This document shows, piece by piece, positions 1-64,000 of a DNA stretch of 64,000 bases. The position numbers and the translations under genes were made by a program. The notes beneath the pieces are model-generated. The model searched no databases, was not told the DNA's origin, and saw only the letters and a list, made by a program, of their open reading frames with translations. Position 1 is the first letter of the stretch; every line of letters begins with the position of its first letter. Source of the stretch: Coriobacteriaceae bacterium EMTCatB1 (GTDB lineage Bacteria; Actinomycetota; Coriobacteriia; Anaerosomatales; Anaerosomataceae); assembly GCA_001950395.1 (NCBI GenBank), contig BDLO01000001.1, positions 310,001 through 374,000 of the forward strand, given 5' to 3'.

Positions 1-2277
1 ATGGCGCGGGAGCAGGGCGACTCGGCGCTGCTCGTGACCGGCGACAAGGACGCGCTGCAGCTCATCGAGGACGGCGTGCGCGTGGTCCGCACGCGCAAGG
101 GGCTGACGGACATCGAGGTGTACGGGCCCGACGAGGTCGTCGCTCGCTTCGGTGTGCCGCCTGAGCGCGTGCCCGACCTGCTCGGGCTGATGGGCGATGC
201 CTCCGACAACATCCCCGGCGTTCCCGGCATCGGCGAGAAGACGGCGGCGAAGCTGCTGGGCGAGCACGGCGACTTGGAATCGGTGCTCGCAGCGGCAGAA
301 TCGATCCCCGGCAAGCTCGGCGAGAACCTGCGCGCGCACGCAGACGCCGCACGGGCGAGCAAGCTCGTGGCGACCATCCGCCGCGACGTGCCGCTCGATT
401 CGACGCCGCTCGCGTCGAGCTGGGGCGACTTCGACCCCGACCGCGCGGTGGCGGCGCTGTCTGCGCTCGCGTTCACCTCGCTCGTCGACCGCGTGCTCGC
501 GATCGCGCGGCGCGAGGGCGGGGAGCGGCCCCCGGCTGCGGCCCCAGCCAGCATCGAGGCCGCGTGGCGGACGCTGGAGGGTGCCGAGGCGCTCAGGGCG
601 GTGGAGGCGCTTGCAGCCGACCCGCCGGAGGAGTGGGCGGGAGTCGCGCTCGGCGGGAGCGCGGGCCAGCTCTTCTCCGACGCTGCTGAGGTGGCGGTAG
701 CGGCGCGCGGCGTCGTGGCGGTGCTGCCGCCGGAGCGCGGAAGCGCGTGGCGCGGGCTGCTCGCGAAGGCGCGCGTCGCGGCGGTCGACCTCAAGGCGCT
801 TCTCGAGGCTGACTGCCCGCCCGGGAGCGTGGCGTCGCGCGACAGAAGCGGCGCGGACGGTGTGGATCCCGCGCGCTGCTTCGACTGCGGGGTCGCCGCG
901 TACGTGCTGGAGTCGAACCGCTCCTCGTACGACGCCGGCTCGCTTGCGGCCGCGTACCTCGGGCGCGCGCTGCCGGATTCCGCGTCGGCCGCAGAGGTGG
1001 CGCGCGCGACGGCCGATCTCGCGCCGGTGCTCGCCGCGAAGCTCGCCGAGACGGGCTCCGAGGAGGTCTTCTGGCGGATCGAGATGCCGCTCGTACCGGT
1101 GCTGGTGCGCATGGAGGAGGCGGGCGTCGGCGTCGACACGAGCGTGCTCGCGGCGCTCGCGGAGGAGACTGCGGCTGAGGTCGAGCGGCTCAAGCGCGAG
1201 ATCTACGACCTCGCGGGCGTGGAGTTCACGATCGACTCGCCCAAGCAGCTGGGCGAGGTGCTGTTCGAGAAGCTCCAGCTGCCGGCCGGCAAGCGCACGA
1301 AGACTGGCTTTTCCACCGACGCCTCCGTGCTGCAGGCGCTCGCGCCGTCCTATCCCATCGCCGCGAAGATCATGGAGTACCGCGAGGTCACGAAGCTCAA
1401 GAGCACCTACATCGACGCGCTGCCGCGGCTCGTGGGGGCAGACGGTCGGCTCCACACGACCTTCAACCAGACGGTGGCTGCCACCGGCCGGCTCTCGAGC
1501 AGCAACCCCAACCTGCAGAACATCCCGGTGCGCTCGCCGCTCGGGCAGCGGATCCGCGCGGCGTTCGTGCCGGCTCGCCCCGGCGACCTCATGGTGTCGG
1601 CCGACTACTCGCAGATCGAGCTTCGCGTGCTCGCGCACCTGTCTGGCGACGAGGGGCTCATCGAGGCGTTCGCCTCCGGGCGCGACTTCCACGCAGCGAC
1701 GGCCTCGCGCGTCTTCGGCGTCGAGCCGGACGCCGTGACGCCGGAGATGCGTCGCCGCGCGAAGGCCGTCAACTTCGGGATCGTGTACGGCCAAAGCGCG
1801 CACGGGCTCGCCGAGTCGCTCGGCATCTCGCGGACCGAGGCGCAGGAGATGATCGATCGCTACTTCGCGGCGTACCCCGGCGTGCGCGCGTTCCTCGACC
1901 GGCTCGTGGCAGACGCGCACGCCACCGGCTACGCCGTCACGATGTTCGGGCGCAGGCGGCCGATCCCCGAGCTGAAGTCGTCGAACTTCAACCTGCGCTC
2001 GTTCGGCGAGCGCACCGCGATGAACCACCCGATGCAGGGCACGGCGGCAGACATCATGAAGCTCGCGATGATCGAGGTCGACCGCCGGCTGCGCGAAGAC
2101 GGATTCGCCGCGAGCATGGTGCTGCAGGTGCACGACGAGCTCGTCTTCGAGGCGCCTGAGGGCGAGGTCGAGCGGCTCGCGGCGATGCTCCGCGAGGCGA
2201 TGACGGGCGTGGTCGAGCTTGCCGTGCCGCTCGAAGTGAGCGTCGCCTGGGGACCTGACTGGGCGAGCGCGAAGTAG
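1..2277 (+). CDS. polA: DNA polymerase I, 5'-truncated by window edge
   Basis: Replication and repair polymerase. The frame is open at base 1 and the first residues already lie inside the 5'-3' exonuclease domain, so the true start is upstream of the window. The helix-hairpin-helix of the flap nuclease is at residues 59-86 (DNIPGVPGIGEKTAAKLL). The polymerase domain is complete: motif A with Asp535 (DYSQIELR), motif B around 584-598 (RRRAKAVNFGIVYG), and motif C with His711-Asp712 (VLQVHDELVFE). The middle segment (about 185-330) is the 3'-5' exonuclease fold, but I cannot find the DxE catalytic pair, so proofreading is probably lost, as in Taq. A cytochrome gene follows after 100 bp. Confidence 0.97.
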   Translation: MAREQGDSALLVTGDKDALQLIEDGVRVVRTRKGLTDIEVYGPDEVVARFGVPPERVPDLLGLMGDASDNIPGVPGIGEKTAAKLLGEHGDLESVLAAAESIPGKLGENLRAHADAARASKLVATIRRDVPLDSTPLASSWGDFDPDRAVAALSALAFTSLVDRVLAIARREGGERPPAAAPASIEAAWRTLEGAEALRAVEALAADPPEEWAGVALGGSAGQLFSDAAEVAVAARGVVAVLPPERGSAWRGLLAKARVAAVDLKALLEADCPPGSVASRDRSGADGVDPARCFDCGVAAYVLESNRSSYDAGSLAAAYLGRALPDSASAAEVARATADLAPVLAAKLAETGSEEVFWRIEMPLVPVLVRMEEAGVGVDTSVLAALAEETAAEVERLKREIYDLAGVEFTIDSPKQLGEVLFEKLQLPAGKRTKTGFSTDASVLQALAPSYPIAAKIMEYREVTKLKSTYIDALPRLVGADGRLHTTFNQTVAATGRLSSSNPNLQNIPVRSPLGQRIRAAFVPARPGDLMVSADYSQIELRVLAHLSGDEGLIEAFASGRDFHAATASRVFGVEPDAVTPEMRRRAKAVNFGIVYGQSAHGLAESLGISRTEAQEMIDRYFAAYPGVRAFLDRLVADAHATGYAVTMFGRRRPIPELKSSNFNLRSFGERTAMNHPMQGTAADIMKLAMIEVDRRLREDGFAASMVLQVHDELVFEAPEGEVERLAAMLREAMTGVVELAVPLEVSVAWGPDWASAK

Positions 2278-2343
2278 GCTGCAAGTCCGCTCTTCACAAG
2301 CTGGCGAAACTGGTCGTCCTGTCAGCCACCCCATCATCCCGTG

Positions 2344-2349
2344 CTATAC
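2344..2349 (+). promoter_or_regulatory. Putative extended -10 (TGCTATACT) for the cytochrome gene
   Basis: TATACT preceded by TGC lies 34 bp before the ATG of the heptaheme cytochrome. No convincing -35 is visible at 17 bp, so this would be an extended -10 promoter. The same TATACT hexamer precedes secG and the holin-like gene in this window. Inferred from sequence only. Confidence 0.4.
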
Positions 2350-2377
2350 TCCTATCGTCGAGCCGAGGGGAGGCGCG

Positions 2378-3496
2378 ATGAAGGCGCGTCCGGCTATCGC
2401 AGCTGCTGTGGCGCTCATGGCGACCGCGGCGTGCTCAGTGGCGTTCGGGTGGGCCGAGGGCGACGTCACGTACGACGGCGACCTGATGGATTGCCCGGCG
2501 TGCCACGCCGAGGACTTCCCGGTCTTCACCACCCGCTCTGGCCCTCACGGCGGATACACCACCACCACGCAGAAGTGCCAAGTCTGCCACACGGTGCACG
2601 TCGCACCTGCCGACGGCATCCTCCTGCTCCCGAAGTCGACCGTGCTCGGCACCTGCCGTCACTGCCACGACGGGACCGGCGGCTACGGCGTCTACGGCGC
2701 CATCGCCGCGCGCGGGCTGACGGTGGGGGCGGACCACTCGATCGAGACCACCAACCTCGTCCCCGGCGGCGACGCTGCGACGGGCGGCTCGGCGATCACC
2801 ACCTTCACCGGCGCGAACGGGTACCTCTCGTGCGACGACTGCCACTCGCCGCATGCCTCGAGCGTGGTCGCGACCTTCAGCGGAGAACGCATCCGCTTCC
2901 ACGCGTCGGACTTGACCTGGCTGCCGTACTGGAGCACCGACAAGCTACTCAAGCAGCGGCCCACAGGCGCGACGACGCCGACGGCCGTCTACGGGTCGGA
3001 CTGGTGCCTCGGGTGCCACAAGGGCAGGGGCAGCGGCGGCATGGTGAACAACCACCCGGTCGACTCCACGCTCGTGACCGCCACGCCGTTCTACTACGAT
3101 CGCGTCGCCATCGTCACCACGGACACGTCGCTGGAGACCACCTACGGCACGCTCGGGCTTCTCAACGCCATACCGGGCTCGCTTCCGAGCGCGATCTGGC
3201 ACAACCGCGGCTTCGTCATGCCGTATCCGCGGACGCCCGCGCAGTCAGGGCACTACCCGATCTGCCAGCAGTGCCACGAGGACAGCCGCATCGTCGGGGA
3301 GCCGGGAGCCGTCGCTCCGGCGGCGGTGTACCGGTACGGCGACGGCAACACGAGCGGCGACCCCGGCACGGACAACCCTCTCTTCCAGTGCTTCCCGCAC
3401 GAGACGCAGAACTACCGGATGCTCGTCGAGGCCACCGTCACCGCGTCCACAGACGACCTCTGCCTGAACTGCCACCCGCTGTCGCAGCTCCCGTAG
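2378..3496 (+). CDS. Heptaheme c-type cytochrome, exported
   Basis: Probable extracytoplasmic electron carrier of 372 aa. The N-terminus is a signal peptide (basic MKAR, then an Ala-rich hydrophobic stretch to about residue 25); Cys19 sits in a poor lipobox (ATAAC), so lipidation is uncertain. Seven CxxCH haem-attachment motifs are at residues 39, 67, 93, 152, 210, 296 and 362. An eighth site-like element at 338 (CFPHE) lacks the second Cys and more likely supplies a distal His. The start is the ATG after GAGGGGAGG. It stands alone between polA and the CRISPR array, with no reductase or maturation gene beside it. The specific redox partner cannot be told. Confidence 0.85.
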   Translation: MKARPAIAAAVALMATAACSVAFGWAEGDVTYDGDLMDCPACHAEDFPVFTTRSGPHGGYTTTTQKCQVCHTVHVAPADGILLLPKSTVLGTCRHCHDGTGGYGVYGAIAARGLTVGADHSIETTNLVPGGDAATGGSAITTFTGANGYLSCDDCHSPHASSVVATFSGERIRFHASDLTWLPYWSTDKLLKQRPTGATTPTAVYGSDWCLGCHKGRGSGGMVNNHPVDSTLVTATPFYYDRVAIVTTDTSLETTYGTLGLLNAIPGSLPSAIWHNRGFVMPYPRTPAQSGHYPICQQCHEDSRIVGEPGAVAPAAVYRYGDGNTSGDPGTDNPLFQCFPHETQNYRMLVEATVTASTDDLCLNCHPLSQLP

Positions 3497-3530
3497 GACG
3501 GGCGCGGAGCAGGGGCGGTGCCTGCGCCGC

Positions 3531-4973
3531 GTCATGGGTTCCCTGCAAACCCATCCATGCTAAGATCCTTGATCTGCAGATAGCCCCATGGTGAGTCGTC
3601 ATGGGTTCCCTGCAAACCCATCCATGCTAAGATCACTAAGGACGGCAAGCGCGTGCCCGGTGTGGTCATGGGTTCCCTGCAAACCCATCCATGCTAAGAT
3701 CTGCATGATGTGCGACGTTATCCACGTGTCAGTCATGGGTTCCCTGCAAACCCATCCATGCTAAGATCGCGAGGCGGCCACAGGTTGCTCCCCTGACAGT
3801 CATGGGTTCCCTGCAAACCCATCCATGCTAAGATCAAAACGAGAGTGGAGACGAAGACAACATCCGTCATGGGTTCCCTGCAAACCCATCCATGCTAAGA
3901 TCAGCAGCGCCGGCGCACTCTCGTGCTGAGAAGTCATGGGTTCCCTGCAAACCCATCCATGCTAAGATCCACACCAGCACGCACCAGTCCCACGAATCGG
4001 TCATGGGTTCCCTGCAAACCCATCCATGCTAAGATCGCTCCGGAAGCGCCAGCCGATGTGCACCTCGTCATGGGTTCCCTGCAAACCCATCCATGCTAAG
4101 ATCTCGCGATGGTCGCTTTCGCGCAGCGTCACGGTCATGGGTTCCCTGCAAACCCATCCATGCTAAGATCTCGAACACGCAGTCCGTCGCCTCGATGCGG
4201 TCATGGGTTCCCTGCAAACCCATCCATGCTAAGATCACAGGTGCGGCACGAACGGCACGAAGCCCAGTCATGGGTTCCCTGCAAACCCATCCATGCTAAG
4301 ATCGCCTGAGAGCGTGGACATGGTGTTCACGGAGTCATGGGTTCCCTGCAAACCCATCCATGCTAAGATCGTCGGGGCCGATGCCGTCGATGGTGCAGAC
4401 GTCATGGGTTCCCTGCAAACCCATCCATGCTAAGATCTGTAGGACTGCTCAGGAGAGAGCACGGAACGTCATGGGTTCCCTGCAAACCCATCCATGCTAA
4501 GATCTGGAGCAGCTCGCGGTCTTTCTGGGTGTATGTCATGGGTTCCCTGCAAACCCATCCATGCTAAGATCATGCTCGTGATCGTAACCGCGCTTAGAGA
4601 CGTCATGGGTTCCCTGCAAACCCATCCATGCTAAGATCCTTGTGACTGGTCGGCATCTCCCCACCTCCGTCATGGGTTCCCTGCAAACCCATCCATGCTA
4701 AGATCCGCCGAGAAGGTGCCGAGCACGCGGGTGCTGTCATGGGTTCCCTGCAAACCCATCCATGCTAAGATCATGGTCGATCCCTACAGCGGCGCCACGT
4801 CCGTCATGGGTTCCCTGCAAACCCATCCATGCTAAGATCCAACTTCAGCATCTCCACTCCTTTCTACCAGTCATGGGTTCCCTGCAAACCCATCCATGCT
4901 AAGATCATAGCAAGGCCGGCCACGAACGCAGCACCGGTCATGGGTTCCCTGCAAACCCATCCATGCTAAGATC
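3531..4973 (+). CRISPR. Type II-C CRISPR array, 22 repeats / 21 spacers
   Basis: There are 22 identical 37-nt repeats, beginning GTCATGGGTTCCC and ending CCATGCTAAGATC, at a constant 67-nt period. The exception is one 66-nt step between repeats 10 (4134) and 11 (4200), where the spacer is 29 nt instead of 30. If the invariant final C is assigned to the spacer, the unit is the usual 36-nt repeat with 29-31-nt spacers. Each repeat holds a perfect 7-bp inverted repeat (ATGGGTT / AACCCAT). No repeat is degenerate, so polarity cannot be read from decay. The plus-strand reading is taken as the crRNA orientation because the repeat ends in an extended -10 like Neisseria type II-C repeats, and because the anti-repeat near cas9 is transcribed from the minus strand. 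The array lies 66 bp past cas2. Confidence 0.98.
3558..3566 (+). promoter_or_regulatory. Intra-repeat extended -10 promoter (first of 22 copies)
   Basis: TGCTAAGAT occupies repeat positions 28-36 in every copy. It corresponds in place and form to TGCTACAAT at the end of Neisseria type II-C repeats, which drives transcription of the adjacent spacer. The likely start point falls inside each spacer, which would make short individually initiated crRNAs and remove the need for a leader promoter. Only 34 bp separate the array from the cytochrome stop codon. Position is seen; activity is inferred by analogy. Confidence 0.6.
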
Positions 4974-4985
4974 TGAGCATGGAAA

Positions 4986-5015
4986 AGCCCCAGGTCAGGA
5001 TGCTGATCTGGGGCT
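4986..5015 (-). terminator. Hairpin terminator after cas2
   Basis: AGCCCCAG and CTGGGGCT form an 8-bp stem with an inner TCAG/CTGA extension. On the minus strand it is followed directly by TTTT (4985-4982), the arrangement of an intrinsic terminator for cas9-cas1-cas2. The stem would also form on plus-strand transcripts leaving the array, though no T-run follows there. Confidence 0.75.
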
Positions 5016-5039
5016 CTATTCTGTCGGAAATCTGAGTGT

Positions 5040-5357
5040 TTAGAAGGTCAGCTGCTCGTATTCGCACTGCTTTTCCTCTGGTCTTTGCTGTCCAAGCAAT
5101 ACCTCGATAGAGGCGTACTGCTTCTCGGTGACCACCATGCATCTCACGCTGCCTCTTGGCGGTAGATGGGCTTTGAGGCGAGCGAGGTGCATGTCTGTGC
5201 GATCCAATCCTCCGCATGCCCTGCCGTACACGGAGAACTGTATCGGATAGTACCCGTCCCGCAGCAGGAATCGGCGGAACTCGGAGTAGTTCCGCTTGTC
5301 CCGTCGCGTCTTGACGGGCAAGTCGAAGAAGACAATCAGCCGCATAAGTCGGCTCAT
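5040..5357 (-). CDS. cas2: CRISPR-associated endoribonuclease Cas2
   Basis: Small ferredoxin-fold partner of Cas1 in spacer acquisition. The core reads MRLIVFFDLPVKTRRDKRNYSEFRRFL with the family Asp at the end of strand 1, then GYYPIQFSVYGR and a basic C-terminal half. Start choice is uncertain: ATGs at 5372 (overlapping the cas1 stop), 5363, 5357 and 5345 are all in frame. The one given yields 105 aa; 5345 would yield 101 aa and is the most family-like N-terminus. It is last in the cas9-cas1-cas2 operon, and base composition is visibly lower in GC than the flanking housekeeping genes. Confidence 0.9.
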   Translation of the reverse strand: MSRLMRLIVFFDLPVKTRRDKRNYSEFRRFLLRDGYYPIQFSVYGRACGGLDRTDMHLARLKAHLPPRGSVRCMVVTEKQYASIEVLLGQQRPEEKQCEYEQLTF

Positions 5358-5364
5358 CCTCATC

Positions 5365-6270
5365 CTACTCATAGCGGCGCACCTGATCGCCGACGAGCTC
5401 AGGAAGAGCCAACGCTCGATAGTCGCGAGACAGGATTGCACGGGCGTACGACTCCGCAATCTCCTGAGCTGCCGTCGACACCGTGTAGGTACTCCCATGT
5501 ATCGAACATTCGAGTCGCAAGATTGAGACCAAATACGAACGATAGTCTGTGCTGAGTGGTGTATCGGCCTCGGGAGGCTGCTCGAAGACCATCAAGTCCA
5601 CGCAAGGACGGAACACCTCGACGAAGTCGTCAGCAAGGTTGAAGGGGTTGGCAGAACTCCTGTGGCCCACCCCCAGCGCGCACTGCAATCCGGCGGATGC
5701 CAGAGAGCGTGCGACTGCGGCACGTACGATCGCGTAACCGTAGTCGAGCGCGGAGCTGAGCGCGGAATCCGATCGTCTGCGGAAACCGGGTTCTAGCAAC
5801 TTGAAGTACGTTCTAGCCGCGTAAGCCTCTCTGGCAGTAGAGTCGCCGGACCTCACCGACGCTGCGATTTCTCGAAGTTTTTCTGAGCCCTGTTTGCCGA
5901 GTACGTCGAGGCAGGCCGCTGCGTTGAGAATCTTCTGCTGGACGATTCTTTGCCAAACGCGCTTCTTGAAGGGTTCTGTGAGTTCGATTTGTGCTTTCAG
6001 CAGTGAAGGGATGCGCGGGTTCTGTGCGTAGGGAAGCAGCACGCCGCATGGGGTGTGCTTGCCGTCGACCACCAGGAGGGCGACACCGCGTTGGGCAAGT
6101 TCGCTCAGAACCGAAATCGTGATGCTGCCTCTTGGCGATTCGACGATGACCGCGTCGATGTCCTCGATGGGCAGCGTCAGCTGGCGGTCATCGCGCTCGA
6201 GATGCAGACTGCCGTTGCGCACCACCAGGCGCGCTTCGGACGTGACGACGAGTGTGCGCCAGCCAGCCAT
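5365..6270 (-). CDS. cas1: CRISPR-associated integrase Cas1 (type II)
   Basis: Metal-dependent integrase that inserts new spacers together with Cas2; 301 aa, normal for type II. The N-terminal beta domain (about 1-85) runs through VIVESPRGSITISVLSELAQRGVALLVVDG. The helical catalytic domain carries the acidic residue in REAYAARTYF, the His in LGVGHRSSANPFNLADD and the acidic residues of DDFVEVFRP. It begins 5 bp after the cas9 stop and its stop overlaps the first possible cas2 start, so all three are translationally coupled. No csn2 or cas4 is present, which together with Cas9 size indicates subtype II-C. Confidence 0.97.
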   Translation of the reverse strand: MAGWRTLVVTSEARLVVRNGSLHLERDDRQLTLPIEDIDAVIVESPRGSITISVLSELAQRGVALLVVDGKHTPCGVLLPYAQNPRIPSLLKAQIELTEPFKKRVWQRIVQQKILNAAACLDVLGKQGSEKLREIAASVRSGDSTAREAYAARTYFKLLEPGFRRRSDSALSSALDYGYAIVRAAVARSLASAGLQCALGVGHRSSANPFNLADDFVEVFRPCVDLMVFEQPPEADTPLSTDYRSYLVSILRLECSIHGSTYTVSTAAQEIAESYARAILSRDYRALALPELVGDQVRRYE

Positions 6271-6275
6271 GAATC

Positions 6276-9200
6276 CTATGCGGGTCGCTTACCGGTCCGT
6301 CTAACGGGTGCAATCTCTCCGGTGATGCTGACCTCGACTTTCTCGATTCGATGTGCGAGCTTCGGCGATACTCGAACCGGATCAATCGTTCCGTCTGGCT
6401 TCCGGTTCGAGCGATCGTGGAGATTGCCAGAAATCCTCACACTGTTTCGATCAAACGAAGTCATATACAGCAACGGACCTGGCTGGGACTCGTTCTTCCA
6501 CACGCGGAAGCAATCTCCCGGGTGAAGCGAGAAGAGGAACTCATACGTCTCGTCCATGACGGGCCACTCCGATTCAGGCTTGCCCTGAACGGCGGCACGG
6601 TTCGGTATCCATCCTGCGGCCACGTCTGCGGCATACACGGGTACCACGTAGTGCCGTACCTTCCCCGCGCTGTTTGCTTTCCTGTAGATGTCAAGTCGCA
6701 CGATGGTGTCGTTCTCTGCCATTCCGCCGCGGACAACGATGCCTGAGCGTGCGTCCGTGAACAGCCGGATGCTCCTGACGATCGGTCCTGGGCGTCCGTC
6801 GTTCGTCGGCATCCTGAGCGGCTCGGCTTGGGGGCCGAATGCGCGCTCGGCCCAGGTCTTGCCGGTCTCATGCTCCGCTTCACGCAGCCGTTGGCGAATG
6901 AGCTCGTACAACCGCCAGTTCGCTTCCTCGTCAACGAGGATTGGCGACGGAGTCTTCAGGATCTCGCGGATTTGCGAGTCGCTGAGCTGTGAGAGTTTCG
7001 TGCGCTTGGTTGGCCGCGGGTCTGCGCCCGAGAGCGCCACCCGTCCCCGCTTGGGCAGTTCTCCCAGCGCTTTGCGAACGTGCTTGAGCGAGTAGAGTGT
7101 CTCCTTGTGCCCTCGGCCAGATAGCCGGCGGTTCGGCATGCGGGACACCACGATCTGTTCGGCCGCAGCAATCACGCTGTCGCGGAACTCTGGCCACGGC
7201 TCAAGCACGGGTGGCTCGACGATTTCGCCGGTGTCTGGATCGATCCAGCGACCATCGGGTGTCTTCTCGCATCGCTCGCGCGCCTTGAAGTACCGAGCCA
7301 TGCGGTGCACCATCTTGTGATCAGCAATCGCGCACAGTGTCGCGTCGATAGCGTGGTGCTTATCGCTCTCTTGCCGGTTCTTTTCTTCGCCGAGCCCGAG
7401 GCGCCAGCGCAAGTCGTTCGTCATTCTGCCATTGACCGCAAGCACTCGTGTCTCCGGCAGGTCGAGGTAGCTCTTGACGATGCGCAGGAAGTACTTTGCA
7501 GCGAATTGCGTGGCTGTCAGGTATCGTCCTTGCAGCTCGCGTTTCTGGTCTTCTGAGAGCTCTTCTGTGAGCAGCAGCCGCTTCTTCTTCGGCGGCATCG
7601 GTGAGCTTTGGACCCACGCAGCATACCGCTCGAAGTGCGCATCACCGTGAGCGCGCTTGACGTAGACGGCGGCAAGCTCGTCGCCCTTGTTCCTGTTCTC
7701 CTCTGTGAGCACCAGAACCTTGTTCGCCATCGAGTCGTCGAAGGACACGCTGCGCGGTATGGCGTGGTCGATTTCGGTGTACGTCTGGTCGGTGAGCACG
7801 CGTCGTAGATCCAAGTCCTGAAGCGAGTACGCGCACTTCCCGCCCTGCTGTTCGTATAGCAGGTACTTGCGCCACACGCGCTCGGGCACGGCGGCGGGCG
7901 CGAGTTCGCGGATCCGGTCGAAGATGCGCTCCTTCTCCCGGCGATTCTTCAACTGCTCCTGCTCGATCTCGCGGCGCTTCTGCGGGCTGAGCGCCGCCTC
8001 GCGTGCAAGTTCGACCACCACCCGAGACGGCAAGCCGTACTCAGCGACGATTGCGTTCACGACCTTGCGTGTTTGCGTGAGGGCACGCTTCACGTTGGGA
8101 TTCGTGATCGAGTTGAAGTCTTCGAGCGTGTCGAGAGGCGGAATCCTGTCGGACTTGGCGCCTGTCTGTCGGAGCGAGTGGTTGTACCCTGCCAACTCGC
8201 ACGCTTCGCTATAGACCTTGCCTTGCTCGAGGTACGGAATGAGATTGCGCATCGCTTTCAGGGACAGCCGTGCGTGGCCATCGAAGACGACCGAGTCAGC
8301 GAGCTCCCGTGCTGCGCCTTCCTCGATGCCAAGTTCGATCAGCGCGTTATAGGCCGAATCTGGTCGGAGCCAATACGTGAGTCGGCTCGCGATTTCGTCG
8401 AAGAGATCGGGGTTCGATCGTATCTGCTCCCAAGCCTGCGGGAAGTCGTCTTCGAGCGCGCTACGCACCTTGTGGTAGGACTCCAGCTTGAGGAGCGTCT
8501 CGCTTTGCATGTCCGCTAGCGTCTTGCCGCGCTTGCGCCCTCGCACCTCGAAGAGCCATCCATCGTCTGCGCAGAGCGCCTTGAGCGCCCGCTTGTACTT
8601 CAGATCCTTGACTTCGAGCGCCTCCTGGAACAGAAGCGCGATCTCCTCGGGATCCAGTCGGCGCCGCGCGCCTGAGGAGTGTGTGAGCGTCTGATTGACC
8701 AGCGTCTGGAGCGCCATGAACTTCTGCGCAGTGAAGGTCGCCCTGGGTGCGCGAGGCTCGTCGGGCTCCAGAAAGCACCGGCCAACCTTCTTCATCAAGT
8801 CTGGGCCCTCGGTGAGGTGGGGCGGCTCGTCGACGATCTCGATGTACCGCTGCTCCATCTCGAGAGAGGCGTGCGGATTGCCGAGTCTGCGCTGAGTGTC
8901 GAAGAGGGTGCGAGCCTCCGCGAGCAAGTCGTCGCGGCCGATGGTGCAGATGTACTGGCCTCCCTTGTTCCTGCGCTGCTCACCGTGTGGCCAGTCGGGG
9001 GACTCCATGTACTCGGCGACTGTGCGATAGCCATGCGCGACCATGCCGTCATGGATGGACTTGATGCCGCTCAACATCTCGCCCAGCTTCTTCTTCTCTT
9101 CGGCGTCTACCGTCTCCATCTCGCCTCGCCGGGTGGACTTGAATCCGCGGTGCCGTGCTATGTGGAAGAGGGCGCGCGCCCACTCTCGTGGTTCGAGTCT

Positions 9201-9542
9201 GCGGTCCAGCCCTTGGACCCTGAGCTGCCATGGCGTCAAGTCGTCGGGTCTCGTGCGGAACACGTCCTCAAGCTCTTCACGGCTGCCGACAAGCCCATGC
9301 TCAGCGAACAGGTTCACGATCTCGCGCAGTCTCCGTTTGCGGTTCCTGAGCCGACGCCGCTGGCTCCTGGCGACGCGACGTTCCTCGGCAGGCGTGGTGG
9401 CGTTTGCCGCCTCGCTCCGCACCGCATCGAACGCTCGAACGCCGAGCCGGACGAGACGGATCGGATCATCGGATTCATTCAGCTCGACGACGCTCCACCC
9501 GACGCTCTCGCTGCCGATGTCGAGACCCAACGAATAGCGCAT
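6276..9542 (-). CDS. cas9: CRISPR-associated endonuclease Cas9, compact type II-C
   Basis: RNA-guided DNA endonuclease of 1,088 aa, in the short II-C size class. RuvC-I is at the N-terminus with Asp8 (SLGLDIGSESVGWS). The arginine-rich bridge helix is about 55-75 (RRVARSQRRRLRNRKRRLREIV). RuvC-II has Glu511 (VVVELAREA), HNH has His593 and Asn607 (EIDHAIPRSVSFDDSMANKV), and RuvC-III has His730 and Asp733 (HHAIDA). All nuclease residues are intact. The ATG at 9542 is preferred because GGGGGTG lies 6 nt upstream; a GTG at 9572 would add ten residues. It is first gene of the cas operon, with the tracrRNA just upstream on the same strand. The C-terminal PAM-interacting part is recognisable only by position. 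Confidence 0.98.
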   Translation of the reverse strand: MRYSLGLDIGSESVGWSVVELNESDDPIRLVRLGVRAFDAVRSEAANATTPAEERRVARSQRRRLRNRKRRLREIVNLFAEHGLVGSREELEDVFRTRPDDLTPWQLRVQGLDRRLEPREWARALFHIARHRGFKSTRRGEMETVDAEEKKKLGEMLSGIKSIHDGMVAHGYRTVAEYMESPDWPHGEQRRNKGGQYICTIGRDDLLAEARTLFDTQRRLGNPHASLEMEQRYIEIVDEPPHLTEGPDLMKKVGRCFLEPDEPRAPRATFTAQKFMALQTLVNQTLTHSSGARRRLDPEEIALLFQEALEVKDLKYKRALKALCADDGWLFEVRGRKRGKTLADMQSETLLKLESYHKVRSALEDDFPQAWEQIRSNPDLFDEIASRLTYWLRPDSAYNALIELGIEEGAARELADSVVFDGHARLSLKAMRNLIPYLEQGKVYSEACELAGYNHSLRQTGAKSDRIPPLDTLEDFNSITNPNVKRALTQTRKVVNAIVAEYGLPSRVVVELAREAALSPQKRREIEQEQLKNRREKERIFDRIRELAPAAVPERVWRKYLLYEQQGGKCAYSLQDLDLRRVLTDQTYTEIDHAIPRSVSFDDSMANKVLVLTEENRNKGDELAAVYVKRAHGDAHFERYAAWVQSSPMPPKKKRLLLTEELSEDQKRELQGRYLTATQFAAKYFLRIVKSYLDLPETRVLAVNGRMTNDLRWRLGLGEEKNRQESDKHHAIDATLCAIADHKMVHRMARYFKARERCEKTPDGRWIDPDTGEIVEPPVLEPWPEFRDSVIAAAEQIVVSRMPNRRLSGRGHKETLYSLKHVRKALGELPKRGRVALSGADPRPTKRTKLSQLSDSQIREILKTPSPILVDEEANWRLYELIRQRLREAEHETGKTWAERAFGPQAEPLRMPTNDGRPGPIVRSIRLFTDARSGIVVRGGMAENDTIVRLDIYRKANSAGKVRHYVVPVYAADVAAGWIPNRAAVQGKPESEWPVMDETYEFLFSLHPGDCFRVWKNESQPGPLLYMTSFDRNSVRISGNLHDRSNRKPDGTIDPVRVSPKLAHRIEKVEVSITGEIAPVRRTGKRPA

Positions 9543-9589
9543 GACGAACACCCCCGCTTCGACGTGCAGCACGACGCTGACATGCTTGA

Positions 9590-9598
9590 ATTACAGCA
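9590..9598 (-). promoter_or_regulatory. Putative cas operon promoter (TGC-TGTAAT)
   Basis: On the minus strand an extended -10, TGC then TGTAAT (9595-9590), sits between the tracrRNA terminator and the cas9 start codon. This would leave a leader of about 40 nt. A TTGGTG further upstream is 19 nt away, so the -35 is weak. The TGC extension matches those in the repeats and at the tracrRNA. Confidence 0.45.
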
Positions 9599-9657
9599 TA
9601 TCCCATCGGTCTGACACCAATGGACGAGAGGGGGCTGAGCGGTTCTGATTCGGGCCA

Positions 9658-9752
9658 AAGAAAACGGATACCCCCAAGAGCGTATGCTCCGGGGGCTTAC
9701 CGTGCTGCGCTGAAGGCTGAGCCAACAGCGTTATCATGGGAACCCTGCAAGC
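9658..9752 (-). ncRNA. tracrRNA of the type II-C system
   Basis: The anti-repeat at about 9732-9758 pairs with the first 25 nt of the crRNA repeat. It has eight pairs (including one G-U), a UU/UU internal bulge, then eight more pairs through CCCUGCAA and a few beyond. The bulge is the usual feature of type II repeat:anti-repeat duplexes. Downstream on the minus strand is a nested hairpin at 9708-9730 (CGCTG...CAGCG around GGCTCAGCC), a nexus candidate. A GC-rich hairpin at 9671-9695 (CCCCCGGAGC / GCTCTTGGGGG) followed by a T-rich stretch is a terminator. Ends are estimated from the promoter and terminator. It lies between cas9 and the nucleotidyltransferase gene, in the cas9 direction. Confidence 0.87.
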
Positions 9753-9755
9753 CAT

Positions 9756-9785
9756 CAGATAGCACAGAGTCCTGTCGTTCGTCAA
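9756..9785 (-). promoter_or_regulatory. Putative tracrRNA promoter
   Basis: On the minus strand TTGACG (9785-9780) is followed after 18 nt by TATCTG (9761-9756), which carries a TGC extension. Transcription would begin near 9750, inside the anti-repeat flank, giving an RNA of about 95 nt. Assigned by consensus only. Confidence 0.5.
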
Positions 9786-9864
9786 GAACTGCCTCGCTTC
9801 GTGCGCTGTCCGCTGATCGAGGCCAGGCGGCGCGGCGAAGGCGTGATGGACGACCGCCGTCGCG

Positions 9865-10908
9865 TCAGCCCGTTATGGCCCTGAGCCTCAGCGCGAGCTC
9901 CGGCTGTTCGTCCTTGAGCGCCGCGACGGCCTCGCGCACCAGCCGGACGCTTCGGCGACCCTCGCCGAGGAAGGCGTCCCAGGCACGTTCGACGTCGCCT
10001 GGACGATCCTCCAGGACAGCGCGCAAGACCTGCGCGGCCTGCTCGAGGTCCTTGCACGCCTTGGCTTGCTGGGTGGCAGGCCGAGACCGCGACACCAGCA
10101 GCTTGTGCAGACCGAACCGCGCTGGTTGAGGGACGCGCACCAGGATCCCATCTCCGTCGACGATGGCGCCCTCGACTGGGCTCTCGATCAGATACGACAG
10201 GTGTCTGATCGGCTGGGCAGCGACTCCGAGGTGATGGATGTGCACCGGCCGATCGGATTCGCGGCGGGCCGGCGTGATGATGTCCACCCTGAGCCCTTTT
10301 CCCCGAACGGTGAATGAAGTCGTAGGGCTGTCGGCCTCGAGGCCGGGGACCGGAAGGAATCCCATGTTGAGACGCTCCAACGCCGTCGCCACGTCGGCTG
10401 AAGGGTGGGGGACCGCCACGGTGATCCGCGGATCTGCGGCGATGTCGATGTCGAGCGTCTTCAGCGACGAAGACCAGCGCCATCCGAGGAGGTTGCCGAT
10501 TGCGACGAAGGCGTGCGTGCCGACGAGCACTCCACCGAGCCGGAAGACGCCGGCGTCGGCGAGTGCTCCGATCACACGCGCGGATGGGGAGTCGGTGACC
10601 ATCCCGCCGCCAGCCCTGACGAGCGATGCGAGCCGGGCGATCGAACGCTTGTCAGACTCGGCGAGGGCACGCGTCTCGGCGAACCGCGTGACGAGATCGT
10701 CGAGGTCTGGGGATTTCGGCCCGATGTAGGTCTGGCGCTTGGTTCCTCCAGGGAGCGACTGTTGGAAGTAGTAGTACTGGCGGCCTTTGACTGTCTTGAG
10801 CGTGAAGGTCCCGGGCGAATACCCGAGCGAACGCATCGCCTCGAACGTCCGTAGGCGCTCGACGAGCTCTGCGCACAGAGTCTGCGTCTCGAGCGGCATG
10901 CGCTCCAT
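9865..10908 (-). CDS. GSU2403-type nucleotidyltransferase-fold protein
   Basis: A 347-aa cytoplasmic protein that looks like the GSU2403 family of nucleotidyltransferase-fold proteins. The N-terminal 100 residues are helical and include YYYFQQSLPGGTKRQTYIGP. The NTase core has GGVLVGTHAF (125-134) and the metal-binding pair TLDIDIA (Asp153, Asp155). The remainder is helical, ending in a 60-residue helical tail. The ATG is chosen for the GGGAGG six bases upstream. It is monocistronic, next to CRISPR-Cas, with a 9-bp inverted repeat in its promoter region. Related folds serve in toxin-antitoxin and defence systems, but substrate and role are unknown; no partner gene is adjacent. Confidence 0.7.
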   Translation of the reverse strand: MERMPLETQTLCAELVERLRTFEAMRSLGYSPGTFTLKTVKGRQYYYFQQSLPGGTKRQTYIGPKSPDLDDLVTRFAETRALAESDKRSIARLASLVRAGGGMVTDSPSARVIGALADAGVFRLGGVLVGTHAFVAIGNLLGWRWSSSLKTLDIDIAADPRITVAVPHPSADVATALERLNMGFLPVPGLEADSPTTSFTVRGKGLRVDIITPARRESDRPVHIHHLGVAAQPIRHLSYLIESPVEGAIVDGDGILVRVPQPARFGLHKLLVSRSRPATQQAKACKDLEQAAQVLRAVLEDRPGDVERAWDAFLGEGRRSVRLVREAVAALKDEQPELALRLRAITG

Positions 10909-10925
10909 GGTCGGCCTCCCACGCG

Positions 10926-10959
10926 GTTATACGCAGTATGCACCAAATCGGCGTATAAC
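10926..10959. promoter_or_regulatory. 9-bp inverted repeat upstream of the nucleotidyltransferase gene
   Basis: GTTATACGC (10926-10934) and GCGTATAAC (10951-10959) are perfect reverse complements with 16 bp between them, 18-51 bp before the start codon at 10908. The arms contain TATAAC/TATACG, so they would overlap -10 elements on either strand. This looks like an operator, perhaps for autoregulation; the protein that binds is not evident. Confidence 0.5.
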
Positions 10960-11176
10960 TCAAGCGGCTGAACCTTCCGTCGTCTCTGCGACTGCCCCCG
11001 GGCCGTCTCACGCTGCGCACTACCCAACACACGCCCTCGCGTGGTACCATCATCGGGCTTGTGCAGACCCGCACAGGCAGGAGTACTGTAGGCCCCCGAG
11101 ATGCATGTACGGAAAGCAGTCGACCGAGACACGAGTACGTGAGGATCGGGGCCCCATACGGAAAGGGGCCACCAGA

Positions 11177-12481
11177 GTGGTAGAGAACGACAGCATCATC
11201 GAGCAGGACAAGGACTACACCGACGAGGAGATGCACGCCCTCATCGACGGCACCATCACCGACTTCGATGACGGCGACCTCGTCACCGGAACCGTCGTGA
11301 AGGTCGAGCGGGACGAAGTCCTGCTGGACATCGGGTACAAGTCCGAAGGCGTCATCCCTGCGCGTGAGCTCTCGATCCGCAAGGACGCCGATCCCAGCGA
11401 CGTCGTCAAGGTCGGCGACACCATCGAGGCGCTCGTCCTGCAGAAGGAAGACAAGGACGGCCGGCTCATCCTCTCGCGCAAGCGCGCCGCGTACGAGCGT
11501 GCGTGGGTGCAGATCGAGGAGAAGTTCCAGAAGGGCGAGAACGTCGTCGGCGAGGTCATCGAGGTCGTCAAGGGCGGTCTCATCCTCGACATCGGGCTGC
11601 GTGGCTTCCTGCCGGCGTCGCTCGTCGACCTGCGCCGCGTGAAGGACCTGCACGCGTACCTCGGCGAGAAGCTCGAGTGCCGCATCATCGAGATGGACCG
11701 CAACCGCAACAACGTCGTCCTCTCGCGCCGCGTGGTGCTGGAGGAGGACCGCAAGCAGGAGCGCCAGGAGATCTTGAGCAAGCTCGTCAAGGGCATGATC
11801 CTGCCCGGCACCGTCTCCTCGATCGTCGACTTCGGCGCGTTCGTCGACCTCGGCGGCATCGACGGGCTCGTGCACATCTCCGAGCTCTCGTGGAGCCACG
11901 TCAACCACCCGTCCGAGGTCGTGTCGGTGGGCGACAAGGTCGAGGTGCAGGTGCTCGACGTCGACCTCGAGCGCGAGCGCATCTCGCTTGGCCTGAAGCA
12001 GACCCAGGAAGACCCGTGGAAGCAGCTCGTCCAGGGCTTCGAGGTCGGTCAGCTCGTGAGCGGGAAGGTCACCAAGCTCGTGCCGTTCGGCGCGTTCGTC
12101 GAGATCGGCGAGGGCGTCGAGGGTCTCGTGCACATCTCCGAGATGGCGCGCGGCCACGTCGAGAAGGCTGAGGACGTCGTGACGGTGGGCCAGGAGGTCC
12201 AGGTCAAGATCATGGAGATCGACCCCGAGCGGCGCCGCATCTCGCTCTCGATCCGCGCCGCCAACGAGGAGCTCGGCATCGAGGACGCGATTCCCGAGAC
12301 CGAGGAGGAAGCGGAAGCCGAGGAGGCGCCGGAGGCCGAGGCCGCTGAGACTGCTGCCGAGGAGCCCGCGGCGGAAGCGGAGGCCGCTGAGGAGGCCGCG
12401 CCCGAGGAGCCGGCAGCGGAGGCCGAGGAGCCCGAGGCCAGCGACGAGGAGCCGGCCGAAGAGGATCCCGCAGCCGAGTAG
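11177..12481 (+). CDS. rpsA: 30S ribosomal protein S1
   Basis: RNA-binding ribosomal protein of 434 aa with four S1 domains, as usual for Gram-positive forms: about 35-105, 120-190, 207-277 and 292-362. The third and fourth carry the classic SSIVDFGAFVDLGGIDGLVHISELS and TKLVPFGAFVEIGEGVEGLVHISEMA. The last 75 residues are an acidic Glu/Ala-rich low-complexity tail. The start is GTG 8 nt after AAAGGGG; the longer open frame upstream lacks family similarity. It is followed by coaE after a GC-rich hairpin. Confidence 0.96.
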   Translation: MVENDSIIEQDKDYTDEEMHALIDGTITDFDDGDLVTGTVVKVERDEVLLDIGYKSEGVIPARELSIRKDADPSDVVKVGDTIEALVLQKEDKDGRLILSRKRAAYERAWVQIEEKFQKGENVVGEVIEVVKGGLILDIGLRGFLPASLVDLRRVKDLHAYLGEKLECRIIEMDRNRNNVVLSRRVVLEEDRKQERQEILSKLVKGMILPGTVSSIVDFGAFVDLGGIDGLVHISELSWSHVNHPSEVVSVGDKVEVQVLDVDLERERISLGLKQTQEDPWKQLVQGFEVGQLVSGKVTKLVPFGAFVEIGEGVEGLVHISEMARGHVEKAEDVVTVGQEVQVKIMEIDPERRRISLSIRAANEELGIEDAIPETEEEAEAEEAPEAEAAETAAEEPAAEAEAAEEAAPEEPAAEAEEPEASDEEPAEEDPAAE

Positions 12482-12501
12482 CGGCTGACTGACGAATCGC
12501 G

Positions 12502-12544
12502 AGGGCCGGCGCGTCCGCGAGGGCAGCCGGCCCTGCGTGTTCTG
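12502..12544 (+). terminator. Intercistronic hairpin rpsA/coaE
   Basis: AGGGCCGGC and GCCGGCCCT form a perfect 9-bp stem around a 25-nt loop between the rpsA stop and the coaE ribosome site. No clear T-run follows, so it may be a weak terminator or an mRNA-stabilising structure rather than a full stop. Confidence 0.45.
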
Positions 12545-12552
12545 GAGGAACG

Positions 12553-13164
12553 ATGTACGTGCTCGCCATCACCGGCGGCATCGGAGCCGGGAAGTCGACG
12601 GCGGCGCGCGTCCTGGCCGAACGGGGCGCGGTCGTCATCGACGCCGACGATCTCGCCAAGGGGCTGCTGCAGCCGGGCTCGCCGGTCGTGGAGCCGATCG
12701 TGGAGGCGTTCGGCGAGGGGGTGCGCTCCGCGGACGGCGGCATCGAGCCAGCGGCGCTCGCGGAGGCGGCGTTCGCGTCGCCCGAGGCGGCCGCTCGGCT
12801 GAACGCCATCGTGCACCCAGCGGTGTACGCCGCGCTCGCGGGCGCGCTCGACGCGCTCGCGGCGCAGGCCAAGCCGCCGCGGGTCGTGGTCGTCGACATC
12901 CCGCTTCTGTACGAGGCGCCGCGCTTCCTCGACCTGTTCGACGCCGTGCTCGCCATCTCGGCGTCAGACGACGCGCAGTTGGAGCGGCTGGCCGCGCGCG
13001 GGATGTCAGCCGTCGACGCCGAGCGCCGCATGGCATGCCAGGCAAGCGACACGGAGCGCCGTTCAATCGCCGACTACGTCATCGAGAACGACGGCGACGA
13101 GGACGCGTTCCGGCGTGCCGTGGAGGAGTTCTTCGAGCGTGAGATCGCGCCGCGCTTCTCGTGA
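12553..13164 (+). CDS. coaE: Dephospho-CoA kinase
   Basis: Catalyses the last step of coenzyme A synthesis, phosphorylating the 3'-OH of dephospho-CoA. It has 203 aa with a Walker A at residues 8-16 (GGIGAGKST), the DADDLAKGLL substrate motif near 31-40, IVHPAV, and VVVDIPLLYEAPRF. The ATG follows TGGAGGAACG. Its stop lies 4 bp before the GTG of the lytic transglycosylase, and uvrB overlaps that gene, giving the compact order coaE-slt-uvrB. Confidence 0.95.
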   Translation: MYVLAITGGIGAGKSTAARVLAERGAVVIDADDLAKGLLQPGSPVVEPIVEAFGEGVRSADGGIEPAALAEAAFASPEAAARLNAIVHPAVYAALAGALDALAAQAKPPRVVVVDIPLLYEAPRFLDLFDAVLAISASDDAQLERLAARGMSAVDAERRMACQASDTERRSIADYVIENDGDEDAFRRAVEEFFEREIAPRFS

Positions 13165-13168
13165 TCGC

Positions 13169-13735
13169 GTGCTTGCACCGCACCGGGCGTGGCTGCTCGC
13201 GGTCCTCGCCGTGCTGGCGCTCGTGGCGGCTGCCGCCGCGCGCGGGCCGGTGTGGGCGCAGCGGCTCTACCACCCGCTGCGCTACGAGGCGGAGATCGCG
13301 CGAGCTGCCGACGCCAACCGTATCGACCCGTACCTCGTGGCGGCCGTCATCAACGCCGAGTCTGGCTTCGACCCGGATCTGGTGTCACGCGCCGGCGCGG
13401 TCGGGCTCATGCAGGTGATGCCGGCCACGGCCAAGGAAGTCGCCGCTTCGCTCGGCATCCCCGCCGACCGGCTCGACCTCAAGGACCCGGCCGTCAACGT
13501 CGCCATCGGCACGCGGCACCTCGCGGACCTGCTCGCGCGCTACGAGGACACCGCCACGGCGCTCGCGGCGTACAATGCGGGGGCAGGGACGGTCGGGCGG
13601 TGGATGGCCGAGGAGGGGACCGAGACGCTCACGAAGGCACGGTACCCCGAGACGGCCGCCTACGTCGAGCGCGTGCTCGACGAGCGCGACCGCTACGCAC
13701 GGCTCTACCCCGACGCGTTCGCGGAGGCGCGCTGA
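13169..13735 (+). CDS. Membrane-anchored lytic transglycosylase (SLT domain)
   Basis: Cleaves the glycan strands of peptidoglycan outside the membrane. The 188-aa protein starts with one hydrophobic segment ([17 protein letters not shown]), serving as signal or anchor. The SLT domain then has the catalytic Glu in [10 protein letters not shown], followed by [16 protein letters not shown] and the late motif [15 protein letters not shown]. The GTG start 4 bp after the coaE stop is chosen because earlier codons overlap coaE and are not family-like. Its stop overlaps the uvrB ATG. Confidence 0.88.
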
Positions 13736-15801
13736 TGCCGGAGTTCCAGGTCATCTCCGAGTACGAGCCGGCAGGCGACCAGCCCAAGGCGATCGCCGAG
13801 CTCGCGCGCGGCGTGCGCGAGGGCATGCGCGACCAGACGCTGCTCGGCGTCACCGGCTCCGGCAAGACGTTCACGATGGCGAAGGTCATCGAAGCCGTGC
13901 AGAAGCCCACGCTCGTGCTCGCGCCCAACAAGACGCTCGCGGCGCAGCTCGCATCCGAGATCCGCGACCTGATGCCGCGCAACGCCGTCGTGTACTTCGT
14001 GTCGTACTACGACTACTACCAGCCAGAGGCGTACGTCCCCACGACCGACACCTACATCGAGAAGGACGCCTCGATCAACGAGGAGGTCGAGAAGCTCCGG
14101 CACGCCGCCACCGCCGCGTTGCTCTCCCGGCGCGACGTGGTGGTCGTCGCGAGCGTGTCGTGCATCTACGGCATCGGCTCGCCCGAGGACTACGCGGGCA
14201 TGGCGGTCTTCCTCGAGCGCGGCAAGCAGTACGACCGCGACCAGCTCATCCGCGACCTGATCGGCATCCAGTACGACCGCAACGACTACGAGTCGGCCCG
14301 CGGGACCTTCCGCGTGCGCGGCGACGTCGTGGACGTCTTCCCGCCGTACGCCGAGAACCTCGTGCGCGTGGAGTTCTTCGGCGACGAGATCGACGCGATC
14401 GCCGAGGTCGACCCGCTCACCGGCGAGGTCGTCGAGCAGCTGGAGTCGCTGCCGGTGTGGCCGGCCACGCACTACGTCACGCGGCCCGAGCGCATCCAGG
14501 AGGCGCTCGACTCGATCCGCGAGGAGCTGCGCGAGCGGCTGGCCGAGCTCAAAGCGCAGGGCAAGCTCCTCGAGGCGCAGCGTCTGGAGATGCGCACCTC
14601 CTACGACCTCGAGATCCTCGAGACGATGGGGTTCTGCAGCGGCATCGAGAACTACTCGCGCCACCTGGACGGCCGCAAGCCGGGGGAGCCGCCGCACACG
14701 CTCATCGACTACTTCCCGAAGGACTTCTTGTGCATCATCGACGAGTCGCACGTGACCGTCCCGCAGCTGCACGGCATGCACGAAGGCGACCGGTCGCGCA
14801 AGATCACGCTCGTCGAGCACGGATTTCGGCTGCCCAGCGCCCTCGACAACCGGCCGCTCACGTTCCACGAGTTCCGCGAGCGCGTGCCGCAGACGATATT
14901 CGTGTCGGCGACGCCCGGCGACTACGAGCTCCGGGTGAGCGAGCAGGTCGTCGAGCAGATCATCCGGCCGACGGGGCTCGTGGACCCGAAGGTCGTGGTG
15001 CGGCCTACGAAGGGGCAGATCGACGACCTCATGGAGGAGATCCGCCAGCGCGTGGAGCGCGACGAGCGCGTGCTCGTCACGACGCTCACCAAGAAGATGG
15101 CGGAGGACCTCACCGAGTACCTCGCGGAGCACGGCGTGAAGGTGCGGTACCTGCACTCCGACATCGGCACGCTCGAGCGGGTCGAGATCCTGCGCGACCT
15201 GCGCTCTGGCGTCGTCGACGTCGTGGTCGGCATCAACCTCCTGCGCGAGGGGCTCGACCTGCCGGAGGTCTCGCTCGTCGCCATCCTCGACGCCGACAAA
15301 GAGGGCTTCCTGCGCAACCACCGCTCGCTCATCCAGACGATCGGCCGCGCCGCGCGCAACGTCTCAGGCGAGGTCATCCTGTACGCCGACACGGTCACGG
15401 ACTCCATGCGCACCGCCATCGACGAGACCGAGCGCCGCCGCGCCATCCAGCTCGCGTACAACGCCGAGCACGGCATCGAGCCGAAGACGATCCGCAAGGC
15501 CATCCACGACATCGCGCAGTACGTGCGGGAGACCGAAGCCGGGCTCGAGCCGTCGGTGGAAGTGGCACGCGACCTGGCGACGCTTCCGCGCGACGAGGTG
15601 GCGCGCATCATCGCCACGATGGAGGAGGAGATGCACGCCGCCGCCGAGGCGCTCGACTTCGAGACGGCCGCTCGCTTGCGCGACCAGGTGGTGAAGCTGC
15701 GAGCGGAGATCGACGCGACGAGCGCAGACGAGGTGCTCGCGCGTCTCAAGCAGGGCGCGCGTCGCGGCTCGACGCACGGCGTCAAGAAGCGGCGGCGCTA
15801 G
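13735..15801 (+). CDS. uvrB: UvrABC excinuclease subunit B
   Basis: Damage-verifying helicase-like subunit of nucleotide excision repair, 688 aa. It shows the opening [15 protein letters not shown], Walker A GVTGSGKT near residue 36, the beta-hairpin region [21 protein letters not shown], the helicase motifs [28 protein letters not shown] and [11 protein letters not shown]-terminal UVR domain ([20 protein letters not shown]) binds UvrC. The start is the ATG overlapping the transglycosylase stop. uvrA and uvrC lie about 11.5 kb further on. Confidence 0.98.
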
Positions 15802-15813
15802 GCGTACGCGGCG

Positions 15814-16458
15814 CTACGGCGTGTACTGCTGCGCGACCTTCGTGATGACGCCGTCTTCCACCGTCACGAGGAAGTAGCTGCTCGAGTACTGGTCCGCGAG
15901 CGGCCCCATCAGCCGTGAGTACCACTCGTCCAGCGTGATGTCGCGGCCCTCGAACGACATCGTCCCGTCGTCGTTGTACAGCACGTGCACCATGATATCG
16001 GGCTTGACTGGGAACACGCGCAGCCGCGGGTTGTCGTTCACGATGAGGTAGTCGTTCGGCACCGGCACCTCGAGGCCTCGGCGGGCCGCCTCGCGGTTCG
16101 CGTCGTCGCCGAACAGGAATTGCACGTAGTCGAGCGTGAGACGTATCTGGCCTCCTGAGCGGCTCCAGTCCACCACGAGCGTCGGCTGGTCCACCACGTC
16201 TGTCGAGCGCGTCGTGCCTGACGAGGTCGTCGCGGCAGAACCGCTCGGCGTCGTCGGCTCCTCGCTCGCTGTCGAGGTCGACGGCAGCGACGGCGTCGTG
16301 GTGGGCTCGGGCGTCTGCGTCTGCTCGGCGCTGCTCGATGGCGGCTGCGCTGGCTCGCGCTGCCGTGTCGCGAGGTAGACGGCTGCTCCGCCGAGGACTG
16401 CTGCACCCACGGCCACGGCGGCGATCACCGCGACCGCCTTGCCTCCGGCGAGGTTCAT
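15814..16458 (-). CDS. Hypothetical membrane-anchored protein
   Basis: Not recognised as a named family. The 214-aa product has one N-terminal transmembrane segment (about 8-30, VAVIAAVAVGAAVLGGAAVYLA), a Ser/Thr/Pro-rich linker to about residue 90, and a soluble C-terminal domain of about 120 residues expected outside the cell. The C-terminal domain contains FEGRDITLDEWYSRLMGPL and ends DGVITKVAQQYTP. The start is ATG just after GGGGGTGTGGGAG; a GTG three codons earlier is also possible. It converges on uvrB with a 12-bp gap. Confidence 0.7.
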   Translation of the reverse strand: MNLAGGKAVAVIAAVAVGAAVLGGAAVYLATRQREPAQPPSSSAEQTQTPEPTTTPSLPSTSTASEEPTTPSGSAATTSSGTTRSTDVVDQPTLVVDWSRSGGQIRLTLDYVQFLFGDDANREAARRGLEVPVPNDYLIVNDNPRLRVFPVKPDIMVHVLYNDDGTMSFEGRDITLDEWYSRLMGPLADQYSSSYFLVTVEDGVITKVAQQYTP

Positions 16459-16492
16459 CTCCCACACCCCCTTGGATCGCCCTCCACGCTCA

Positions 16493-17686
16493 TCATACTC
16501 CCGGGCTGCGGAGCGTGCGAGCGAGCGCGAGGGCAGCGGCGGAAGCCGCCATGAGCGCCGCCGACAGCGCGAACGGCGCCGAGTGGGACACGGCGTCCCA
16601 GAGGATGCCGGCGACGGTGCTCGAAAGCAGGGTGGCCAGCCCGAGCAGGAAGGTATAGGTCCCGATGGCGGTCGCTCGCACGCTCTCGGGGACGAGGTCG
16701 ACGACGAACGCCCGTGCGAGCCCCTCCGTGAGCGCGTACGGGACGCCGTACGCGACGAAGAGCGCCCACGGCGTCCACGCGTGGCGAGCGAGCGCGAAGC
16801 CGGCGTACACCAGCGCGTAGGTCGCGAACCCCGCGACGAGCACGCGGAGGCGGCCGACGCGGTCCGAGCGCCGTCCGAACAGCCGCGCGAGCGAAGCGGC
16901 GACCACGTTGAAGGCGAAGTACATGAGCGGGACCGTGGCGGCTTGAGCGCCGAGGTCTTGCGCGCGCAGGATGAGCAGCGCGTCCGAGGAGTTGCCGAGC
17001 GCGAAGACCATCGAGATCGCTGCGAACACCGCGAAGGGCCGCCCGAGGCCGCGGAACGAGACCGTGGCGGCCTCTTCGCGCTCGACGGCAGGCTTCGTCC
17101 GCTCGCGCACCATCGTGAGCGCGACGAGGATGGCGAGCGTGCCAGGTATCGCGGAGACGAGGAACACCGTGCGGTACCCGCTGGGCTTGAGCGTGAGGAT
17201 CGCCCACGCGACGAGCGGCCCGATGGCGGCTCCGATGGTGTCCATCGCGCGGTGCAAGCCGAACGCCTCGCCTCGCCGAACTTCTGGCGCGTAGTCGGCG
17301 ATGAGCGCGTCGCGCGGAGCGGTGCGGATGCCTTTGCCGAGCCGGTCCGTGACGCGCAGCGCGAGCGCCCACGGCCACGAGGGCACCAGCGCGAGAGCGG
17401 GCTTGACGAGGTTAGACAGCGAGTAGCCGAGCAGCACGAGCGGCCGCCGCTTCCCGAGGCGGTCCGACAGCCGTCCGGAGAACACCTTGGAGATCGACGC
17501 CGTAGCTTCCGCGAGCGACTCGATGAGGCCTATGGCCGCCACCGGCGCGCCGATGACGTTCGTCAGGAACAGCGGCAGCACCGGATAGACGGCCTCGGAC
17601 GAGGCGTCGGTGAGCAAGCTGACGAGCCCGAGCGCACGGACGCGCGCGAAGGACTCGCGTTCGTCGGGGCGGCGCACCTCGCTCAT
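16493..17686 (-). CDS. Major facilitator superfamily transporter
   Basis: Inner-membrane secondary transporter of 397 aa, with 10-12 hydrophobic segments. It carries the loop 2-3 signature GRLSDRLGKRRPLVLLGY and a second DRLGKGIRTAPRDALIADYAPE typical of the drug-efflux-like MFS group. A GRRSDRVGRLRVLVAG repeat marks the second half. It starts ATGA-overlapped with the DUF190 stop, so it belongs to the crcB-DUF190-MFS operon. The substrate is not evident. Confidence 0.85.
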   Translation of the reverse strand: MSEVRRPDERESFARVRALGLVSLLTDASSEAVYPVLPLFLTNVIGAPVAAIGLIESLAEATASISKVFSGRLSDRLGKRRPLVLLGYSLSNLVKPALALVPSWPWALALRVTDRLGKGIRTAPRDALIADYAPEVRRGEAFGLHRAMDTIGAAIGPLVAWAILTLKPSGYRTVFLVSAIPGTLAILVALTMVRERTKPAVEREEAATVSFRGLGRPFAVFAAISMVFALGNSSDALLILRAQDLGAQAATVPLMYFAFNVVAASLARLFGRRSDRVGRLRVLVAGFATYALVYAGFALARHAWTPWALFVAYGVPYALTEGLARAFVVDLVPESVRATAIGTYTFLLGLATLLSSTVAGILWDAVSHSAPFALSAALMAASAAALALARTLRSPGV

Positions 17687-18033
17687 GCGTCGCGCCGGCC
17701 CTCGTGCGAGACGTACCGCAGCACGTGCACGTCCTCGATCGTCACCAGACCGCCTTCGACCATCTCGTCGAGGCGCGGAAGGATCTTCGCCACCCGCTCG
17801 GCGTCGTCGACCCACTCGATGACGACCGGCAGGTCCTGCGACAGCCGCAGGATGCTCGCGGTGTGGAGTCGGCTGGCCTTGCCGAAACCGGCGACTCCTC
17901 GGATGACGGTTGCGCCGGCGCATCCTTCGGAGCGCAGCAGCTCGAGGATCGCGTCGTGAAGCGGTCGGCCGTGCCAGCGGTCGCTCTCCCCGACGTAAAT
18001 CGTGACGCGCTTCGCGTCGCCTTCGATGTGCAT
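17683..18033 (-). CDS. DUF190 family PII-like protein
   Basis: A 116-aa protein of the DUF190 family: KRVTIYVGESDRWHGRPLHDAILELLRSEGCAGATVIRGVAGFG, then DLPVVIEWVDDAERVAKILPRLDEMVEGGLVTIEDVHVLRY. The family has a PII/ferredoxin-like fold and is commonly found beside crcB, as here (9 bp after crcB). A regulatory or adaptor role in fluoride export is an inference from that association. The start follows AGGAGGGCACG. Confidence 0.88.
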   Translation of the reverse strand: MHIEGDAKRVTIYVGESDRWHGRPLHDAILELLRSEGCAGATVIRGVAGFGKASRLHTASILRLSQDLPVVIEWVDDAERVAKILPRLDEMVEGGLVTIEDVHVLRYVSHEGRRDA

Positions 18034-18042
18034 CGTGCCCTC

Positions 18043-18423
18043 CTAGACGATCCGGCCGGTCGCGAGGCCGAGCCACGCGGCGAGAAGCCCCGCGGCGCCG
18101 CTTCCGAACATGTTCAATAACCCGAGCGCATACGAGCCCTGCGAGAGCAGGGCGATGCTCTCGTAGGAGAGCGTGGAGAAGGTCGTGTAGCCGCCGAGCA
18201 CGCCGACGCCCAGGGCGAGGCGCCACTGCGGCGTCACGATGCCGCGTTCGACCGACAGCGCCATCAGCACGCCGAGCGCGAACGCGCCGCTGACGTTGAT
18301 GACGAAGGTGTGCCAGGGGAAGGCGGTGCCGAAGCGGTCGGTCAGCCAGCCGCCGAGCACGTAGCGGGCGGCGGCCCCGACGGCGCCGCCGGCTGCGACA
18401 ATCAGCACGTCTGTCGCGCGCAT
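18043..18423 (-). CDS. crcB: Fluoride channel CrcB/Fluc
   Basis: Small four-helix fluoride-specific channel of 126 aa that works as a dual-topology dimer. It shows GGAVGAAARYVLGGWL, FPWHTFVINVSGAFALGVL (with the polar-track Asn) and GVLGGYTTFSTLSYES (the Phe-box and central sodium-site region). The ATG follows GGAGG. Only one crcB copy is present, consistent with a homodimer. I looked for a fluoride riboswitch in the upstream 80 bp and see none. Confidence 0.95.
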   Translation of the reverse strand: MRATDVLIVAAGGAVGAAARYVLGGWLTDRFGTAFPWHTFVINVSGAFALGVLMALSVERGIVTPQWRLALGVGVLGGYTTFSTLSYESIALLSQGSYALGLLNMFGSGAAGLLAAWLGLATGRIV

Positions 18424-18543
18424 GGAACCTCCATCGCCACGGGGTACCCTGGCAGTGTAGAACTGCGCGCACAGGCAGGGAAGGCGTGTACGCCGTAGAA
18501 TGCCCGAGTGGCTGTGACGACGACGGCAAAGGAAGGTTCCGCG

Positions 18544-18897
18544 ATGACTGACGACGTGATGCGGTTCTTCGCCGCGTGGCTGCTCACGCACGAGACTGCT
18601 GACGAGGGCGTGAAGGCGGCGATCCGTCGCGGGCAAGAGGCCGGGCTGGAGGGCATGGGCGGCGGCCCCGACGCGTTCGTCGACGGGCTCGCTGCGATGA
18701 TCGCCGAAGAGAAGGAGAAGCTGAAGGCCGAGCTCATCGCGCGTGCGCGTGGCGAGGTTGGTCCTGCGGAGGAGAAGCCCGACCCGGTGATCGAGGAGAT
18801 CCGCTTCGAGGTGAGCGCGCTTCGAGGCCGTCTCGAGAGCGTGGAGTCGAAGCTCGACGCGGTGCTCGCGCGCCTGGAGGGCGAGGAGCGGTCGTGA
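18544..18897 (+). CDS. Small coiled-coil protein, phasin-like
   Basis: A 117-aa acidic, soluble, helical protein not firmly assigned. The first half (MTDDVMRFFAAWLLTHETADEGVKAAIRRGQEAG) and a heptad-like C-terminus (IRFEVSALRGRLESVESKLDAVLARLE) resemble the phasin-like helical proteins found next to ABC1 kinases. ATG at 18544 is preferred over GTG 18508 because GGAAGG precedes it. Its stop overlaps the next start (TGATG), so it is translationally coupled with the UbiB-type kinase and probably works with it. Confidence 0.65.
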   Translation: MTDDVMRFFAAWLLTHETADEGVKAAIRRGQEAGLEGMGGGPDAFVDGLAAMIAEEKEKLKAELIARARGEVGPAEEKPDPVIEEIRFEVSALRGRLESVESKLDAVLARLEGEERS

Positions 18898-20264
18898 TGT
18901 CGCGGGCGCGCCACATCGCGAGCGTGCTGGCGGCGCGTCAGGCTCGTGCGCTCGTGCGCAGCGCGTTCGGGCTTGCTGGCCGCGCGCGCTGGCGGGCCGA
19001 GTCCGCGCGCGCGTGGCGGGAGGCGTTCGAGGAGCTCGGGCCGGCGTTCGTGAAGCTCGGGCAGCTGATCTCGGTGCGCCCCGACGAGTTCTCCGATGAG
19101 TTGGTCGCCGAGATGCAGTCGATGCAGGACGCCGTTCCCGCGCTGCCGGCATCTGCGATCCGCGAAGTCGTCCGTGCGGAGTTCGGCCGCGATGCGGACG
19201 ACCTCTGGGACGATTTCGAGGACGAGCCCGTCGCGTCGGCTTCCATCGCGCAGGTGCACCGTGCGCGCCTCAAGCGGGCGTATCGACCCGTGTGGGGCGA
19301 GGAGCTTCCAGCAGGCGCTGCGGTGGCGGTGAAGGTGATCCGGCCGGGCGCAGCCGACTCGATCCGCGCGGACGTCGCGGTGGCTCGACGGCTCGCGCAG
19401 GCCGCGGTGCGGCGCGGGCTCGTCAGGCGCTTCGATCCCGTGGCGCTGCTCGACGAATTCGAGCGAAGCGTGGAGCGGGAGCTCGACTTGCGCGTCGAGG
19501 GCAGGTTCGCGGACCGGTTCGCGTTCGACTTCCGCGACGACCCGGTCGTGCAGGCGCCGAGGATCGTGTGGCCGCTGTCTTCACAGCGCGTGCTCACCAT
19601 GGAGTTCATCGAGGGGCTGCGGCTCACCGAGGTCGACCGAGCGCTCGCAGAAGGCATCGACTTCTTCGGGCTTGCGGTGCACGGCGCGGAGGCGTTCATG
19701 CGGCAGGTGTTCGTGTACGGGCGCTACCACGCGGACTTGCACCCCGCGAACGTCTTCGTGACGCCGGAGAACCGCATTGCGTACCTCGACTTCGGCATCG
19801 TCGGGTACCTCACTCCTGAGGAGCGCTACCACATCACCCAGGTCATGGCCGCGCTCGTGTACCGCGACCCCGACCGCGCGCTCGAGCACTCGGCCGCGCT
19901 CGGCGTGCACGTGCCGCCCGAGAAGGTCGAGACGGTGCGCCGCGAGCTCGGCGAGCTTTTGGACTCGCTCGCACGGCCTGGCGAGCAATCCGGCGAGAAG
20001 AGCAGCTTCGCGCACTTCGGCTACGGCTTCCTGCGTATGCTCGGCCGCCACGGCATCGAGATACCGAGCGGCTACGGCATGCTCATCAAGTCGCTCGCCA
20101 CGGTGGAGGGATGCTCGCGCATGCTGTATCCCGGGATTGACATGATCGGCACCACGCAGCCGTTCACCACGCGTGTGCTCGCCACGGCGCTGTCCGACCC
20201 GGCGGTGCTGCGCGAGCGCATGCCGGAGGCGGTGCGAGCGGCGCTAAGGGTGCTCGTCTCTTAG
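18897..20264 (+). CDS. ABC1/UbiB-family atypical kinase
   Basis: Atypical protein-kinase-like ATPase of 455 aa. It shows the family-defining KxGQ motif (AFVKLGQLISVRPD), the Ala-rich loop PVASASIAQVHRA, the ATP-binding Lys in VAVKVIRPG, the catalytic HADLHPANVFV and the metal-binding YLDFGIVG. In ubiquinone users this family supports quinone synthesis. In this presumed actinobacterium a menaquinone or lipid role is more likely, but that is inference. Unlike many members, no clear C-terminal membrane helices are visible. It ends in a 4-bp convergent overlap with larE. Confidence 0.9.
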   Translation: MSRARHIASVLAARQARALVRSAFGLAGRARWRAESARAWREAFEELGPAFVKLGQLISVRPDEFSDELVAEMQSMQDAVPALPASAIREVVRAEFGRDADDLWDDFEDEPVASASIAQVHRARLKRAYRPVWGEELPAGAAVAVKVIRPGAADSIRADVAVARRLAQAAVRRGLVRRFDPVALLDEFERSVERELDLRVEGRFADRFAFDFRDDPVVQAPRIVWPLSSQRVLTMEFIEGLRLTEVDRALAEGIDFFGLAVHGAEAFMRQVFVYGRYHADLHPANVFVTPENRIAYLDFGIVGYLTPEERYHITQVMAALVYRDPDRALEHSAALGVHVPPEKVETVRRELGELLDSLARPGEQSGEKSSFAHFGYGFLRMLGRHGIEIPSGYGMLIKSLATVEGCSRMLYPGIDMIGTTQPFTTRVLATALSDPAVLRERMPEAVRAALRVLVS

Positions 20265-21136
20265 GCGTCCGCGGCGATGGGCGCAGCTGCGTCGCCGTCG
20301 CAGCCGTCCGGCAGGACCACCGAGCCGCCAGGGCGGTAGCCCTCGAGGTCTTGCGCCACGAAGGCGAATCCCGCCTGCTTGATGACCGCCGCGATCTCCT
20401 CGCGCAGCCGCCACGCGCTTTCCATTTCGGGCGGGTCGACCTCGATGCGCGCCACGTCGCCGTGCGAGCGCACGCGGAACTGCCTGAGACCGAGCTCGCG
20501 CAGCGACTGCTCGGCTTGCATGACGCGGGTCAGGCCGTCTTCCGTGATGCGCGTTCCGTACGGGAAACGCGTCGCGAGGCACGCCATCGAGGGCTTGTTC
20601 CATGTGGGGAGATCGAGCATGCGTGAGAGCTCGCGTACCTCGTCCTTGTGCAGCCCGACTTCCAGGAGGGGGCTGATGACGCCGTACTCCTGCGCCGCTC
20701 GGCGTCCGGGACGGTTGTCTGACACGTCGTCGGCGTTCGTGCCGTCCAGCACCCAGGCGATGTCGTGCGCGTCCGCGACGTGGCGCAGAAGCCCGAACAT
20801 CTCCGACTTGCAGTAGTAGCACCGGTCCGGCGTGTTCTCGATGAACCGTGGGTCGGACATCTCGTAGGTGTCGACCTCGAGTAGGCGGAATCCGAGCGCG
20901 TGCGCGGTCTCGCGAGCCGCGGCGATCTCGGAGGCCGTGTGCACGTCTGAGGTGGCGAGCACGGCGAGCGCACGGTCTCCCAAGACAGCGTGCGCGACGA
21001 AGGCGACGAGCGTGGAGTCGACGCCGCCGGAGTACGCCACGAGCGCGCTGCCGAGGTTGCGCAGACGATTGCAGAGGTTCTCGTGTTTGAGCGCAAGCAC
21101 GGTTGTCCGTGACCCTCCCAGCATCGTTCCGGACAC
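20261..21136 (-). CDS. larE: ATP-dependent sulfur transferase LarE
   Basis: PP-loop ATPase that supplies sulfur for the nickel-pincer cofactor of lactate racemase-type enzymes; 291 aa. The PP-loop is SGGVDST (36-42). Cys186 lies in KPSMACLATRFPYG, the position of the sulfur-donating Cys. A CxxC (Cys106, Cys109, RCYYC) gives three cysteines, the arrangement proposed for the iron-sulfur-cluster type of LarE rather than the sacrificial type. larB, larC and a racemase homologue are not in this window. Several close in-frame starts exist; the longest is given. Confidence 0.88.
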   Translation of the reverse strand: MSGTMLGGSRTTVLALKHENLCNRLRNLGSALVAYSGGVDSTLVAFVAHAVLGDRALAVLATSDVHTASEIAAARETAHALGFRLLEVDTYEMSDPRFIENTPDRCYYCKSEMFGLLRHVADAHDIAWVLDGTNADDVSDNRPGRRAAQEYGVISPLLEVGLHKDEVRELSRMLDLPTWNKPSMACLATRFPYGTRITEDGLTRVMQAEQSLRELGLRQFRVRSHGDVARIEVDPPEMESAWRLREEIAAVIKQAGFAFVAQDLEGYRPGGSVVLPDGCDGDAAAPIAADA

Positions 21137-21224
21137 GCGCGACCCTCACATCGTGCCACGGGATCGAGCAGGATTGTAGCCCTATCGGGAAAAGACTGTG
21201 ACAAAACCGACGAACGGAGGGGTC

Positions 21225-23213
21225 ATGGCCGAGCACGACGCCGAGCACACCATCGAGGCGCTGGCCGGAGCCGGTCGCATCTTCGATCCGCCGCCCGAGT
21301 TCGCCGAACGCGCGCTCATCGGGAGCCGCGAGCGGTACGAGGAGCTGTACCGCCGCTCGCTCGAGGACCCCGAAGGGTTCTGGGGCGAGGCCGCTCGCGA
21401 GCACCTGGAGTGGATCCAGCCGTTCACCCGCGTGCTCGAGGGCGGGTTCGACGCGCTCGACTACCGCTGGTTCGCCGACGGCACGCTCAACGTGAGCGCC
21501 AACTGCCTCGACCGTCACCTGACCACGTGGCGGCGGAACAAGGCGGCGCTCATCTGGGAGGGAGACGACGGGTCGTCGCGCACCTTCACCTACCAGCAGC
21601 TGCTCTACGAGGTGTCGCGGTTCGCCAACGTGCTCAAGAAGAAGGGCATCGGACGCGGCGACCGCGTCGCGATCTACCTGCCGATGGTGCCGGAGCTCCC
21701 GATCGCGATGCTCGCGTGCGCGCGCATCGGCGCGATCCACTCCGTGGTGTTCGGCGGGTTCTCGGCGAGCGCGCTCAGGGAGCGCATCCAGGACTGCTCC
21801 GCGAAGCTGCTCATCACCGCCGACGAGGGCGTCCGCGGAGGTCGCAAGGTGGCGCTCAAGGCGGCGGCGGACGAGGCGCTGTTCGAGTGCCCGAGCGTCG
21901 AGGCGTGCATCGTCGTCAAGCGCGGCGCGGGCGACGTCGACATGGAGCCTGGGCGCGACACGTGGTGGCATCAGGAGATCAGCGCGCCCGAGGTCCGCAA
22001 GCCGTGCCCGGTCGAACCGATGGGAGCCGAAGACCCGCTGTTCATCCTCTACACCTCCGGATCCACCGGCAAGCCCAAAGGCGTCTTGCACACCACCGCC
22101 GGGTACCTGCTCTACGCGCTTATGACGTTCAAGACGGTGTTCGACTACCGCGACGAGGACGTCTACTGGTGCACTGCCGACATCGGGTGGGTGACGGGGC
22201 ACTCCTACATCGTGTACGGGCCGCTCGCGGCCGGTGCGACGACGCTCATGTTCGAGGGGGTGCCGACCTACCCGGACCCCGGGCGTTTCTGGGCGGTCGT
22301 CGAGAAGTACCGCGTCAACATCTTCTACACCGCCCCGACGGCGATCCGCGCGCTCATGCGGCACGGATCGGGGTGGCCGCAACGCTACGATCTGTCCAGC
22401 CTGCGGCTGCTTGGAACGGTCGGGGAGCCTATCAACCCCGAGGTGTGGGAGTGGTACCACGACACCATCGGCCGAGGCGAGATACCGATCGTCGACACCT
22501 ACTGGCAGACCGAGACCGGCGGCATCATCATCACGCCGCTGCCTGGCGCCACGCGGCTCAAGCCCGGTTCGGCGTTGTGGCCGTTCTTCGGCGTCGAGCC
22601 CGAGGTGGTGCGCGAGGACGGCAGCCGCGCGGATCCGGGCGAGGGCGGCTACCTCGTGGTGAAGCGGCCGTGGCCAGGCATGCTTCGCGGCACCTGGGGC
22701 GACGTCGAGAACAAGCGGCTCCGGGAGACGTACTTCGAGCGGTTCCCCGGGCGGTACTTCACCGGCGACGGTGCGCGCGTGGACGAGGACGGCGACTACT
22801 GGCTGCTCGGCCGCGTGGACGACGTGATCAACGTGAGCGGCCACCGGCTGGGCACCGCCGAGATCGAGAGCGCGCTCGTGAGCCACGAGGCGGTGAGCGA
22901 GGCGGCCGTCGTCGGCTATCCGCACCCGGTGAAAGGCGAGGGCATCCACGCGTACGTGGTGCTCCGCGACGGACACGTGGCGAGCGACGACCTCGCGACG
23001 ATCCTGAAAGGACACGTCCGCAAGGTCATCGGCCCCATCGCCCAGCCGGATCGGATCCAGTTCGCGAACGACTTGCCCAAGACGCGGAGCGGCAAGATCA
23101 TGCGGCGGATCTTGCGGAAGATCGCGGCAGGCGAGACCGACCTGGAGGCGCTCGGCGACACCTCGACGCTGCAGGATCCGAAGGTCGTGAAGGACCTGAT
23201 CGCGGGCGCATAA
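21225..23213 (+). CDS. acs: Acetyl-CoA synthetase (AMP-forming)
   Basis: Activates acetate with ATP and CoA to acetyl-CoA; 662 aa, near the family norm. It shows the P-loop [11 protein letters not shown], the substrate motif [43 protein letters not shown] around the domain hinge, and the C-terminal [17 protein letters not shown] with the Lys that is acetylated in characterised enzymes. The ATG at 21225 is chosen because ACGGAGGGGTC precedes it; GTG 21198 is an alternative. It is divergent from larE and convergent with glnD. Confidence 0.96.
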
Positions 23214-23226
23214 GGCACGCGCACCG

Positions 23227-25436
23227 CTACCGAGCAGCCAGCGTCTCGCGGATCCCCACCGACAGGTGTCCTAGAAGCCCTGGGGTGCGTATCGGCGCGC
23301 CGTCGCCGTCGACCAACCGCAGTGTATCGATCGCTGCGCCGTTGCGCACGACGGCCCGTGCGGAGAGTATGACCAGCCCTCCGTCGTGCACAGCGCGGGC
23401 CAGTGCGTACAGGAGTCCAGGGCTGTCGTCGGTGACTACGTGCAGCACGCTGCACGTGGGTTCGTCCACGTTCCACTCGAGGCGAAAGACGCTGGGCGGC
23501 TTGCGTGCAGGCAAGGCGCTTGCGAGCCGCGAGGCAAGGTCGAGCTCGTCTGCGAGCGCTCGACCGAGCAGACGGTCGAGTCTGGCCCACGTGTCCGCCA
23601 AGAGCGGGACCCCGGTGAGCGAGCGGACCAAAACCGACGTCAGCGTGAGCTCACCAGCGTCCGCCAAGAGGCGGGCGTCGAGGATGTCGAGCCCGGTGAG
23701 CGTGCAGCATCCGGCGATCTCCTCGAGCAGGCGCGGGCGCCACGGCGCCGCGACCCGCACGGAGAACGTGCCCTGGACCGGTCCGGCAGACACGCAGGTC
23801 TCCACCGTGGCGGGCCGGGTCGCCCGGGCGAGCCGCGCGATGGCGCGGGCGTCCTCTGCGACGTCGGCGGGGGCGCGGTCGAAGAGCGAGCCGGAGGGGA
23901 AGCGCGACAGTGCGACCAGCGCGTCCGGCTCGCTCGACAGCAGGGCCGCCGCCTGCGCGCGTGTCTCCTCCGCGCGAACCGTCTCGGCCCGGATCGGCGA
24001 GTCGCCGGAGAACGCCGCGTCAAGACGACGAACGAGCGTCTGCACGAGCGACGCGTGCCACGAGTCCCAGGCGCCGGATCCGACCGCCTTGTGGTCGGCG
24101 GCCGTGACGAGGTAGAGCGGCCCCAGCAGGTCGCGGCTCGGGATCCGCGCTGCGCACGCGGCGACGACACGTTCGTCTTCTATGTCCGCTCGTTCCGCGA
24201 ACGACGAGAGCAACAGGTGTTCGCGTGCGAGCCATGCGGCCTGTGACGCCGCCTCCTCAGAGCCGACCAACGCCCGAGCAGCCGATGCGGCCGGATCAGC
24301 GCTTCTGGCCGCATGGCCTGGTCCTGGCACGGCTTTGCCGGCGTCGTGTGCGAGCGCAGCGGCAATGGCTACGGGGACGCACGTTGGGCTGCACAGCGAT
24401 GCGGCCAGGGGGTCGCCGTGGAGCACCTCCGCGACTGAGAGGGCCGCCAGCACGCAGTGCGCGCCGACGGTGTAGCGGTGGCCGAGCGCGGGGCGTCTGA
24501 CAGTCATCAGCGCGGACAACCCCGGAACGAAGCCGTCGAGCGCTCCGTGAAGCGCGGCGTACGCGAGCGCTTCGAAGGACTCCGCGCCCGCGTCGCACGC
24601 TTCGAGGAACGCTTCGGACGTCAGATGCGCTCCGCTCATGACGGAAGGGTCGACCACGCCGCGGCGCACTGCCAACGTCGCCGCGATCGTGCCGAGCGCG
24701 CGGTGCAGCTCGCTGCTCGGCACGTGAGACTGGTCTGGCGACACGGTCGTCGCGCCTCTGCCGACTGCGACGTGGAGCGCCCATCGTGCGGCGCATAGGA
24801 CCTCACGTTCCCGCGCGAGGTCAGGCAGCGATTCGCCGAGAAGGAGGGCGCGCCAGTCAAGTTCGTCTACGTCGCGCTGTCCTCCCGCTCCGTTCTTCAG
24901 GTCCGGCCAGAGGTCGAAGGGGCTGCCCGTGCGCGCACGCGCCGACAGCGCCCTGACGATGGCGCTTCGTCGCGACGCGGCGTCGTCGATCACGGCGCGC
25001 CGCACCGCATCACCCAACGAGCGATCGCCTGCGATGACACGTCCTGGCAGTATGGCGGTGAGCGTCTGGAAGTCCCTCTTGCACGCCGCGCGCTGTTCGG
25101 CAGGCGTCCGCACCGCGTGACCGACCTCGAGACCGGCGTCCCACAGCGGGTAGAGGAGGCTCTTGGCGGCGGCGTCTGATCGCCGCGTGCGCTTTTGGAC
25201 GATGATCAGCAGGTCGACGTCCGAGAATGGCAGCAGACGCTGGCAGCCGTACCCGCCGGTCGCCAGCACCGCCCATCGCTCGGTGACGCCGGCGAAGGCC
25301 GCCTCCGCAAGCGCGGAGACGGCCTCGTCGGTGATCCTCGTGAGCTCATACGCCGCACCGAGCCCTGGCTGCGCCGTCGAGATCAGCTGCTCTCGTGCTT
25401 CGACGAAGCGTGTGACAGGGTCACGATGCGCCGTCA

Positions 25437-25437
<1 letters not shown>
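23227..25437 (-). CDS. glnD: [Protein-PII] uridylyltransferase / uridylyl-removing enzyme
   Basis: Bifunctional nitrogen sensor that modifies PII. It has an N-terminal nucleotidyltransferase motif GGYGCQRLLPFSDVDLLI (Gly61-62, Asp73, Asp75), an HD domain (GHRYTVGAHC ... AALAHDAGKAVPG), and two C-terminal ACT-like regions. The last includes DDSPGLLYALARAVHDGGLVILSARAVVRNG. At 736 aa it is clearly shorter than the 890-aa E. coli enzyme, the loss being spread over the linkers. The ATG overlaps the glnK stop (TGATG). Its PII target directly upstream keeps the uridylylated Tyr51. Confidence 0.92.
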
Positions 25438-25802
<365 letters not shown>

Positions 25803-27104
25803 CTACGCTACGGTCTCGGTCTGGACGAAGTCGGGATACGCGCGGTTGCCGTGCTCGCCCACGTCGAGTCCTTCGAGCTCCTCTTCCTGCGATACCCGTA
25901 CGCCAAGGGTGGCCTTGATCAGCAGCCAGAGGACGAGCGAGACGGTGAACACGGTCGCCCCGACTGCCGCCACGCCGACCGCCTGCTTGGCAAGGAGGGA
26001 GAACCCGCCGCCGAAGAACAGCCCGTTGCCGGTCGTGCCGGGCGCGATGGCGTCCTGTGCGAAGAGCCCCACCGCGAGCGTTCCGAAGATGCCGCCTATG
26101 CCGTGGACGGCGAGCGCGCCCACGGGGTCGTCGATCCGCATCTTGTCGAAGAACTGCACGCCGAACACCACGAGGGCACCGGCGATGGCGCCGATGACGA
26201 GCGAGCTGCCGGGGCTCACGAACGCGCAGCCGGCGGTGATGCCGACGAGCCCTGCGAGCGCGCCGTTGATGGTCATGCCGATGTCCGGCTTGCCGAGCGT
26301 CGCCCACGCGACCGCGGTTGCCGCCAGCGCGCCGGTCGCGGCGGCGAGGTTCGTGGTGACGACGATGTGCGAGATCGCGCCCGGGTCGGCCGCCATCGTC
26401 GAACCAGGGTTGAAGCCGAACCAGCCCAGCCACAGCACGAGCGCGCCCGTCATCGCCGAGGTCATGTTGTGGCCGGGGATGGGCCGGATCGTCCCGTCCT
26501 TGCCGAACTTGCCCAGGCGTGGTCCGAGCACCAGCACGCCGGCGAGCGCGGCCCAGGCACCCACCGAGTGCACCGCCGTGGATCCAGCGAAGTCCCAGAA
26601 GCCGAGCTTTGCGAGCCAGCCGCCGCCCCAGATCCAGTGGCCGGTGATCGGGTACACGAACGCCACGAGCAGGAACGAGAAGACGATGAACGACACGTAC
26701 TTGATGCGCTCAGCGACTGCTCCGGAGACGATGGTGGCGGCTGTCCCAGCGAAGACCAGCTGGAAGAAGAACTTCGCGAGGAGCGGCACGCCCGTCCAGT
26801 TGAGCGCGGAGTACACGCCCTGGTACGCGTCGGCGACGGCTGGGCTGTTGTCGGCCCCGCTCACGAAGAAGAGACCTTTCAGTCCCAGCAGACCGTTCCC
26901 GTCGCCGAACATCAGACCCCATCCGATCACGAAGAATGCGACGGTGGACACAGCGAACACGATGAAGTTCTTCGAGATGATGTTCACCGTGTTCTTCGCG
27001 CGGCAGAACCCGGATTCGACCAAGCCGAACCCGAGGTTCATGAAGAACACCAGCATTCCCGCTACGAGCACCCATACGGTGTCGAGCGCCACTTTCACGT
27101 CCAT
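25803..27104 (-). CDS. amt: Ammonium transporter Amt
   Basis: Trimeric ammonium channel of 433 aa with about 11 membrane spans. The signature [19 protein letters not shown] carries the first pore His and [15 protein letters not shown] the second. The cytoplasmic C-terminus ends in [20 protein letters not shown], the tail that contacts PII. The ATG follows AAGGAAGGGAGAGCC. I checked the upstream region for a sigma-54 promoter, which nitrogen operons sometimes have, and found no GG-N10-GC match. Confidence 0.96.
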
Positions 27105-27281
27105 GGCTCTCCCTTCCTTGCGCCTGCCTTCAGCGCGATGGTCGCGCGGCGCTGTTGCGGGGATGTTTCAGCCAGGTGAAAGGTTCGGGGCAGGCGAACG
27201 CACGATGCCGCGCACGCGGCTTGCACAGGGGCGTACAATGGAAGTTCGCCCGCAACGCGACACGACGGAAGGACGTCTGCT

Positions 27282-30131
<2,850 letters not shown>

Positions 30132-30132
30132 G

Positions 30133-32001
30133 GTGGCGCTTCCCGAGGACAAGCGGGCGCTTGCAGACGTCCCCGACGCGCCGGGCGTCTACCTCTGGAA
30201 GGCCGCCGACGGCTCGGTCTTGTACGTCGGGAAGGCCAAGTCGCTCAAGAAGCGCATGCGGCAGTACGTGAGCGGCCACGACGAGCGTGAGCGCGTGCCG
30301 CTGCTGATGGAGCAGGCGGCCGACTACGCGTTCGTGGTGACTGAGAACGAGGTCGAGGGGCTCATCCTCGAGAACTCGCTCATCAAGCAGTTCGACCCGC
30401 CCTTCAACGTGCGCTACCGCGACGACAAATCCTTCCCGTTCATCGCGCTCACCACCGGCGACCCGTTCCCCGCAATCAAGTACACGCGTGAGCGGCACCG
30501 CGAGGGCACCCGGTACTTCGGGCCGTACACCGACGCGAGGGCCGCGCGCGAGACCATCGAGGTCGTGCGACGCATCTACCCGATCTGCCGCGCGACGTGC
30601 GTGCAGTGGAAGCGGGTGAACGCGCGCGGCGGCGAGCCCGTCGGCACGCCGTGCTTCGACGCGCACGTCGGCAAGGGGCCTGGCGTGTGCGTGGGCGCGA
30701 TCTCGCGCGAGGAGTACGCGGAGCGCGTGCGAGCTGTCGCGGACTTCCTGGAGGGAAGGCGCGCCGACATTGTGCGCGAGCTCGAAGCCGAGATGCGCGA
30801 AGCAGCCGCGAACCTCGAGTACGAGCGGGCGGCCCGCCTGCGGAACTCGCTCGACGCCGTGCGCCGCGTGCTCGAACGTCAGAAGGTCGTCTCCGACAAG
30901 CCGCTTCAGCTCGACGTGTTCGGCGTCGAGCGCGCCGAGACGATCTCGGGCGTCCACGTGCTCCTCGTGCGGGAGGGCAGGGTGCTCGCCGGCAACGAGT
31001 TCGTGGTGGAAGGCGGTCTCGACGTGCCGTACGGCGAGCTCATCGAAGGCATCTTGGAGCGCTACTACGCCGACGCGCCGTTCGTCCCCCGGGAGGTCCT
31101 CGTCCCAGAGCTGCCGGCGAGCGCTGAGACGCTGAGCGAGTGGCTCTCCGGGATACGCGGCAGCCGCGTCCGCGTGAGCGTCCCGCAGCGGGGGCTCAAG
31201 CGCGAGCTCCTCGGCCTGGCCTCCGAGAACGCCCGCTTCGCGTTGGCGCGGTACAAGCACCGCACCCGATACGACGAGGAGCGGATCAACCGGGCGCTTC
31301 TCGAGCTCGAGAGCGCGCTCGCGCTGCCGGCGCCGCCGTTGCGCATCGAGTGCTACGACATCTCGACGCTGCACGGGAAGGACTCGGTGGGCTCGATGGT
31401 GGTGTTCTCGGGCGGCAGGCCCGACAAGGCATCGTACCGGCGGTTCAACGTGCGTCTCTCGACCGGCGACGCGAACGACGTCGCGATGATGCGAGAAGTG
31501 CTGCTGAGGCGGTTCAGGCGGGCGGCGACTGGCGACGAGCGCTTCGCCGCACTGCCTGACCTGCTGATCGTCGACGGCGGCAAGCCCCAGCTCAAAGCGG
31601 CTCTGGCGGCGCTCGAGGAGGCGGGGGTGCGCGTCCCGGTGGCAGCGCTCGCGAAGCGGGAAGAGGAGCTCTTCGTGCCCGGCTGGGACGAGCCGGTCCG
31701 GCTGCCGGACGGCTCGGCTGCGCTTTCGCTGCTCAAGCGCGTGCGGGACGAGGCGCACCGCTTCGCGATCGAGCACCACCGCGCCGTGCGCGGCAAGCGA
31801 GCGGTCGCCTCGCAGCTCGACGCGATACCGGGCGTCGGCCCAGCGCGCAAGAAGGCGCTGCTCGCGCGGTTCGGCTCGGTCAAGCGGCTGAAAGCCGCAA
31901 CGGTGCAGGAGATCGCGGCGGTGCCGGGCATCGGCCGGGCGACCGCTGAACGGATACTGGAAGCACTGAGAGCGGCCGACGATGCGCCGCGCCGCGCCTG
32001 A
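30133..32001 (+). CDS. uvrC: UvrABC excinuclease subunit C
   Basis: Dual-incision nuclease of nucleotide excision repair, 622 aa. The N-terminal GIY-YIG domain reads PGVYLWKAADGSVLYVGKAKSLKKRM. The UVR domain is ANLEYERAARLRNSLDAV. The C-terminal RNase H-like endonuclease has CYDISTLHGKDSVGSMVVF and LLIVDGGKPQL with catalytic Asp, followed by a helix-hairpin-helix pair (IPGVGPARKKALLARFGS ... VPGIGRATAERILEAL). The GTG start is one base after the uvrA stop. Confidence 0.97.
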   Translation: MALPEDKRALADVPDAPGVYLWKAADGSVLYVGKAKSLKKRMRQYVSGHDERERVPLLMEQAADYAFVVTENEVEGLILENSLIKQFDPPFNVRYRDDKSFPFIALTTGDPFPAIKYTRERHREGTRYFGPYTDARAARETIEVVRRIYPICRATCVQWKRVNARGGEPVGTPCFDAHVGKGPGVCVGAISREEYAERVRAVADFLEGRRADIVRELEAEMREAAANLEYERAARLRNSLDAVRRVLERQKVVSDKPLQLDVFGVERAETISGVHVLLVREGRVLAGNEFVVEGGLDVPYGELIEGILERYYADAPFVPREVLVPELPASAETLSEWLSGIRGSRVRVSVPQRGLKRELLGLASENARFALARYKHRTRYDEERINRALLELESALALPAPPLRIECYDISTLHGKDSVGSMVVFSGGRPDKASYRRFNVRLSTGDANDVAMMREVLLRRFRRAATGDERFAALPDLLIVDGGKPQLKAALAALEEAGVRVPVAALAKREEELFVPGWDEPVRLPDGSAALSLLKRVRDEAHRFAIEHHRAVRGKRAVASQLDAIPGVGPARKKALLARFGSVKRLKAATVQEIAAVPGIGRATAERILEALRAADDAPRRA

Positions 32002-32018
32002 GACGTCAGTCGGGCTGG

Positions 32019-32024
32019 TATACT
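32019..32024 (+). promoter_or_regulatory. Putative extended -10 (TGG-TATACT) for the holin-like/rapZ operon
   Basis: TATACT with a TG extension begins 17 bp after the uvrC stop codon and lies 36 bp before the next start. No good -35 is visible at the expected spacing. The operon downstream runs from the holin-like gene through rapZ, yvcK and whiA with overlapping ends. Confidence 0.4.
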
Positions 32025-32059
32025 CGACGGTGCAGGCCTGTCGGCGAGGGGAGCGAGCG

Positions 32060-32416
32060 ATGAAGTTCGTGGTGCGCATGCTGGTCTCAGCCGGCGCCGT
32101 GTTCGGAGTCGCGTACTTGAGCGGCGGAGCGTTGCTTTCCGTGGACAGCTTCTGGCCAGCGGCCGTCTACGCTGCAGTCGCGCTGGCGGTCGTCAATGCG
32201 GTCGTCAAGCCGGTCGTGCAGGTGCTGACGTTCCCGGTGACGTTGCTCACGCTCGGGTTGTTCGGGCTGATCGTGAACGCGCTCATGCTGTACATCGTCG
32301 ACTGGGTCGTTCCCGGAGTGAGCACGACCGGTTTCTGGCAGACGGTCGTCGCCAGCGCGCTGATCTCGCTCGTCTCGTCCGTCGCAGGCAAGCTTCTCGA
32401 GGGCGACGATGACTGA
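32060..32416 (+). CDS. Phage holin family (mycobacterial 4TM-type) membrane protein
   Basis: A 118-aa protein with four predicted membrane helices: VRMLVSAGAVFGVAYLSGG, WPAAVYAAVALAVVNAVV, VLTFPVTLLTLGLFGLIVNALMLYIVDWVV and TVVASALISLVSSVAGKLL. It resembles the widespread chromosomal 'phage holin family' proteins (DUF360-like), which are not part of a prophage. Function is unknown. The ATG follows GAGGGGAGCGAGCG. The last 8 nt overlap rapZ. Confidence 0.75.
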   Translation: MKFVVRMLVSAGAVFGVAYLSGGALLSVDSFWPAAVYAAVALAVVNAVVKPVVQVLTFPVTLLTLGLFGLIVNALMLYIVDWVVPGVSTTGFWQTVVASALISLVSSVAGKLLEGDDD

Positions 32417-33332
32417 ACGGTCCGCGAGCGGCACCGAGCTCCGTCACGCTGAGAGCGAGGCCCGCGACCTCGTCATCATCACGGGGATGTCAGGCGCCGG
32501 CCGCTCGGAGGCCATGCACACGTTCGAGGACCTCGGCTACTTCTGCATCGATAACCTGCCGCCGGCGCTGATTCAGCAGCTGGTCGAACTGACGGCGCTC
32601 CCTGGCAGCCGCGTGCAGCGAGTCGCGGTGGTGTGCGACGCGCGCGGACGCGAGTTCTTCTCTGAGCTCGCCGCAGCGCTCGACCGCCTGGAGGAGTCCG
32701 GTCATCCGTATCGGCTCGTGTACCTCACCGCCGACGACCGGACCCTCATCCGCCGTTTCAAGGAGACGCGCCGCCGTCACCCGCTCTCCGACGAGTGCTC
32801 GCTCGCTGAGGGCATCCGGGCGGAACGCGAGCTGCTCGCGCCGTTCGCCGCGCGAGCGGACGTCACCATCGACACGAGCGACATGCGGCCGAGCGAGCTC
32901 AAGTCGCTCATCCGAGAGCGGTTCGCGCCGGTCGAGAACGAGTCGGCGCTCACCGTCGCCGTGTCGTCATTCGGCTTCAAGTACGGGCTTCCGGCCGACG
33001 CTGACATCGTGATGGACGTCCGCTTCCTTCCGAACCCCTACTACGTGCCGAGATTGCGCACCCGAACCGGGCTCGAGCGGCCTGTGCGGGCCTACGTGCT
33101 CGAACAGCCCGAGACGGAGGAGTTCTTGAGCCGCTGGTTCGCGCTCCTCGACCTGCTGCTCCCCGGCTACGTGCGCGAGGGCAAGGCGCACCTGCACGTG
33201 GCGCTCGGATGCACCGGCGGGCAGCATCGCAGCGTCGTGCTCGCGGAGCAGACTGCCGAGCACCTTCGGAAGTCGGGATACCCTGTGAACGTCTCGCACC
33301 GAGACATCGCCAAAGACAGGAGCCGCGAGTGA
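32409..33332 (+). CDS. rapZ: RNase adapter / nucleotide-binding protein RapZ
   Basis: P-loop protein of 307 aa (RapZ/YvcJ). The Walker A is GMSGAGRS (Arg replacing the usual Lys). Then come TFEDLGYFCIDNLPP, SFGFKYGLPADADIVMDVRFLPNPYY, and the C-terminal LHVALGCTGGQHRSVVLAEQ, the metabolite-sensing part in enteric RapZ. In Gram-positives the usual order is rapZ-yvcK-whiA, as here. It overlaps the upstream gene by 8 nt and yvcK by 4 nt. Confidence 0.94.
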   Translation: MTERSASGTELRHAESEARDLVIITGMSGAGRSEAMHTFEDLGYFCIDNLPPALIQQLVELTALPGSRVQRVAVVCDARGREFFSELAAALDRLEESGHPYRLVYLTADDRTLIRRFKETRRRHPLSDECSLAEGIRAERELLAPFAARADVTIDTSDMRPSELKSLIRERFAPVENESALTVAVSSFGFKYGLPADADIVMDVRFLPNPYYVPRLRTRTGLERPVRAYVLEQPETEEFLSRWFALLDLLLPGYVREGKAHLHVALGCTGGQHRSVVLAEQTAEHLRKSGYPVNVSHRDIAKDRSRE

Positions 33333-34261
33333 GCGGCGCGCGAAAGGCAGTGGCGATCGGGGGCGGGACCGGGCTGCCGCTCGTCCTGTCGTGCCTGGCG
33401 TCGGCGGGTTTCGAGACCACGGCGGTCGTGACGATGGCGGACGACGGGGGATCATCGGGGCGTCTTCGGCGCGAGCTCGGCATCCTGCCGCCCGGCGACG
33501 TCCGGAACTGCCTCGTTGCGCTCGCGCCCTCGAACGACCCGCTCGCGCGCATCTTCCAGTATCGCTTCCCGCAAGGAGAGGGGCTTGCGGGCCACGCGCT
33601 CGGCAACCTCATCATCGCGGCGCTTGCGGACCTCACCGGCGACTTCGCGCGGGCCGTGCAGGTCGCGGGCGAGATGCTGCACGTACAGGGGCGGGTGCTG
33701 CCGAGCACGCTCGCCGACGTCGCGTTGCACGCCGAGACCGCGGATGGCGAGCGCATCGTCGGGCAGTCGCAGGTCGCTCACGCGCCCGTGCGCGTCGCGC
33801 GCGTCACGCTCGAGCCGGAGCGCCCGCCAGCGTACGGCCCCGCGCTCGACGCCATCCGCGAAGCCGACCTCCTCGTCGTCGGGCCGGGCAGCCTGTTCAC
33901 GAGCGTGATCCCGAACCTGCTCGTCGATGGGATCCCAGCGGCTCTGGGCGAGTGTCCGGGACGCATCGTCTACGTGTGCAACGTCGCGAACCAGCGCGGA
34001 GAGACGTGCGGCATGGATGCTTTCGAGCACGTGCAGGCGCTGCTGGATCACGGCATGCCGCGCATCGACGTTACGGTGGTGCACGACACGGACGCGACCG
34101 CGCCGGCTGCAGAGATCGAGCCGGTCGAAGCCGGCGCCCTCGTCCGGGAACGCGTCCGCGAGATGGGCATCGACGTGCTCGCCGCAGACGTCGTGGACGC
34201 CTCGAACCCGCGCCACCACGACCCCGCCTTGCTGTGCGCAGTCCTGAGGAGGGTCGCGTAG
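33329..34261 (+). CDS. yvcK: Gluconeogenesis factor YvcK/CofD-like
   Basis: CofD-fold protein of 310 aa: AVAIGGGTGLPLVLSCLASAGFETTAVVTMADDGGSSGRLRRELGILPPGDVRNCLVAL is diagnostic. VVGPGSLFTSVIPNLLVDGI and YVCNVANQRGETCGMDAFEHV follow. In Bacillus it binds UDP-sugars and is needed for growth on gluconeogenic substrates and for wall synthesis. The GTG start overlaps the rapZ stop (GTGA); the stop TAG shares a base with the whiA GTG. Confidence 0.94.
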   Translation: MSGARKAVAIGGGTGLPLVLSCLASAGFETTAVVTMADDGGSSGRLRRELGILPPGDVRNCLVALAPSNDPLARIFQYRFPQGEGLAGHALGNLIIAALADLTGDFARAVQVAGEMLHVQGRVLPSTLADVALHAETADGERIVGQSQVAHAPVRVARVTLEPERPPAYGPALDAIREADLLVVGPGSLFTSVIPNLLVDGIPAALGECPGRIVYVCNVANQRGETCGMDAFEHVQALLDHGMPRIDVTVVHDTDATAPAAEIEPVEAGALVRERVREMGIDVLAADVVDASNPRHHDPALLCAVLRRVA

Positions 34262-35220
34262 TGTCGTTCACGGCGGAGGTGAAAGAGGAGCTCTCACGGG
34301 TCGAGGGGCGGCGCGGTTGTTGCGCGCGCGCGGAGCTCTCGGCGCTGGTGCGGGTCGAGGGCACGCTCCACCTCGGGGGCACGGGGCGGCTTCGGCTCGA
34401 GATCGCCACCGAGACCGCGCCGGTCGCGCGCAAGACGATCAAGCTGCTGCACTCGCTGTACGGGTTGACGACCGAGCTCACCGTGCGGCGCTCGGTCCTG
34501 CACAAGTCCAACAACTACCTCATCACCGTGCCGGCGCAGCCGAAGCTCGAAGAGGCGCTCATCGACTTAGGCATCCTGGACGCCGACTACGCCCTGGTGC
34601 CCGGCATACCGGCTGCGCTCGTGAAGCGCGACTGCTGCGCCGTCGCGTACCTTCGGGGCGCGTTCCTCGGCGGCGGGTTCGTGGCCGACCCGCACGGCGA
34701 CTTCCACTTCGAGCTCACGGCCGAGAGCGAGCAGGTGGCCGACGACCTCACGGCCCTGATGAGCCGCTTCGGGATGCAGGCGAAAGTCACACAGCGTCGC
34801 GGTTCGTTCGCCGTGTACCTCAAAGGCGCCGAGCCGATCGTGACCTTCCTCGCGCACGTAGGCGCGCATCGCGCCCTGCTCCGCACCGAGGACGTCCGCA
34901 TCATGAAAGGCATACGCAACGAGATCAACCGGCTCGTGAACGCCGAGACCGCGAACCTCGAGAAGAGCGCGGATGCCGCGATGTCGCAGATCGAGGCGAT
35001 CAAGGCGATCGCGGCTGCGCGAGGTCTCGACAGCCTGCCGCCGGCACTTCGCGAGATGGCCGAGCTTCGGCTCGAGAATCCTGACGCGACGCTCAAGGAG
35101 CTCGGCGAGCTTGCTGACCCGCCGCTCACCAAGTCCGCGGTGTATCACCGTATCCGGCGGCTCATGGAGCTGGCTGAGGGTCTTGGGCCCGCTGGGGGCC
35201 GTCGCCGAGCGCGACGATGA
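34261..35220 (+). CDS. whiA: DNA-binding protein WhiA
   Basis: Conserved Gram-positive regulator of 319 aa. The N-terminus is a LAGLIDADG-like domain without nuclease residues (SFTAEVKEELSRVE ... CCAVAYLRGAFLGGGFVADP). The C-terminal helix-turn-helix reads LRLENPDATLKELGELADPPLTKSAVYHRIRRLMELAE. It controls sporulation-septation in Streptomyces and cell division or chromosome segregation in other Gram-positives. The GTG start shares one base with the yvcK stop. Confidence 0.95.
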   Translation: MSFTAEVKEELSRVEGRRGCCARAELSALVRVEGTLHLGGTGRLRLEIATETAPVARKTIKLLHSLYGLTTELTVRRSVLHKSNNYLITVPAQPKLEEALIDLGILDADYALVPGIPAALVKRDCCAVAYLRGAFLGGGFVADPHGDFHFELTAESEQVADDLTALMSRFGMQAKVTQRRGSFAVYLKGAEPIVTFLAHVGAHRALLRTEDVRIMKGIRNEINRLVNAETANLEKSADAAMSQIEAIKAIAAARGLDSLPPALREMAELRLENPDATLKELGELADPPLTKSAVYHRIRRLMELAEGLGPAGGRRRARR

Positions 35221-36327
<1,107 letters not shown>

Positions 36328-36332
36328 TTTGC

Positions 36333-36355
36333 CGGGCGGGCCATGCGCCCGCCCG
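36333..36355 (+). terminator. Intercistronic hairpin gap/pgk
   Basis: CGGGCGGGC and GCCCGCCCG form a perfect 9-bp GC stem with a 5-nt CATGC loop, starting six bases after the gap stop codon. A weak T-containing stretch (TTGCTGTT) follows. It is likely a partial terminator or 3' stabiliser raising gap levels relative to pgk. Confidence 0.55.
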
Positions 36356-36391
36356 CTTGCTGTTCGGGTGGCTCGTAGACCGGGAGGACGA

Positions 36392-37585
36392 ATGTTCGCC
36401 AAGAAGACCGTGAAAGACATCGACGTGCGGGGCAAGCGCTGCCTCGTGCGCGTCGACTTCAACGTGCCGCTCTCGGAGGGATCGGTCACAGACGACACGC
36501 GCGTCCGCGCTGCGCTGCCAACCATCCGGTACCTGATCGACCACGGCGCGAGGGTGATTCTCGTCAGCCACCTCGGGCGTCCGAAGGGGGCGCCGGACCC
36601 GCAGTTCAGTCTGAGGCCCGTCCGGCGCGTCTTGCAGCGCCTGCTTGGCCGCAACGTCGTGTTCGTCGACGACATCGTCGGCCCGGAAGCGCAAGAGGCC
36701 GTCGCTCGCATGGTGGACGGCGAGGTGCTCATGCTCGAGAACGTCCGCTTCCACCCCGGGGAGAAGACGAACGACCCCGAGTTCGCCAAGGCGCTCGCGT
36801 CGCTTGCCGACGTATACGTCAACGACGCTTTCGGTGCGGCGCACCGGGCGCATGCGTCGACCGCCGGCGTTGCGCAGTACCTGCCCGCGGTGGCCGGGCT
36901 TCTGCTCGCCCGCGAGGTGGACACGCTCACCTCGATGCTCGCTGAGCCGGAGCGGCCGTTCGTAGCGATCCTCGGCGGCTCGAAGGTCTCGGACAAGATC
37001 GGGGTCATCGACCGGCTGCTGGAGTGCGTGGATGCGTTGCTCATCGGCGGCGGCATGTGCTTCACGTTCCTCGTGGCCAAGGGCGTCGCCGTCGGGAACT
37101 CGATAGTCGAAGCCGACTGGGTGGAGCGCGCTGGCGAGATGCTGAAGAAGGCGAGCGAGCGCGGCGTCGACCTCCTGCTGCCCGTGGACTTCGTGGTCGC
37201 CGACCAGATGGTCGAGGACGCCGACACGAAGATCGTGGGCCGCGAGGAGATCCCAGACGGCACGATGGGGCTCGACATCGGCCCGACCACCGTGGAGCTG
37301 TACAAGGGCGAGATCTCCAGGGCGCGCACCATCTTCTGGAACGGGCCGATGGGCGTGTTCGAGCTCACGCCGTTCGAGGCCGGCACGCGCGAGGTCGCCA
37401 CCGCCGTCGCGCGCAACAACCGCGCCGCCTCCATCGTGGGCGGCGGCGATTCAGTGGCCGCGCTCAAGAAGTTCGATCTGGAGGAGCGCGTCACATTCGT
37501 GTCGACGGGGGGCGGGGCCGCGATGAAGCTGCTCGAAGGCTCGCCGCTGCCCGGCGTCGAGGCGCTGCTCGACAAGGACGCCTGA
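36392..37585 (+). CDS. pgk: Phosphoglycerate kinase
   Basis: Transfers phosphate from 1,3-bisphosphoglycerate to ADP; 397 aa. It shows RCLVRVDFNVPL (substrate-binding signature), ARVILVSHLGRPKG, AHRASTAGVA-type basic patch (AHRAHASTAGVAQYLP), GGSKVSDKIGVI and the nucleotide-site motif IVGGGDSVAAL plus STGGGAAMKLLEG. The ATG follows GGGAGGACGA and trims 21 non-family residues from the longer frame. Confidence 0.97.
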   Translation: MFAKKTVKDIDVRGKRCLVRVDFNVPLSEGSVTDDTRVRAALPTIRYLIDHGARVILVSHLGRPKGAPDPQFSLRPVRRVLQRLLGRNVVFVDDIVGPEAQEAVARMVDGEVLMLENVRFHPGEKTNDPEFAKALASLADVYVNDAFGAAHRAHASTAGVAQYLPAVAGLLLAREVDTLTSMLAEPERPFVAILGGSKVSDKIGVIDRLLECVDALLIGGGMCFTFLVAKGVAVGNSIVEADWVERAGEMLKKASERGVDLLLPVDFVVADQMVEDADTKIVGREEIPDGTMGLDIGPTTVELYKGEISRARTIFWNGPMGVFELTPFEAGTREVATAVARNNRAASIVGGGDSVAALKKFDLEERVTFVSTGGGAAMKLLEGSPLPGVEALLDKDA

Positions 37586-37605
37586 GGCGGGGAAGGAGGG
37601 CCCAC

Positions 37606-38376
37606 ATGGACCGTCGCATGATGGTCGCCGGCAACTGGAAGATGTACACGACGTCTGGCGAGGGCGCCGTGCTCGTGCAAGACATCGCTCGCGAGCTCGA
37701 GACCGTCCGTGGCGACGTCGAAGTCGTCGTGTGCCCGCCATTCACCGGCCTCAAAGCCGTGTCGACGGTGATCGAGTACGACCGCGTGCCTATCGCGCTG
37801 GGCGCGCAAGACATGTTCTGGGAGCCAGAGGGGGCGTTCACTGGCGAGATCGCGCCAAGGATGCTCGTCGACCTCGGTTGCACCTACGTGATCGTCGGGC
37901 ACTCGGAGCGCCGGGAGCACTTCGGTGAGACCGACGAGACCGTGAACCGCAAGGTGAAAGCGGCGTTCGCCTCGGGTCTCACGCCGATCATGTGCGTGGG
38001 CGAGCCGCTGGCTGTGAGGGAGTCTGGCGAGACCGAGCGGTTCGTCCGTGAGCAGGTGCTCGCAGGCGCGGCCGGTCTGGAGAAGGACGAGGCCGCGCGG
38101 CTCGTTGTGGCGTACGAGCCGATCTGGGCGATCGGCACTGGGCGCACCCCGACCCCCGAATCCGCGAACGACGTCGCACGAGGCATCCGCGCGACGATCG
38201 GTGCGATGTACGGACCGCCGGCCGCGATGCAGATGCGCGTGCTGTACGGGGGTTCGGTGAAGCCCGAGAACGCGGCGCACTTCTTCCGCGAGCCGGACGT
38301 GGACGGGGCCTTGGTCGGCGGCGCGTCGCTCAAGGCCGACTCGTTCGTGGACATCGTGAGGGCAGCCGCCCGATGA
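37606..38376 (+). CDS. tpiA: Triosephosphate isomerase
   Basis: TIM-barrel isomerase of 256 aa. It has the N-terminal Lys in VAGNWKMY, the electrophilic His in VIVGHSERREHF, the catalytic Glu in VVAYEPIWAIGTG and phosphate-binding YGGSVKPEN and GALVGGASL. The ATG follows GGAAGGAGGG. Its end overlaps the gpmI ATG by 4 nt. Confidence 0.98.
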   Translation: MDRRMMVAGNWKMYTTSGEGAVLVQDIARELETVRGDVEVVVCPPFTGLKAVSTVIEYDRVPIALGAQDMFWEPEGAFTGEIAPRMLVDLGCTYVIVGHSERREHFGETDETVNRKVKAAFASGLTPIMCVGEPLAVRESGETERFVREQVLAGAAGLEKDEAARLVVAYEPIWAIGTGRTPTPESANDVARGIRATIGAMYGPPAAMQMRVLYGGSVKPENAAHFFREPDVDGALVGGASLKADSFVDIVRAAAR

Positions 38377-39902
38377 GGCGCGCTCCTGTCGCTCTCATCA
38401 TCATGGACGGCTTCGGGCTGGCACCGCCAGGTCCCGGCAACGCGATATCGCTTGCGCGCACGCCCAACCTCGACGCGCTCTTCGAGCGCTGGCCGTGGAC
38501 GGCGCTTGAGTGCTCGGGTCTGGCGGTCGGTCTCCCGGAGGGGCAGATGGGCAACTCCGAGGTCGGCCACCTCAACATCGGGGCGGGCAGGGTCGTCTAC
38601 CAAGAGCTCACCCGGATCTTCAAGGCCATCGAGGACGGCTCGCTGGAGACGAACGAGGTGCTGTGCCGCGCCATCGACGGCGCAGTCGACGACGGCAAGG
38701 CGGTCCACTTCATGGGGCTCCTCTCCGACGGGGGCGTGCACAGCCATCAGGATCACCTGTACGCCCTCGTTCGCATGGCGGCCAAGCGCGGAGCTGGGCG
38801 CGTCTTCATCCATGCCTTCCTCGACGGTCGGGACGTGCCGCCGACGAGCGGGCTCGGCTACGTTCGAGCTCTCGAACGCGTGCTCGCCGACGTCGGTGCA
38901 GGCGCGATCGCGACCGTCATGGGCCGCTACTACGCGATGGACCGCGACCGTCGATGGGAGCGGGTCGATCGCGCATGGCGTGCGATGGTGATGGGAGAAG
39001 GAGCCCCCGCCACGAGCGCGGAGGAGGCCGTCGAGCGCTCGTACGCAGCCGGCGTGACCGACGAGTTCTTGGAGCCGGCGGTCGTGATGCGGGAGGGCTC
39101 CCCCGTGGCGACTGTGAGCGACGGCGATGCCGTCGTGTTCTTCAACTTCCGGCCAGACAGGGCGCGCGAGATCACGCGCGCGTTCGTCGATCCTGCGTTC
39201 GAAGGGTTCGAGCGTCCGGTGACCCCTGAGGTCCGGTTCGTCTGCTTGACCGAATACGATCCGACGATTCCCGCGCCGGTCGCCTTCGAGAAGGACCTGC
39301 CGTGCTGCGTGCTCGCCGACGTCATCGCAGACGCGGGGCTGACGCAGCTCCACATCGCCGAGACGGAGAAGTACGCGCACGTGACGTTCTTCTTGAACGG
39401 CGGCAAGGAGCCTCCGAAGCCAGGAGAGCAGCGCATCCTCGTGCCGAGCCCCAAGGTGCCGACGTACGACCTGCAGCCGGAGATGAGCGCTCCAGAGGTC
39501 ACGCGACGGCTGGTGGAGGCCATCGAGTCGGACGCCGCAGATTTCTACGTGGTGAACTACGCGAACTGCGACATGGTCGGGCACACCGGCGTCCTGAAGG
39601 CGGCGGTGCGAGCGGTCGAGGCGGTCGACGACGGCGTCGGTCAGGTGGTCGCAGCCGTGAGAGCCAAGGGCGGCTCAGCGATCGTGACTGCCGATCACGG
39701 CAACGCCGAGCGCATGCTCGACGACGATGGCGGGCCGTTCACGGCACACACCAACGACCCCGTGCCGCTCATCATCGTCGCTGACGGAGTGCGTTCGGCT
39801 CGCTCGGGCGGTATCCTCGCGGACGTGGCGCCGACCGTCATCGACATCATGGGGCTTGATGCCCCCGCCGAGTGGACGGGGCGTTCGCTTGTGGAGAGGT
39901 GA
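38373..39902 (+). CDS. gpmI: 2,3-bisphosphoglycerate-independent phosphoglycerate mutase
   Basis: Alkaline-phosphatase-fold mutase of 509 aa requiring two divalent metals. Asp in LIIMDGFGL and Ser in GQMGNSEVGHLNIGAGR form the phospho-serine centre. FLDGRDVPP, GRYYAMDRDRRWER, DFYVVNYANCDMVGHTG and VTADHGNAERM supply substrate and metal ligands. It ends the gap-pgk-tpiA-gpmI cluster. Confidence 0.97.
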   Translation: MRRAPVALIIMDGFGLAPPGPGNAISLARTPNLDALFERWPWTALECSGLAVGLPEGQMGNSEVGHLNIGAGRVVYQELTRIFKAIEDGSLETNEVLCRAIDGAVDDGKAVHFMGLLSDGGVHSHQDHLYALVRMAAKRGAGRVFIHAFLDGRDVPPTSGLGYVRALERVLADVGAGAIATVMGRYYAMDRDRRWERVDRAWRAMVMGEGAPATSAEEAVERSYAAGVTDEFLEPAVVMREGSPVATVSDGDAVVFFNFRPDRAREITRAFVDPAFEGFERPVTPEVRFVCLTEYDPTIPAPVAFEKDLPCCVLADVIADAGLTQLHIAETEKYAHVTFFLNGGKEPPKPGEQRILVPSPKVPTYDLQPEMSAPEVTRRLVEAIESDAADFYVVNYANCDMVGHTGVLKAAVRAVEAVDDGVGQVVAAVRAKGGSAIVTADHGNAERMLDDDGGPFTAHTNDPVPLIIVADGVRSARSGGILADVAPTVIDIMGLDAPAEWTGRSLVER

Positions 39903-39914
39903 GCGCGACTGAGG

Positions 39915-39943
39915 TTGAGAGGCGCTCCCGGCCTCGCTATACT
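39915..39943 (+). promoter_or_regulatory. Sigma-70-type promoter for secG
   Basis: TTGAGA (39915-39920), a 17-bp spacer and TATACT (39938-39943) lie between gpmI and secG, 49 bp before the secG start. This is one of the best vegetative promoter matches in the window. Confidence 0.65.
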
Positions 39944-39991
39944 CAGTCAGCGCTTCACGCCTGAGGGCGTTCGAACCAGAAGGAGCCTGCT

Positions 39992-40237
39992 GTGCAAGCA
40001 ATCGCGTACATCGTCATCGCGCTGCACGTCATCAGCGCCATCGGTCTCGTGATCTTCGTGCTGCTGCACTCCGGGAAGGGGACCGGTCTGTCGACGATGC
40101 TCGGAGGCGCCATGCCTGCGACCTCGACCGGCACTGGGATCATCGAGAAGAACCTCGACCGCATCACCATCGGCTTCGGTGTGATGTACGCCATCACCGC
40201 GATCGCGCTCATGCTCGTATACAGGCCGATGGCCTGA
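39992..40237 (+). CDS. secG: Preprotein translocase subunit SecG
   Basis: Small SecYEG partner of 81 aa with two membrane helices (AYIVIALHVISAIGLVIFVLL and RITIGFGVMYAITAIALMLV). Between them is the family loop HSGKGTGLSTMLGG. The GTG start follows AGAAGGAG. Its place after gpmI is common in Gram-positives. Confidence 0.9.
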   Translation: MQAIAYIVIALHVISAIGLVIFVLLHSGKGTGLSTMLGGAMPATSTGTGIIEKNLDRITIGFGVMYAITAIALMLVYRPMA

Positions 40238-40288
40238 TCTGCGGGTCGAGCGCTCATCCACGCAGGGCATCGCTCCCGGCTCATTCAT

Positions 40289-40317
40289 GCCCTCTTGCCA
40301 TTCTATGCAAAGAGGGC
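40289..40317. terminator. Hairpin downstream of secG
   Basis: GCCCTCTTGC and GCAAAGAGGGC form a stem of about 10 bp with one bulged base and an 8-nt loop, 52 bp past secG. No T-run follows on the plus strand, so termination is uncertain. The remaining 108 bp to oppA show no other clear element. Confidence 0.4.
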
Positions 40318-40425
40318 GACTATTAGAGGGTCAGAGCCGGCTTCGGCGGGTTCGGCGGTGCCCCGCGAAGTCCAGCTACAACGGTATGGCAGGTATGGGT
40401 GTGTCGTTTCGAAGGGAGGCTGACG

Positions 40426-42087
40426 TTGTCAGAGCGATTCCGTAAGGTACTCGCCGTGTCGCTCGCGGTCGTCCTCGCGCTCGGCATTTCCGGGTTGGCC
40501 GGATGCGCGAAGAAGACCGGTGGCGAGACAGGCGGCGAGACGGGCAACAAGCCCGTCAAGGGGGGCACGTTGAGCTTCTACCTCAACGAGCCGGCGTTCA
40601 TCGACCCGTACAACGCCCAGGAGAGCGAGGGCGTGCAGGTCGTGAGCGCGGTGTTCGACAGCCTGGTCGATTTCGACCCGATCACCTCGGAGATCCGGCC
40701 TGCGGCCGCCGAGAGCTGGGAGTCGAACGAGGACGCCACCGTGTGGACCTTCCATCTCCGCAAGGGAGCGAAGTTCCACAACGGCCGCGAGGTCAAGGCC
40801 GAGGACTTCAAGTACGCGTGGGAGCGCATCTGCAACCCGGAGAACAAGTCCGAGATCTCGTACCACCTGAGCGCTGTCAAGGGCTACGACGAGATGCAGG
40901 AAGGCAAGGCCACCGAGCTCGAGGGCGTCAAGGTCGTCGACGACTACACGCTCCAGGTGACCCTCAAGGAGCCGTTCGGCGACTTCGAGTACGTGGTCGG
41001 CCACCCGGCGCTCGCTCCGGTTCCGAAGGAGGAGCTGGACACTCCGGAGAAGGCGAAGGCCTTCGCGGACAAGCCCATCGGCAATGGCCCGTTCATGATG
41101 GCCGAGCCGTGGAAGCACGATCAGGAGATCAAGATCGTCCGCTTCGACGACTACTACGGGGAGCCGGCGTATCTCGATGGCGTCGACTTCAAGATCTTCA
41201 AGGACGAGGAGACCGCGTTCCTCGAGTTCAAGGCGGGGAACCTGGACTTCACCTCGATTCCGAGCGGCCAGTTGAAGGCCACCATCCAGCAGTACGGCGA
41301 GAGCCCGGACGGCTACACCGTCGAGCCCGGCAAGCAGGTGCTCACCGGATCTGAGCTGGCCGTCTACTACGTCATCCTGAACAACAAAGACAAGCTCTTG
41401 GCCAACAAGACCCTCCGTCAGGCGTTCTCGCTGGCCGTCAACCGCCAGGCCATCGTGGACAGCGTCTTCGAGGGCACCCGCGATCCGGCGACGGGCATCG
41501 TTCCGAAGGGCATCGTCGGTTACCAGGACGGCGCGTGGCCGTACGCGAAGTACGACAAGGAGCAGGCAGCGAAGCTGCTCGCAGAGGCCGGCTATCCTGA
41601 GGGCAAGGGCCTGCCGGAGGTCACTCTGTCGTACAACAGCGGGTCGGGCCACGAGGCCATCATGGAGCTCATCGCCTCCGACCTGAAGGCGCTGGGCGTC
41701 AACGTCAAGCTGGACGGCCAGGAGTGGGCTCAGTACCTGGACAAGCTGGATGCCGGCGAGTTCCAGATGGGTCGCCTCGGCTGGATCGCCGACTACCCGA
41801 TCATGGACAACTTCCTGTATCCGCTGTTCCAGTCCAAGAGCGCCGACAACCACTCCTTCTATGCGAACCCGCAGGTCGACTCGCTCTTGGCTGAGGCCCG
41901 CAAGACCCCCGATGCGGATGCTCGTATCGAGAAGTACCGCGAGGCCGAGCGCATGATCGGCGAGGACGCTCCGGTCATCCCGATCGTGTTCTACAAGCAC
42001 GGCCGCGTCGGCTCTGACCGCATCCGTGACTTCGTCTACGGCCCGATGGGAATCGCGGCCCTCGACAAGGCTTGGATCGCGCAGTAG
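40426..42087 (+). CDS. oppA: Oligopeptide ABC transporter substrate-binding lipoprotein
   Basis: Extracellular solute receptor (SBP family 5) of 553 aa. A lipoprotein signal peptide ends in LAGC (lipid-modified Cys near residue 26), followed by a Gly/Lys/Thr linker and the domain FYLNEPAFIDPYNAQESEGVQVVSAVFDSLVDFDP. RPAAAESWESNEDATVWTFHLRKGAKFHNG is the family signature region. The start is a rare TTG at 40426, chosen because AAGGGAGG lies six bases upstream and the signal peptide follows. It heads oppABCDF and is followed by a strong hairpin. Confidence 0.93.
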   Translation: MSERFRKVLAVSLAVVLALGISGLAGCAKKTGGETGGETGNKPVKGGTLSFYLNEPAFIDPYNAQESEGVQVVSAVFDSLVDFDPITSEIRPAAAESWESNEDATVWTFHLRKGAKFHNGREVKAEDFKYAWERICNPENKSEISYHLSAVKGYDEMQEGKATELEGVKVVDDYTLQVTLKEPFGDFEYVVGHPALAPVPKEELDTPEKAKAFADKPIGNGPFMMAEPWKHDQEIKIVRFDDYYGEPAYLDGVDFKIFKDEETAFLEFKAGNLDFTSIPSGQLKATIQQYGESPDGYTVEPGKQVLTGSELAVYYVILNNKDKLLANKTLRQAFSLAVNRQAIVDSVFEGTRDPATGIVPKGIVGYQDGAWPYAKYDKEQAAKLLAEAGYPEGKGLPEVTLSYNSGSGHEAIMELIASDLKALGVNVKLDGQEWAQYLDKLDAGEFQMGRLGWIADYPIMDNFLYPLFQSKSADNHSFYANPQVDSLLAEARKTPDADARIEKYREAERMIGEDAPVIPIVFYKHGRVGSDRIRDFVYGPMGIAALDKAWIAQ

Positions 42088-42113
42088 GGTACGCACCGTA
42101 CCTGGACGAACGA

Positions 42114-42146
42114 GCGGGAGGATGCCTGATCCAGGCATCCTCCCGC
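42114..42146 (+). terminator. Perfect 15-bp hairpin between oppA and oppB
   Basis: GCGGGAGGATGCCTG and its exact complement enclose a 3-nt ATC loop. A smaller palindrome (GGTACG-CAC-CGTACC, 42088-42102) precedes it immediately after the oppA stop. No T-run follows, so it probably acts as a partial terminator or mRNA 3' stabiliser that makes the binding protein more abundant than the permease, as in other SBP operons. Confidence 0.7.
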
Positions 42147-42200
42147 CAGTTGCGTGGCGGGCCGAGCGGCTCGCTGCTGCCGGACTAGTAAGGCACTCAG

Positions 42201-43172
42201 ATGCTCAAGTACATCGCAAGACGCATACTGCAGATGGTGCCGGTGTTCTTCGGCGTCACCATCCTGCTTTTCATCCTGCGCGCTCCCGGCGTGTTGCCGG
42301 GCGACCCGATACGCATGATCACCGGCGAGAAGGCCATCTCGCCCGCGCTCTATCAGGAGCTCGTGAAGGAGAACGGCCTCGACAAGCCGTTGCCCGTTCA
42401 GTACGTCACCTACCTTGGGAAGCTCGTCCACGGGGATCTCGGGCGTTCGTATCAGAAGGACCGTCCCGTGGTGGAGATATTCGCCGACAAGTACCCGAAC
42501 ACGATCCGGCTGGCGCTTGCTGCCATCGTGATCGAGATCATCGTCGGCATCGCGGCAGGCATCATCTCTGCCGTGAAGCAGTACTCGTTCCTGGACGTCG
42601 TGGTGACGCTCTCGACGTCCGTGCTCGTGTCGGTGCCGGTCTTCTGGCTCGGCATGATGTTCCAGGTCCTGCTCGGCATCAAACTCAAGGAATGGACCGG
42701 CGGAGCGTTCTACCTCCCGATGTCTGGCATGGGCTCGCCGCCTGACCTCGCACACCTGGTGCTGCCTGCAGTGACGCTGGCGTCGGTGTCGACTGCGTAC
42801 GCGGCTCGCATCACGCGCAGCCAACTCCTCGAGGTCATGGGCCAGGACTACATCCGCACCGCGGTCGCGAAGGGGCTGAGCGACAGAGCCGTCATCTTCA
42901 AGCACGCGCTCAAGAACGCGATGATCCCCGTCGTCACGTTCATCGGCCTCGACCTCGGCGCGATGATGAGCGGGGCCATCCTTACTGAGACGATCTTCAA
43001 CTGGCCAGGCGTCGGCTTGGAGATCTACTTCTCGATCCAGCAGCGCGATTGGCCGATTGTGATGGGCGGCGTGATCATCGTCGTGTTCGCCGTCATGCTC
43101 ATCAATCTCATCGTCGACATCTCGTACGCGTTCCTGGATCCGCGGATCCGGTACGGCGGACCGGCGAAGTGA
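42201..43172 (+). CDS. oppB: Oligopeptide ABC transporter permease OppB
   Basis: Inner-membrane permease of 323 aa with six helices. It opens MLKYIARRILQMVPVFFGVTILLFIL as in the family and carries the EAA-loop region AARITRSQLLEVMGQDYIRTAVAKGLSDRAVIFKHALKNAMIPV, which contacts the ATPases. It pairs with OppC to form the pore. Confidence 0.95.
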   Translation: MLKYIARRILQMVPVFFGVTILLFILRAPGVLPGDPIRMITGEKAISPALYQELVKENGLDKPLPVQYVTYLGKLVHGDLGRSYQKDRPVVEIFADKYPNTIRLALAAIVIEIIVGIAAGIISAVKQYSFLDVVVTLSTSVLVSVPVFWLGMMFQVLLGIKLKEWTGGAFYLPMSGMGSPPDLAHLVLPAVTLASVSTAYAARITRSQLLEVMGQDYIRTAVAKGLSDRAVIFKHALKNAMIPVVTFIGLDLGAMMSGAILTETIFNWPGVGLEIYFSIQQRDWPIVMGGVIIVVFAVMLINLIVDISYAFLDPRIRYGGPAK

Positions 43173-43185
43173 GGGGGTGGCAGAC

Positions 43186-44175
43186 GTGACTGACAAGCAC
43201 ATCCACGACCCCCTCGCCGAGGAAGGGCATCCCGTGAAGGACTTTCGCACCGGAGTCCCGGCGACGCCGCCGACCGAAGACGTGCCGGCTTCGGCCATCG
43301 CGTCTCGCAGCAGCAGGACGCTGTGGGGCGACGCGTGGCGCCGATTGCGCAAGAACAAGCTCGCGATGGCTGGGCTCATTTGGGCGATCATCATGATTCT
43401 GGTCGCGCTGAGCGCGGACTTGTGGGTCCCGCAACGCTTCGGCGATCCCAAGTACATCGACACCACGACGGTGAGCCAGCGGATGCTTCTGCCTCCGAGC
43501 GCAGCGCACCCGTTCGGCACCGACCGCATGGGCAGAGACATTTTCGCGCGCGTGGTGTACGGATCGAGGATCTCGCTCGCGGTCGGCGTCATCGCCGTGG
43601 CGATCGAGGTGGTCATCGGGCTCATACTGGGCGCGATCGCCGCGTACTACGGGAAGCTGTGGGACTCGGTCATCATGCGCATCGCCGACGTGTTCCTCGC
43701 GTTCCCGTACATCTTGTTCGCCATCGCTCTGATCGCGGTGATGGGCAAGGGCTTCATGAACGTGTTCATCGCCATCGGCATACTCGGTTGGCCGTCGATC
43801 GCCCGCGTGTTCCGCGGCTCGATCCTCTCGGTGAAGGAGAACGAGTACGTCGACGCGGCGCGCGCCCTTGGGGCGTCGGATCTTCGGATCATGACGCGCC
43901 ACATCATGCCGAACGCGATCGCACCGATCATCGTGTACGCGACGATGAGCATCGGTGGCGCCATCCTCACCGAGGCGGCGCTGTCGTTCCTCGGCATGGG
44001 CGTCCAGCCTCCGACGCCGTCCTGGGGGCTGATGCTCTCCGACGCGCGCGCGTTCATGTTCACTGCGCCCTGGGTCATGATCTATCCGGGCTTCGCCATC
44101 CTGACGACCGTGCTCGCATTCGTGCTGCTCGGCGACGGTCTGCGCGACGCCCTCGACGTGAAGATGAAGGACTGA
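43186..44175 (+). CDS. oppC: Oligopeptide ABC transporter permease OppC
   Basis: Second permease subunit, 329 aa. A hydrophilic N-terminus of about 50 residues precedes WRRLRKNKLAMAGLIWAIIMILVALSADL. HPFGTDRMGRDIFARVVYGSRISLAVGV and the EAA loop EYVDAARALGASDLRIMTRHIMPNAIAPIIVY are diagnostic. GTG 43186 is preferred over GTG 43177 because GAGGGGG then sits at normal spacing. Confidence 0.93.
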   Translation: MTDKHIHDPLAEEGHPVKDFRTGVPATPPTEDVPASAIASRSSRTLWGDAWRRLRKNKLAMAGLIWAIIMILVALSADLWVPQRFGDPKYIDTTTVSQRMLLPPSAAHPFGTDRMGRDIFARVVYGSRISLAVGVIAVAIEVVIGLILGAIAAYYGKLWDSVIMRIADVFLAFPYILFAIALIAVMGKGFMNVFIAIGILGWPSIARVFRGSILSVKENEYVDAARALGASDLRIMTRHIMPNAIAPIIVYATMSIGGAILTEAALSFLGMGVQPPTPSWGLMLSDARAFMFTAPWVMIYPGFAILTTVLAFVLLGDGLRDALDVKMKD

Positions 44176-44178
44176 GCG

Positions 44179-45191
44179 ATGGAGACGCTTCTTGCAGTCG
44201 AGAACCTGAAGACGTACTTCTTCACGCGCGACGGCGTCGTGAAGGCGGTCGACGGCGTGAGCTTTTCGCTGGAGCGAGGCCAGACCCTTGGCGTCGTGGG
44301 CGAGTCGGGTTCGGGCAAGTCCGTGACCGCGATGTCGATCATGCGGCTCATCAAAGGCCCGCAGGGTCGCGTCGTTGAGGGCTCGATCCACTTCAAGGGC
44401 CAAGACGTCCTTGCGATGGACGACGAGGCGGTCCGGGACTTGCGCGGGAACCGCATCGCGATGATCTTCCAGGACCCGATGACGTCGCTCAATCCCGTGT
44501 TCCGCGTCGGCGACCAGATCGCCGAGTCGCTTCGCGTGCACAAGGGGCTGAGCAAGGCCGAAGCGTTCGAGCGAGCCGTCGAGCTTCTGAAACTGGTCGG
44601 CATCCCGAAGGCAGAGGCACGTGCCAGGGACTATCCGCATCAGTTCTCCGGCGGCATGCGGCAGCGGGCGATGATCGCCATGGCCCTTGCGTGCGACCCG
44701 GACATTCTCATCGCGGACGAGCCCACCACTGCGCTCGACGTGACCATCCAAGCGCAGATCCTCGAGCTCATGATCGAGCTTCAGGAGCGCACGGGCTCGG
44801 CCATCATCATGATCACCCACGACCTCGGCGTCGTGGCGGACATGGCCGACAACGTCCTGGTGATGTACGCGGGCAAGCCGGTCGAGTTCGGGACCGCGGA
44901 CGAGGTCTTCTACTCGCCGCTCCATCCCTACACCTGGGGCCTGCTCGATAGCCTGCCGCGGCACGACGTGTCGGAGAAAGGCGAGCTCGTGCCGATCGTC
45001 GGGCAGCCGCCGAGTCTGATCGACGTCCCGCCGGGATGCGCCTTCCACCCGCGCTGCCCGTACGCGCGGGAGATTTGCCGCACGCAGGTGCCTCAGTTCC
45101 GCGCCATCGAGGGAGATCACGGCTCAGCGTGCCACTTCTCGACCGACCCGTCGTTCCGACGCGGGACGGCGAGCAGGACGGAGGTGACGGC

Positions 45192-45195
<4 letters not shown>
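44179..45195 (+). CDS. oppD: Oligopeptide ABC transporter ATP-binding protein OppD
   Basis: ATPase of 338 aa: Walker [12 protein letters not shown]-loop [11 protein letters not shown], signature [15 protein letters not shown], Walker [16 protein letters not shown]-loop MITHDLGVV. The C-terminal extension contains the clustered cysteines [17 protein letters not shown] typical of OppD/DppD. It overlaps oppF by 4 nt. Confidence 0.95.
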
Positions 45196-46229
<1,034 letters not shown>

Positions 46230-46313
46230 AGCGCGAGGAGGGTCACGAGAATCTCTGGAACGCGAGAATCGGTTCTGATACACTTCCCCTCGCTGTCCTT
46301 GCGGCAGCTGCCT

Positions 46314-46400
46314 GTCGGAGTGGCGGAATGGCAGACGCGCTAGGTTGAGGGCCTAGTGTCCACTTAGGACGTGTGGGTTCAACTCCCACCTCCGACACCA
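46314..46400 (+). tRNA. tRNA-Leu (GAG anticodon), CCA encoded
   Basis: The acceptor stem GTCGGAG/CTCCGAC encloses a D arm (GGCGGAATGGCAGACGC) and an anticodon stem CTAGG/CCTAG with loop TTGAGGG. The anticodon GAG (46347-46349) reads CUC/CUU leucine codons. A long class II variable arm and T arm GTGGG-TTCAACT-CCCAC follow. The discriminator A is followed by an encoded CCA (46398-46400). A weak -10-like TACACT is at 46279. Confidence 0.97.
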
Positions 46401-46406
46401 GAGACA

Positions 46407-46441
46407 ACAACCGGGCGGTCCTCTAAGGGCCGCCCGGTTGT
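46407..46441. terminator. Bidirectional hairpin after tRNA-Leu
   Basis: ACAACCGGGCGG and CCGCCCGGTTGT form a 12-bp stem extendable through TCC/GGG, starting seven bases after the tRNA. It lies between the convergent tRNA and phosphatase genes and can serve both strands. T-runs are short on either side. Confidence 0.75.
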
Positions 46442-46462
46442 GCGTCTTCGTCAGGAAGCTTG

Positions 46463-48496
46463 CTACGCGGCGTCGTCGTCCAGCCGCAGCGCGACGATAG
46501 CGATGTCGTCCACGTGCTCTCCGTCTGCGTGGGCCGAAACCGCGGCGAGCAGCGCATCTGCGATGGACTGCGGGTCGGACGTGCCGAGGAGGTCCAACGT
46601 CTCCCGCACGCGCCTCTCACCGAACGGGTCGTTGCCGCGGCGCGCGTCGAGGACCCCGTCGCTGAACATGACGAGCACATGTTCAGGCGCGAGCGGGATT
46701 CGAAACTCCTCGTACTGCGTGCCAGGGAACATTCCGAGCGGCAGGTTCCTGACCGTGTCGTGCTCGACGCAGCCGTCGATCGAGCACACGATGGGATCCG
46801 GATGCCCCGCGCTTGCGGCGGTGAACACGCCGCTAGCGACGTCGACCACCCCGAAGATCGCGGTGGCGAACGCTTCGCCCGGGAGGAGCCGAGACAGCAC
46901 CTCGTTGGCGGCCGCGAGCACCCGGGCAGGCGACCGCTCTCGCAGGGCGAGCGCGTGGAATGCGGTGCGCGTGACGAAGCTCGACAGCGCTGCGTCGATC
47001 CCCTTGCCTGACACGTCGCCCATGAGCACCGCATGGCGGCCGTCAGGGAGCGTGAATGCGTCGTAGAAGTCACCTCCGATCCTGGCGATGCGGTCGGCCG
47101 AGCGGTACACGTGCCCCAGCCGCACTCCAGGGAGGGCGTCGGGCATGGTGAGGATGGCGTCTCGCAGCCCTTCGACGACTCGCGATTGGGCTGACTGCAG
47201 GCGCTCGTTCGAGATGGCGAGGCCAAGCGCCGTGGCAAGCCGCGCAGCGAATCCGCGGTCGACCTCCTGGAACCCGGTCCGTGCTCCGCGTTTGACGAAG
47301 GTGAGAGCCCCCAAGACCTCGTTTCGCGCGACGAGCGGCGCGACGAGGAGCGCCGTGATGCCGAACCGCGCAGCGAAGTCGCCATCGACCCGGGGGTCGC
47401 GCAAAGGATCGTTCGAGATGACGGGGGAGCGCTTCTCTGCTGCCAGCGCCAGGTGACGACCTGAGGATCCTTCCCGGCGCAAGCCGATCACGGTGCGGTC
47501 GAAGCCGCGCGCGTGAGTCACGACCCAGCCGGAGCCCCGCTTCGCGGTCATCGCGGCGCCGTCTGCCCCGAGCGCCTCGGCGCCGATTTCGAGCACGCGC
47601 TGAACGACGGCGTCCAGCGGCTCGGCGCGAGCGATCATGGTGCTCACTGCGCTCATCGCGTCGCTTCGCTGTTTCGCGCTGCGCAGCGCTCGATCCGTCT
47701 CTTCGAGCTGGGCGTTGCGAAGACTGATCTCCCTGAAGAGCACTGCTTGCGGCTCTTCGAGAGCGGTAACGACCACCGCCCGGTACATCGCATACGCGCC
47801 GAGGATGCGGAGGACATGCCCCAGGAGGTTCGAGATCGCGTACGGGTCCTGATACAGCGTGAAGAGCCCCTCGGACGCGATCATGAAGCCGACGGACCAC
47901 CGTAGCAGCCGCCCTGCATTCGGGAGCAGATCGTCCGATCGTCGCTGAAAGCCGTAGACAGCCGCAGCAAGGACGACGACCGTCGCTGCTTCGGCGGCGA
48001 TCTTGAACGGCGTAAGACCTGCAGGCGTCAGGCATCGCGGGAACACACCGGCCGCGATGGACGCAACAATCAAAGCAGCGGCTCCCGAGGTGACGGCGAG
48101 CACTTGCCATGCTGCTGGCGTGCGGCGGGTGCTGTGAGATGCTGCAAGCAGCGTGGCCGCCTGCAGAAACCGTGCAGCCACCCAGAGCTGGGTCGGTACG
48201 TCGACGGACCCGGTGGAGATGAGATCCACGCCCTTGTACGTGAGCATGTGGAGGACGTCTATCGCTGCGATCGGCGCGGCCGAGGCGCCGATCACGAGAA
48301 GCGCGCCGTTCTTCAAGTGCCGCCTGGAGTGCCACACGATGGTGAACAAGCTGAATTGGACGGCGATGGCGAAGAGTTCCGCGAGCGTGTGGAAGAGCGG
48401 GTAGCTGTACAGCCGCGTGGATACGAGCCCTGCGATCGCGAGGAGGCCGGGCAGGTAGCTGGCGAGCGAGGCGAGCGTGCGACGAGAGGCGGCCAT
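46463..48496 (-). CDS. MASE3-GAF-SpoIIE (PP2C-type) phosphatase
   Basis: Membrane sensor phosphatase of 677 aa. Residues 1-245 hold about seven hydrophobic segments with the MASE3 look (YPLFHTLAELFAIAVQFSLFTIVWHSRRHLKNGALLVIGASAAPIAAIDVLHML). A short coiled coil leads to a GAF domain (about 290-440). The C-terminal SpoIIE/PP2C phosphatase has ARIGGDFYDAFTLPDGRHAVLMGDVSGKGIDAAL with metal-binding Asp residues and VLVMFSDGVLDAR plus EHVDDIAIVALRL. Such proteins usually dephosphorylate an anti-anti-sigma factor; none is adjacent here. The signal sensed is unknown. Confidence 0.88.
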   Translation of the reverse strand: MAASRRTLASLASYLPGLLAIAGLVSTRLYSYPLFHTLAELFAIAVQFSLFTIVWHSRRHLKNGALLVIGASAAPIAAIDVLHMLTYKGVDLISTGSVDVPTQLWVAARFLQAATLLAASHSTRRTPAAWQVLAVTSGAAALIVASIAAGVFPRCLTPAGLTPFKIAAEAATVVVLAAAVYGFQRRSDDLLPNAGRLLRWSVGFMIASEGLFTLYQDPYAISNLLGHVLRILGAYAMYRAVVVTALEEPQAVLFREISLRNAQLEETDRALRSAKQRSDAMSAVSTMIARAEPLDAVVQRVLEIGAEALGADGAAMTAKRGSGWVVTHARGFDRTVIGLRREGSSGRHLALAAEKRSPVISNDPLRDPRVDGDFAARFGITALLVAPLVARNEVLGALTFVKRGARTGFQEVDRGFAARLATALGLAISNERLQSAQSRVVEGLRDAILTMPDALPGVRLGHVYRSADRIARIGGDFYDAFTLPDGRHAVLMGDVSGKGIDAALSSFVTRTAFHALALRERSPARVLAAANEVLSRLLPGEAFATAIFGVVDVASGVFTAASAGHPDPIVCSIDGCVEHDTVRNLPLGMFPGTQYEEFRIPLAPEHVLVMFSDGVLDARRGNDPFGERRVRETLDLLGTSDPQSIADALLAAVSAHADGEHVDDIAIVALRLDDDAA

Positions 48497-48585
48497 GACC
48501 GGATTCTACCAGCCGAATGCGACATACGGCACGCCTTGGCCGTGATGCGTCCCGTATACTGGTCGAGGTCAGGCTGAGGAGGCGT

Positions 48586-49281
48586 ATGCTGCCGTTCGCT
48601 CGGATCGAGGTCGGTTCGCCTTCAGAGAGGCGGTGCAGGCTGTGCCGACCGCGTCAAGCGCAGGTGACGTGGCGTTCTGTGGCCGACGTCGCCTCGGAGC
48701 TGCGCGAGGTCGCGTCGGATTGGACGGCGCCACTCGGGCCGAACGTGTTCCTGGGCGGTGCGGAGCCGTTCGAGCACCCTTCGTTGCCGAGCATCGTTGC
48801 TGCGGCGGTCGATGCTGGTTTCGAGCGAGTGGGCATCGAGACGGACGCGACGGCTCTTGCCAGAGGAGAGAACGCCCGCGGCTCGCTCCTCGCGGGTGTG
48901 CGGCATCTGAGGGCGGTGCTGTTCGGCGTGGGCGATCTCGGCGATGCGATGGCAGGGCCGCCGGGCTTCTCGGCAGCCGCTCTTTCCGGGATCGAGCGCT
49001 ACGCGGAGGTCGCGAGGCGCGAAGGCATCGCAGTAGCCATATCGGCGGTCGTGCCTGTCTGCAAGCACAACGTCGATCTGTTGCCGGTGATCGTCGCGTC
49101 CGCCGCGGCCGCCGGCGCAGGCTGCGTGGTGCTGGATGCGGCTGAGCCAGTCGCTCCCGCGGCTGCCGCAACGGTCGCCGCAGCGTGCGACACCGGCATC
49201 GTGAACCGAGCATGGGTGGAGGTCCACGGTCTTCCCCTTCCTGCGTCGCACGAGGCGCATCGCGCGGGGGAGGCGATGTGA
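48586..49281 (+). CDS. Radical-SAM-like protein with incomplete cluster motif
   Basis: A 231-aa TIM-barrel-like protein. The N-terminus SPSERRCRLC aligns with a radical-SAM CxxxCxxC in which the first Cys is Ser13, leaving Cys17 and Cys20. FLGGAEPFEHPSLPSIVAAAVDAGFERVGIETDATAL (about 56-92) resembles the radical-SAM GGEP segment. The rest has the repeating strand-helix pattern of the barrel. It overlaps by 4 nt a genuine B12/radical-SAM gene, so it may be a degenerate partner subunit. The ATG follows GAGGAGGCGT. Radical chemistry is doubtful without the third Cys. Confidence 0.55.
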   Translation: MLPFARIEVGSPSERRCRLCRPRQAQVTWRSVADVASELREVASDWTAPLGPNVFLGGAEPFEHPSLPSIVAAAVDAGFERVGIETDATALARGENARGSLLAGVRHLRAVLFGVGDLGDAMAGPPGFSAAALSGIERYAEVARREGIAVAISAVVPVCKHNVDLLPVIVASAAAAGAGCVVLDAAEPVAPAAAATVAAACDTGIVNRAWVEVHGLPLPASHEAHRAGEAM

Positions 49282-50549
49282 GGTTGGCTCCGCTCAAGGT
49301 CGTCTTCCTGGCTCTCAACAGCCCTGGCTACCGCTCGCTCGGGTGCGCGTACGTCCGCGCCTACGCGCAGCAAAGCGGGCGTCTCCGCGGGAAGGCAGCG
49401 TTCACGACGCTCGACCTCGACGTCGGCACTGACCCGTGGTGGGTCGCGTATCGCGTGCTGCAACTGGAGCCGGACGTCGTGGCCGCCTCCGTGATGTGCT
49501 GGTCCGCGCGCGACACGTACGAAGCGCTTCGCATCGTCAAGGCGGCTGCCCCGGACACGTTCGTCGTCGCAGGCGGGCCTGAAGTCTCACCGATCGCTGA
49601 GGCAGTGCTCGTGAGGCATCCGGAGATCGACGTCGTCGTCACCGGAGAAGGAGAGGTGACGTTCGCCGAGATGCTGTCCGCGTACGCGGAGGGCCGGCCC
49701 TTGGGACGCGTGGACGGCATCGCGTTTCGTGCAGACGACGGCGCGGTGCGCGCCACTGCGCCACGGCAGTTGGTGAGCGCCTTAGACGAGCTCCCGTCGC
49801 CGTACCTGACCGGCGTGCTCCAGCCGATCGACGGCGCCACCTACATCGAGACGTATCGTGGGTGCCCTCACCAGTGCGGATACTGCTTCGAGAGCAAGGG
49901 CAGCACCCGCGTCCGAAGCTTCTCGAAGCAGCGCGTCGAAGCCGAGATCGCGTTCGTCGCGTCGGCGCCGAACGTGAGGACGTTCTCGTTCATCGATCCG
50001 GTGTTCAACCTCACACGCGAACGTCTTGAATGGCTGTCCAGCGTCCTGCGGCCGTACGCGGACAAGGGCGCCAGGGTGCACACCGTCGAGGTCGACATCG
50101 AGCGCATCGACGACGAAGACGCCGATTTGCTCGCGCGAGCCGGGGTAGCGTCGGTCGAGACCGGGCCGCAGACGATCGGTTCGCGCGCGCTCGAGGCGTG
50201 CAGGCGCCGCTTCGACCGGGAGCGCTTCGTCGCGGGCGTGGAGGCGTGCAAGCGCCATGGTATCCGCGTGGAGTGCGACCTGATCGTCGGTCTTCCCGGA
50301 GACACGGTCGACGACGCGCTTGAGAGCATGCGGTTCTGCCTGAGCTTGGATCCGGGCAAGATCCAGGTCTCCACCCTGCGGGTGCTGCCAGGCACGGACT
50401 TCTGGGTGCGGGCCGGCGAGCACGGCCTCGTGTTCGATCCAGAGCCGCCCCACGAGATCATACAGACGCGCGAGGCGAGCTTCGTGGACTTGCGGCGCGC
50501 GGAGGCGCGGCTGACGTGGCTGCAGCGGCAGTACGAGGCGAAAGTGTGA
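49278..50549 (+). CDS. B12-binding-domain radical SAM protein
   Basis: A 423-aa enzyme with an N-terminal cobalamin-binding-like Rossmann domain (about 1-140; AGGPEVSPIAEAVLVRHPEIDVVVTGEGEVTFAEML). A radical-SAM barrel follows, with the cluster motif YRGCPHQCGYC at Cys196, Cys200, Cys203 and downstream IETGPQTIGSRALEACRR and VECDLIVGLPGDTVDDALESMRFC. The usual His of the DxHxxG cobalamin ligand is not apparent, so B12 binding is unproven. The GTG start overlaps the upstream radical-SAM-like gene; an aminotransferase follows after 10 bp. The substrate is unknown. Confidence 0.85.
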   Translation: MRLAPLKVVFLALNSPGYRSLGCAYVRAYAQQSGRLRGKAAFTTLDLDVGTDPWWVAYRVLQLEPDVVAASVMCWSARDTYEALRIVKAAAPDTFVVAGGPEVSPIAEAVLVRHPEIDVVVTGEGEVTFAEMLSAYAEGRPLGRVDGIAFRADDGAVRATAPRQLVSALDELPSPYLTGVLQPIDGATYIETYRGCPHQCGYCFESKGSTRVRSFSKQRVEAEIAFVASAPNVRTFSFIDPVFNLTRERLEWLSSVLRPYADKGARVHTVEVDIERIDDEDADLLARAGVASVETGPQTIGSRALEACRRRFDRERFVAGVEACKRHGIRVECDLIVGLPGDTVDDALESMRFCLSLDPGKIQVSTLRVLPGTDFWVRAGEHGLVFDPEPPHEIIQTREASFVDLRRAEARLTWLQRQYEAKV

Positions 50550-50559
50550 GGAGGCGTCC

Positions 50560-51723
50560 GTGAGCGAAGTCTCGCAACGTGCACGCTCGATGAGGCCCTT
50601 CGTGGTGATGGACGTGGTCGCTCGCGCGAAGGAGCTCGAGGCCCAGGGCCGGGACGTCGTCCGGCTCGAGATCGGCGACCCTGACTTCCCGACGCCCCGG
50701 CTGATCACCGAGGCGGCAGAGAAGGCCATGGAAGCCGGAGAGACCGGATACACGCAGTCAGCCGGGCTCCCGTCTCTTCGCGAGGCGATTGTCGAGCACA
50801 TGCGCACTGCGTACGGCGTCACGGTGTCAGCAGACGACATCGTCGTGACGCAGGGGACCTCTCCAGCGATGCTTCTGACGTTCGGGGCGCTGCTCGATCC
50901 GGGCGACGAGGTCGTGATGGCCGATCCGTGCTACCCGGCATACCCGAACTACGTCCGGTTCCTCGGCAGCGTTCCGGTCTCCGTGCGTGTGCGTGCCGAA
51001 GACGGCTTCCGGTTCCGGCTCGATGAGCTCGAGGCAGCGATCACGCCGCGGACGAAAGCGATCGTCGTCAACTCTCCTGGCAATCCGACAGGCGCCGTGC
51101 TGCACGACGAGGACTTGCGTGCGCTCGCCGACATCGCCGAGCGGCACAGCGTGTGGATCGTGAGCGACGAGATATACCACGGTCTGCAGTTCTCGGACCG
51201 AAGCCGCTCCATGCTGGAGTACACCGACCGGGTTTTCGTGCTGAACGGCTTCTCGAAGGCCTACGCGATGACCGGCTGGCGGCTCGGGTATCTCGTGGCC
51301 CCGCGTGAGTTCGTGCGAGCAGCCGAGGTCATCCAGCAGAACTTCTTCCTGTGCGCCAACCACTTCGTCCAGGTCGCGGGCGCAGCCGCTCTGCTGCACG
51401 GCCAAGGCGAGGTCGCCCGCATGCGAGCCGTCTACGCGGAGCGCAGGGCGTTCCTCGTGCCGGCGTTGCGAGCTCTCGGCCTTCGCGTCGAAGTCGAGCC
51501 CGAAGGCGCGTTCTACGTCTTCGCCGATGCGCGAGCGTGGGGCGAGGACTCTTTGGCGATCGCGTCGCGGCTGCTCGAAGAGGCAGGCGTGGCCGTCGCT
51601 CCGGGCGTCGACTTCGGTCCGGGCGGCGAGGGCTTCTTGCGGTTCAGCTACGCGACGTCCATGGAGCGGTTGGAAGAAGGCGTCGAGCGCTTGGCGCAGT
51701 GGGTCGAGAAGAACGTCCAGTGA
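50560..51723 (+). CDS. PLP-dependent aminotransferase class I/II
   Basis: A 387-aa fold-type I aminotransferase. It shows VRLEIGDPDFPTP, GYTQSAGLPSLREAI, NSPGNPTGAVL, VSDEIYHGLQF and the PLP lysine in NGFSKAYAMTGWRLGY, with the carboxylate-binding Arg near FLRFSYATS. It is most like aspartate/alanine-type or LL-diaminopimelate-type enzymes, but the substrate cannot be fixed by eye. It sits in an operon with the radical-SAM pair upstream and a cNMP-binding protein downstream. Confidence 0.9.
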   Translation: MSEVSQRARSMRPFVVMDVVARAKELEAQGRDVVRLEIGDPDFPTPRLITEAAEKAMEAGETGYTQSAGLPSLREAIVEHMRTAYGVTVSADDIVVTQGTSPAMLLTFGALLDPGDEVVMADPCYPAYPNYVRFLGSVPVSVRVRAEDGFRFRLDELEAAITPRTKAIVVNSPGNPTGAVLHDEDLRALADIAERHSVWIVSDEIYHGLQFSDRSRSMLEYTDRVFVLNGFSKAYAMTGWRLGYLVAPREFVRAAEVIQQNFFLCANHFVQVAGAAALLHGQGEVARMRAVYAERRAFLVPALRALGLRVEVEPEGAFYVFADARAWGEDSLAIASRLLEEAGVAVAPGVDFGPGGEGFLRFSYATSMERLEEGVERLAQWVEKNVQ

Positions 51724-51751
51724 CCGCAGGGCAGGCACGGGAGGAGGCCGC

Positions 51752-52186
51752 ATGGAGATCGGGAAGAGCGGTCGCATCGTGAGCTTGAGCGACGGCGAGC
51801 CGGTGTTCGAGGAGGGCGACGCGGGCGACCGGATGTTCATCGTGCTGCGCGGTTGCGTGCGGATAAAGAAGCGCGGGATGCACGTCGAGACCGTGGTCGC
51901 GGAGCTCGGTCCAGGTGAGATGTTCGGCGAGTCGGCGATCCTCGAAGGTCGGCCGCGTGCGGCAACTGCCGTCGCGGTCGGCGAGACCGAGCTCGCGTCC
52001 TACGACAGGGAAGAGTTCCTAGAGGCGCTGCGATCGGATCCCGAGCTGGCTCTTGACGCCATGCGAGCGTTAGCCGAGCGGCTGCGCCTGACGACGGAGC
52101 GTCTCCAGCATCTGGCTACCCAATACGTGCTGGATCGGGCCGAGATGGCGCTCACCGAGAAAGCGTTGCTTGAGGCCGAGCTGTAG
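51752..52186 (+). CDS. Stand-alone cyclic-nucleotide-binding-domain protein
   Basis: A 144-aa protein consisting of one Crp/Fnr-type sensory beta-barrel: SLSDGEPVFEEGDAGDRMFIVLRGCVRIKKR, then ELGPGEMFGESAILEGRPRAATAVAVGETELASYDREEFLEAL. PGEMFGESAILEGRPRAATA is the phosphate-binding cassette with the Glu and Arg that grip cyclic nucleotides. A C-terminal helix (EALRSDPELALDAMRALAERLRLTTERL) ends the protein with no DNA-binding domain. The ATG is 28 bp after the aminotransferase stop, with GGAGGAGG upstream. It probably acts by protein contact. Confidence 0.85.
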   Translation: MEIGKSGRIVSLSDGEPVFEEGDAGDRMFIVLRGCVRIKKRGMHVETVVAELGPGEMFGESAILEGRPRAATAVAVGETELASYDREEFLEALRSDPELALDAMRALAERLRLTTERLQHLATQYVLDRAEMALTEKALLEAEL

Positions 52187-52220
52187 CGTGCCGATACAGT
52201 CTTCGTTGGCGAAGGTGTGG

Positions 52221-52236
52221 TGGCACGGGTATTGCT
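52221..52236 (+). promoter_or_regulatory. Sigma-54 promoter (-24/-12) upstream of the PHP gene
   Basis: TGGCACGGGTATTGCT matches the sigma-54 consensus TGGCACG-N4-TTGCW at every fixed position, with GG (52222-52223) and GC (52234-52235) exactly 10 bp apart. The predicted start is near 52247, 27 bp before the PHP ATG. The sigma-54 gene itself is 5.4 kb downstream. Confidence 0.85.
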
Positions 52237-52273
52237 GCTCACTAACGGCATCGTTCCTATCTGAGAGGCGCAC

Positions 52274-53008
52274 ATGACTGAGGTCTGGAGCAAGGCGGAC
52301 CTGCACATCCACTCCGATCACAGCGACGGCCTGGCAAGCATCCCCGAGATAATGGAATACGTGGCGACCCGGACTGACTTGCGGGTGATCGCCATCACGG
52401 ATCACAACACCATCGAAGGCGCGCTCTTCGCGCAGTCTTTGTCGGAGATGTACGGCGTCGAAGTCGTCGTTGGGGAAGAGATCTCTTCCCGTGCCGGCCA
52501 CATCATCGGACTGTGGCTTTCAGAAGCGGTCCCGCCTGGGTTGAGCGCGGCCGAGACGGTGGCGCGCATCCAGGAGCAAGGCGGCATCGCGGTGATCGCG
52601 CATCCGTTTGCGAACCGTGCGTTCGGGCCGTTCGGCTTGGAAAGCGTCGGCGATGTGATCCGAGAGCTCGCGTTCCACGCGCTCGAGGTCTACAACTCCT
52701 CGCCGTACCTGGTGCGCGCGAACCGGCTTGCTGCGAAAGCGTTCGCCGGCGGTCAGGGCATCGCGGCGACCGGCGGAAGTGACGCGCACGTGCTGAAGGC
52801 GATCGGCAAGGGCTACACGCTCTTCCGCGGCAGCACTGCTGACGACCTGCGCGCCAGTATCGAGAATCTCGAGACGAGGGCGCAGGCCGGTCGCGGCGGG
52901 CTCTCGGTCGCGCTGCGGTATGCGTTCCTGTATCCGAAGATCCGCAAGATGCAGGCGTGGAACTGGGAGCGCTGCAAGGCTGCTAAGCAAGTCGCGCGCT
53001 CCATCTAG
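52274..53008 (+). CDS. PHP-domain metal-dependent phosphoesterase
   Basis: A 244-aa PHP hydrolase with the metal ligands in order: ADLHIHSDHSDG, ITDHNT, VVGEEISSRAGHIIGL, IAHPFANRAFG and TGGSDAH. It resembles RNase AM/YciV-type phosphoesterases, which cut short RNA or nucleotide 3',5'-bisphosphates, but the substrate is not proven. The last 45 residues are basic (YPKIRKMQAWNWERCKAAKQ) and may touch nucleic acid or membrane. The ATG follows CTGAGAGG. It is preceded by a canonical sigma-54 promoter and ends in a 4-bp convergent overlap. Confidence 0.85.
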   Translation: MTEVWSKADLHIHSDHSDGLASIPEIMEYVATRTDLRVIAITDHNTIEGALFAQSLSEMYGVEVVVGEEISSRAGHIIGLWLSEAVPPGLSAAETVARIQEQGGIAVIAHPFANRAFGPFGLESVGDVIRELAFHALEVYNSSPYLVRANRLAAKAFAGGQGIAATGGSDAHVLKAIGKGYTLFRGSTADDLRASIENLETRAQAGRGGLSVALRYAFLYPKIRKMQAWNWERCKAAKQVARSI

Positions 53009-54219
53009 GCCACAGTCGTTTCCAAACCGAAAGCATCTGCGATCCGAGAAGCGAGGATCTCGACGAGCACCTCGTCGTCTCCCCACGGAGGCAACACCGT
53101 GACCTGGACGTGCTCCGGCAGGCGTGCATCTCTGACGTCCCGGCTCACGTCGAGCATCGTGGAAAGATCGGGATAGAGGATCGTGGCTGGGCAGACGACG
53201 ATGCGATCGCTGCCGGTAGCTGCGAGGTGGCGGATCGCCTCAGCGAGGCTCGGCTCCTGCCAATCCAGCCAGGCGTGGCGGATCGCCTGCGCCGGCAGGC
53301 CGGCCTCTTCGAGGAGCACGGTGGCCCGTGTCAGGAAGTAGGTCTCGTCCTCGAGCCACGAAGCGCTTTGCGCGTGCCAGGCGTCTGGTATGCCCGACCC
53401 GAACAGCGCGACCCCTGTTGAAGCACGGGTGTCTTCAGGCACGCGGTCCAAGATGCGGTCCCGCAGGCGCAGAGCCATACGCTCGTCGCGCCAGACGCTG
53501 GGCGGGCACGTCAGATACGACGCCGCCGCTCGCTCGGCCTCTAGGCGCGCTTCGAGGAATGGCAGGGAGCCCGACGCTCCGAGCTCGATGAGCACCACGC
53601 TTCTCGGTCTAGCGCGAGCGACGAGGCTCGCCAGATTCGGCGACGAATCGACGTATGCGACTTCGACGGCAAGATCGGCGAGCGGCTCGTGGAGCCGGGA
53701 ACGCACGGCGTCCGTGACCGCCTCGACGATGTAGCGAGCAGGGTGCGGGCCTCGCAGAGCGCGGTAGCGTACGCGCTCGGCGAGGAAGACGAGAGGAAGC
53801 ACGCCCGTCGAGAGCGTTGCCGCGTCCGTTCGCTCGATTCGTTTCAGACGGGCGGCAGGAACGTACGGGTCGTAGCGATGGGGTTCTGCGTCGGCGAGGA
53901 TCACGGCGAGCTTGTCAGAAGCCAGAGTGCCCTGCACGGACGATGCGGAGGGAACGGTCAACACGTCGAGGAGCAGCGACGCGGCGATGCGGTATCCGAT
54001 GAAGCAGGTGGCAGCAGAGAAGAAGACGCTGGCTATCGCAGGAGCGTACGAACCGTACAGTGCTGCCAGCCCGGCGGAGGACCATGCAGCACCCAGGCAG
54101 CACAGCACACACGCGACCACGGCGGCCGGACTGAGAGGCCCCGGGGCGACGAGCCCGACGACGAGGCACAGTCCGGCGAAGAAGCCGAACGTAGCTGCGG
54201 CAACCCAAAGGATGCTCAC
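53005..54219 (-). CDS. Membrane-anchored chelatase-like protein
   Basis: A 404-aa protein with three or four N-terminal hydrophobic segments (LWVAAATFGFFAGLCLVVGLVA, AAVVACVLCCLGAAWSSAGLAALYG, AIASVFFSAATCFIGYRIAASLLLDVL). A soluble region of about 320 residues follows. Its C-terminal part, TRASTGVALFGSGIPDAWH and ATGSDRIVVCPATILYPDLSTMLDVSRDVRD...VTVLPPWGDDEVLVEILASRIADAF, resembles ferrochelatase/CbiX-type chelatases. The catalytic His pattern is not clear. GTG 54219 is preferred for GTGGAG upstream; the frame opens at 54276. Function is unknown; it is divergent from trxA. Confidence 0.6.
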   Translation of the reverse strand: MSILWVAAATFGFFAGLCLVVGLVAPGPLSPAAVVACVLCCLGAAWSSAGLAALYGSYAPAIASVFFSAATCFIGYRIAASLLLDVLTVPSASSVQGTLASDKLAVILADAEPHRYDPYVPAARLKRIERTDAATLSTGVLPLVFLAERVRYRALRGPHPARYIVEAVTDAVRSRLHEPLADLAVEVAYVDSSPNLASLVARARPRSVVLIELGASGSLPFLEARLEAERAAASYLTCPPSVWRDERMALRLRDRILDRVPEDTRASTGVALFGSGIPDAWHAQSASWLEDETYFLTRATVLLEEAGLPAQAIRHAWLDWQEPSLAEAIRHLAATGSDRIVVCPATILYPDLSTMLDVSRDVRDARLPEHVQVTVLPPWGDDEVLVEILASRIADAFGLETTVA

Positions 54220-54269
54220 CAAGACTCCACTTCGCGATCCAGTTCTCGTTCGACAGTACCACAACCGGT

Positions 54270-54297
54270 TTGACACACATACCCACGGGGGTATAAT
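54270..54297 (+). promoter_or_regulatory. Strong vegetative promoter of trxA
   Basis: TTGACA (54270-54275) and TATAAT (54292-54297) are both perfect consensus hexamers with a 16-bp spacer, unusual in this GC-rich sequence. The spacer and first bases of the -10 are occupied by a CsoR-type palindrome, so a bound repressor would exclude RNA polymerase. Confidence 0.9.
54279..54294. promoter_or_regulatory. CsoR/CstR-type operator at trxA
   Basis: ATACCC-ACGG-GGGTAT, a perfect 6-bp inverted repeat with 4-bp centre, lies between and over the promoter hexamers of trxA. It is the same motif as at 55635-55653 and 62578-62593 and matches operators described for CsoR-family repressors. The csoR-type gene is 1 kb away. 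Confidence 0.75.
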
Positions 54298-54335
54298 CGT
54301 ATCAACCGTGGCCCCGTACGAGGAGGAAAGACGAG

Positions 54336-54659
54336 ATGGGTTCTCTTGTGAAGGAAATCAACGAGTCCGAGTTCGACGCCGAGGTGCTGAGCGCCTCCAC
54401 ACCAGTCGTCGTGGACTTCTGGGCTCCGTGGTGCGGCCCGTGCCGGCTCGTCGCGCCGGAGATCGAGAAGCTTGCTGCGAAGCACGGTGACACCGTGAAG
54501 TTCGTGAAGGTCAACGTGGACGACAACCGTGACATCGCGATTCGCTACGGCATCATGAGCATCCCGACGATCGCGAAGTTCGAGCGCGGGCAGGTGGTTG
54601 CGCAGGTCATCGGCGCGCGCGGCGCGGATGCGCTCGCCAAGGAGTTTGGATTGGCGTGA
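54336..54659 (+). CDS. trxA: Thioredoxin
   Basis: A 107-aa cytoplasmic thiol-disulfide oxidoreductase. Active site WCGPC at Trp32-Cys36 (VVDFWAPWCGPCRLVAPEIEKLA), cis-Pro in MSIPTIAKFERG and the usual GARGADALAKEF tail. The ATG follows GAGGAGGAAAGACGAG. It starts a run with FmdB and DUF302 genes, and its promoter carries a CsoR-type operator, so it is probably induced by the signal that repressor senses. Confidence 0.96.
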   Translation: MGSLVKEINESEFDAEVLSASTPVVVDFWAPWCGPCRLVAPEIEKLAAKHGDTVKFVKVNVDDNRDIAIRYGIMSIPTIAKFERGQVVAQVIGARGADALAKEFGLA

Positions 54660-54665
54660 TCGCCG

Positions 54666-54857
54666 GTGCCGACTTACGAGCTGACCTGCAGGACCTGCGG
54701 GCACAAGTTCGACCTGTTCCTGACCCGATTGCTGCGTGACGAAGACCGAGTGTGCCCGAAGTGCGGGTCGCGCGAGGTGTCGCGAGGCATCGGAGGCGGA
54801 TTCGTGAGCACGAGCAGTGGTGTATCATCGTGCGTGCCAAGAGGCGGTTTCAGTTGA
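54666..54857 (+). CDS. FmdB-type zinc ribbon protein
   Basis: A 63-aa protein with two CxxC knuckles, Cys8/Cys11 (ELTCRTCGHKFD) and Cys30/Cys33 (RVCPKCGS), the layout of FmdB-family putative regulatory proteins. A short Gly/Ser-rich tail follows. The GTG start is 6 bp after the trxA stop, so it is co-transcribed with trxA. The molecular role of the family is unsettled. Confidence 0.8.
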   Translation: MPTYELTCRTCGHKFDLFLTRLLRDEDRVCPKCGSREVSRGIGGGFVSTSSGVSSCVPRGGFS

Positions 54858-54900
54858 GCGTGACTGCCGGCCCGTGAGGCCGCCGCTGCGATGGAGCATC

Positions 54901-55281
54901 ATGGAGCTCGCGTATGCACGGTCGTGCCGTGCGCCCTACGAGACGATAGTGGAAGCCGTGGAGCAGATAGCAGCTGCCCACGGCTTCCGCATCTCCGAGA
55001 AGCGCGACATCCAGGCGATGCTCGCGGCGAAGGGGTTCTCGATCGCGCCGCTCACGATCTTCGAAGTGCTTCCGATCGGCGAGGGCACGGAGTGGAGCGA
55101 CTTGCCTGAGGTCATCGTCCGTTGCCGTCTTCACGTCGCCGTGATCGACGACGAAACGCACGTGGGCGTTCTGCGCCCTGCGGCGCTGTGCGACGCGTTG
55201 CTTCGCAGCCCCGTGGAAGACCTCATCCGCGATCTCGACGCGGCAGTGGTCGCCTTCGTCGATGAGATCGCCGCTACTTGA
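54901..55281 (+). CDS. DUF302 family protein
   Basis: A 126-aa small soluble protein. SCRAPYETIVEAVEQIAAAHGFRISEKRDIQAMLAAKGFSIAPLTIFEVLP has the DUF302 arrangement, and the end AALCDALLRSPVEDLIRDLDAAVVAFVDEI fits. No catalytic motif is visible. ATG 54901 is preferred (TGGAGC just upstream); GTG 54874 is an alternative. It sits between the trxA-FmdB pair and csoR, on which it converges. DUF302 proteins often accompany redox or sulfur genes, but no function is established. Confidence 0.65.
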   Translation: MELAYARSCRAPYETIVEAVEQIAAAHGFRISEKRDIQAMLAAKGFSIAPLTIFEVLPIGEGTEWSDLPEVIVRCRLHVAVIDDETHVGVLRPAALCDALLRSPVEDLIRDLDAAVVAFVDEIAAT

Positions 55282-55579
55282 GGCAGCTCGAGTACTTGAG
55301 GAACACGCCGAGCGCCTCGTCGATCAGCTCCTCGCGCGACTTCTCCTCGTCGTCGACCAGGCACGTCTTCATCGAGTGCGCGATTATGTGAAGCCCCACC
55401 TGGTTGAGCGCTGACTTGGCCGCCATGATCTGAGTCAGGACGGCTTCACAGTCCTTCCCTGATGAGATCATCGACTGAAGGCCACGGATCTGGCCTTCGA
55501 GACGGCGAAGGCGGTTCAGGATGCGTTTGCGCTCTTCGTCGCGGACGTCCAGGGGGATTGCGCGAGTTGGTGCGACCAT
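55274..55579 (-). CDS. CsoR/CstR-family transcriptional repressor
   Basis: A 101-aa all-helical DUF156 repressor. ILNRLRRLEGQIRGLQSMISSGKDCEAVLTQIMAAKSALNQVG is the family core with Cys44; IIAHSMKTCLVDDEEKSREELIDEAL carries Cys73. The residue four before Cys73, where copper sensors have His, appears to be Ser69 (His68 is one earlier). The DDEE...ELIDEA ending looks like the persulfide sensor CstR. A third Cys99 is near the end. The ATG follows GGAGGT. Its own promoter contains the palindrome it probably binds. The true inducer (copper, other metal or persulfide) is open. Confidence 0.88.
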   Translation of the reverse strand: MVAPTRAIPLDVRDEERKRILNRLRRLEGQIRGLQSMISSGKDCEAVLTQIMAAKSALNQVGLHIIAHSMKTCLVDDEEKSREELIDEALGVFLKYSSCLK

Positions 55580-55634
55580 CTTCGACCTCCGCTTCTGCTG
55601 CGGTATCATGCAAGCCGTTGCTCTGTCCCGCAAA

Positions 55635-55653
55635 TATACCCCATAGGGGTATA
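55635..55653. promoter_or_regulatory. CsoR/CstR-type operator between csoR and the CDF gene
   Basis: TATACCCCATAGGGGTATA is a perfect palindrome with 8-bp arms and a 3-bp centre. On the minus strand it lies between TTGCGA and TATATT (17-bp spacer), a promoter for the repressor gene. On the plus strand it overlaps TATAGT (55650-55655) in front of the CDF gene. One site can therefore control both divergent transcripts. Confidence 0.85.
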
Positions 55654-55670
55654 GTTCGCAAGGAGAAGCG

Positions 55671-56603
55671 ATGGGATGCTCTCGTGAGCCTGAGTCCGCC
55701 GGCGGGCGGCTCCGCGAGGTGCGGCGCATACTGTGGGGCATACTCGTGCTCAACCTCGCGGTCGCGGGTGCGAAGATGGTCTACGGGTTGCTCACGCGCT
55801 CGCTCGCGATGACGGCGGACGGCTTCCATTCGCTGTTCGACGGCACGTCGAACGTCATCGGATTGGTGGGTGTCAGCATCGCTGCACGGCCTGCCGATCG
55901 CGGCCATCCGTACGGGCACGCGAAGTACGAGACGTACGCCTCAGCGGCGATCGGCGTGCTGCTGACGGTCGCCGCGTGGCGCGTCGGCGCCGAATCGGTG
56001 CATCGGCTGCTCATCGGCGGCGGCACACCGCGCGTCGACGCCGGGTCCTTCGGGGTCATGCTGGGGACGCTTGCGGTGAACGTGCTCGTCACGACGTGGG
56101 AGCGCCGTGCAGGGCTTCGGTTGAAGAGCGACATCCTGGTGGCCGACGCGAGCCACACCGGCAGCGACGTGTTGGTGAGCCTCGGCGTCATCGCGGGACT
56201 TGCTGCTGTGAAGGCGGGGTATCCGATCGCGGATCCGATCCTGGGGCTCGTGGTGTGCGCGTTCATCGTGCGTGCGGCTCTGCGCGTGTTCCGCTCCGTC
56301 GATGAGACCCTGTCCGACAGGGCGCGCCTCGATCCGAAGGCGGTGGAAGCCGTCGCGCTCGAGGTCCCGGGCGTGCTCGGGTGCCACGACGTTCGCACGC
56401 GGGGAACGGCGTCTCACGTGGCCGTAGATCTTCACGTGCAGGTCGACCCGACGGTGAGCATCGCCGACGGCCACGAGATCGCGGAGTCGGTGGAGCGCGC
56501 GCTGTGCGAGCGATTCGACGTCGTCTCAGACGTCATCGCGCACGTCGAGCCATTGGACGACTACCAGAAGGCGAAGTCGGCTCGCTGGACGGAGCAGGCG
56601 TGA
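55671..56603 (+). CDS. Cation diffusion facilitator metal exporter
   Basis: A 310-aa inner-membrane metal/proton antiporter with six helices and a C-terminal cytoplasmic ferredoxin-like domain. Metal site: TADGFHSLFDG in TM2 (HxxxD) and ADASHTGSDVLVS in TM5 (HxxxD), the HD/HD pattern seen in zinc-type CDFs such as ZitB/CzcD. C-terminal EVPGVLGCHDVRTRGTASHVAVDLHVQVDP is standard. The ATG follows AAGGAGAAGCG only 17 bp after the operator. Its stop overlaps the EamA gene. Confidence 0.92.
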   Translation: MGCSREPESAGGRLREVRRILWGILVLNLAVAGAKMVYGLLTRSLAMTADGFHSLFDGTSNVIGLVGVSIAARPADRGHPYGHAKYETYASAAIGVLLTVAAWRVGAESVHRLLIGGGTPRVDAGSFGVMLGTLAVNVLVTTWERRAGLRLKSDILVADASHTGSDVLVSLGVIAGLAAVKAGYPIADPILGLVVCAFIVRAALRVFRSVDETLSDRARLDPKAVEAVALEVPGVLGCHDVRTRGTASHVAVDLHVQVDPTVSIADGHEIAESVERALCERFDVVSDVIAHVEPLDDYQKAKSARWTEQA

Positions 56604-57598
56604 GCGACGGAGCAGCGCTCGTCGAGGAGGATCGCGCAATCGTCGAGGCTGGCTCTCGACGGAGGGGGCTTCTGCTTGCGGTCTGCGCGGCTGCGCTCTG
56701 GGCCACGGGCGGCCTCGGAGCCAAGTGGCTCTTCTCGCCGCTGGACGCGACGACGAGCCGGTGGCTCGTGCCTCCGCTCGGCGTCGTGATCGACCCAGTC
56801 GTCCTGTCGGCTGCGCGCGCGATCGTCGCGACGACGCTCCTGTGGGCAGGGCTCGCCGCGCGATCCCGCGAGCATCTGAGGGTGCGAGCGCAGGACCTGC
56901 CGTTCCTCGCGGTCTTTGGCGTTGCCGGTCTTGCGCTGGTCCACTTCAGCTACTTCAAGACGATATCGCTCACCAACGTCGCGACGGCGATCCTGCTGGA
57001 GTACATGGCGCCGGTCCTCGTCCTCGCAGCCACCGCGGTGGTGTTCCGCCGCAAGGTAGGATGGCGGCTGCCGGTGGCGGTGGGTGCGAGCGTCGCAGGA
57101 TGCGCGCTCGTTGCCGGAGCCGCATCGGGGAAGCTCGCCGTGTCACCCGAGGGGCTGGCGTGGGGGCTGGCATCCGCGGTGTTCTTCGCGTCGTACACGC
57201 TCATGGGGCGCTGGGCGTCGACCCGATACACGCCGTGGACTCTCCTCGCGTACGGTCTCGCGGCTGCCTCGGTCTTCTGGATGGTCGTGCTCGGAGGCCC
57301 CGGCCGTGTCGTGAGCGCGCTTACGGACGCTCGCACGCTCGCCGCGGTTGCGTACATCGCCGTCGCGAGCACGATCCTTCCCTTCGGAGCCTTCCTCGCG
57401 GCGCTCCGCCTGCTGCCTGCCGCCGAGGCATCCGTCGCCTCGACGCTGGAGCCCGTCATTGCGGCTGCAGGTGCGTGGGCGCTGCTTGGTGAGCGGTTGT
57501 CCGCGTCGCAGATCGTGGGCGGGGGCCTTGTGCTCCTCGGTATCGTCGTCGCTCAGACGGAGAGCTCCGGCGATCGCGCGATACCGCCTGCTGCGTAA
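56600..57598 (+). CDS. EamA/DMT-superfamily permease
   Basis: A 332-aa transporter with ten predicted helices in two EamA halves. The first half begins LLLAVCAAALWATGGLGAKWLF and contains HFSYFKTISLTNVATAILLEYMAPVLVL. The second half contains GLASAVFFASYTLMGRWASTRYTPWTLLAYG and ends EASVASTLEPVIAAAGAWALLGERLSASQIVGGGLVLLGIVV. The GTG overlaps the CDF stop (GTGA). The substrate is unknown; co-transcription with a metal exporter suggests a stress-related efflux role. Confidence 0.85.
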   Translation: MSDGAALVEEDRAIVEAGSRRRGLLLAVCAAALWATGGLGAKWLFSPLDATTSRWLVPPLGVVIDPVVLSAARAIVATTLLWAGLAARSREHLRVRAQDLPFLAVFGVAGLALVHFSYFKTISLTNVATAILLEYMAPVLVLAATAVVFRRKVGWRLPVAVGASVAGCALVAGAASGKLAVSPEGLAWGLASAVFFASYTLMGRWASTRYTPWTLLAYGLAAASVFWMVVLGGPGRVVSALTDARTLAAVAYIAVASTILPFGAFLAALRLLPAAEASVASTLEPVIAAAGAWALLGERLSASQIVGGGLVLLGIVVAQTESSGDRAIPPAA

Positions 57599-57612
57599 GG
57601 GTGGTCCCGCCG

Positions 57613-57628
57613 TGGTATAGTTTTTGCT
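57613..57628 (+). promoter_or_regulatory. Candidate sigma-54 promoter upstream of rpoN, overlapping a TATAGT -10
   Basis: TGGTATAGTTTTTGCT has GG (57614-57615) and GC (57626-57627) spaced by 10 bp and a perfect TTGCT at -12, but a poor match after TGG. The same bases include TATAGT with a TG extension, a possible vegetative -10. Either could drive rpoN, whose ATG is 29 bp downstream. Confidence 0.4.
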
Positions 57629-57656
57629 ACGGCGGCCACTTTTCGGCGGGGCAGGT

Positions 57657-59084
57657 ATGGCTCTCGAACAGCGCCTCGAGCTCAAGCACACCGTCACCAT
57701 GTCGCCAGAGGCTTACCAGGGCCTGGCGATCCTCTCTATGCCCGCGATCGAGCTGAATCAGCTCGTGGAAGCGGAGCTTGAGCGCAACCCCGTGCTCGAG
57801 GTCGAGGACCTCGATCGGGACGCTTCCGAGGACGAGCAACCTGCGGAAGAGAGCAGCGAAGCTGAACGCGCGTGGGACGAATGGGTGGCGGAGTACGAGG
57901 AGCTCCAACGGCTTGACGGGACCTCAGAGCGCGACCCGGACCGTTTCACCGACGTCGCCGAGGACCGGGCCGTCGCGTCAGAGACGCTTGCAGATCATCT
58001 TCTCGAGCAGATCGGGCTGTTCGACGTCGAGGATGACGTGGCACGGGCCGCACGGGCGGTCGTCGGGCTTCTCGACGATGATGGTTTTTTCCGCGGCACC
58101 GTCGAGGAGATCAGCACGGTCGCGGGGGTGAGCCTGCGGGCGGCCGCAGCAGGGCTCGAGCTCGTGCAGCGTCTGGATCCTCCAGGCATCGCTGCTCGGA
58201 GCTTGGAAGAGGCGCTCAAGATGCAAGCCGATGCGTTGGGCGTGCGATCCGATCTGCTCGATGCGATCATCGACAAGCACTTGGAGTCGGTGGCTGCAGG
58301 TCGCACGAAACGGATCGCACGGGCCGAACGCGTCTCTGAGGAAGACGTGCTGGGCGCCATCGAGGCGCTTCGCGCTCTCAACCCCCGTCCCGCAGCAGCG
58401 TTCTCGTCCACAGAAGGAATCCAGTACGTCGTTCCGGACGTCGTGGTCAGGCGTTTCGACGGGGAATGGGTCGTGCTCCCGGATTTCGACGTGGTCCCCA
58501 TGGTGCGCATATCTCCGAGGTATCGCTCGATGCTTGCGGGAGGCGACGGCGTCGACGAGGAAGCGCGGAAGTACTTGAAGGAGCACGTGAGGAAGGCCGA
58601 GTCGTTCATCCGGAACCTGGACCGCCGACGCCAGACCGTGGTGCGCATCGCCGAGGTCATCGTCGAGACCCAGCGGGAGTTCTTCGAGACGGGCAGAGGG
58701 CCGCTCAAACCGCTTCGGCTCGAAGACGTCGCGATCGAGCTCGGAGTGCATCTGAGCACCGTGAGCCGAGGTGTCACCGGCAAGTACATGGCCACTCCTC
58801 ACGGCATGTTCGAGCTCAAGCACTTCTTCTCCGGCGGGTATCGGACGCGGACAGGGCTGGACATCTCGTCGACAAGCGTCAAGCAAAGGATCAGAGAGCT
58901 CATCCGATCTGAGAGCCCCTCGGCCCCCTTGTCTGACCAGCGCATCGTCGAAACCTTGGCTGATGAGGGGATACCGGTGGCCCGCCGGACCGTCGCCAAG
59001 TACCGCGAGGAGATGGGGATACCGCCCTCGTGGATGCGCAAGCGGCGTTCCGAAGAGGCCCGGATCCGAGGAGCGTCGCGATGA
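57657..59084 (+). CDS. rpoN: RNA polymerase sigma-54 factor
   Basis: Alternative sigma factor for -24/-12 promoters, 475 aa. Region I: LEQRLELKHTVTMSPEAYQGLAILSMPAIELNQLVEAELERNPVLEV, contacted by activators. An acidic region II follows, then the core-binding domain (LLDDDGFFRGTVEEI ... LDPPGIAARSLEEAL). The C-terminal DNA-binding part includes a helix-turn-helix (EDVAIELGVHLSTVSRGVTGKYMATPHGMFELKHFFSGG). The RpoN box ARRTVAKYREEMGIP lies near residue 441. ATG 57657 trims 11 residues from the open frame. Followed with overlap by a kinase/activator pair. Confidence 0.96.
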   Translation: MALEQRLELKHTVTMSPEAYQGLAILSMPAIELNQLVEAELERNPVLEVEDLDRDASEDEQPAEESSEAERAWDEWVAEYEELQRLDGTSERDPDRFTDVAEDRAVASETLADHLLEQIGLFDVEDDVARAARAVVGLLDDDGFFRGTVEEISTVAGVSLRAAAAGLELVQRLDPPGIAARSLEEALKMQADALGVRSDLLDAIIDKHLESVAAGRTKRIARAERVSEEDVLGAIEALRALNPRPAAAFSSTEGIQYVVPDVVVRRFDGEWVVLPDFDVVPMVRISPRYRSMLAGGDGVDEEARKYLKEHVRKAESFIRNLDRRRQTVVRIAEVIVETQREFFETGRGPLKPLRLEDVAIELGVHLSTVSRGVTGKYMATPHGMFELKHFFSGGYRTRTGLDISSTSVKQRIRELIRSESPSAPLSDQRIVETLADEGIPVARRTVAKYREEMGIPPSWMRKRRSEEARIRGASR

Positions 59085-60571
59085 ACGCCGACAGGGGGCA
59101 GCGTCTCAGGCCCGCATTTCGCGACGCGCTGCTCATCGCGGCGCTTCTCGCAGCCGTGACGGGACTTCATCTCGTCACTGACCCCAGTGGACCGTGGGCG
59201 TCGATGCACCTGCTGTATCGGCGGCTCTACTACGTGCCGATCCTGTACGCCGGCTTCGTCTTCGGCCGCCGCGGCGGCACGGTGACGGGCGTCGCTGCAG
59301 CCGTGTTGTTCGGGTTCCACGCGCACCTCTCCATGGGAGGGCTTCTCGGTCAGGGGGTCGACAACCTGTACGAGGCAGTGAGCTTCGTCGTGCTCGGCAG
59401 CTTGTTCGGCTGGGTGCGCGACCTCGCAGACACGCGCAACGCCGACCTGATGGTCGTCAGCTCCCAGCTGCAACGGGCGTACGGCAAGCTCGAAGAGCGC
59501 GCGCTTCAGCTGTCGAGCGTGCAAGAGTACACGCAAGCCATCCTGCGCTCCATCACGGCCGGCGTGGTGACGCTGGGGCCGGACGGATCGATAGTGACGG
59601 CGAATCCCGCCGCCGAGCGGCTCCTGGGTGAGCGGGAGCAGGACATGGTGCCGAGACGCATCCGCACGGTGCTTGCGGACGACGGCGGCCTGGACGCCGA
59701 TGTCTCGCGGGTGCTCTCCGGGCGCGCGCCACGTATCGTGAAGGAGGTCAAACTCGTCACGAGGAACGGCAAGGCGCTGCACGTCCAGGTGTCGATATCT
59801 CGGATGCGCGACGCCGAGGGCCGCGTCCTGGGCGCCGTGGTCACTCTTGAGGACGTGAGCGAGATCCGGGCGCTCACAGACCAGCTGATACGCTCAGACC
59901 GGCTCGCAGCCATGGGCGAGCTCACGGCGGGGGTCGCTCACGAGGTGCGCAACCCGCTCGGCATCATTCGAGCTTCGGTGCAGCTCATCGAGGACAGCCG
60001 GGGCGACCAGGAGCGTATCGCGGAAGCGACCTCGGTCGTCAAGCAGGAGATCGACCGTCTCGATCGCGTCATCAAGGCGCTGTTGGATTTCGGGAGGCCG
60101 AGCGCGCCGTCGTTCAGAGCGGTGAAAGTCACCGATGTCATAGACGACGTGGTGCTCTTCACGCGCAGATTCGCCCGGCAGTCGCACGTCTCGATCACGT
60201 ATCAGATCCCTCCCGACGTGCCGTACGTGCGCGCCGATCCCGACCAGATGAAGCAAGTGCTCGTCAACCTCATCTCGAACGCGGTCCAAGCCATGGAGGG
60301 CCGCGGCGGCAACATCTCGCTCAGCGCCTGGGTCGAGGGCGGATTCGTTGCGATCCGGGTCGAGGACGACGGGCCTGGCATCCCCGAGTCAGAGCTGCCG
60401 AAGATCTTCGACCCGTTCTACTCGACCAAGAACGACGGCACCGGGCTTGGATTGACCATGGTGCACCGCATCGTGGACGACCACGATGGGTACATCGAAG
60501 TCGCCTCTCGGGTGGGAGAGGGTACCTCCTTCACGGTGTACTTCCCTGTGGCGACCGAATCGGAGGCGTGA
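59081..60571 (+). CDS. PAS-containing NtrB-like sensor histidine kinase
   Basis: A 496-aa membrane kinase. The N-terminus has about four hydrophobic segments (ALLIAALLAAVTGLHLV, RLYYVPILYAGFVFG, VTGVAAAVLFGFHAHL, YEAVSFVVLGSLFGWV). A coiled coil, a PAS domain (AILRSITAGVVTLGPDGSIVTANPAAERLLG) and the DHp helix with phospho-accepting His in GVAHEVRNPLGIIRAS follow. The ATPase domain has NLISNAVQAM, EDDGPGIPESELPKIFDPFYSTKNDGTGLGL. The ATG overlaps the rpoN stop. It should phosphorylate the NtrC-type regulator one base downstream. Confidence 0.93.
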   Translation: MNADRGQRLRPAFRDALLIAALLAAVTGLHLVTDPSGPWASMHLLYRRLYYVPILYAGFVFGRRGGTVTGVAAAVLFGFHAHLSMGGLLGQGVDNLYEAVSFVVLGSLFGWVRDLADTRNADLMVVSSQLQRAYGKLEERALQLSSVQEYTQAILRSITAGVVTLGPDGSIVTANPAAERLLGEREQDMVPRRIRTVLADDGGLDADVSRVLSGRAPRIVKEVKLVTRNGKALHVQVSISRMRDAEGRVLGAVVTLEDVSEIRALTDQLIRSDRLAAMGELTAGVAHEVRNPLGIIRASVQLIEDSRGDQERIAEATSVVKQEIDRLDRVIKALLDFGRPSAPSFRAVKVTDVIDDVVLFTRRFARQSHVSITYQIPPDVPYVRADPDQMKQVLVNLISNAVQAMEGRGGNISLSAWVEGGFVAIRVEDDGPGIPESELPKIFDPFYSTKNDGTGLGLTMVHRIVDDHDGYIEVASRVGEGTSFTVYFPVATESEA

Positions 60572-60572
60572 C

Positions 60573-61919
60573 GTGGCGAAACGCGTTCTTGTAGTCGACG
60601 ACGAGAAGAACATGCGGTGGGTCCTCGGCGAGGCGCTGCGTTCGCAGGGGTACGAGATCGCAGAAGCCGCGGATGGCAAGGAAGCGCTCGCGCTGATCGC
60701 GGAAGGCGCACCGGATCTCATGGTCTTGGACCACAAGATGCCGGCTCCGGACGGCATGGAGGTGCTCCGCCGTGTGCGCGGCAAGGGGCTGACGTTCCCG
60801 GTGATCATGCTCACGGCTCACGGCAACGTGCAGACCGCCGTCGAAGCGATGAAGGCCGGCGCCACCGAGTACCTCACCAAGCCGTTCGACCTCGAGGAAC
60901 TGAAGCTCGTCATCGAGAAAGCCCTGAGGACCGGCGAGCTTGCAGCGGAGGTCGAACGGCTCCGCGCCGAGGTGGGCAAGGAGTACGACATCGAGGGGAT
61001 CGTCGCCGGGTCGCCCGTGATGCTCTCGATTCTCGAGACGGTCAAGAAGGTCGCTCCCACCAATGCGACGGTGATGATCTACGGCGAGTCCGGCACGGGC
61101 AAGGAGCTGGTCGCGCGGGCCATCCATCAACTTTCCGACAGAGCCTCGCGCCCCTTCGTCTCGGTCAGCGCGGGAGCGCTGCCGGAGACGCTCCTCGAAA
61201 GCGAGCTTTTCGGGTACGAGAAGGGCGCGTTCACCGGAGCCATGCAGGCAAAGCCTGGCCGCTTCGAGCTCGCCAACGGCGGCACGATCTTCCTCGACGA
61301 GATAGGCGACATCTCCCCAGCGGTCCAGGTGAAGCTCTTGCGCGTGCTGCAGGAGCGCACCTTCGAGCGTCTCGGAGGCACGCGCAGCATCGAGGTCGAC
61401 GTCCGAGTCGTCGCGGCGACGAACCGCGACTTGCAGCAGCTCATCGCTGACGGCTCGTTCCGCGAGGACCTGTACTACCGCTTGAACGTCGTGCCGATCG
61501 CCTTGCCGCCGCTGCGCGACCGCCCAGAGGACATCCCGCGGCTCATCGCGCACTTCCTCGACAAGATGCGTGCCGGCAGCAAGAGCATCACGCCGGAAGC
61601 GATGCAGGCTCTGGTCGACTACAAGTGGCCAGGGAACGTGCGAGAGCTCGAGAACACCGTCGAACGTATGGTCATCCTGTCTCACGGTGACACGATCGGC
61701 GTCGATGACCTGCCTGCAGAGGTCAGGGCGGGGGTCGCGCTGCAGGGCGGAGAGCGGCGATTCACGCTCCCCGATGAAGGAGTGGACCTCGAGGAGGTCG
61801 AGATGGAGCTGATCTCTCAGGCGCTGGAGCGCAGCGGAGGGAACGTCGCGCGTGCCGCGAAGCTGCTCGGCCTGACCGCGAAGACCCTCGAAGCGCGCAT
61901 GAGACGATTCGGTCTGTGA
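60573..61919 (+). CDS. NtrC-family sigma-54-dependent response regulator
   Basis: A 448-aa bacterial enhancer-binding protein. Receiver with phosphorylatable Asp in DLMVLDHKMPAPDG and LTAHGNVQTAVEAMKAGATEYLTKPF. AAA+ domain with Walker A GESGTGKELVARAIH, the sigma-54-contacting GAFTGA loop (YEKGAFTGAMQ), Walker B GGTIFLDEIGD, and the R-finger region. Fis-type helix-turn-helix ERSGGNVARAAKLLGLTAKTLEARMRRFGL. The GTG start follows GGAGGCGTGAC. It forms the rpoN-kinase-activator operon; a sigma-54 promoter begins 28 bp after its stop. Confidence 0.96.
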   Translation: MAKRVLVVDDEKNMRWVLGEALRSQGYEIAEAADGKEALALIAEGAPDLMVLDHKMPAPDGMEVLRRVRGKGLTFPVIMLTAHGNVQTAVEAMKAGATEYLTKPFDLEELKLVIEKALRTGELAAEVERLRAEVGKEYDIEGIVAGSPVMLSILETVKKVAPTNATVMIYGESGTGKELVARAIHQLSDRASRPFVSVSAGALPETLLESELFGYEKGAFTGAMQAKPGRFELANGGTIFLDEIGDISPAVQVKLLRVLQERTFERLGGTRSIEVDVRVVAATNRDLQQLIADGSFREDLYYRLNVVPIALPPLRDRPEDIPRLIAHFLDKMRAGSKSITPEAMQALVDYKWPGNVRELENTVERMVILSHGDTIGVDDLPAEVRAGVALQGGERRFTLPDEGVDLEEVEMELISQALERSGGNVARAAKLLGLTAKTLEARMRRFGL

Positions 61920-61946
61920 GGGGAGCCCCGTCGCGATCGTGGATGT

Positions 61947-61962
61947 TGGCACGCTGATTGCA
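61947..61962 (+). promoter_or_regulatory. Sigma-54 promoter (-24/-12) upstream of the zinc-ribbon/HMA operon
   Basis: TGGCACGCTGATTGCA matches TGGCACG-N4-TTGCW at every fixed position, with GG (61948-61949) and GC (61960-61961) 10 bp apart. Predicted start near 61973, 29 bp before the GTG of the next gene. The activator gene ends immediately upstream. Confidence 0.85.
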
Positions 61963-62001
61963 TGAACCCCGGCCGTATCGGACGCTGGCGGATGGGGTAG
62001 C

Positions 62002-62346
62002 GTGCTGCGGAGTGCGACGATCGGTGCTGCTGTGCTGTCGGCGGCCGTGTTGTTGGCTGTGGCGACGGGCCAGCCGTGGTTCCGGGAGGCGTGCGGTGCG
62101 GCGGGGCTTCCCGCAGCGGGCGCTGCAGCGGCCGTCGGTCTGGTGGCGCTGGTCGCCGGGTCTCTTGCGGTCAACCGGCGAGACCCGGGTGGGGCCGGCG
62201 CGCGACGTCGTGACTCTCGCGAATGCCCCGAGTGCGGTCAACCGCTCTTGCCGGATTGGCGTATGTGCCCGTACTGTGGCGCCTCGGTGGATCGTTCCGT
62301 CGAGAGGCGCCGAGCAGACGAGAAGAACAGGAGCGAGCATGTCTGA
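62002..62346 (+). CDS. Membrane zinc-ribbon protein
   Basis: A 114-aa protein with two N-terminal hydrophobic segments (IGAAVLSAAVLLAVA and AGAAAAVGLVALVAGSLAV) and a cytoplasmic C-terminal zinc ribbon with two CPxCG knuckles (ECPECGQPLLPDWRMCPYCGAS). A basic tail ends the protein. The family is not recognised. The GTG start follows GGGGTAGC. It overlaps the HMA gene by 8 nt and lies behind a sigma-54 promoter, so both are probably induced together. Confidence 0.75.
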   Translation: MLRSATIGAAVLSAAVLLAVATGQPWFREACGAAGLPAAGAAAAVGLVALVAGSLAVNRRDPGGAGARRRDSRECPECGQPLLPDWRMCPYCGASVDRSVERRRADEKNRSEHV

Positions 62347-62560
62347 GGAAGCCAGGATCGAGATCCCGACCCACGGGATGCACTGCCGCTCGTGCGAGGC
62401 GCTGATCGAGCTGTCTGTCGGTGAGCTGGACGGGGTCGTGTCAGTGAAAGCCGATCGTGCCGCGGAGGTCACGCACGTCGAGTACGACCCTTCGAAGATC
62501 GACGTCGCTGCGATCGTCGACGCCATCCGCTCCGCCGGGTATCAGGCCGACCTTCCGTAA
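62339..62560 (+). CDS. Heavy-metal-associated (HMA) domain protein, CopZ-like
   Basis: A 73-aa ferredoxin-fold metal chaperone. The metal-binding loop is GMHCRSCEALIELSVGELDGVVSVKAD with Cys16 and Cys19. The remainder EVTHVEYDPSKIDVAAIVDAIRSAGYQADL completes the HMA fold. Proteins of this size carry Cu(I) to exporters or repressors. The ATG lies within the end of the zinc-ribbon gene. No copper ATPase is in the window, so its partner is unknown. Confidence 0.88.
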   Translation: MSEEARIEIPTHGMHCRSCEALIELSVGELDGVVSVKADRAAEVTHVEYDPSKIDVAAIVDAIRSAGYQADLP

Positions 62561-62577
62561 GCACCGGTGTACGAAGC

Positions 62578-62593
62578 ATACCCAACGGGGTAT
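62578..62593. promoter_or_regulatory. CsoR/CstR-type operator upstream of ccdA
   Basis: ATACCC-AACG-GGGTAT is a perfect 6-bp inverted repeat. It is embedded in a longer palindrome (62571-62600) whose outer arms are ACGAAG and CTTCGT, with a single mismatched pair. It overlaps TATACT (62591-62596), the probable -10 of ccdA, 37-52 bp before the start codon. Confidence 0.8.
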
Positions 62594-62629
62594 ACTTCGT
62601 ATGCAATAGCGGTTCGAGCGGAGGTATAG

Positions 62630-63373
62630 ATGGGCGACCAAGTCGGCCTCCTGGCAGCGTTCGCTGGAGGCGTGCTCTCGTTCGTGGCGCCGTGCGTGCT
62701 GCCCCTGATCCCTGGCTACCTTTCCTTCATCACCGGTCTGTCCGCATCCGATCTTCGCTCACAGAAGCGCACGGTCGCGTCGGTGGCCGTGCCGAGCCTT
62801 CTGTTCGTGCTCGGGTTCAGCGTTGTGTTCGTGCTGCTTGGCCTGGCTGCGGGAGCCGCGTCGCAAAGCGTCGGGCCGGTCGTTGCGAGCTACAAGCGAG
62901 CGCTTGCCATCGGCGCGGGTGTCGTGGTGGCTGCATTCGGGATCCTCATGATGGACGTCATCCGAGTCCCGTGGCTGTACCGAGAGTTCCGTGCGGACCT
63001 CTCAGCCAGCAAGAAGTTCGGTAGGGCGGCGGCGCTCGTGATGGGTGCGGCCTTCGGGCTGGGATGGACGCCATGCGTGGGTCCGATCCTCGCGGTGATC
63101 CTCGGCATCGCCGCTCAGACAGGTGATGCAGGGAAGGCGGCTGTCCTGCTCGCGGCGTACTCGGCGGGGCTCGGCGTCCCATTCGTCCTCACGGCGTTGC
63201 TGTTCGGTCGCGCTGAGAGAGCCCTCAAGGCGATCGGTCGGCACTCGCTTCTCATCTCCCGCATCTCGGGCGCCATCTTGGTGGCCATGGGGGTCCTCAT
63301 CGCCACTGGCCAGATGGGGCGCGTGTCAGCCGCTCTCGTCCGGCTCTTCCCATTCCTCAGCACGCTTGGGTGA
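62630..63373 (+). CDS. ccdA: CcdA/DsbD-type thiol-disulfide transmembrane protein
   Basis: A 247-aa inner-membrane protein with six helices that passes electrons from cytoplasmic thioredoxin across the membrane. The redox cysteines are Cys22 (VAPCVLPLIPGYLSF) and Cys149 (GLGWTPCVGPIL). In Gram-positives CcdA keeps apocytochrome c cysteines reduced, which would serve the heptaheme cytochrome in this window. Its promoter region shares the CsoR-type operator with trxA, its natural electron donor. The ATG follows GGAGGTATAG. Confidence 0.93.
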   Translation: MGDQVGLLAAFAGGVLSFVAPCVLPLIPGYLSFITGLSASDLRSQKRTVASVAVPSLLFVLGFSVVFVLLGLAAGAASQSVGPVVASYKRALAIGAGVVVAAFGILMMDVIRVPWLYREFRADLSASKKFGRAAALVMGAAFGLGWTPCVGPILAVILGIAAQTGDAGKAAVLLAAYSAGLGVPFVLTALLFGRAERALKAIGRHSLLISRISGAILVAMGVLIATGQMGRVSAALVRLFPFLSTLG

Positions 63374-63463
63374 GCGTGCGCGGGGGCGTGTTGGTGACGC
63401 CCGCTCGCCCTTGCACTACGATGGGGGCATCGTTGCCGATGGCCAGGACAGGACGGGCATTCC

Positions 63464-64000
63464 GTGAAGCTGACCATCCTGAGCCGAGACAGTCTTGCCG
63501 CCAGGTACACGCGCATCGCCGCGGCGCTCGCCCTCGCGACGACCGTGCTGCTGGGCGCGACGGCGGCCTTCGGCGTCTACCGCGTGATGAGATCCGAGCA
63601 GCAGGCCCGCGTGGGTGCGTATCGCGACATCCTGCGGCTCGAGGTGTCGTCTCACCTTCAGACTGCTCATAGACTCGCTCGTGGGCTCGCTGACCGGAGC
63701 GAGGTCGCCGCGGGCGTCGGGTCCCGTGCCAAGCTCGTTCTGGGAATGGCCATACTGGACAACGGCGCGTATCTCTCGCAGCTCACGTTGGCTGAGCCAT
63801 CGGGGACAGTGGTGGCCTCGTACCCTGCGACCGACACGCCTTCTCCTGCAGACATCCGGGCGTGGACCGAGCACCTCCGCTCGGAAGGTAGCCGGAGTGC
63901 GTGGATAGCCGACGGGTCGACGGTGCGCATCGCGTTTTGGGCGGGCCCTTCAGGAAGCACGAGCCGCGTGCTGTTCGCTCGGGTGCAGACCGAACACATC
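63464..64000 (+). CDS. N-terminal part of a membrane sensor protein, cut by window edge
   Basis: The frame opens with GTG at 63464 and stays open for 179 codons to the last base. A membrane helix is at about residues 16-42 (TRIAAALALATTVLLGATAAFGVY). An extracytoplasmic region follows that starts with a helix (QQARVGAYRDILRLEVSSHLQTAHRLARGLADRSEV) and continues into a CHASE/Cache-like mixed fold (TLAEPSGTVVASYPATD). This is the usual front end of histidine kinases, cyclases or chemoreceptors, but the output domain is beyond the window. Confidence 0.65.
   Translation, partial: MKLTILSRDSLAARYTRIAAALALATTVLLGATAAFGVYRVMRSEQQARVGAYRDILRLEVSSHLQTAHRLARGLADRSEVAAGVGSRAKLVLGMAILDNGAYLSQLTLAEPSGTVVASYPATDTPSPADIRAWTEHLRSEGSRSAWIADGSTVRIAFWAGPSGSTSRVLFARVQTEHI

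Follow-up and report, generated by a model that had tools for sequence, protein, structure and literature searches.

A short stretch of non-coding DNA upstream of a cas9 gene, which a first-pass annotation had read as a tracrRNA gene, raises two questions: does it actually supply the guide RNA scaffold of the neighboring Cas9, and what governs the expression of the cas genes lying next to it? The window, i.e., the whole stretch of 64,000 nucleotides that was analysed, corresponds to positions 310001–374000 of a genome consisting of a single contig of 1,838,614 bases. The sequence evidence indicates, with a probability that we place at about 95%, that a complete type II-C CRISPR-Cas9 system has its tracrRNA encoded on the minus strand from 9750 to 9658. 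This RNA is an ordinary one, its layout being that of the GeoCas9 and CcCas9 loci; the part of the locus worth following, to which the surrounding evidence points, is an apparent damage-type promoter in front of the cas genes.

To judge from its gene content, the locus is a complete type II-C system. The three cas genes are recognized by their family models (Table 1), both nuclease domains of Cas9 are matched in Pfam (HNH_4 and RuvC_III), and the assignment to type II-C is made because neither csn2 nor cas4 was found between or beside cas9, cas1 and cas2. The nearest Cas9 proteins were judged by bit score: the closest solved relatives, which we take to be NmeCas9 and GeoCas9, score 504–524 bits, and the StreptococcusThermophilus1 and S. 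pyogenes Cas9 entries do not exceed 150 bits. A search of viral contigs yielded no Cas9 relative, and one search of genome contigs yielded distant Cas9s only. The array lies 66 nt past the end of cas9-cas1-cas2, the tracrRNA and a nucleotidyltransferase gene occupying the opposite flank.

Table 1. Features of the CRISPR-Cas9 locus and its surroundings (coordinates are those of the window)
Feature	Position	Strand	Remarks
CRISPR array	3531..4973	plus	22 identical repeats of 37 nt; 21 spacers, all 30 nt long except one of 29 nt
cas2	5040..5345 (start approximate)	minus	TIGR01573, 64.5 bits
cas1	5365..6270	minus	TIGR03639 (type II Cas1), 261.8 bits
cas9	6276..9542	minus	1088 aa from ATG 9542; TIGR01865 (cas_Csn1, NCBIfam), 682.9 bits
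Candidate PafBC-type promoter of cas9, TGTCAG-N10-TATGCT	9595..9616	minus	between tracrRNA and cas9, just outside the interval of the first-pass annotation
tracrRNA	9658..9750	minus	predicted transcript of ~92 nt; upstream of cas9, co-directional
GC-rich terminal hairpin	9671-9695; 9664..9703 with ACGG/CCGU base	minus	followed by UUUUCUUU
Nested stem-loop 1 (SL1), CGCUG-UU-GGC-UCA-GCC-UU-CAGCG	9708..9730	minus	8 pairs kept in four genomes
Anti-repeat core UUGCAGGG-UU-CCCAUGAU	9733..9750	minus	pairs with repeat; unique in genome
Extended −10 of tracrRNA promoter, TGC-TATCTG	9756..9764	minus	hexamer TATCTG at 9761-9756; TG.TA invariant in four same-genus loci
−35 of tracrRNA promoter, TTGACG	9780..9785	minus	TTGAC invariant in four same-genus loci
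Nucleotidyltransferase gene, NTP_transf_8 (PF12281)	9865-10908		flanked by the tracrRNA and rpsA, in the window alone

Read on the minus strand from 9750, the predicted transcript consists of UUGCAGGGUUCCCAUGAU (the anti-repeat), AA, SL1, CAGC, the terminal hairpin and UUUUCUUU. The elements named by the first-pass annotation are all present where it had placed them, and its proposal that the parts of a II-C guide RNA are assembled upstream of cas9 is borne out, anti-repeat, nested stem-loop and terminal hairpin being found together in this type II-C tracrRNA gene. The co-folding with the repeat that it had suggested gives a duplex followed by the two hairpins, at about −67 to −73 kcal/mol (−67 to −70 when the first 20–24 nt of the repeat are used); in the duplex the anti-repeat pairs with the 5′ end of the repeat through two 8-bp helices separated by the anticipated UU/UU bulge. 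The terminal hairpin possesses, in addition to the GC-rich stem already described, an ACGG/CCGU base (ACGG...CCCCCGGAGC-AUAC-GCUCUUGGGGG...CCGU) and, together with the UUUUCUUU that follows, is a probable intrinsic terminator. As to the promoter, both boxes of the proposed TTGACG-N18-TATCTG and their 18-nt spacer are there, but the −10 is convincing only if taken in its extended form, a feature that had been overlooked. A simple promoter and terminator scan reported neither the promoter nor the terminator of the tracrRNA, because the −10 hexamer agrees with the consensus at three of its six positions and the stem of the terminator is discontinuous. In Rfam, the tracrRNA region matched no family at gathering score, the sole hit being a chance match to DicF (E 4.5).

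When at most one mismatch is allowed, a genome-wide search for the repeat core TCATGGGNNCCCTGCA finds the 22 repeats of the array, the site at 9734-9749 and nothing else, the 12 matches with two mismatches being equal in number to those of a reversed-pattern control. No better anti-repeat exists elsewhere, and the first-pass annotation thus survives the refuting condition that it had itself set on this point. Duplex energy was rejected as the sole means of recognizing an anti-repeat, being unspecific in GC-rich DNA: the best window outside the array reaches −40.6 kcal/mol and another one −40.5. Conservation in three genomes of the same genus is stronger evidence than duplex energy.

These three genomes (G001–G003) contain this Cas9 at 76–82% identity, with the RNA directly upstream of cas9. 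Across the four same-genus loci, pairwise identity reaches 96% for the anti-repeat, 93% for SL1, 86% for the −35 and 84% for the terminator, as opposed to 34% between −35 and −10 and 38% past the terminator; the spacing between the invariant TTGAC and TG.TA is 17–18. The nested hairpin postulated by the first reading varies in its loop only, and 98.9% of the cells of the comparison pair in the named structure vis-à-vis 41–52% for slid versions, the corresponding figure for the terminal hairpin being 97.5–100% in the four genomes. Double-sided covariation was not seen in these hairpins among four very similar sequences, and is uninformative here because the sequences hardly vary. Position 18 of the repeat is changed from A to G in G001 with respect to the window, and its partner in the G001 anti-repeat from U to C; the terminal repeat of G002 likewise has G at position 18, the anti-repeat keeping U, which results in a G-U pair. 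Furthermore, eight relatives at the level of the order, whose Cas9 is 36–38% identical and whose repeat is a different one (GTCTTAGCTCCCCGCC...), possess a matching tracrRNA just upstream of cas9. Degenerate repeats do exist at array or cas borders, but the possibility that the one seen here is such a relic beside an incidental terminator, with the working tracrRNA located elsewhere, is practically negligible, given that the complete genome holds no other anti-repeat and that the pairing-competent core is 96% conserved over four species as against 34–38% for its flanks.

The first-pass annotation had located the RNA between cas9 and the nucleotidyltransferase gene. The position beside cas9 stands, but the other neighbor is incidental: its place is taken by rpsA in G001 and by a multihaem cytochrome gene in G002 and G003. 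The nucleotidyltransferase was accordingly rejected as a partner of the tracrRNA, not being next to it in any of these three genomes, and a comparison of this gene with a defence library gave no match. Two further observations concern the borders of the cassette. In the window the multihaem cytochrome gene (2378-3496) adjoins the array, while in G002/G003 (L024 738 onward; L023 ~5084) it adjoins the tracrRNA, so that one of the two, cassette or cytochrome gene, has changed place; in G001 (L022 8552-8627), 2.6 copies of a 29-nt tandem repeat lie between the tracrRNA terminator and cas9.

On the other side of the cas genes, all 22 repeats of the array end in the extended −10 TGCTAAGAT, and the repeats of G001 do likewise. 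In C. jejuni, repeats of this type have been shown experimentally to start a crRNA in each spacer (PMC3656092), and the same repeat-borne starts are reported for N. meningitidis, as cited in PMC7038990. By analogy, transcription of each crRNA probably begins within the repeat that precedes its spacer and, since repeat promoters of this kind start one crRNA per spacer, the crRNAs probably need at most one processing step. A comparison of the spacers with phage gave no match, and the matches found in relatives are short and chance-like; a recurrent one adjoins a YbaB-like gene and probably falls within a conserved recR-like motif. No PAM was derived, because no protospacer was found. Directly past the last repeat (4974-5030) lies the element GAGCATGGAAAAGCCCCAGGTCAG...CTGATCTGGGGC, which is conserved in three species (array ends; L022 and L023) and is probably a terminator working in both directions or an anchor of the leader; transcription of this element from the −10 of the last repeat would yield a short hairpin RNA.

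The second question, namely what drives the cas genes themselves, leads to the motif TGTCAG-N10-YANNNT. It occurs once per leader in 12 of the 12 related cas9 genes, 66–87 nt before the RuvC-I codons, and is kept down to 36% Cas9 identity; being related, these leaders do not count as 12 separate events, although on either side of the motif their sequence has widely diverged. The leaders of the window's genus carry the exact form TGTCRG-N10-TANNNT and the eight distant loci the form YANNNT, with C at the first −10 position. In the 349 kb of strand sequence from the 12 loci the motif has 16 sites, distributed over 12 cas9 leaders, three tracrRNA leaders and one other place, and it appeared in 108 of 200,000 shuffles of the window's cas9 leader. 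The three tracrRNA leaders belong to order-level relatives (L028 3427+, L029 3873+, L030 7494-) in which a PafBC-type motif thus also precedes the tracrRNA; its predicted start is ~40 nt before the anti-repeat, and the tracrRNA of these relatives may be longer and damage-regulated.

The existence of this conserved promoter motif of cas9 past the terminator also bears on whether the upstream RNA is a leader acting in cis, transcripts from 9750 reading through into cas9 so that the hairpins set its expression while pairing with crRNA is secondary. The RNA is indeed on the same strand and directly upstream of cas9, its terminator has an interrupted stem, and in S. pyogenes the II-A tracrRNA also acts as a repressor of its cas promoter (PMC11417352). 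However, besides the separate promoter motif of cas9, the complementarity to the repeat and the matched change in G001 would be needless for a pure leader, making this alternative very unlikely. The leader and guide roles are in any case compatible and not exclusive. A correctly assigned tracrRNA provides the scaffold with which this distant II-C Cas9 of 1088 aa could be put to the test.

In M. tuberculosis the PafBC motif is TGTCGG or TGTCAG followed, after a gap of ten bases, by TA-N3-T (PMC8151990), and PafBC itself is a WYL regulator that, when activated by ssDNA, lets the housekeeping polymerase use such promoters (PMC11804915). By sequence comparison the cas9 motif matches this mycobacterial DNA-damage promoter motif. 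The genome contains exactly two WYL proteins, which are adjacent and represent a PafB-PafC pair: one matches the PafB-like chain of PDB 7p5x (6e-16), the other PafBC in 6sj9 (9e-31) and PafC (2e-30). Apart from the window's own genome, PafC was found in all eight order-level genomes asked. Together with the lexA/LysM-nrdR neighborhood described below, the presence of PafBC suggests an actinobacterial origin.

Over the whole genome TGTCAG-N10-TANNNT has 17 sites, compared with one in the reversed control; when spacings from 5 to 32 were tested, N10 alone held 17 of the 47 sites. The motif is also in excess over control in most of 31 order-level genomes, and the TGTCGG variant has eight sites as against three in the control. 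Among the genes that follow the 17 sites are ruvC, one for an sbcD-like metallophosphoesterase and, running divergently from lexA, one for a LysM protein with nrdR, as well as cas9, hsdM and a DruA gene with a NurA-domain gene; those behind TGTCGG sites include genes that, from their translations, read as priA, recJ, an RNase D-like gene and clpC. Chance probably accounts for those of the 17 that fall within coding sequence, in an ABC-lipoprotein-like gene and in recF. Two of the sites concern defence-type genes other than cas9: at G000:C1:1185815 (L063 3235-5747) the motif is followed by the DruA (PF14236) gene and then by the NurA-domain gene, the second such case, and at G000:C1:42326 (L041 1501-3022) hsdM, a type I methylase gene and the third case, starts 58 nt past the motif.

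Several sites precede genes having no known damage link (surface proteins, PfkB, a glycosyltransferase), and it could be argued that the motif is no PafBC promoter, serving instead as a promoter in general use in this lineage, as a binding site for some other regulator or as a target of natural guides. We consider this the less likely reading. A general promoter is hardly compatible with only 17 exact sites in the genome; the spacing is fixed at 10; ruvC, the sbcD-like gene and LysM-nrdR beside lexA are among the sites; and the only two WYL proteins of the genome are the adjacent PafB-PafC pair. In addition, TGTCRG is absent from eight II-C cas9 leaders of the same class but of other orders, in whose genomes a remote PafC homologue was found in seven cases and none in one. 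Targeting by natural guides was separately rejected as the cause of TGTCAG conservation, the motif being genome-wide with a −10 at fixed distance.

It is thus probable, because the match and enrichment of the motif, the PafB-PafC pair, the repair genes at the sites and the TGTCRG-less leaders within the class all concur, that cas9-cas1-cas2 is a target of PafBC, and we infer from sequence that the operon would respond to DNA damage through this RecA-independent, ssDNA-sensing regulator. The pathway envisaged is the following. The tracrRNA and the crRNAs would be transcribed from ordinary promoters, the anti-repeat base-pairing with the 5′-most 18 nt of the repeat carried by each crRNA; as in the family to which the system belongs, RNase III would trim the repeat/anti-repeat duplex and Cas9 would bind the duplex, stem-loop 1 and the terminal hairpin. 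The cas9-cas1-cas2 transcript would start at its own promoter of the PafBC type, between the tracrRNA terminator and cas9, and PafBC, upon sensing ssDNA, would probably raise the supply of Cas proteins. For the order as a whole it seems reasonably likely that the PafBC regulon includes the CRISPR-Cas9 protein genes (joined in some genomes by the tracrRNA), hsdM and a DruA-type gene, immunity being raised by a RecA-independent damage response to ssDNA while the guide RNAs are produced continuously.

To our knowledge, the natural inducers of CRISPR-Cas9 are mostly unknown; the conserved promoter motif of a known damage regulator before every related cas9 examined makes the question of induction directly testable and, if the assignment is true, ties Cas9 immunity to the DNA-damage alarm of the cell. 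Among the papers available for searching, none was found to link PafBC to cas genes, which is weak evidence of novelty.

Comparison with known systems puts these features in perspective. The II-C locus of Geobacillus stearothermophilus (GeoCas9, PMC5681539) resembles that of the window in having the tracrRNA upstream of cas9 and an array whose transcription runs counter to that of the cas genes, an arrangement documented there by RNA-seq. GeoCas9 is a distant relative (504 bits), albeit among the two best solved ones; its locus has another repeat, and the PafBC-type motif before cas9 is a feature of the window. The same architecture is seen in Clostridium cellulolyticum (CcCas9, II-C, PMC7038990), whose tracrRNA, with products of 70–107 nt, is upstream of the cas genes, whose array is opposite and whose repeat carries an extended −10 in its last nine nucleotides; beyond architecture, however, the sequences are unrelated, and no damage-type promoter is reported for CcCas9. 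The II-C systems of Neisseria (NmeCas9) and C. jejuni (PMC3656092) share with the window the repeats ending in an extended −10, experimental there and sequence-based here, and the Nme-type Cas9 is the best solved relative of the window's Cas9, whereas their tracrRNA is elsewhere in the locus and the repeat of the window is 37 nt long. Finally, the mycobacterial PafBC regulon (PMC8151990, PMC6789036, PMC11804915) offers the counterpart of the promoter: the same TGTCAG/TGTCGG-N10-TA-N3-T motif, an adjacent PafB-PafC pair, and the motif at ruvC and at the LysM-nrdR unit beside lexA, the difference being that here it also precedes cas9, hsdM and druA.
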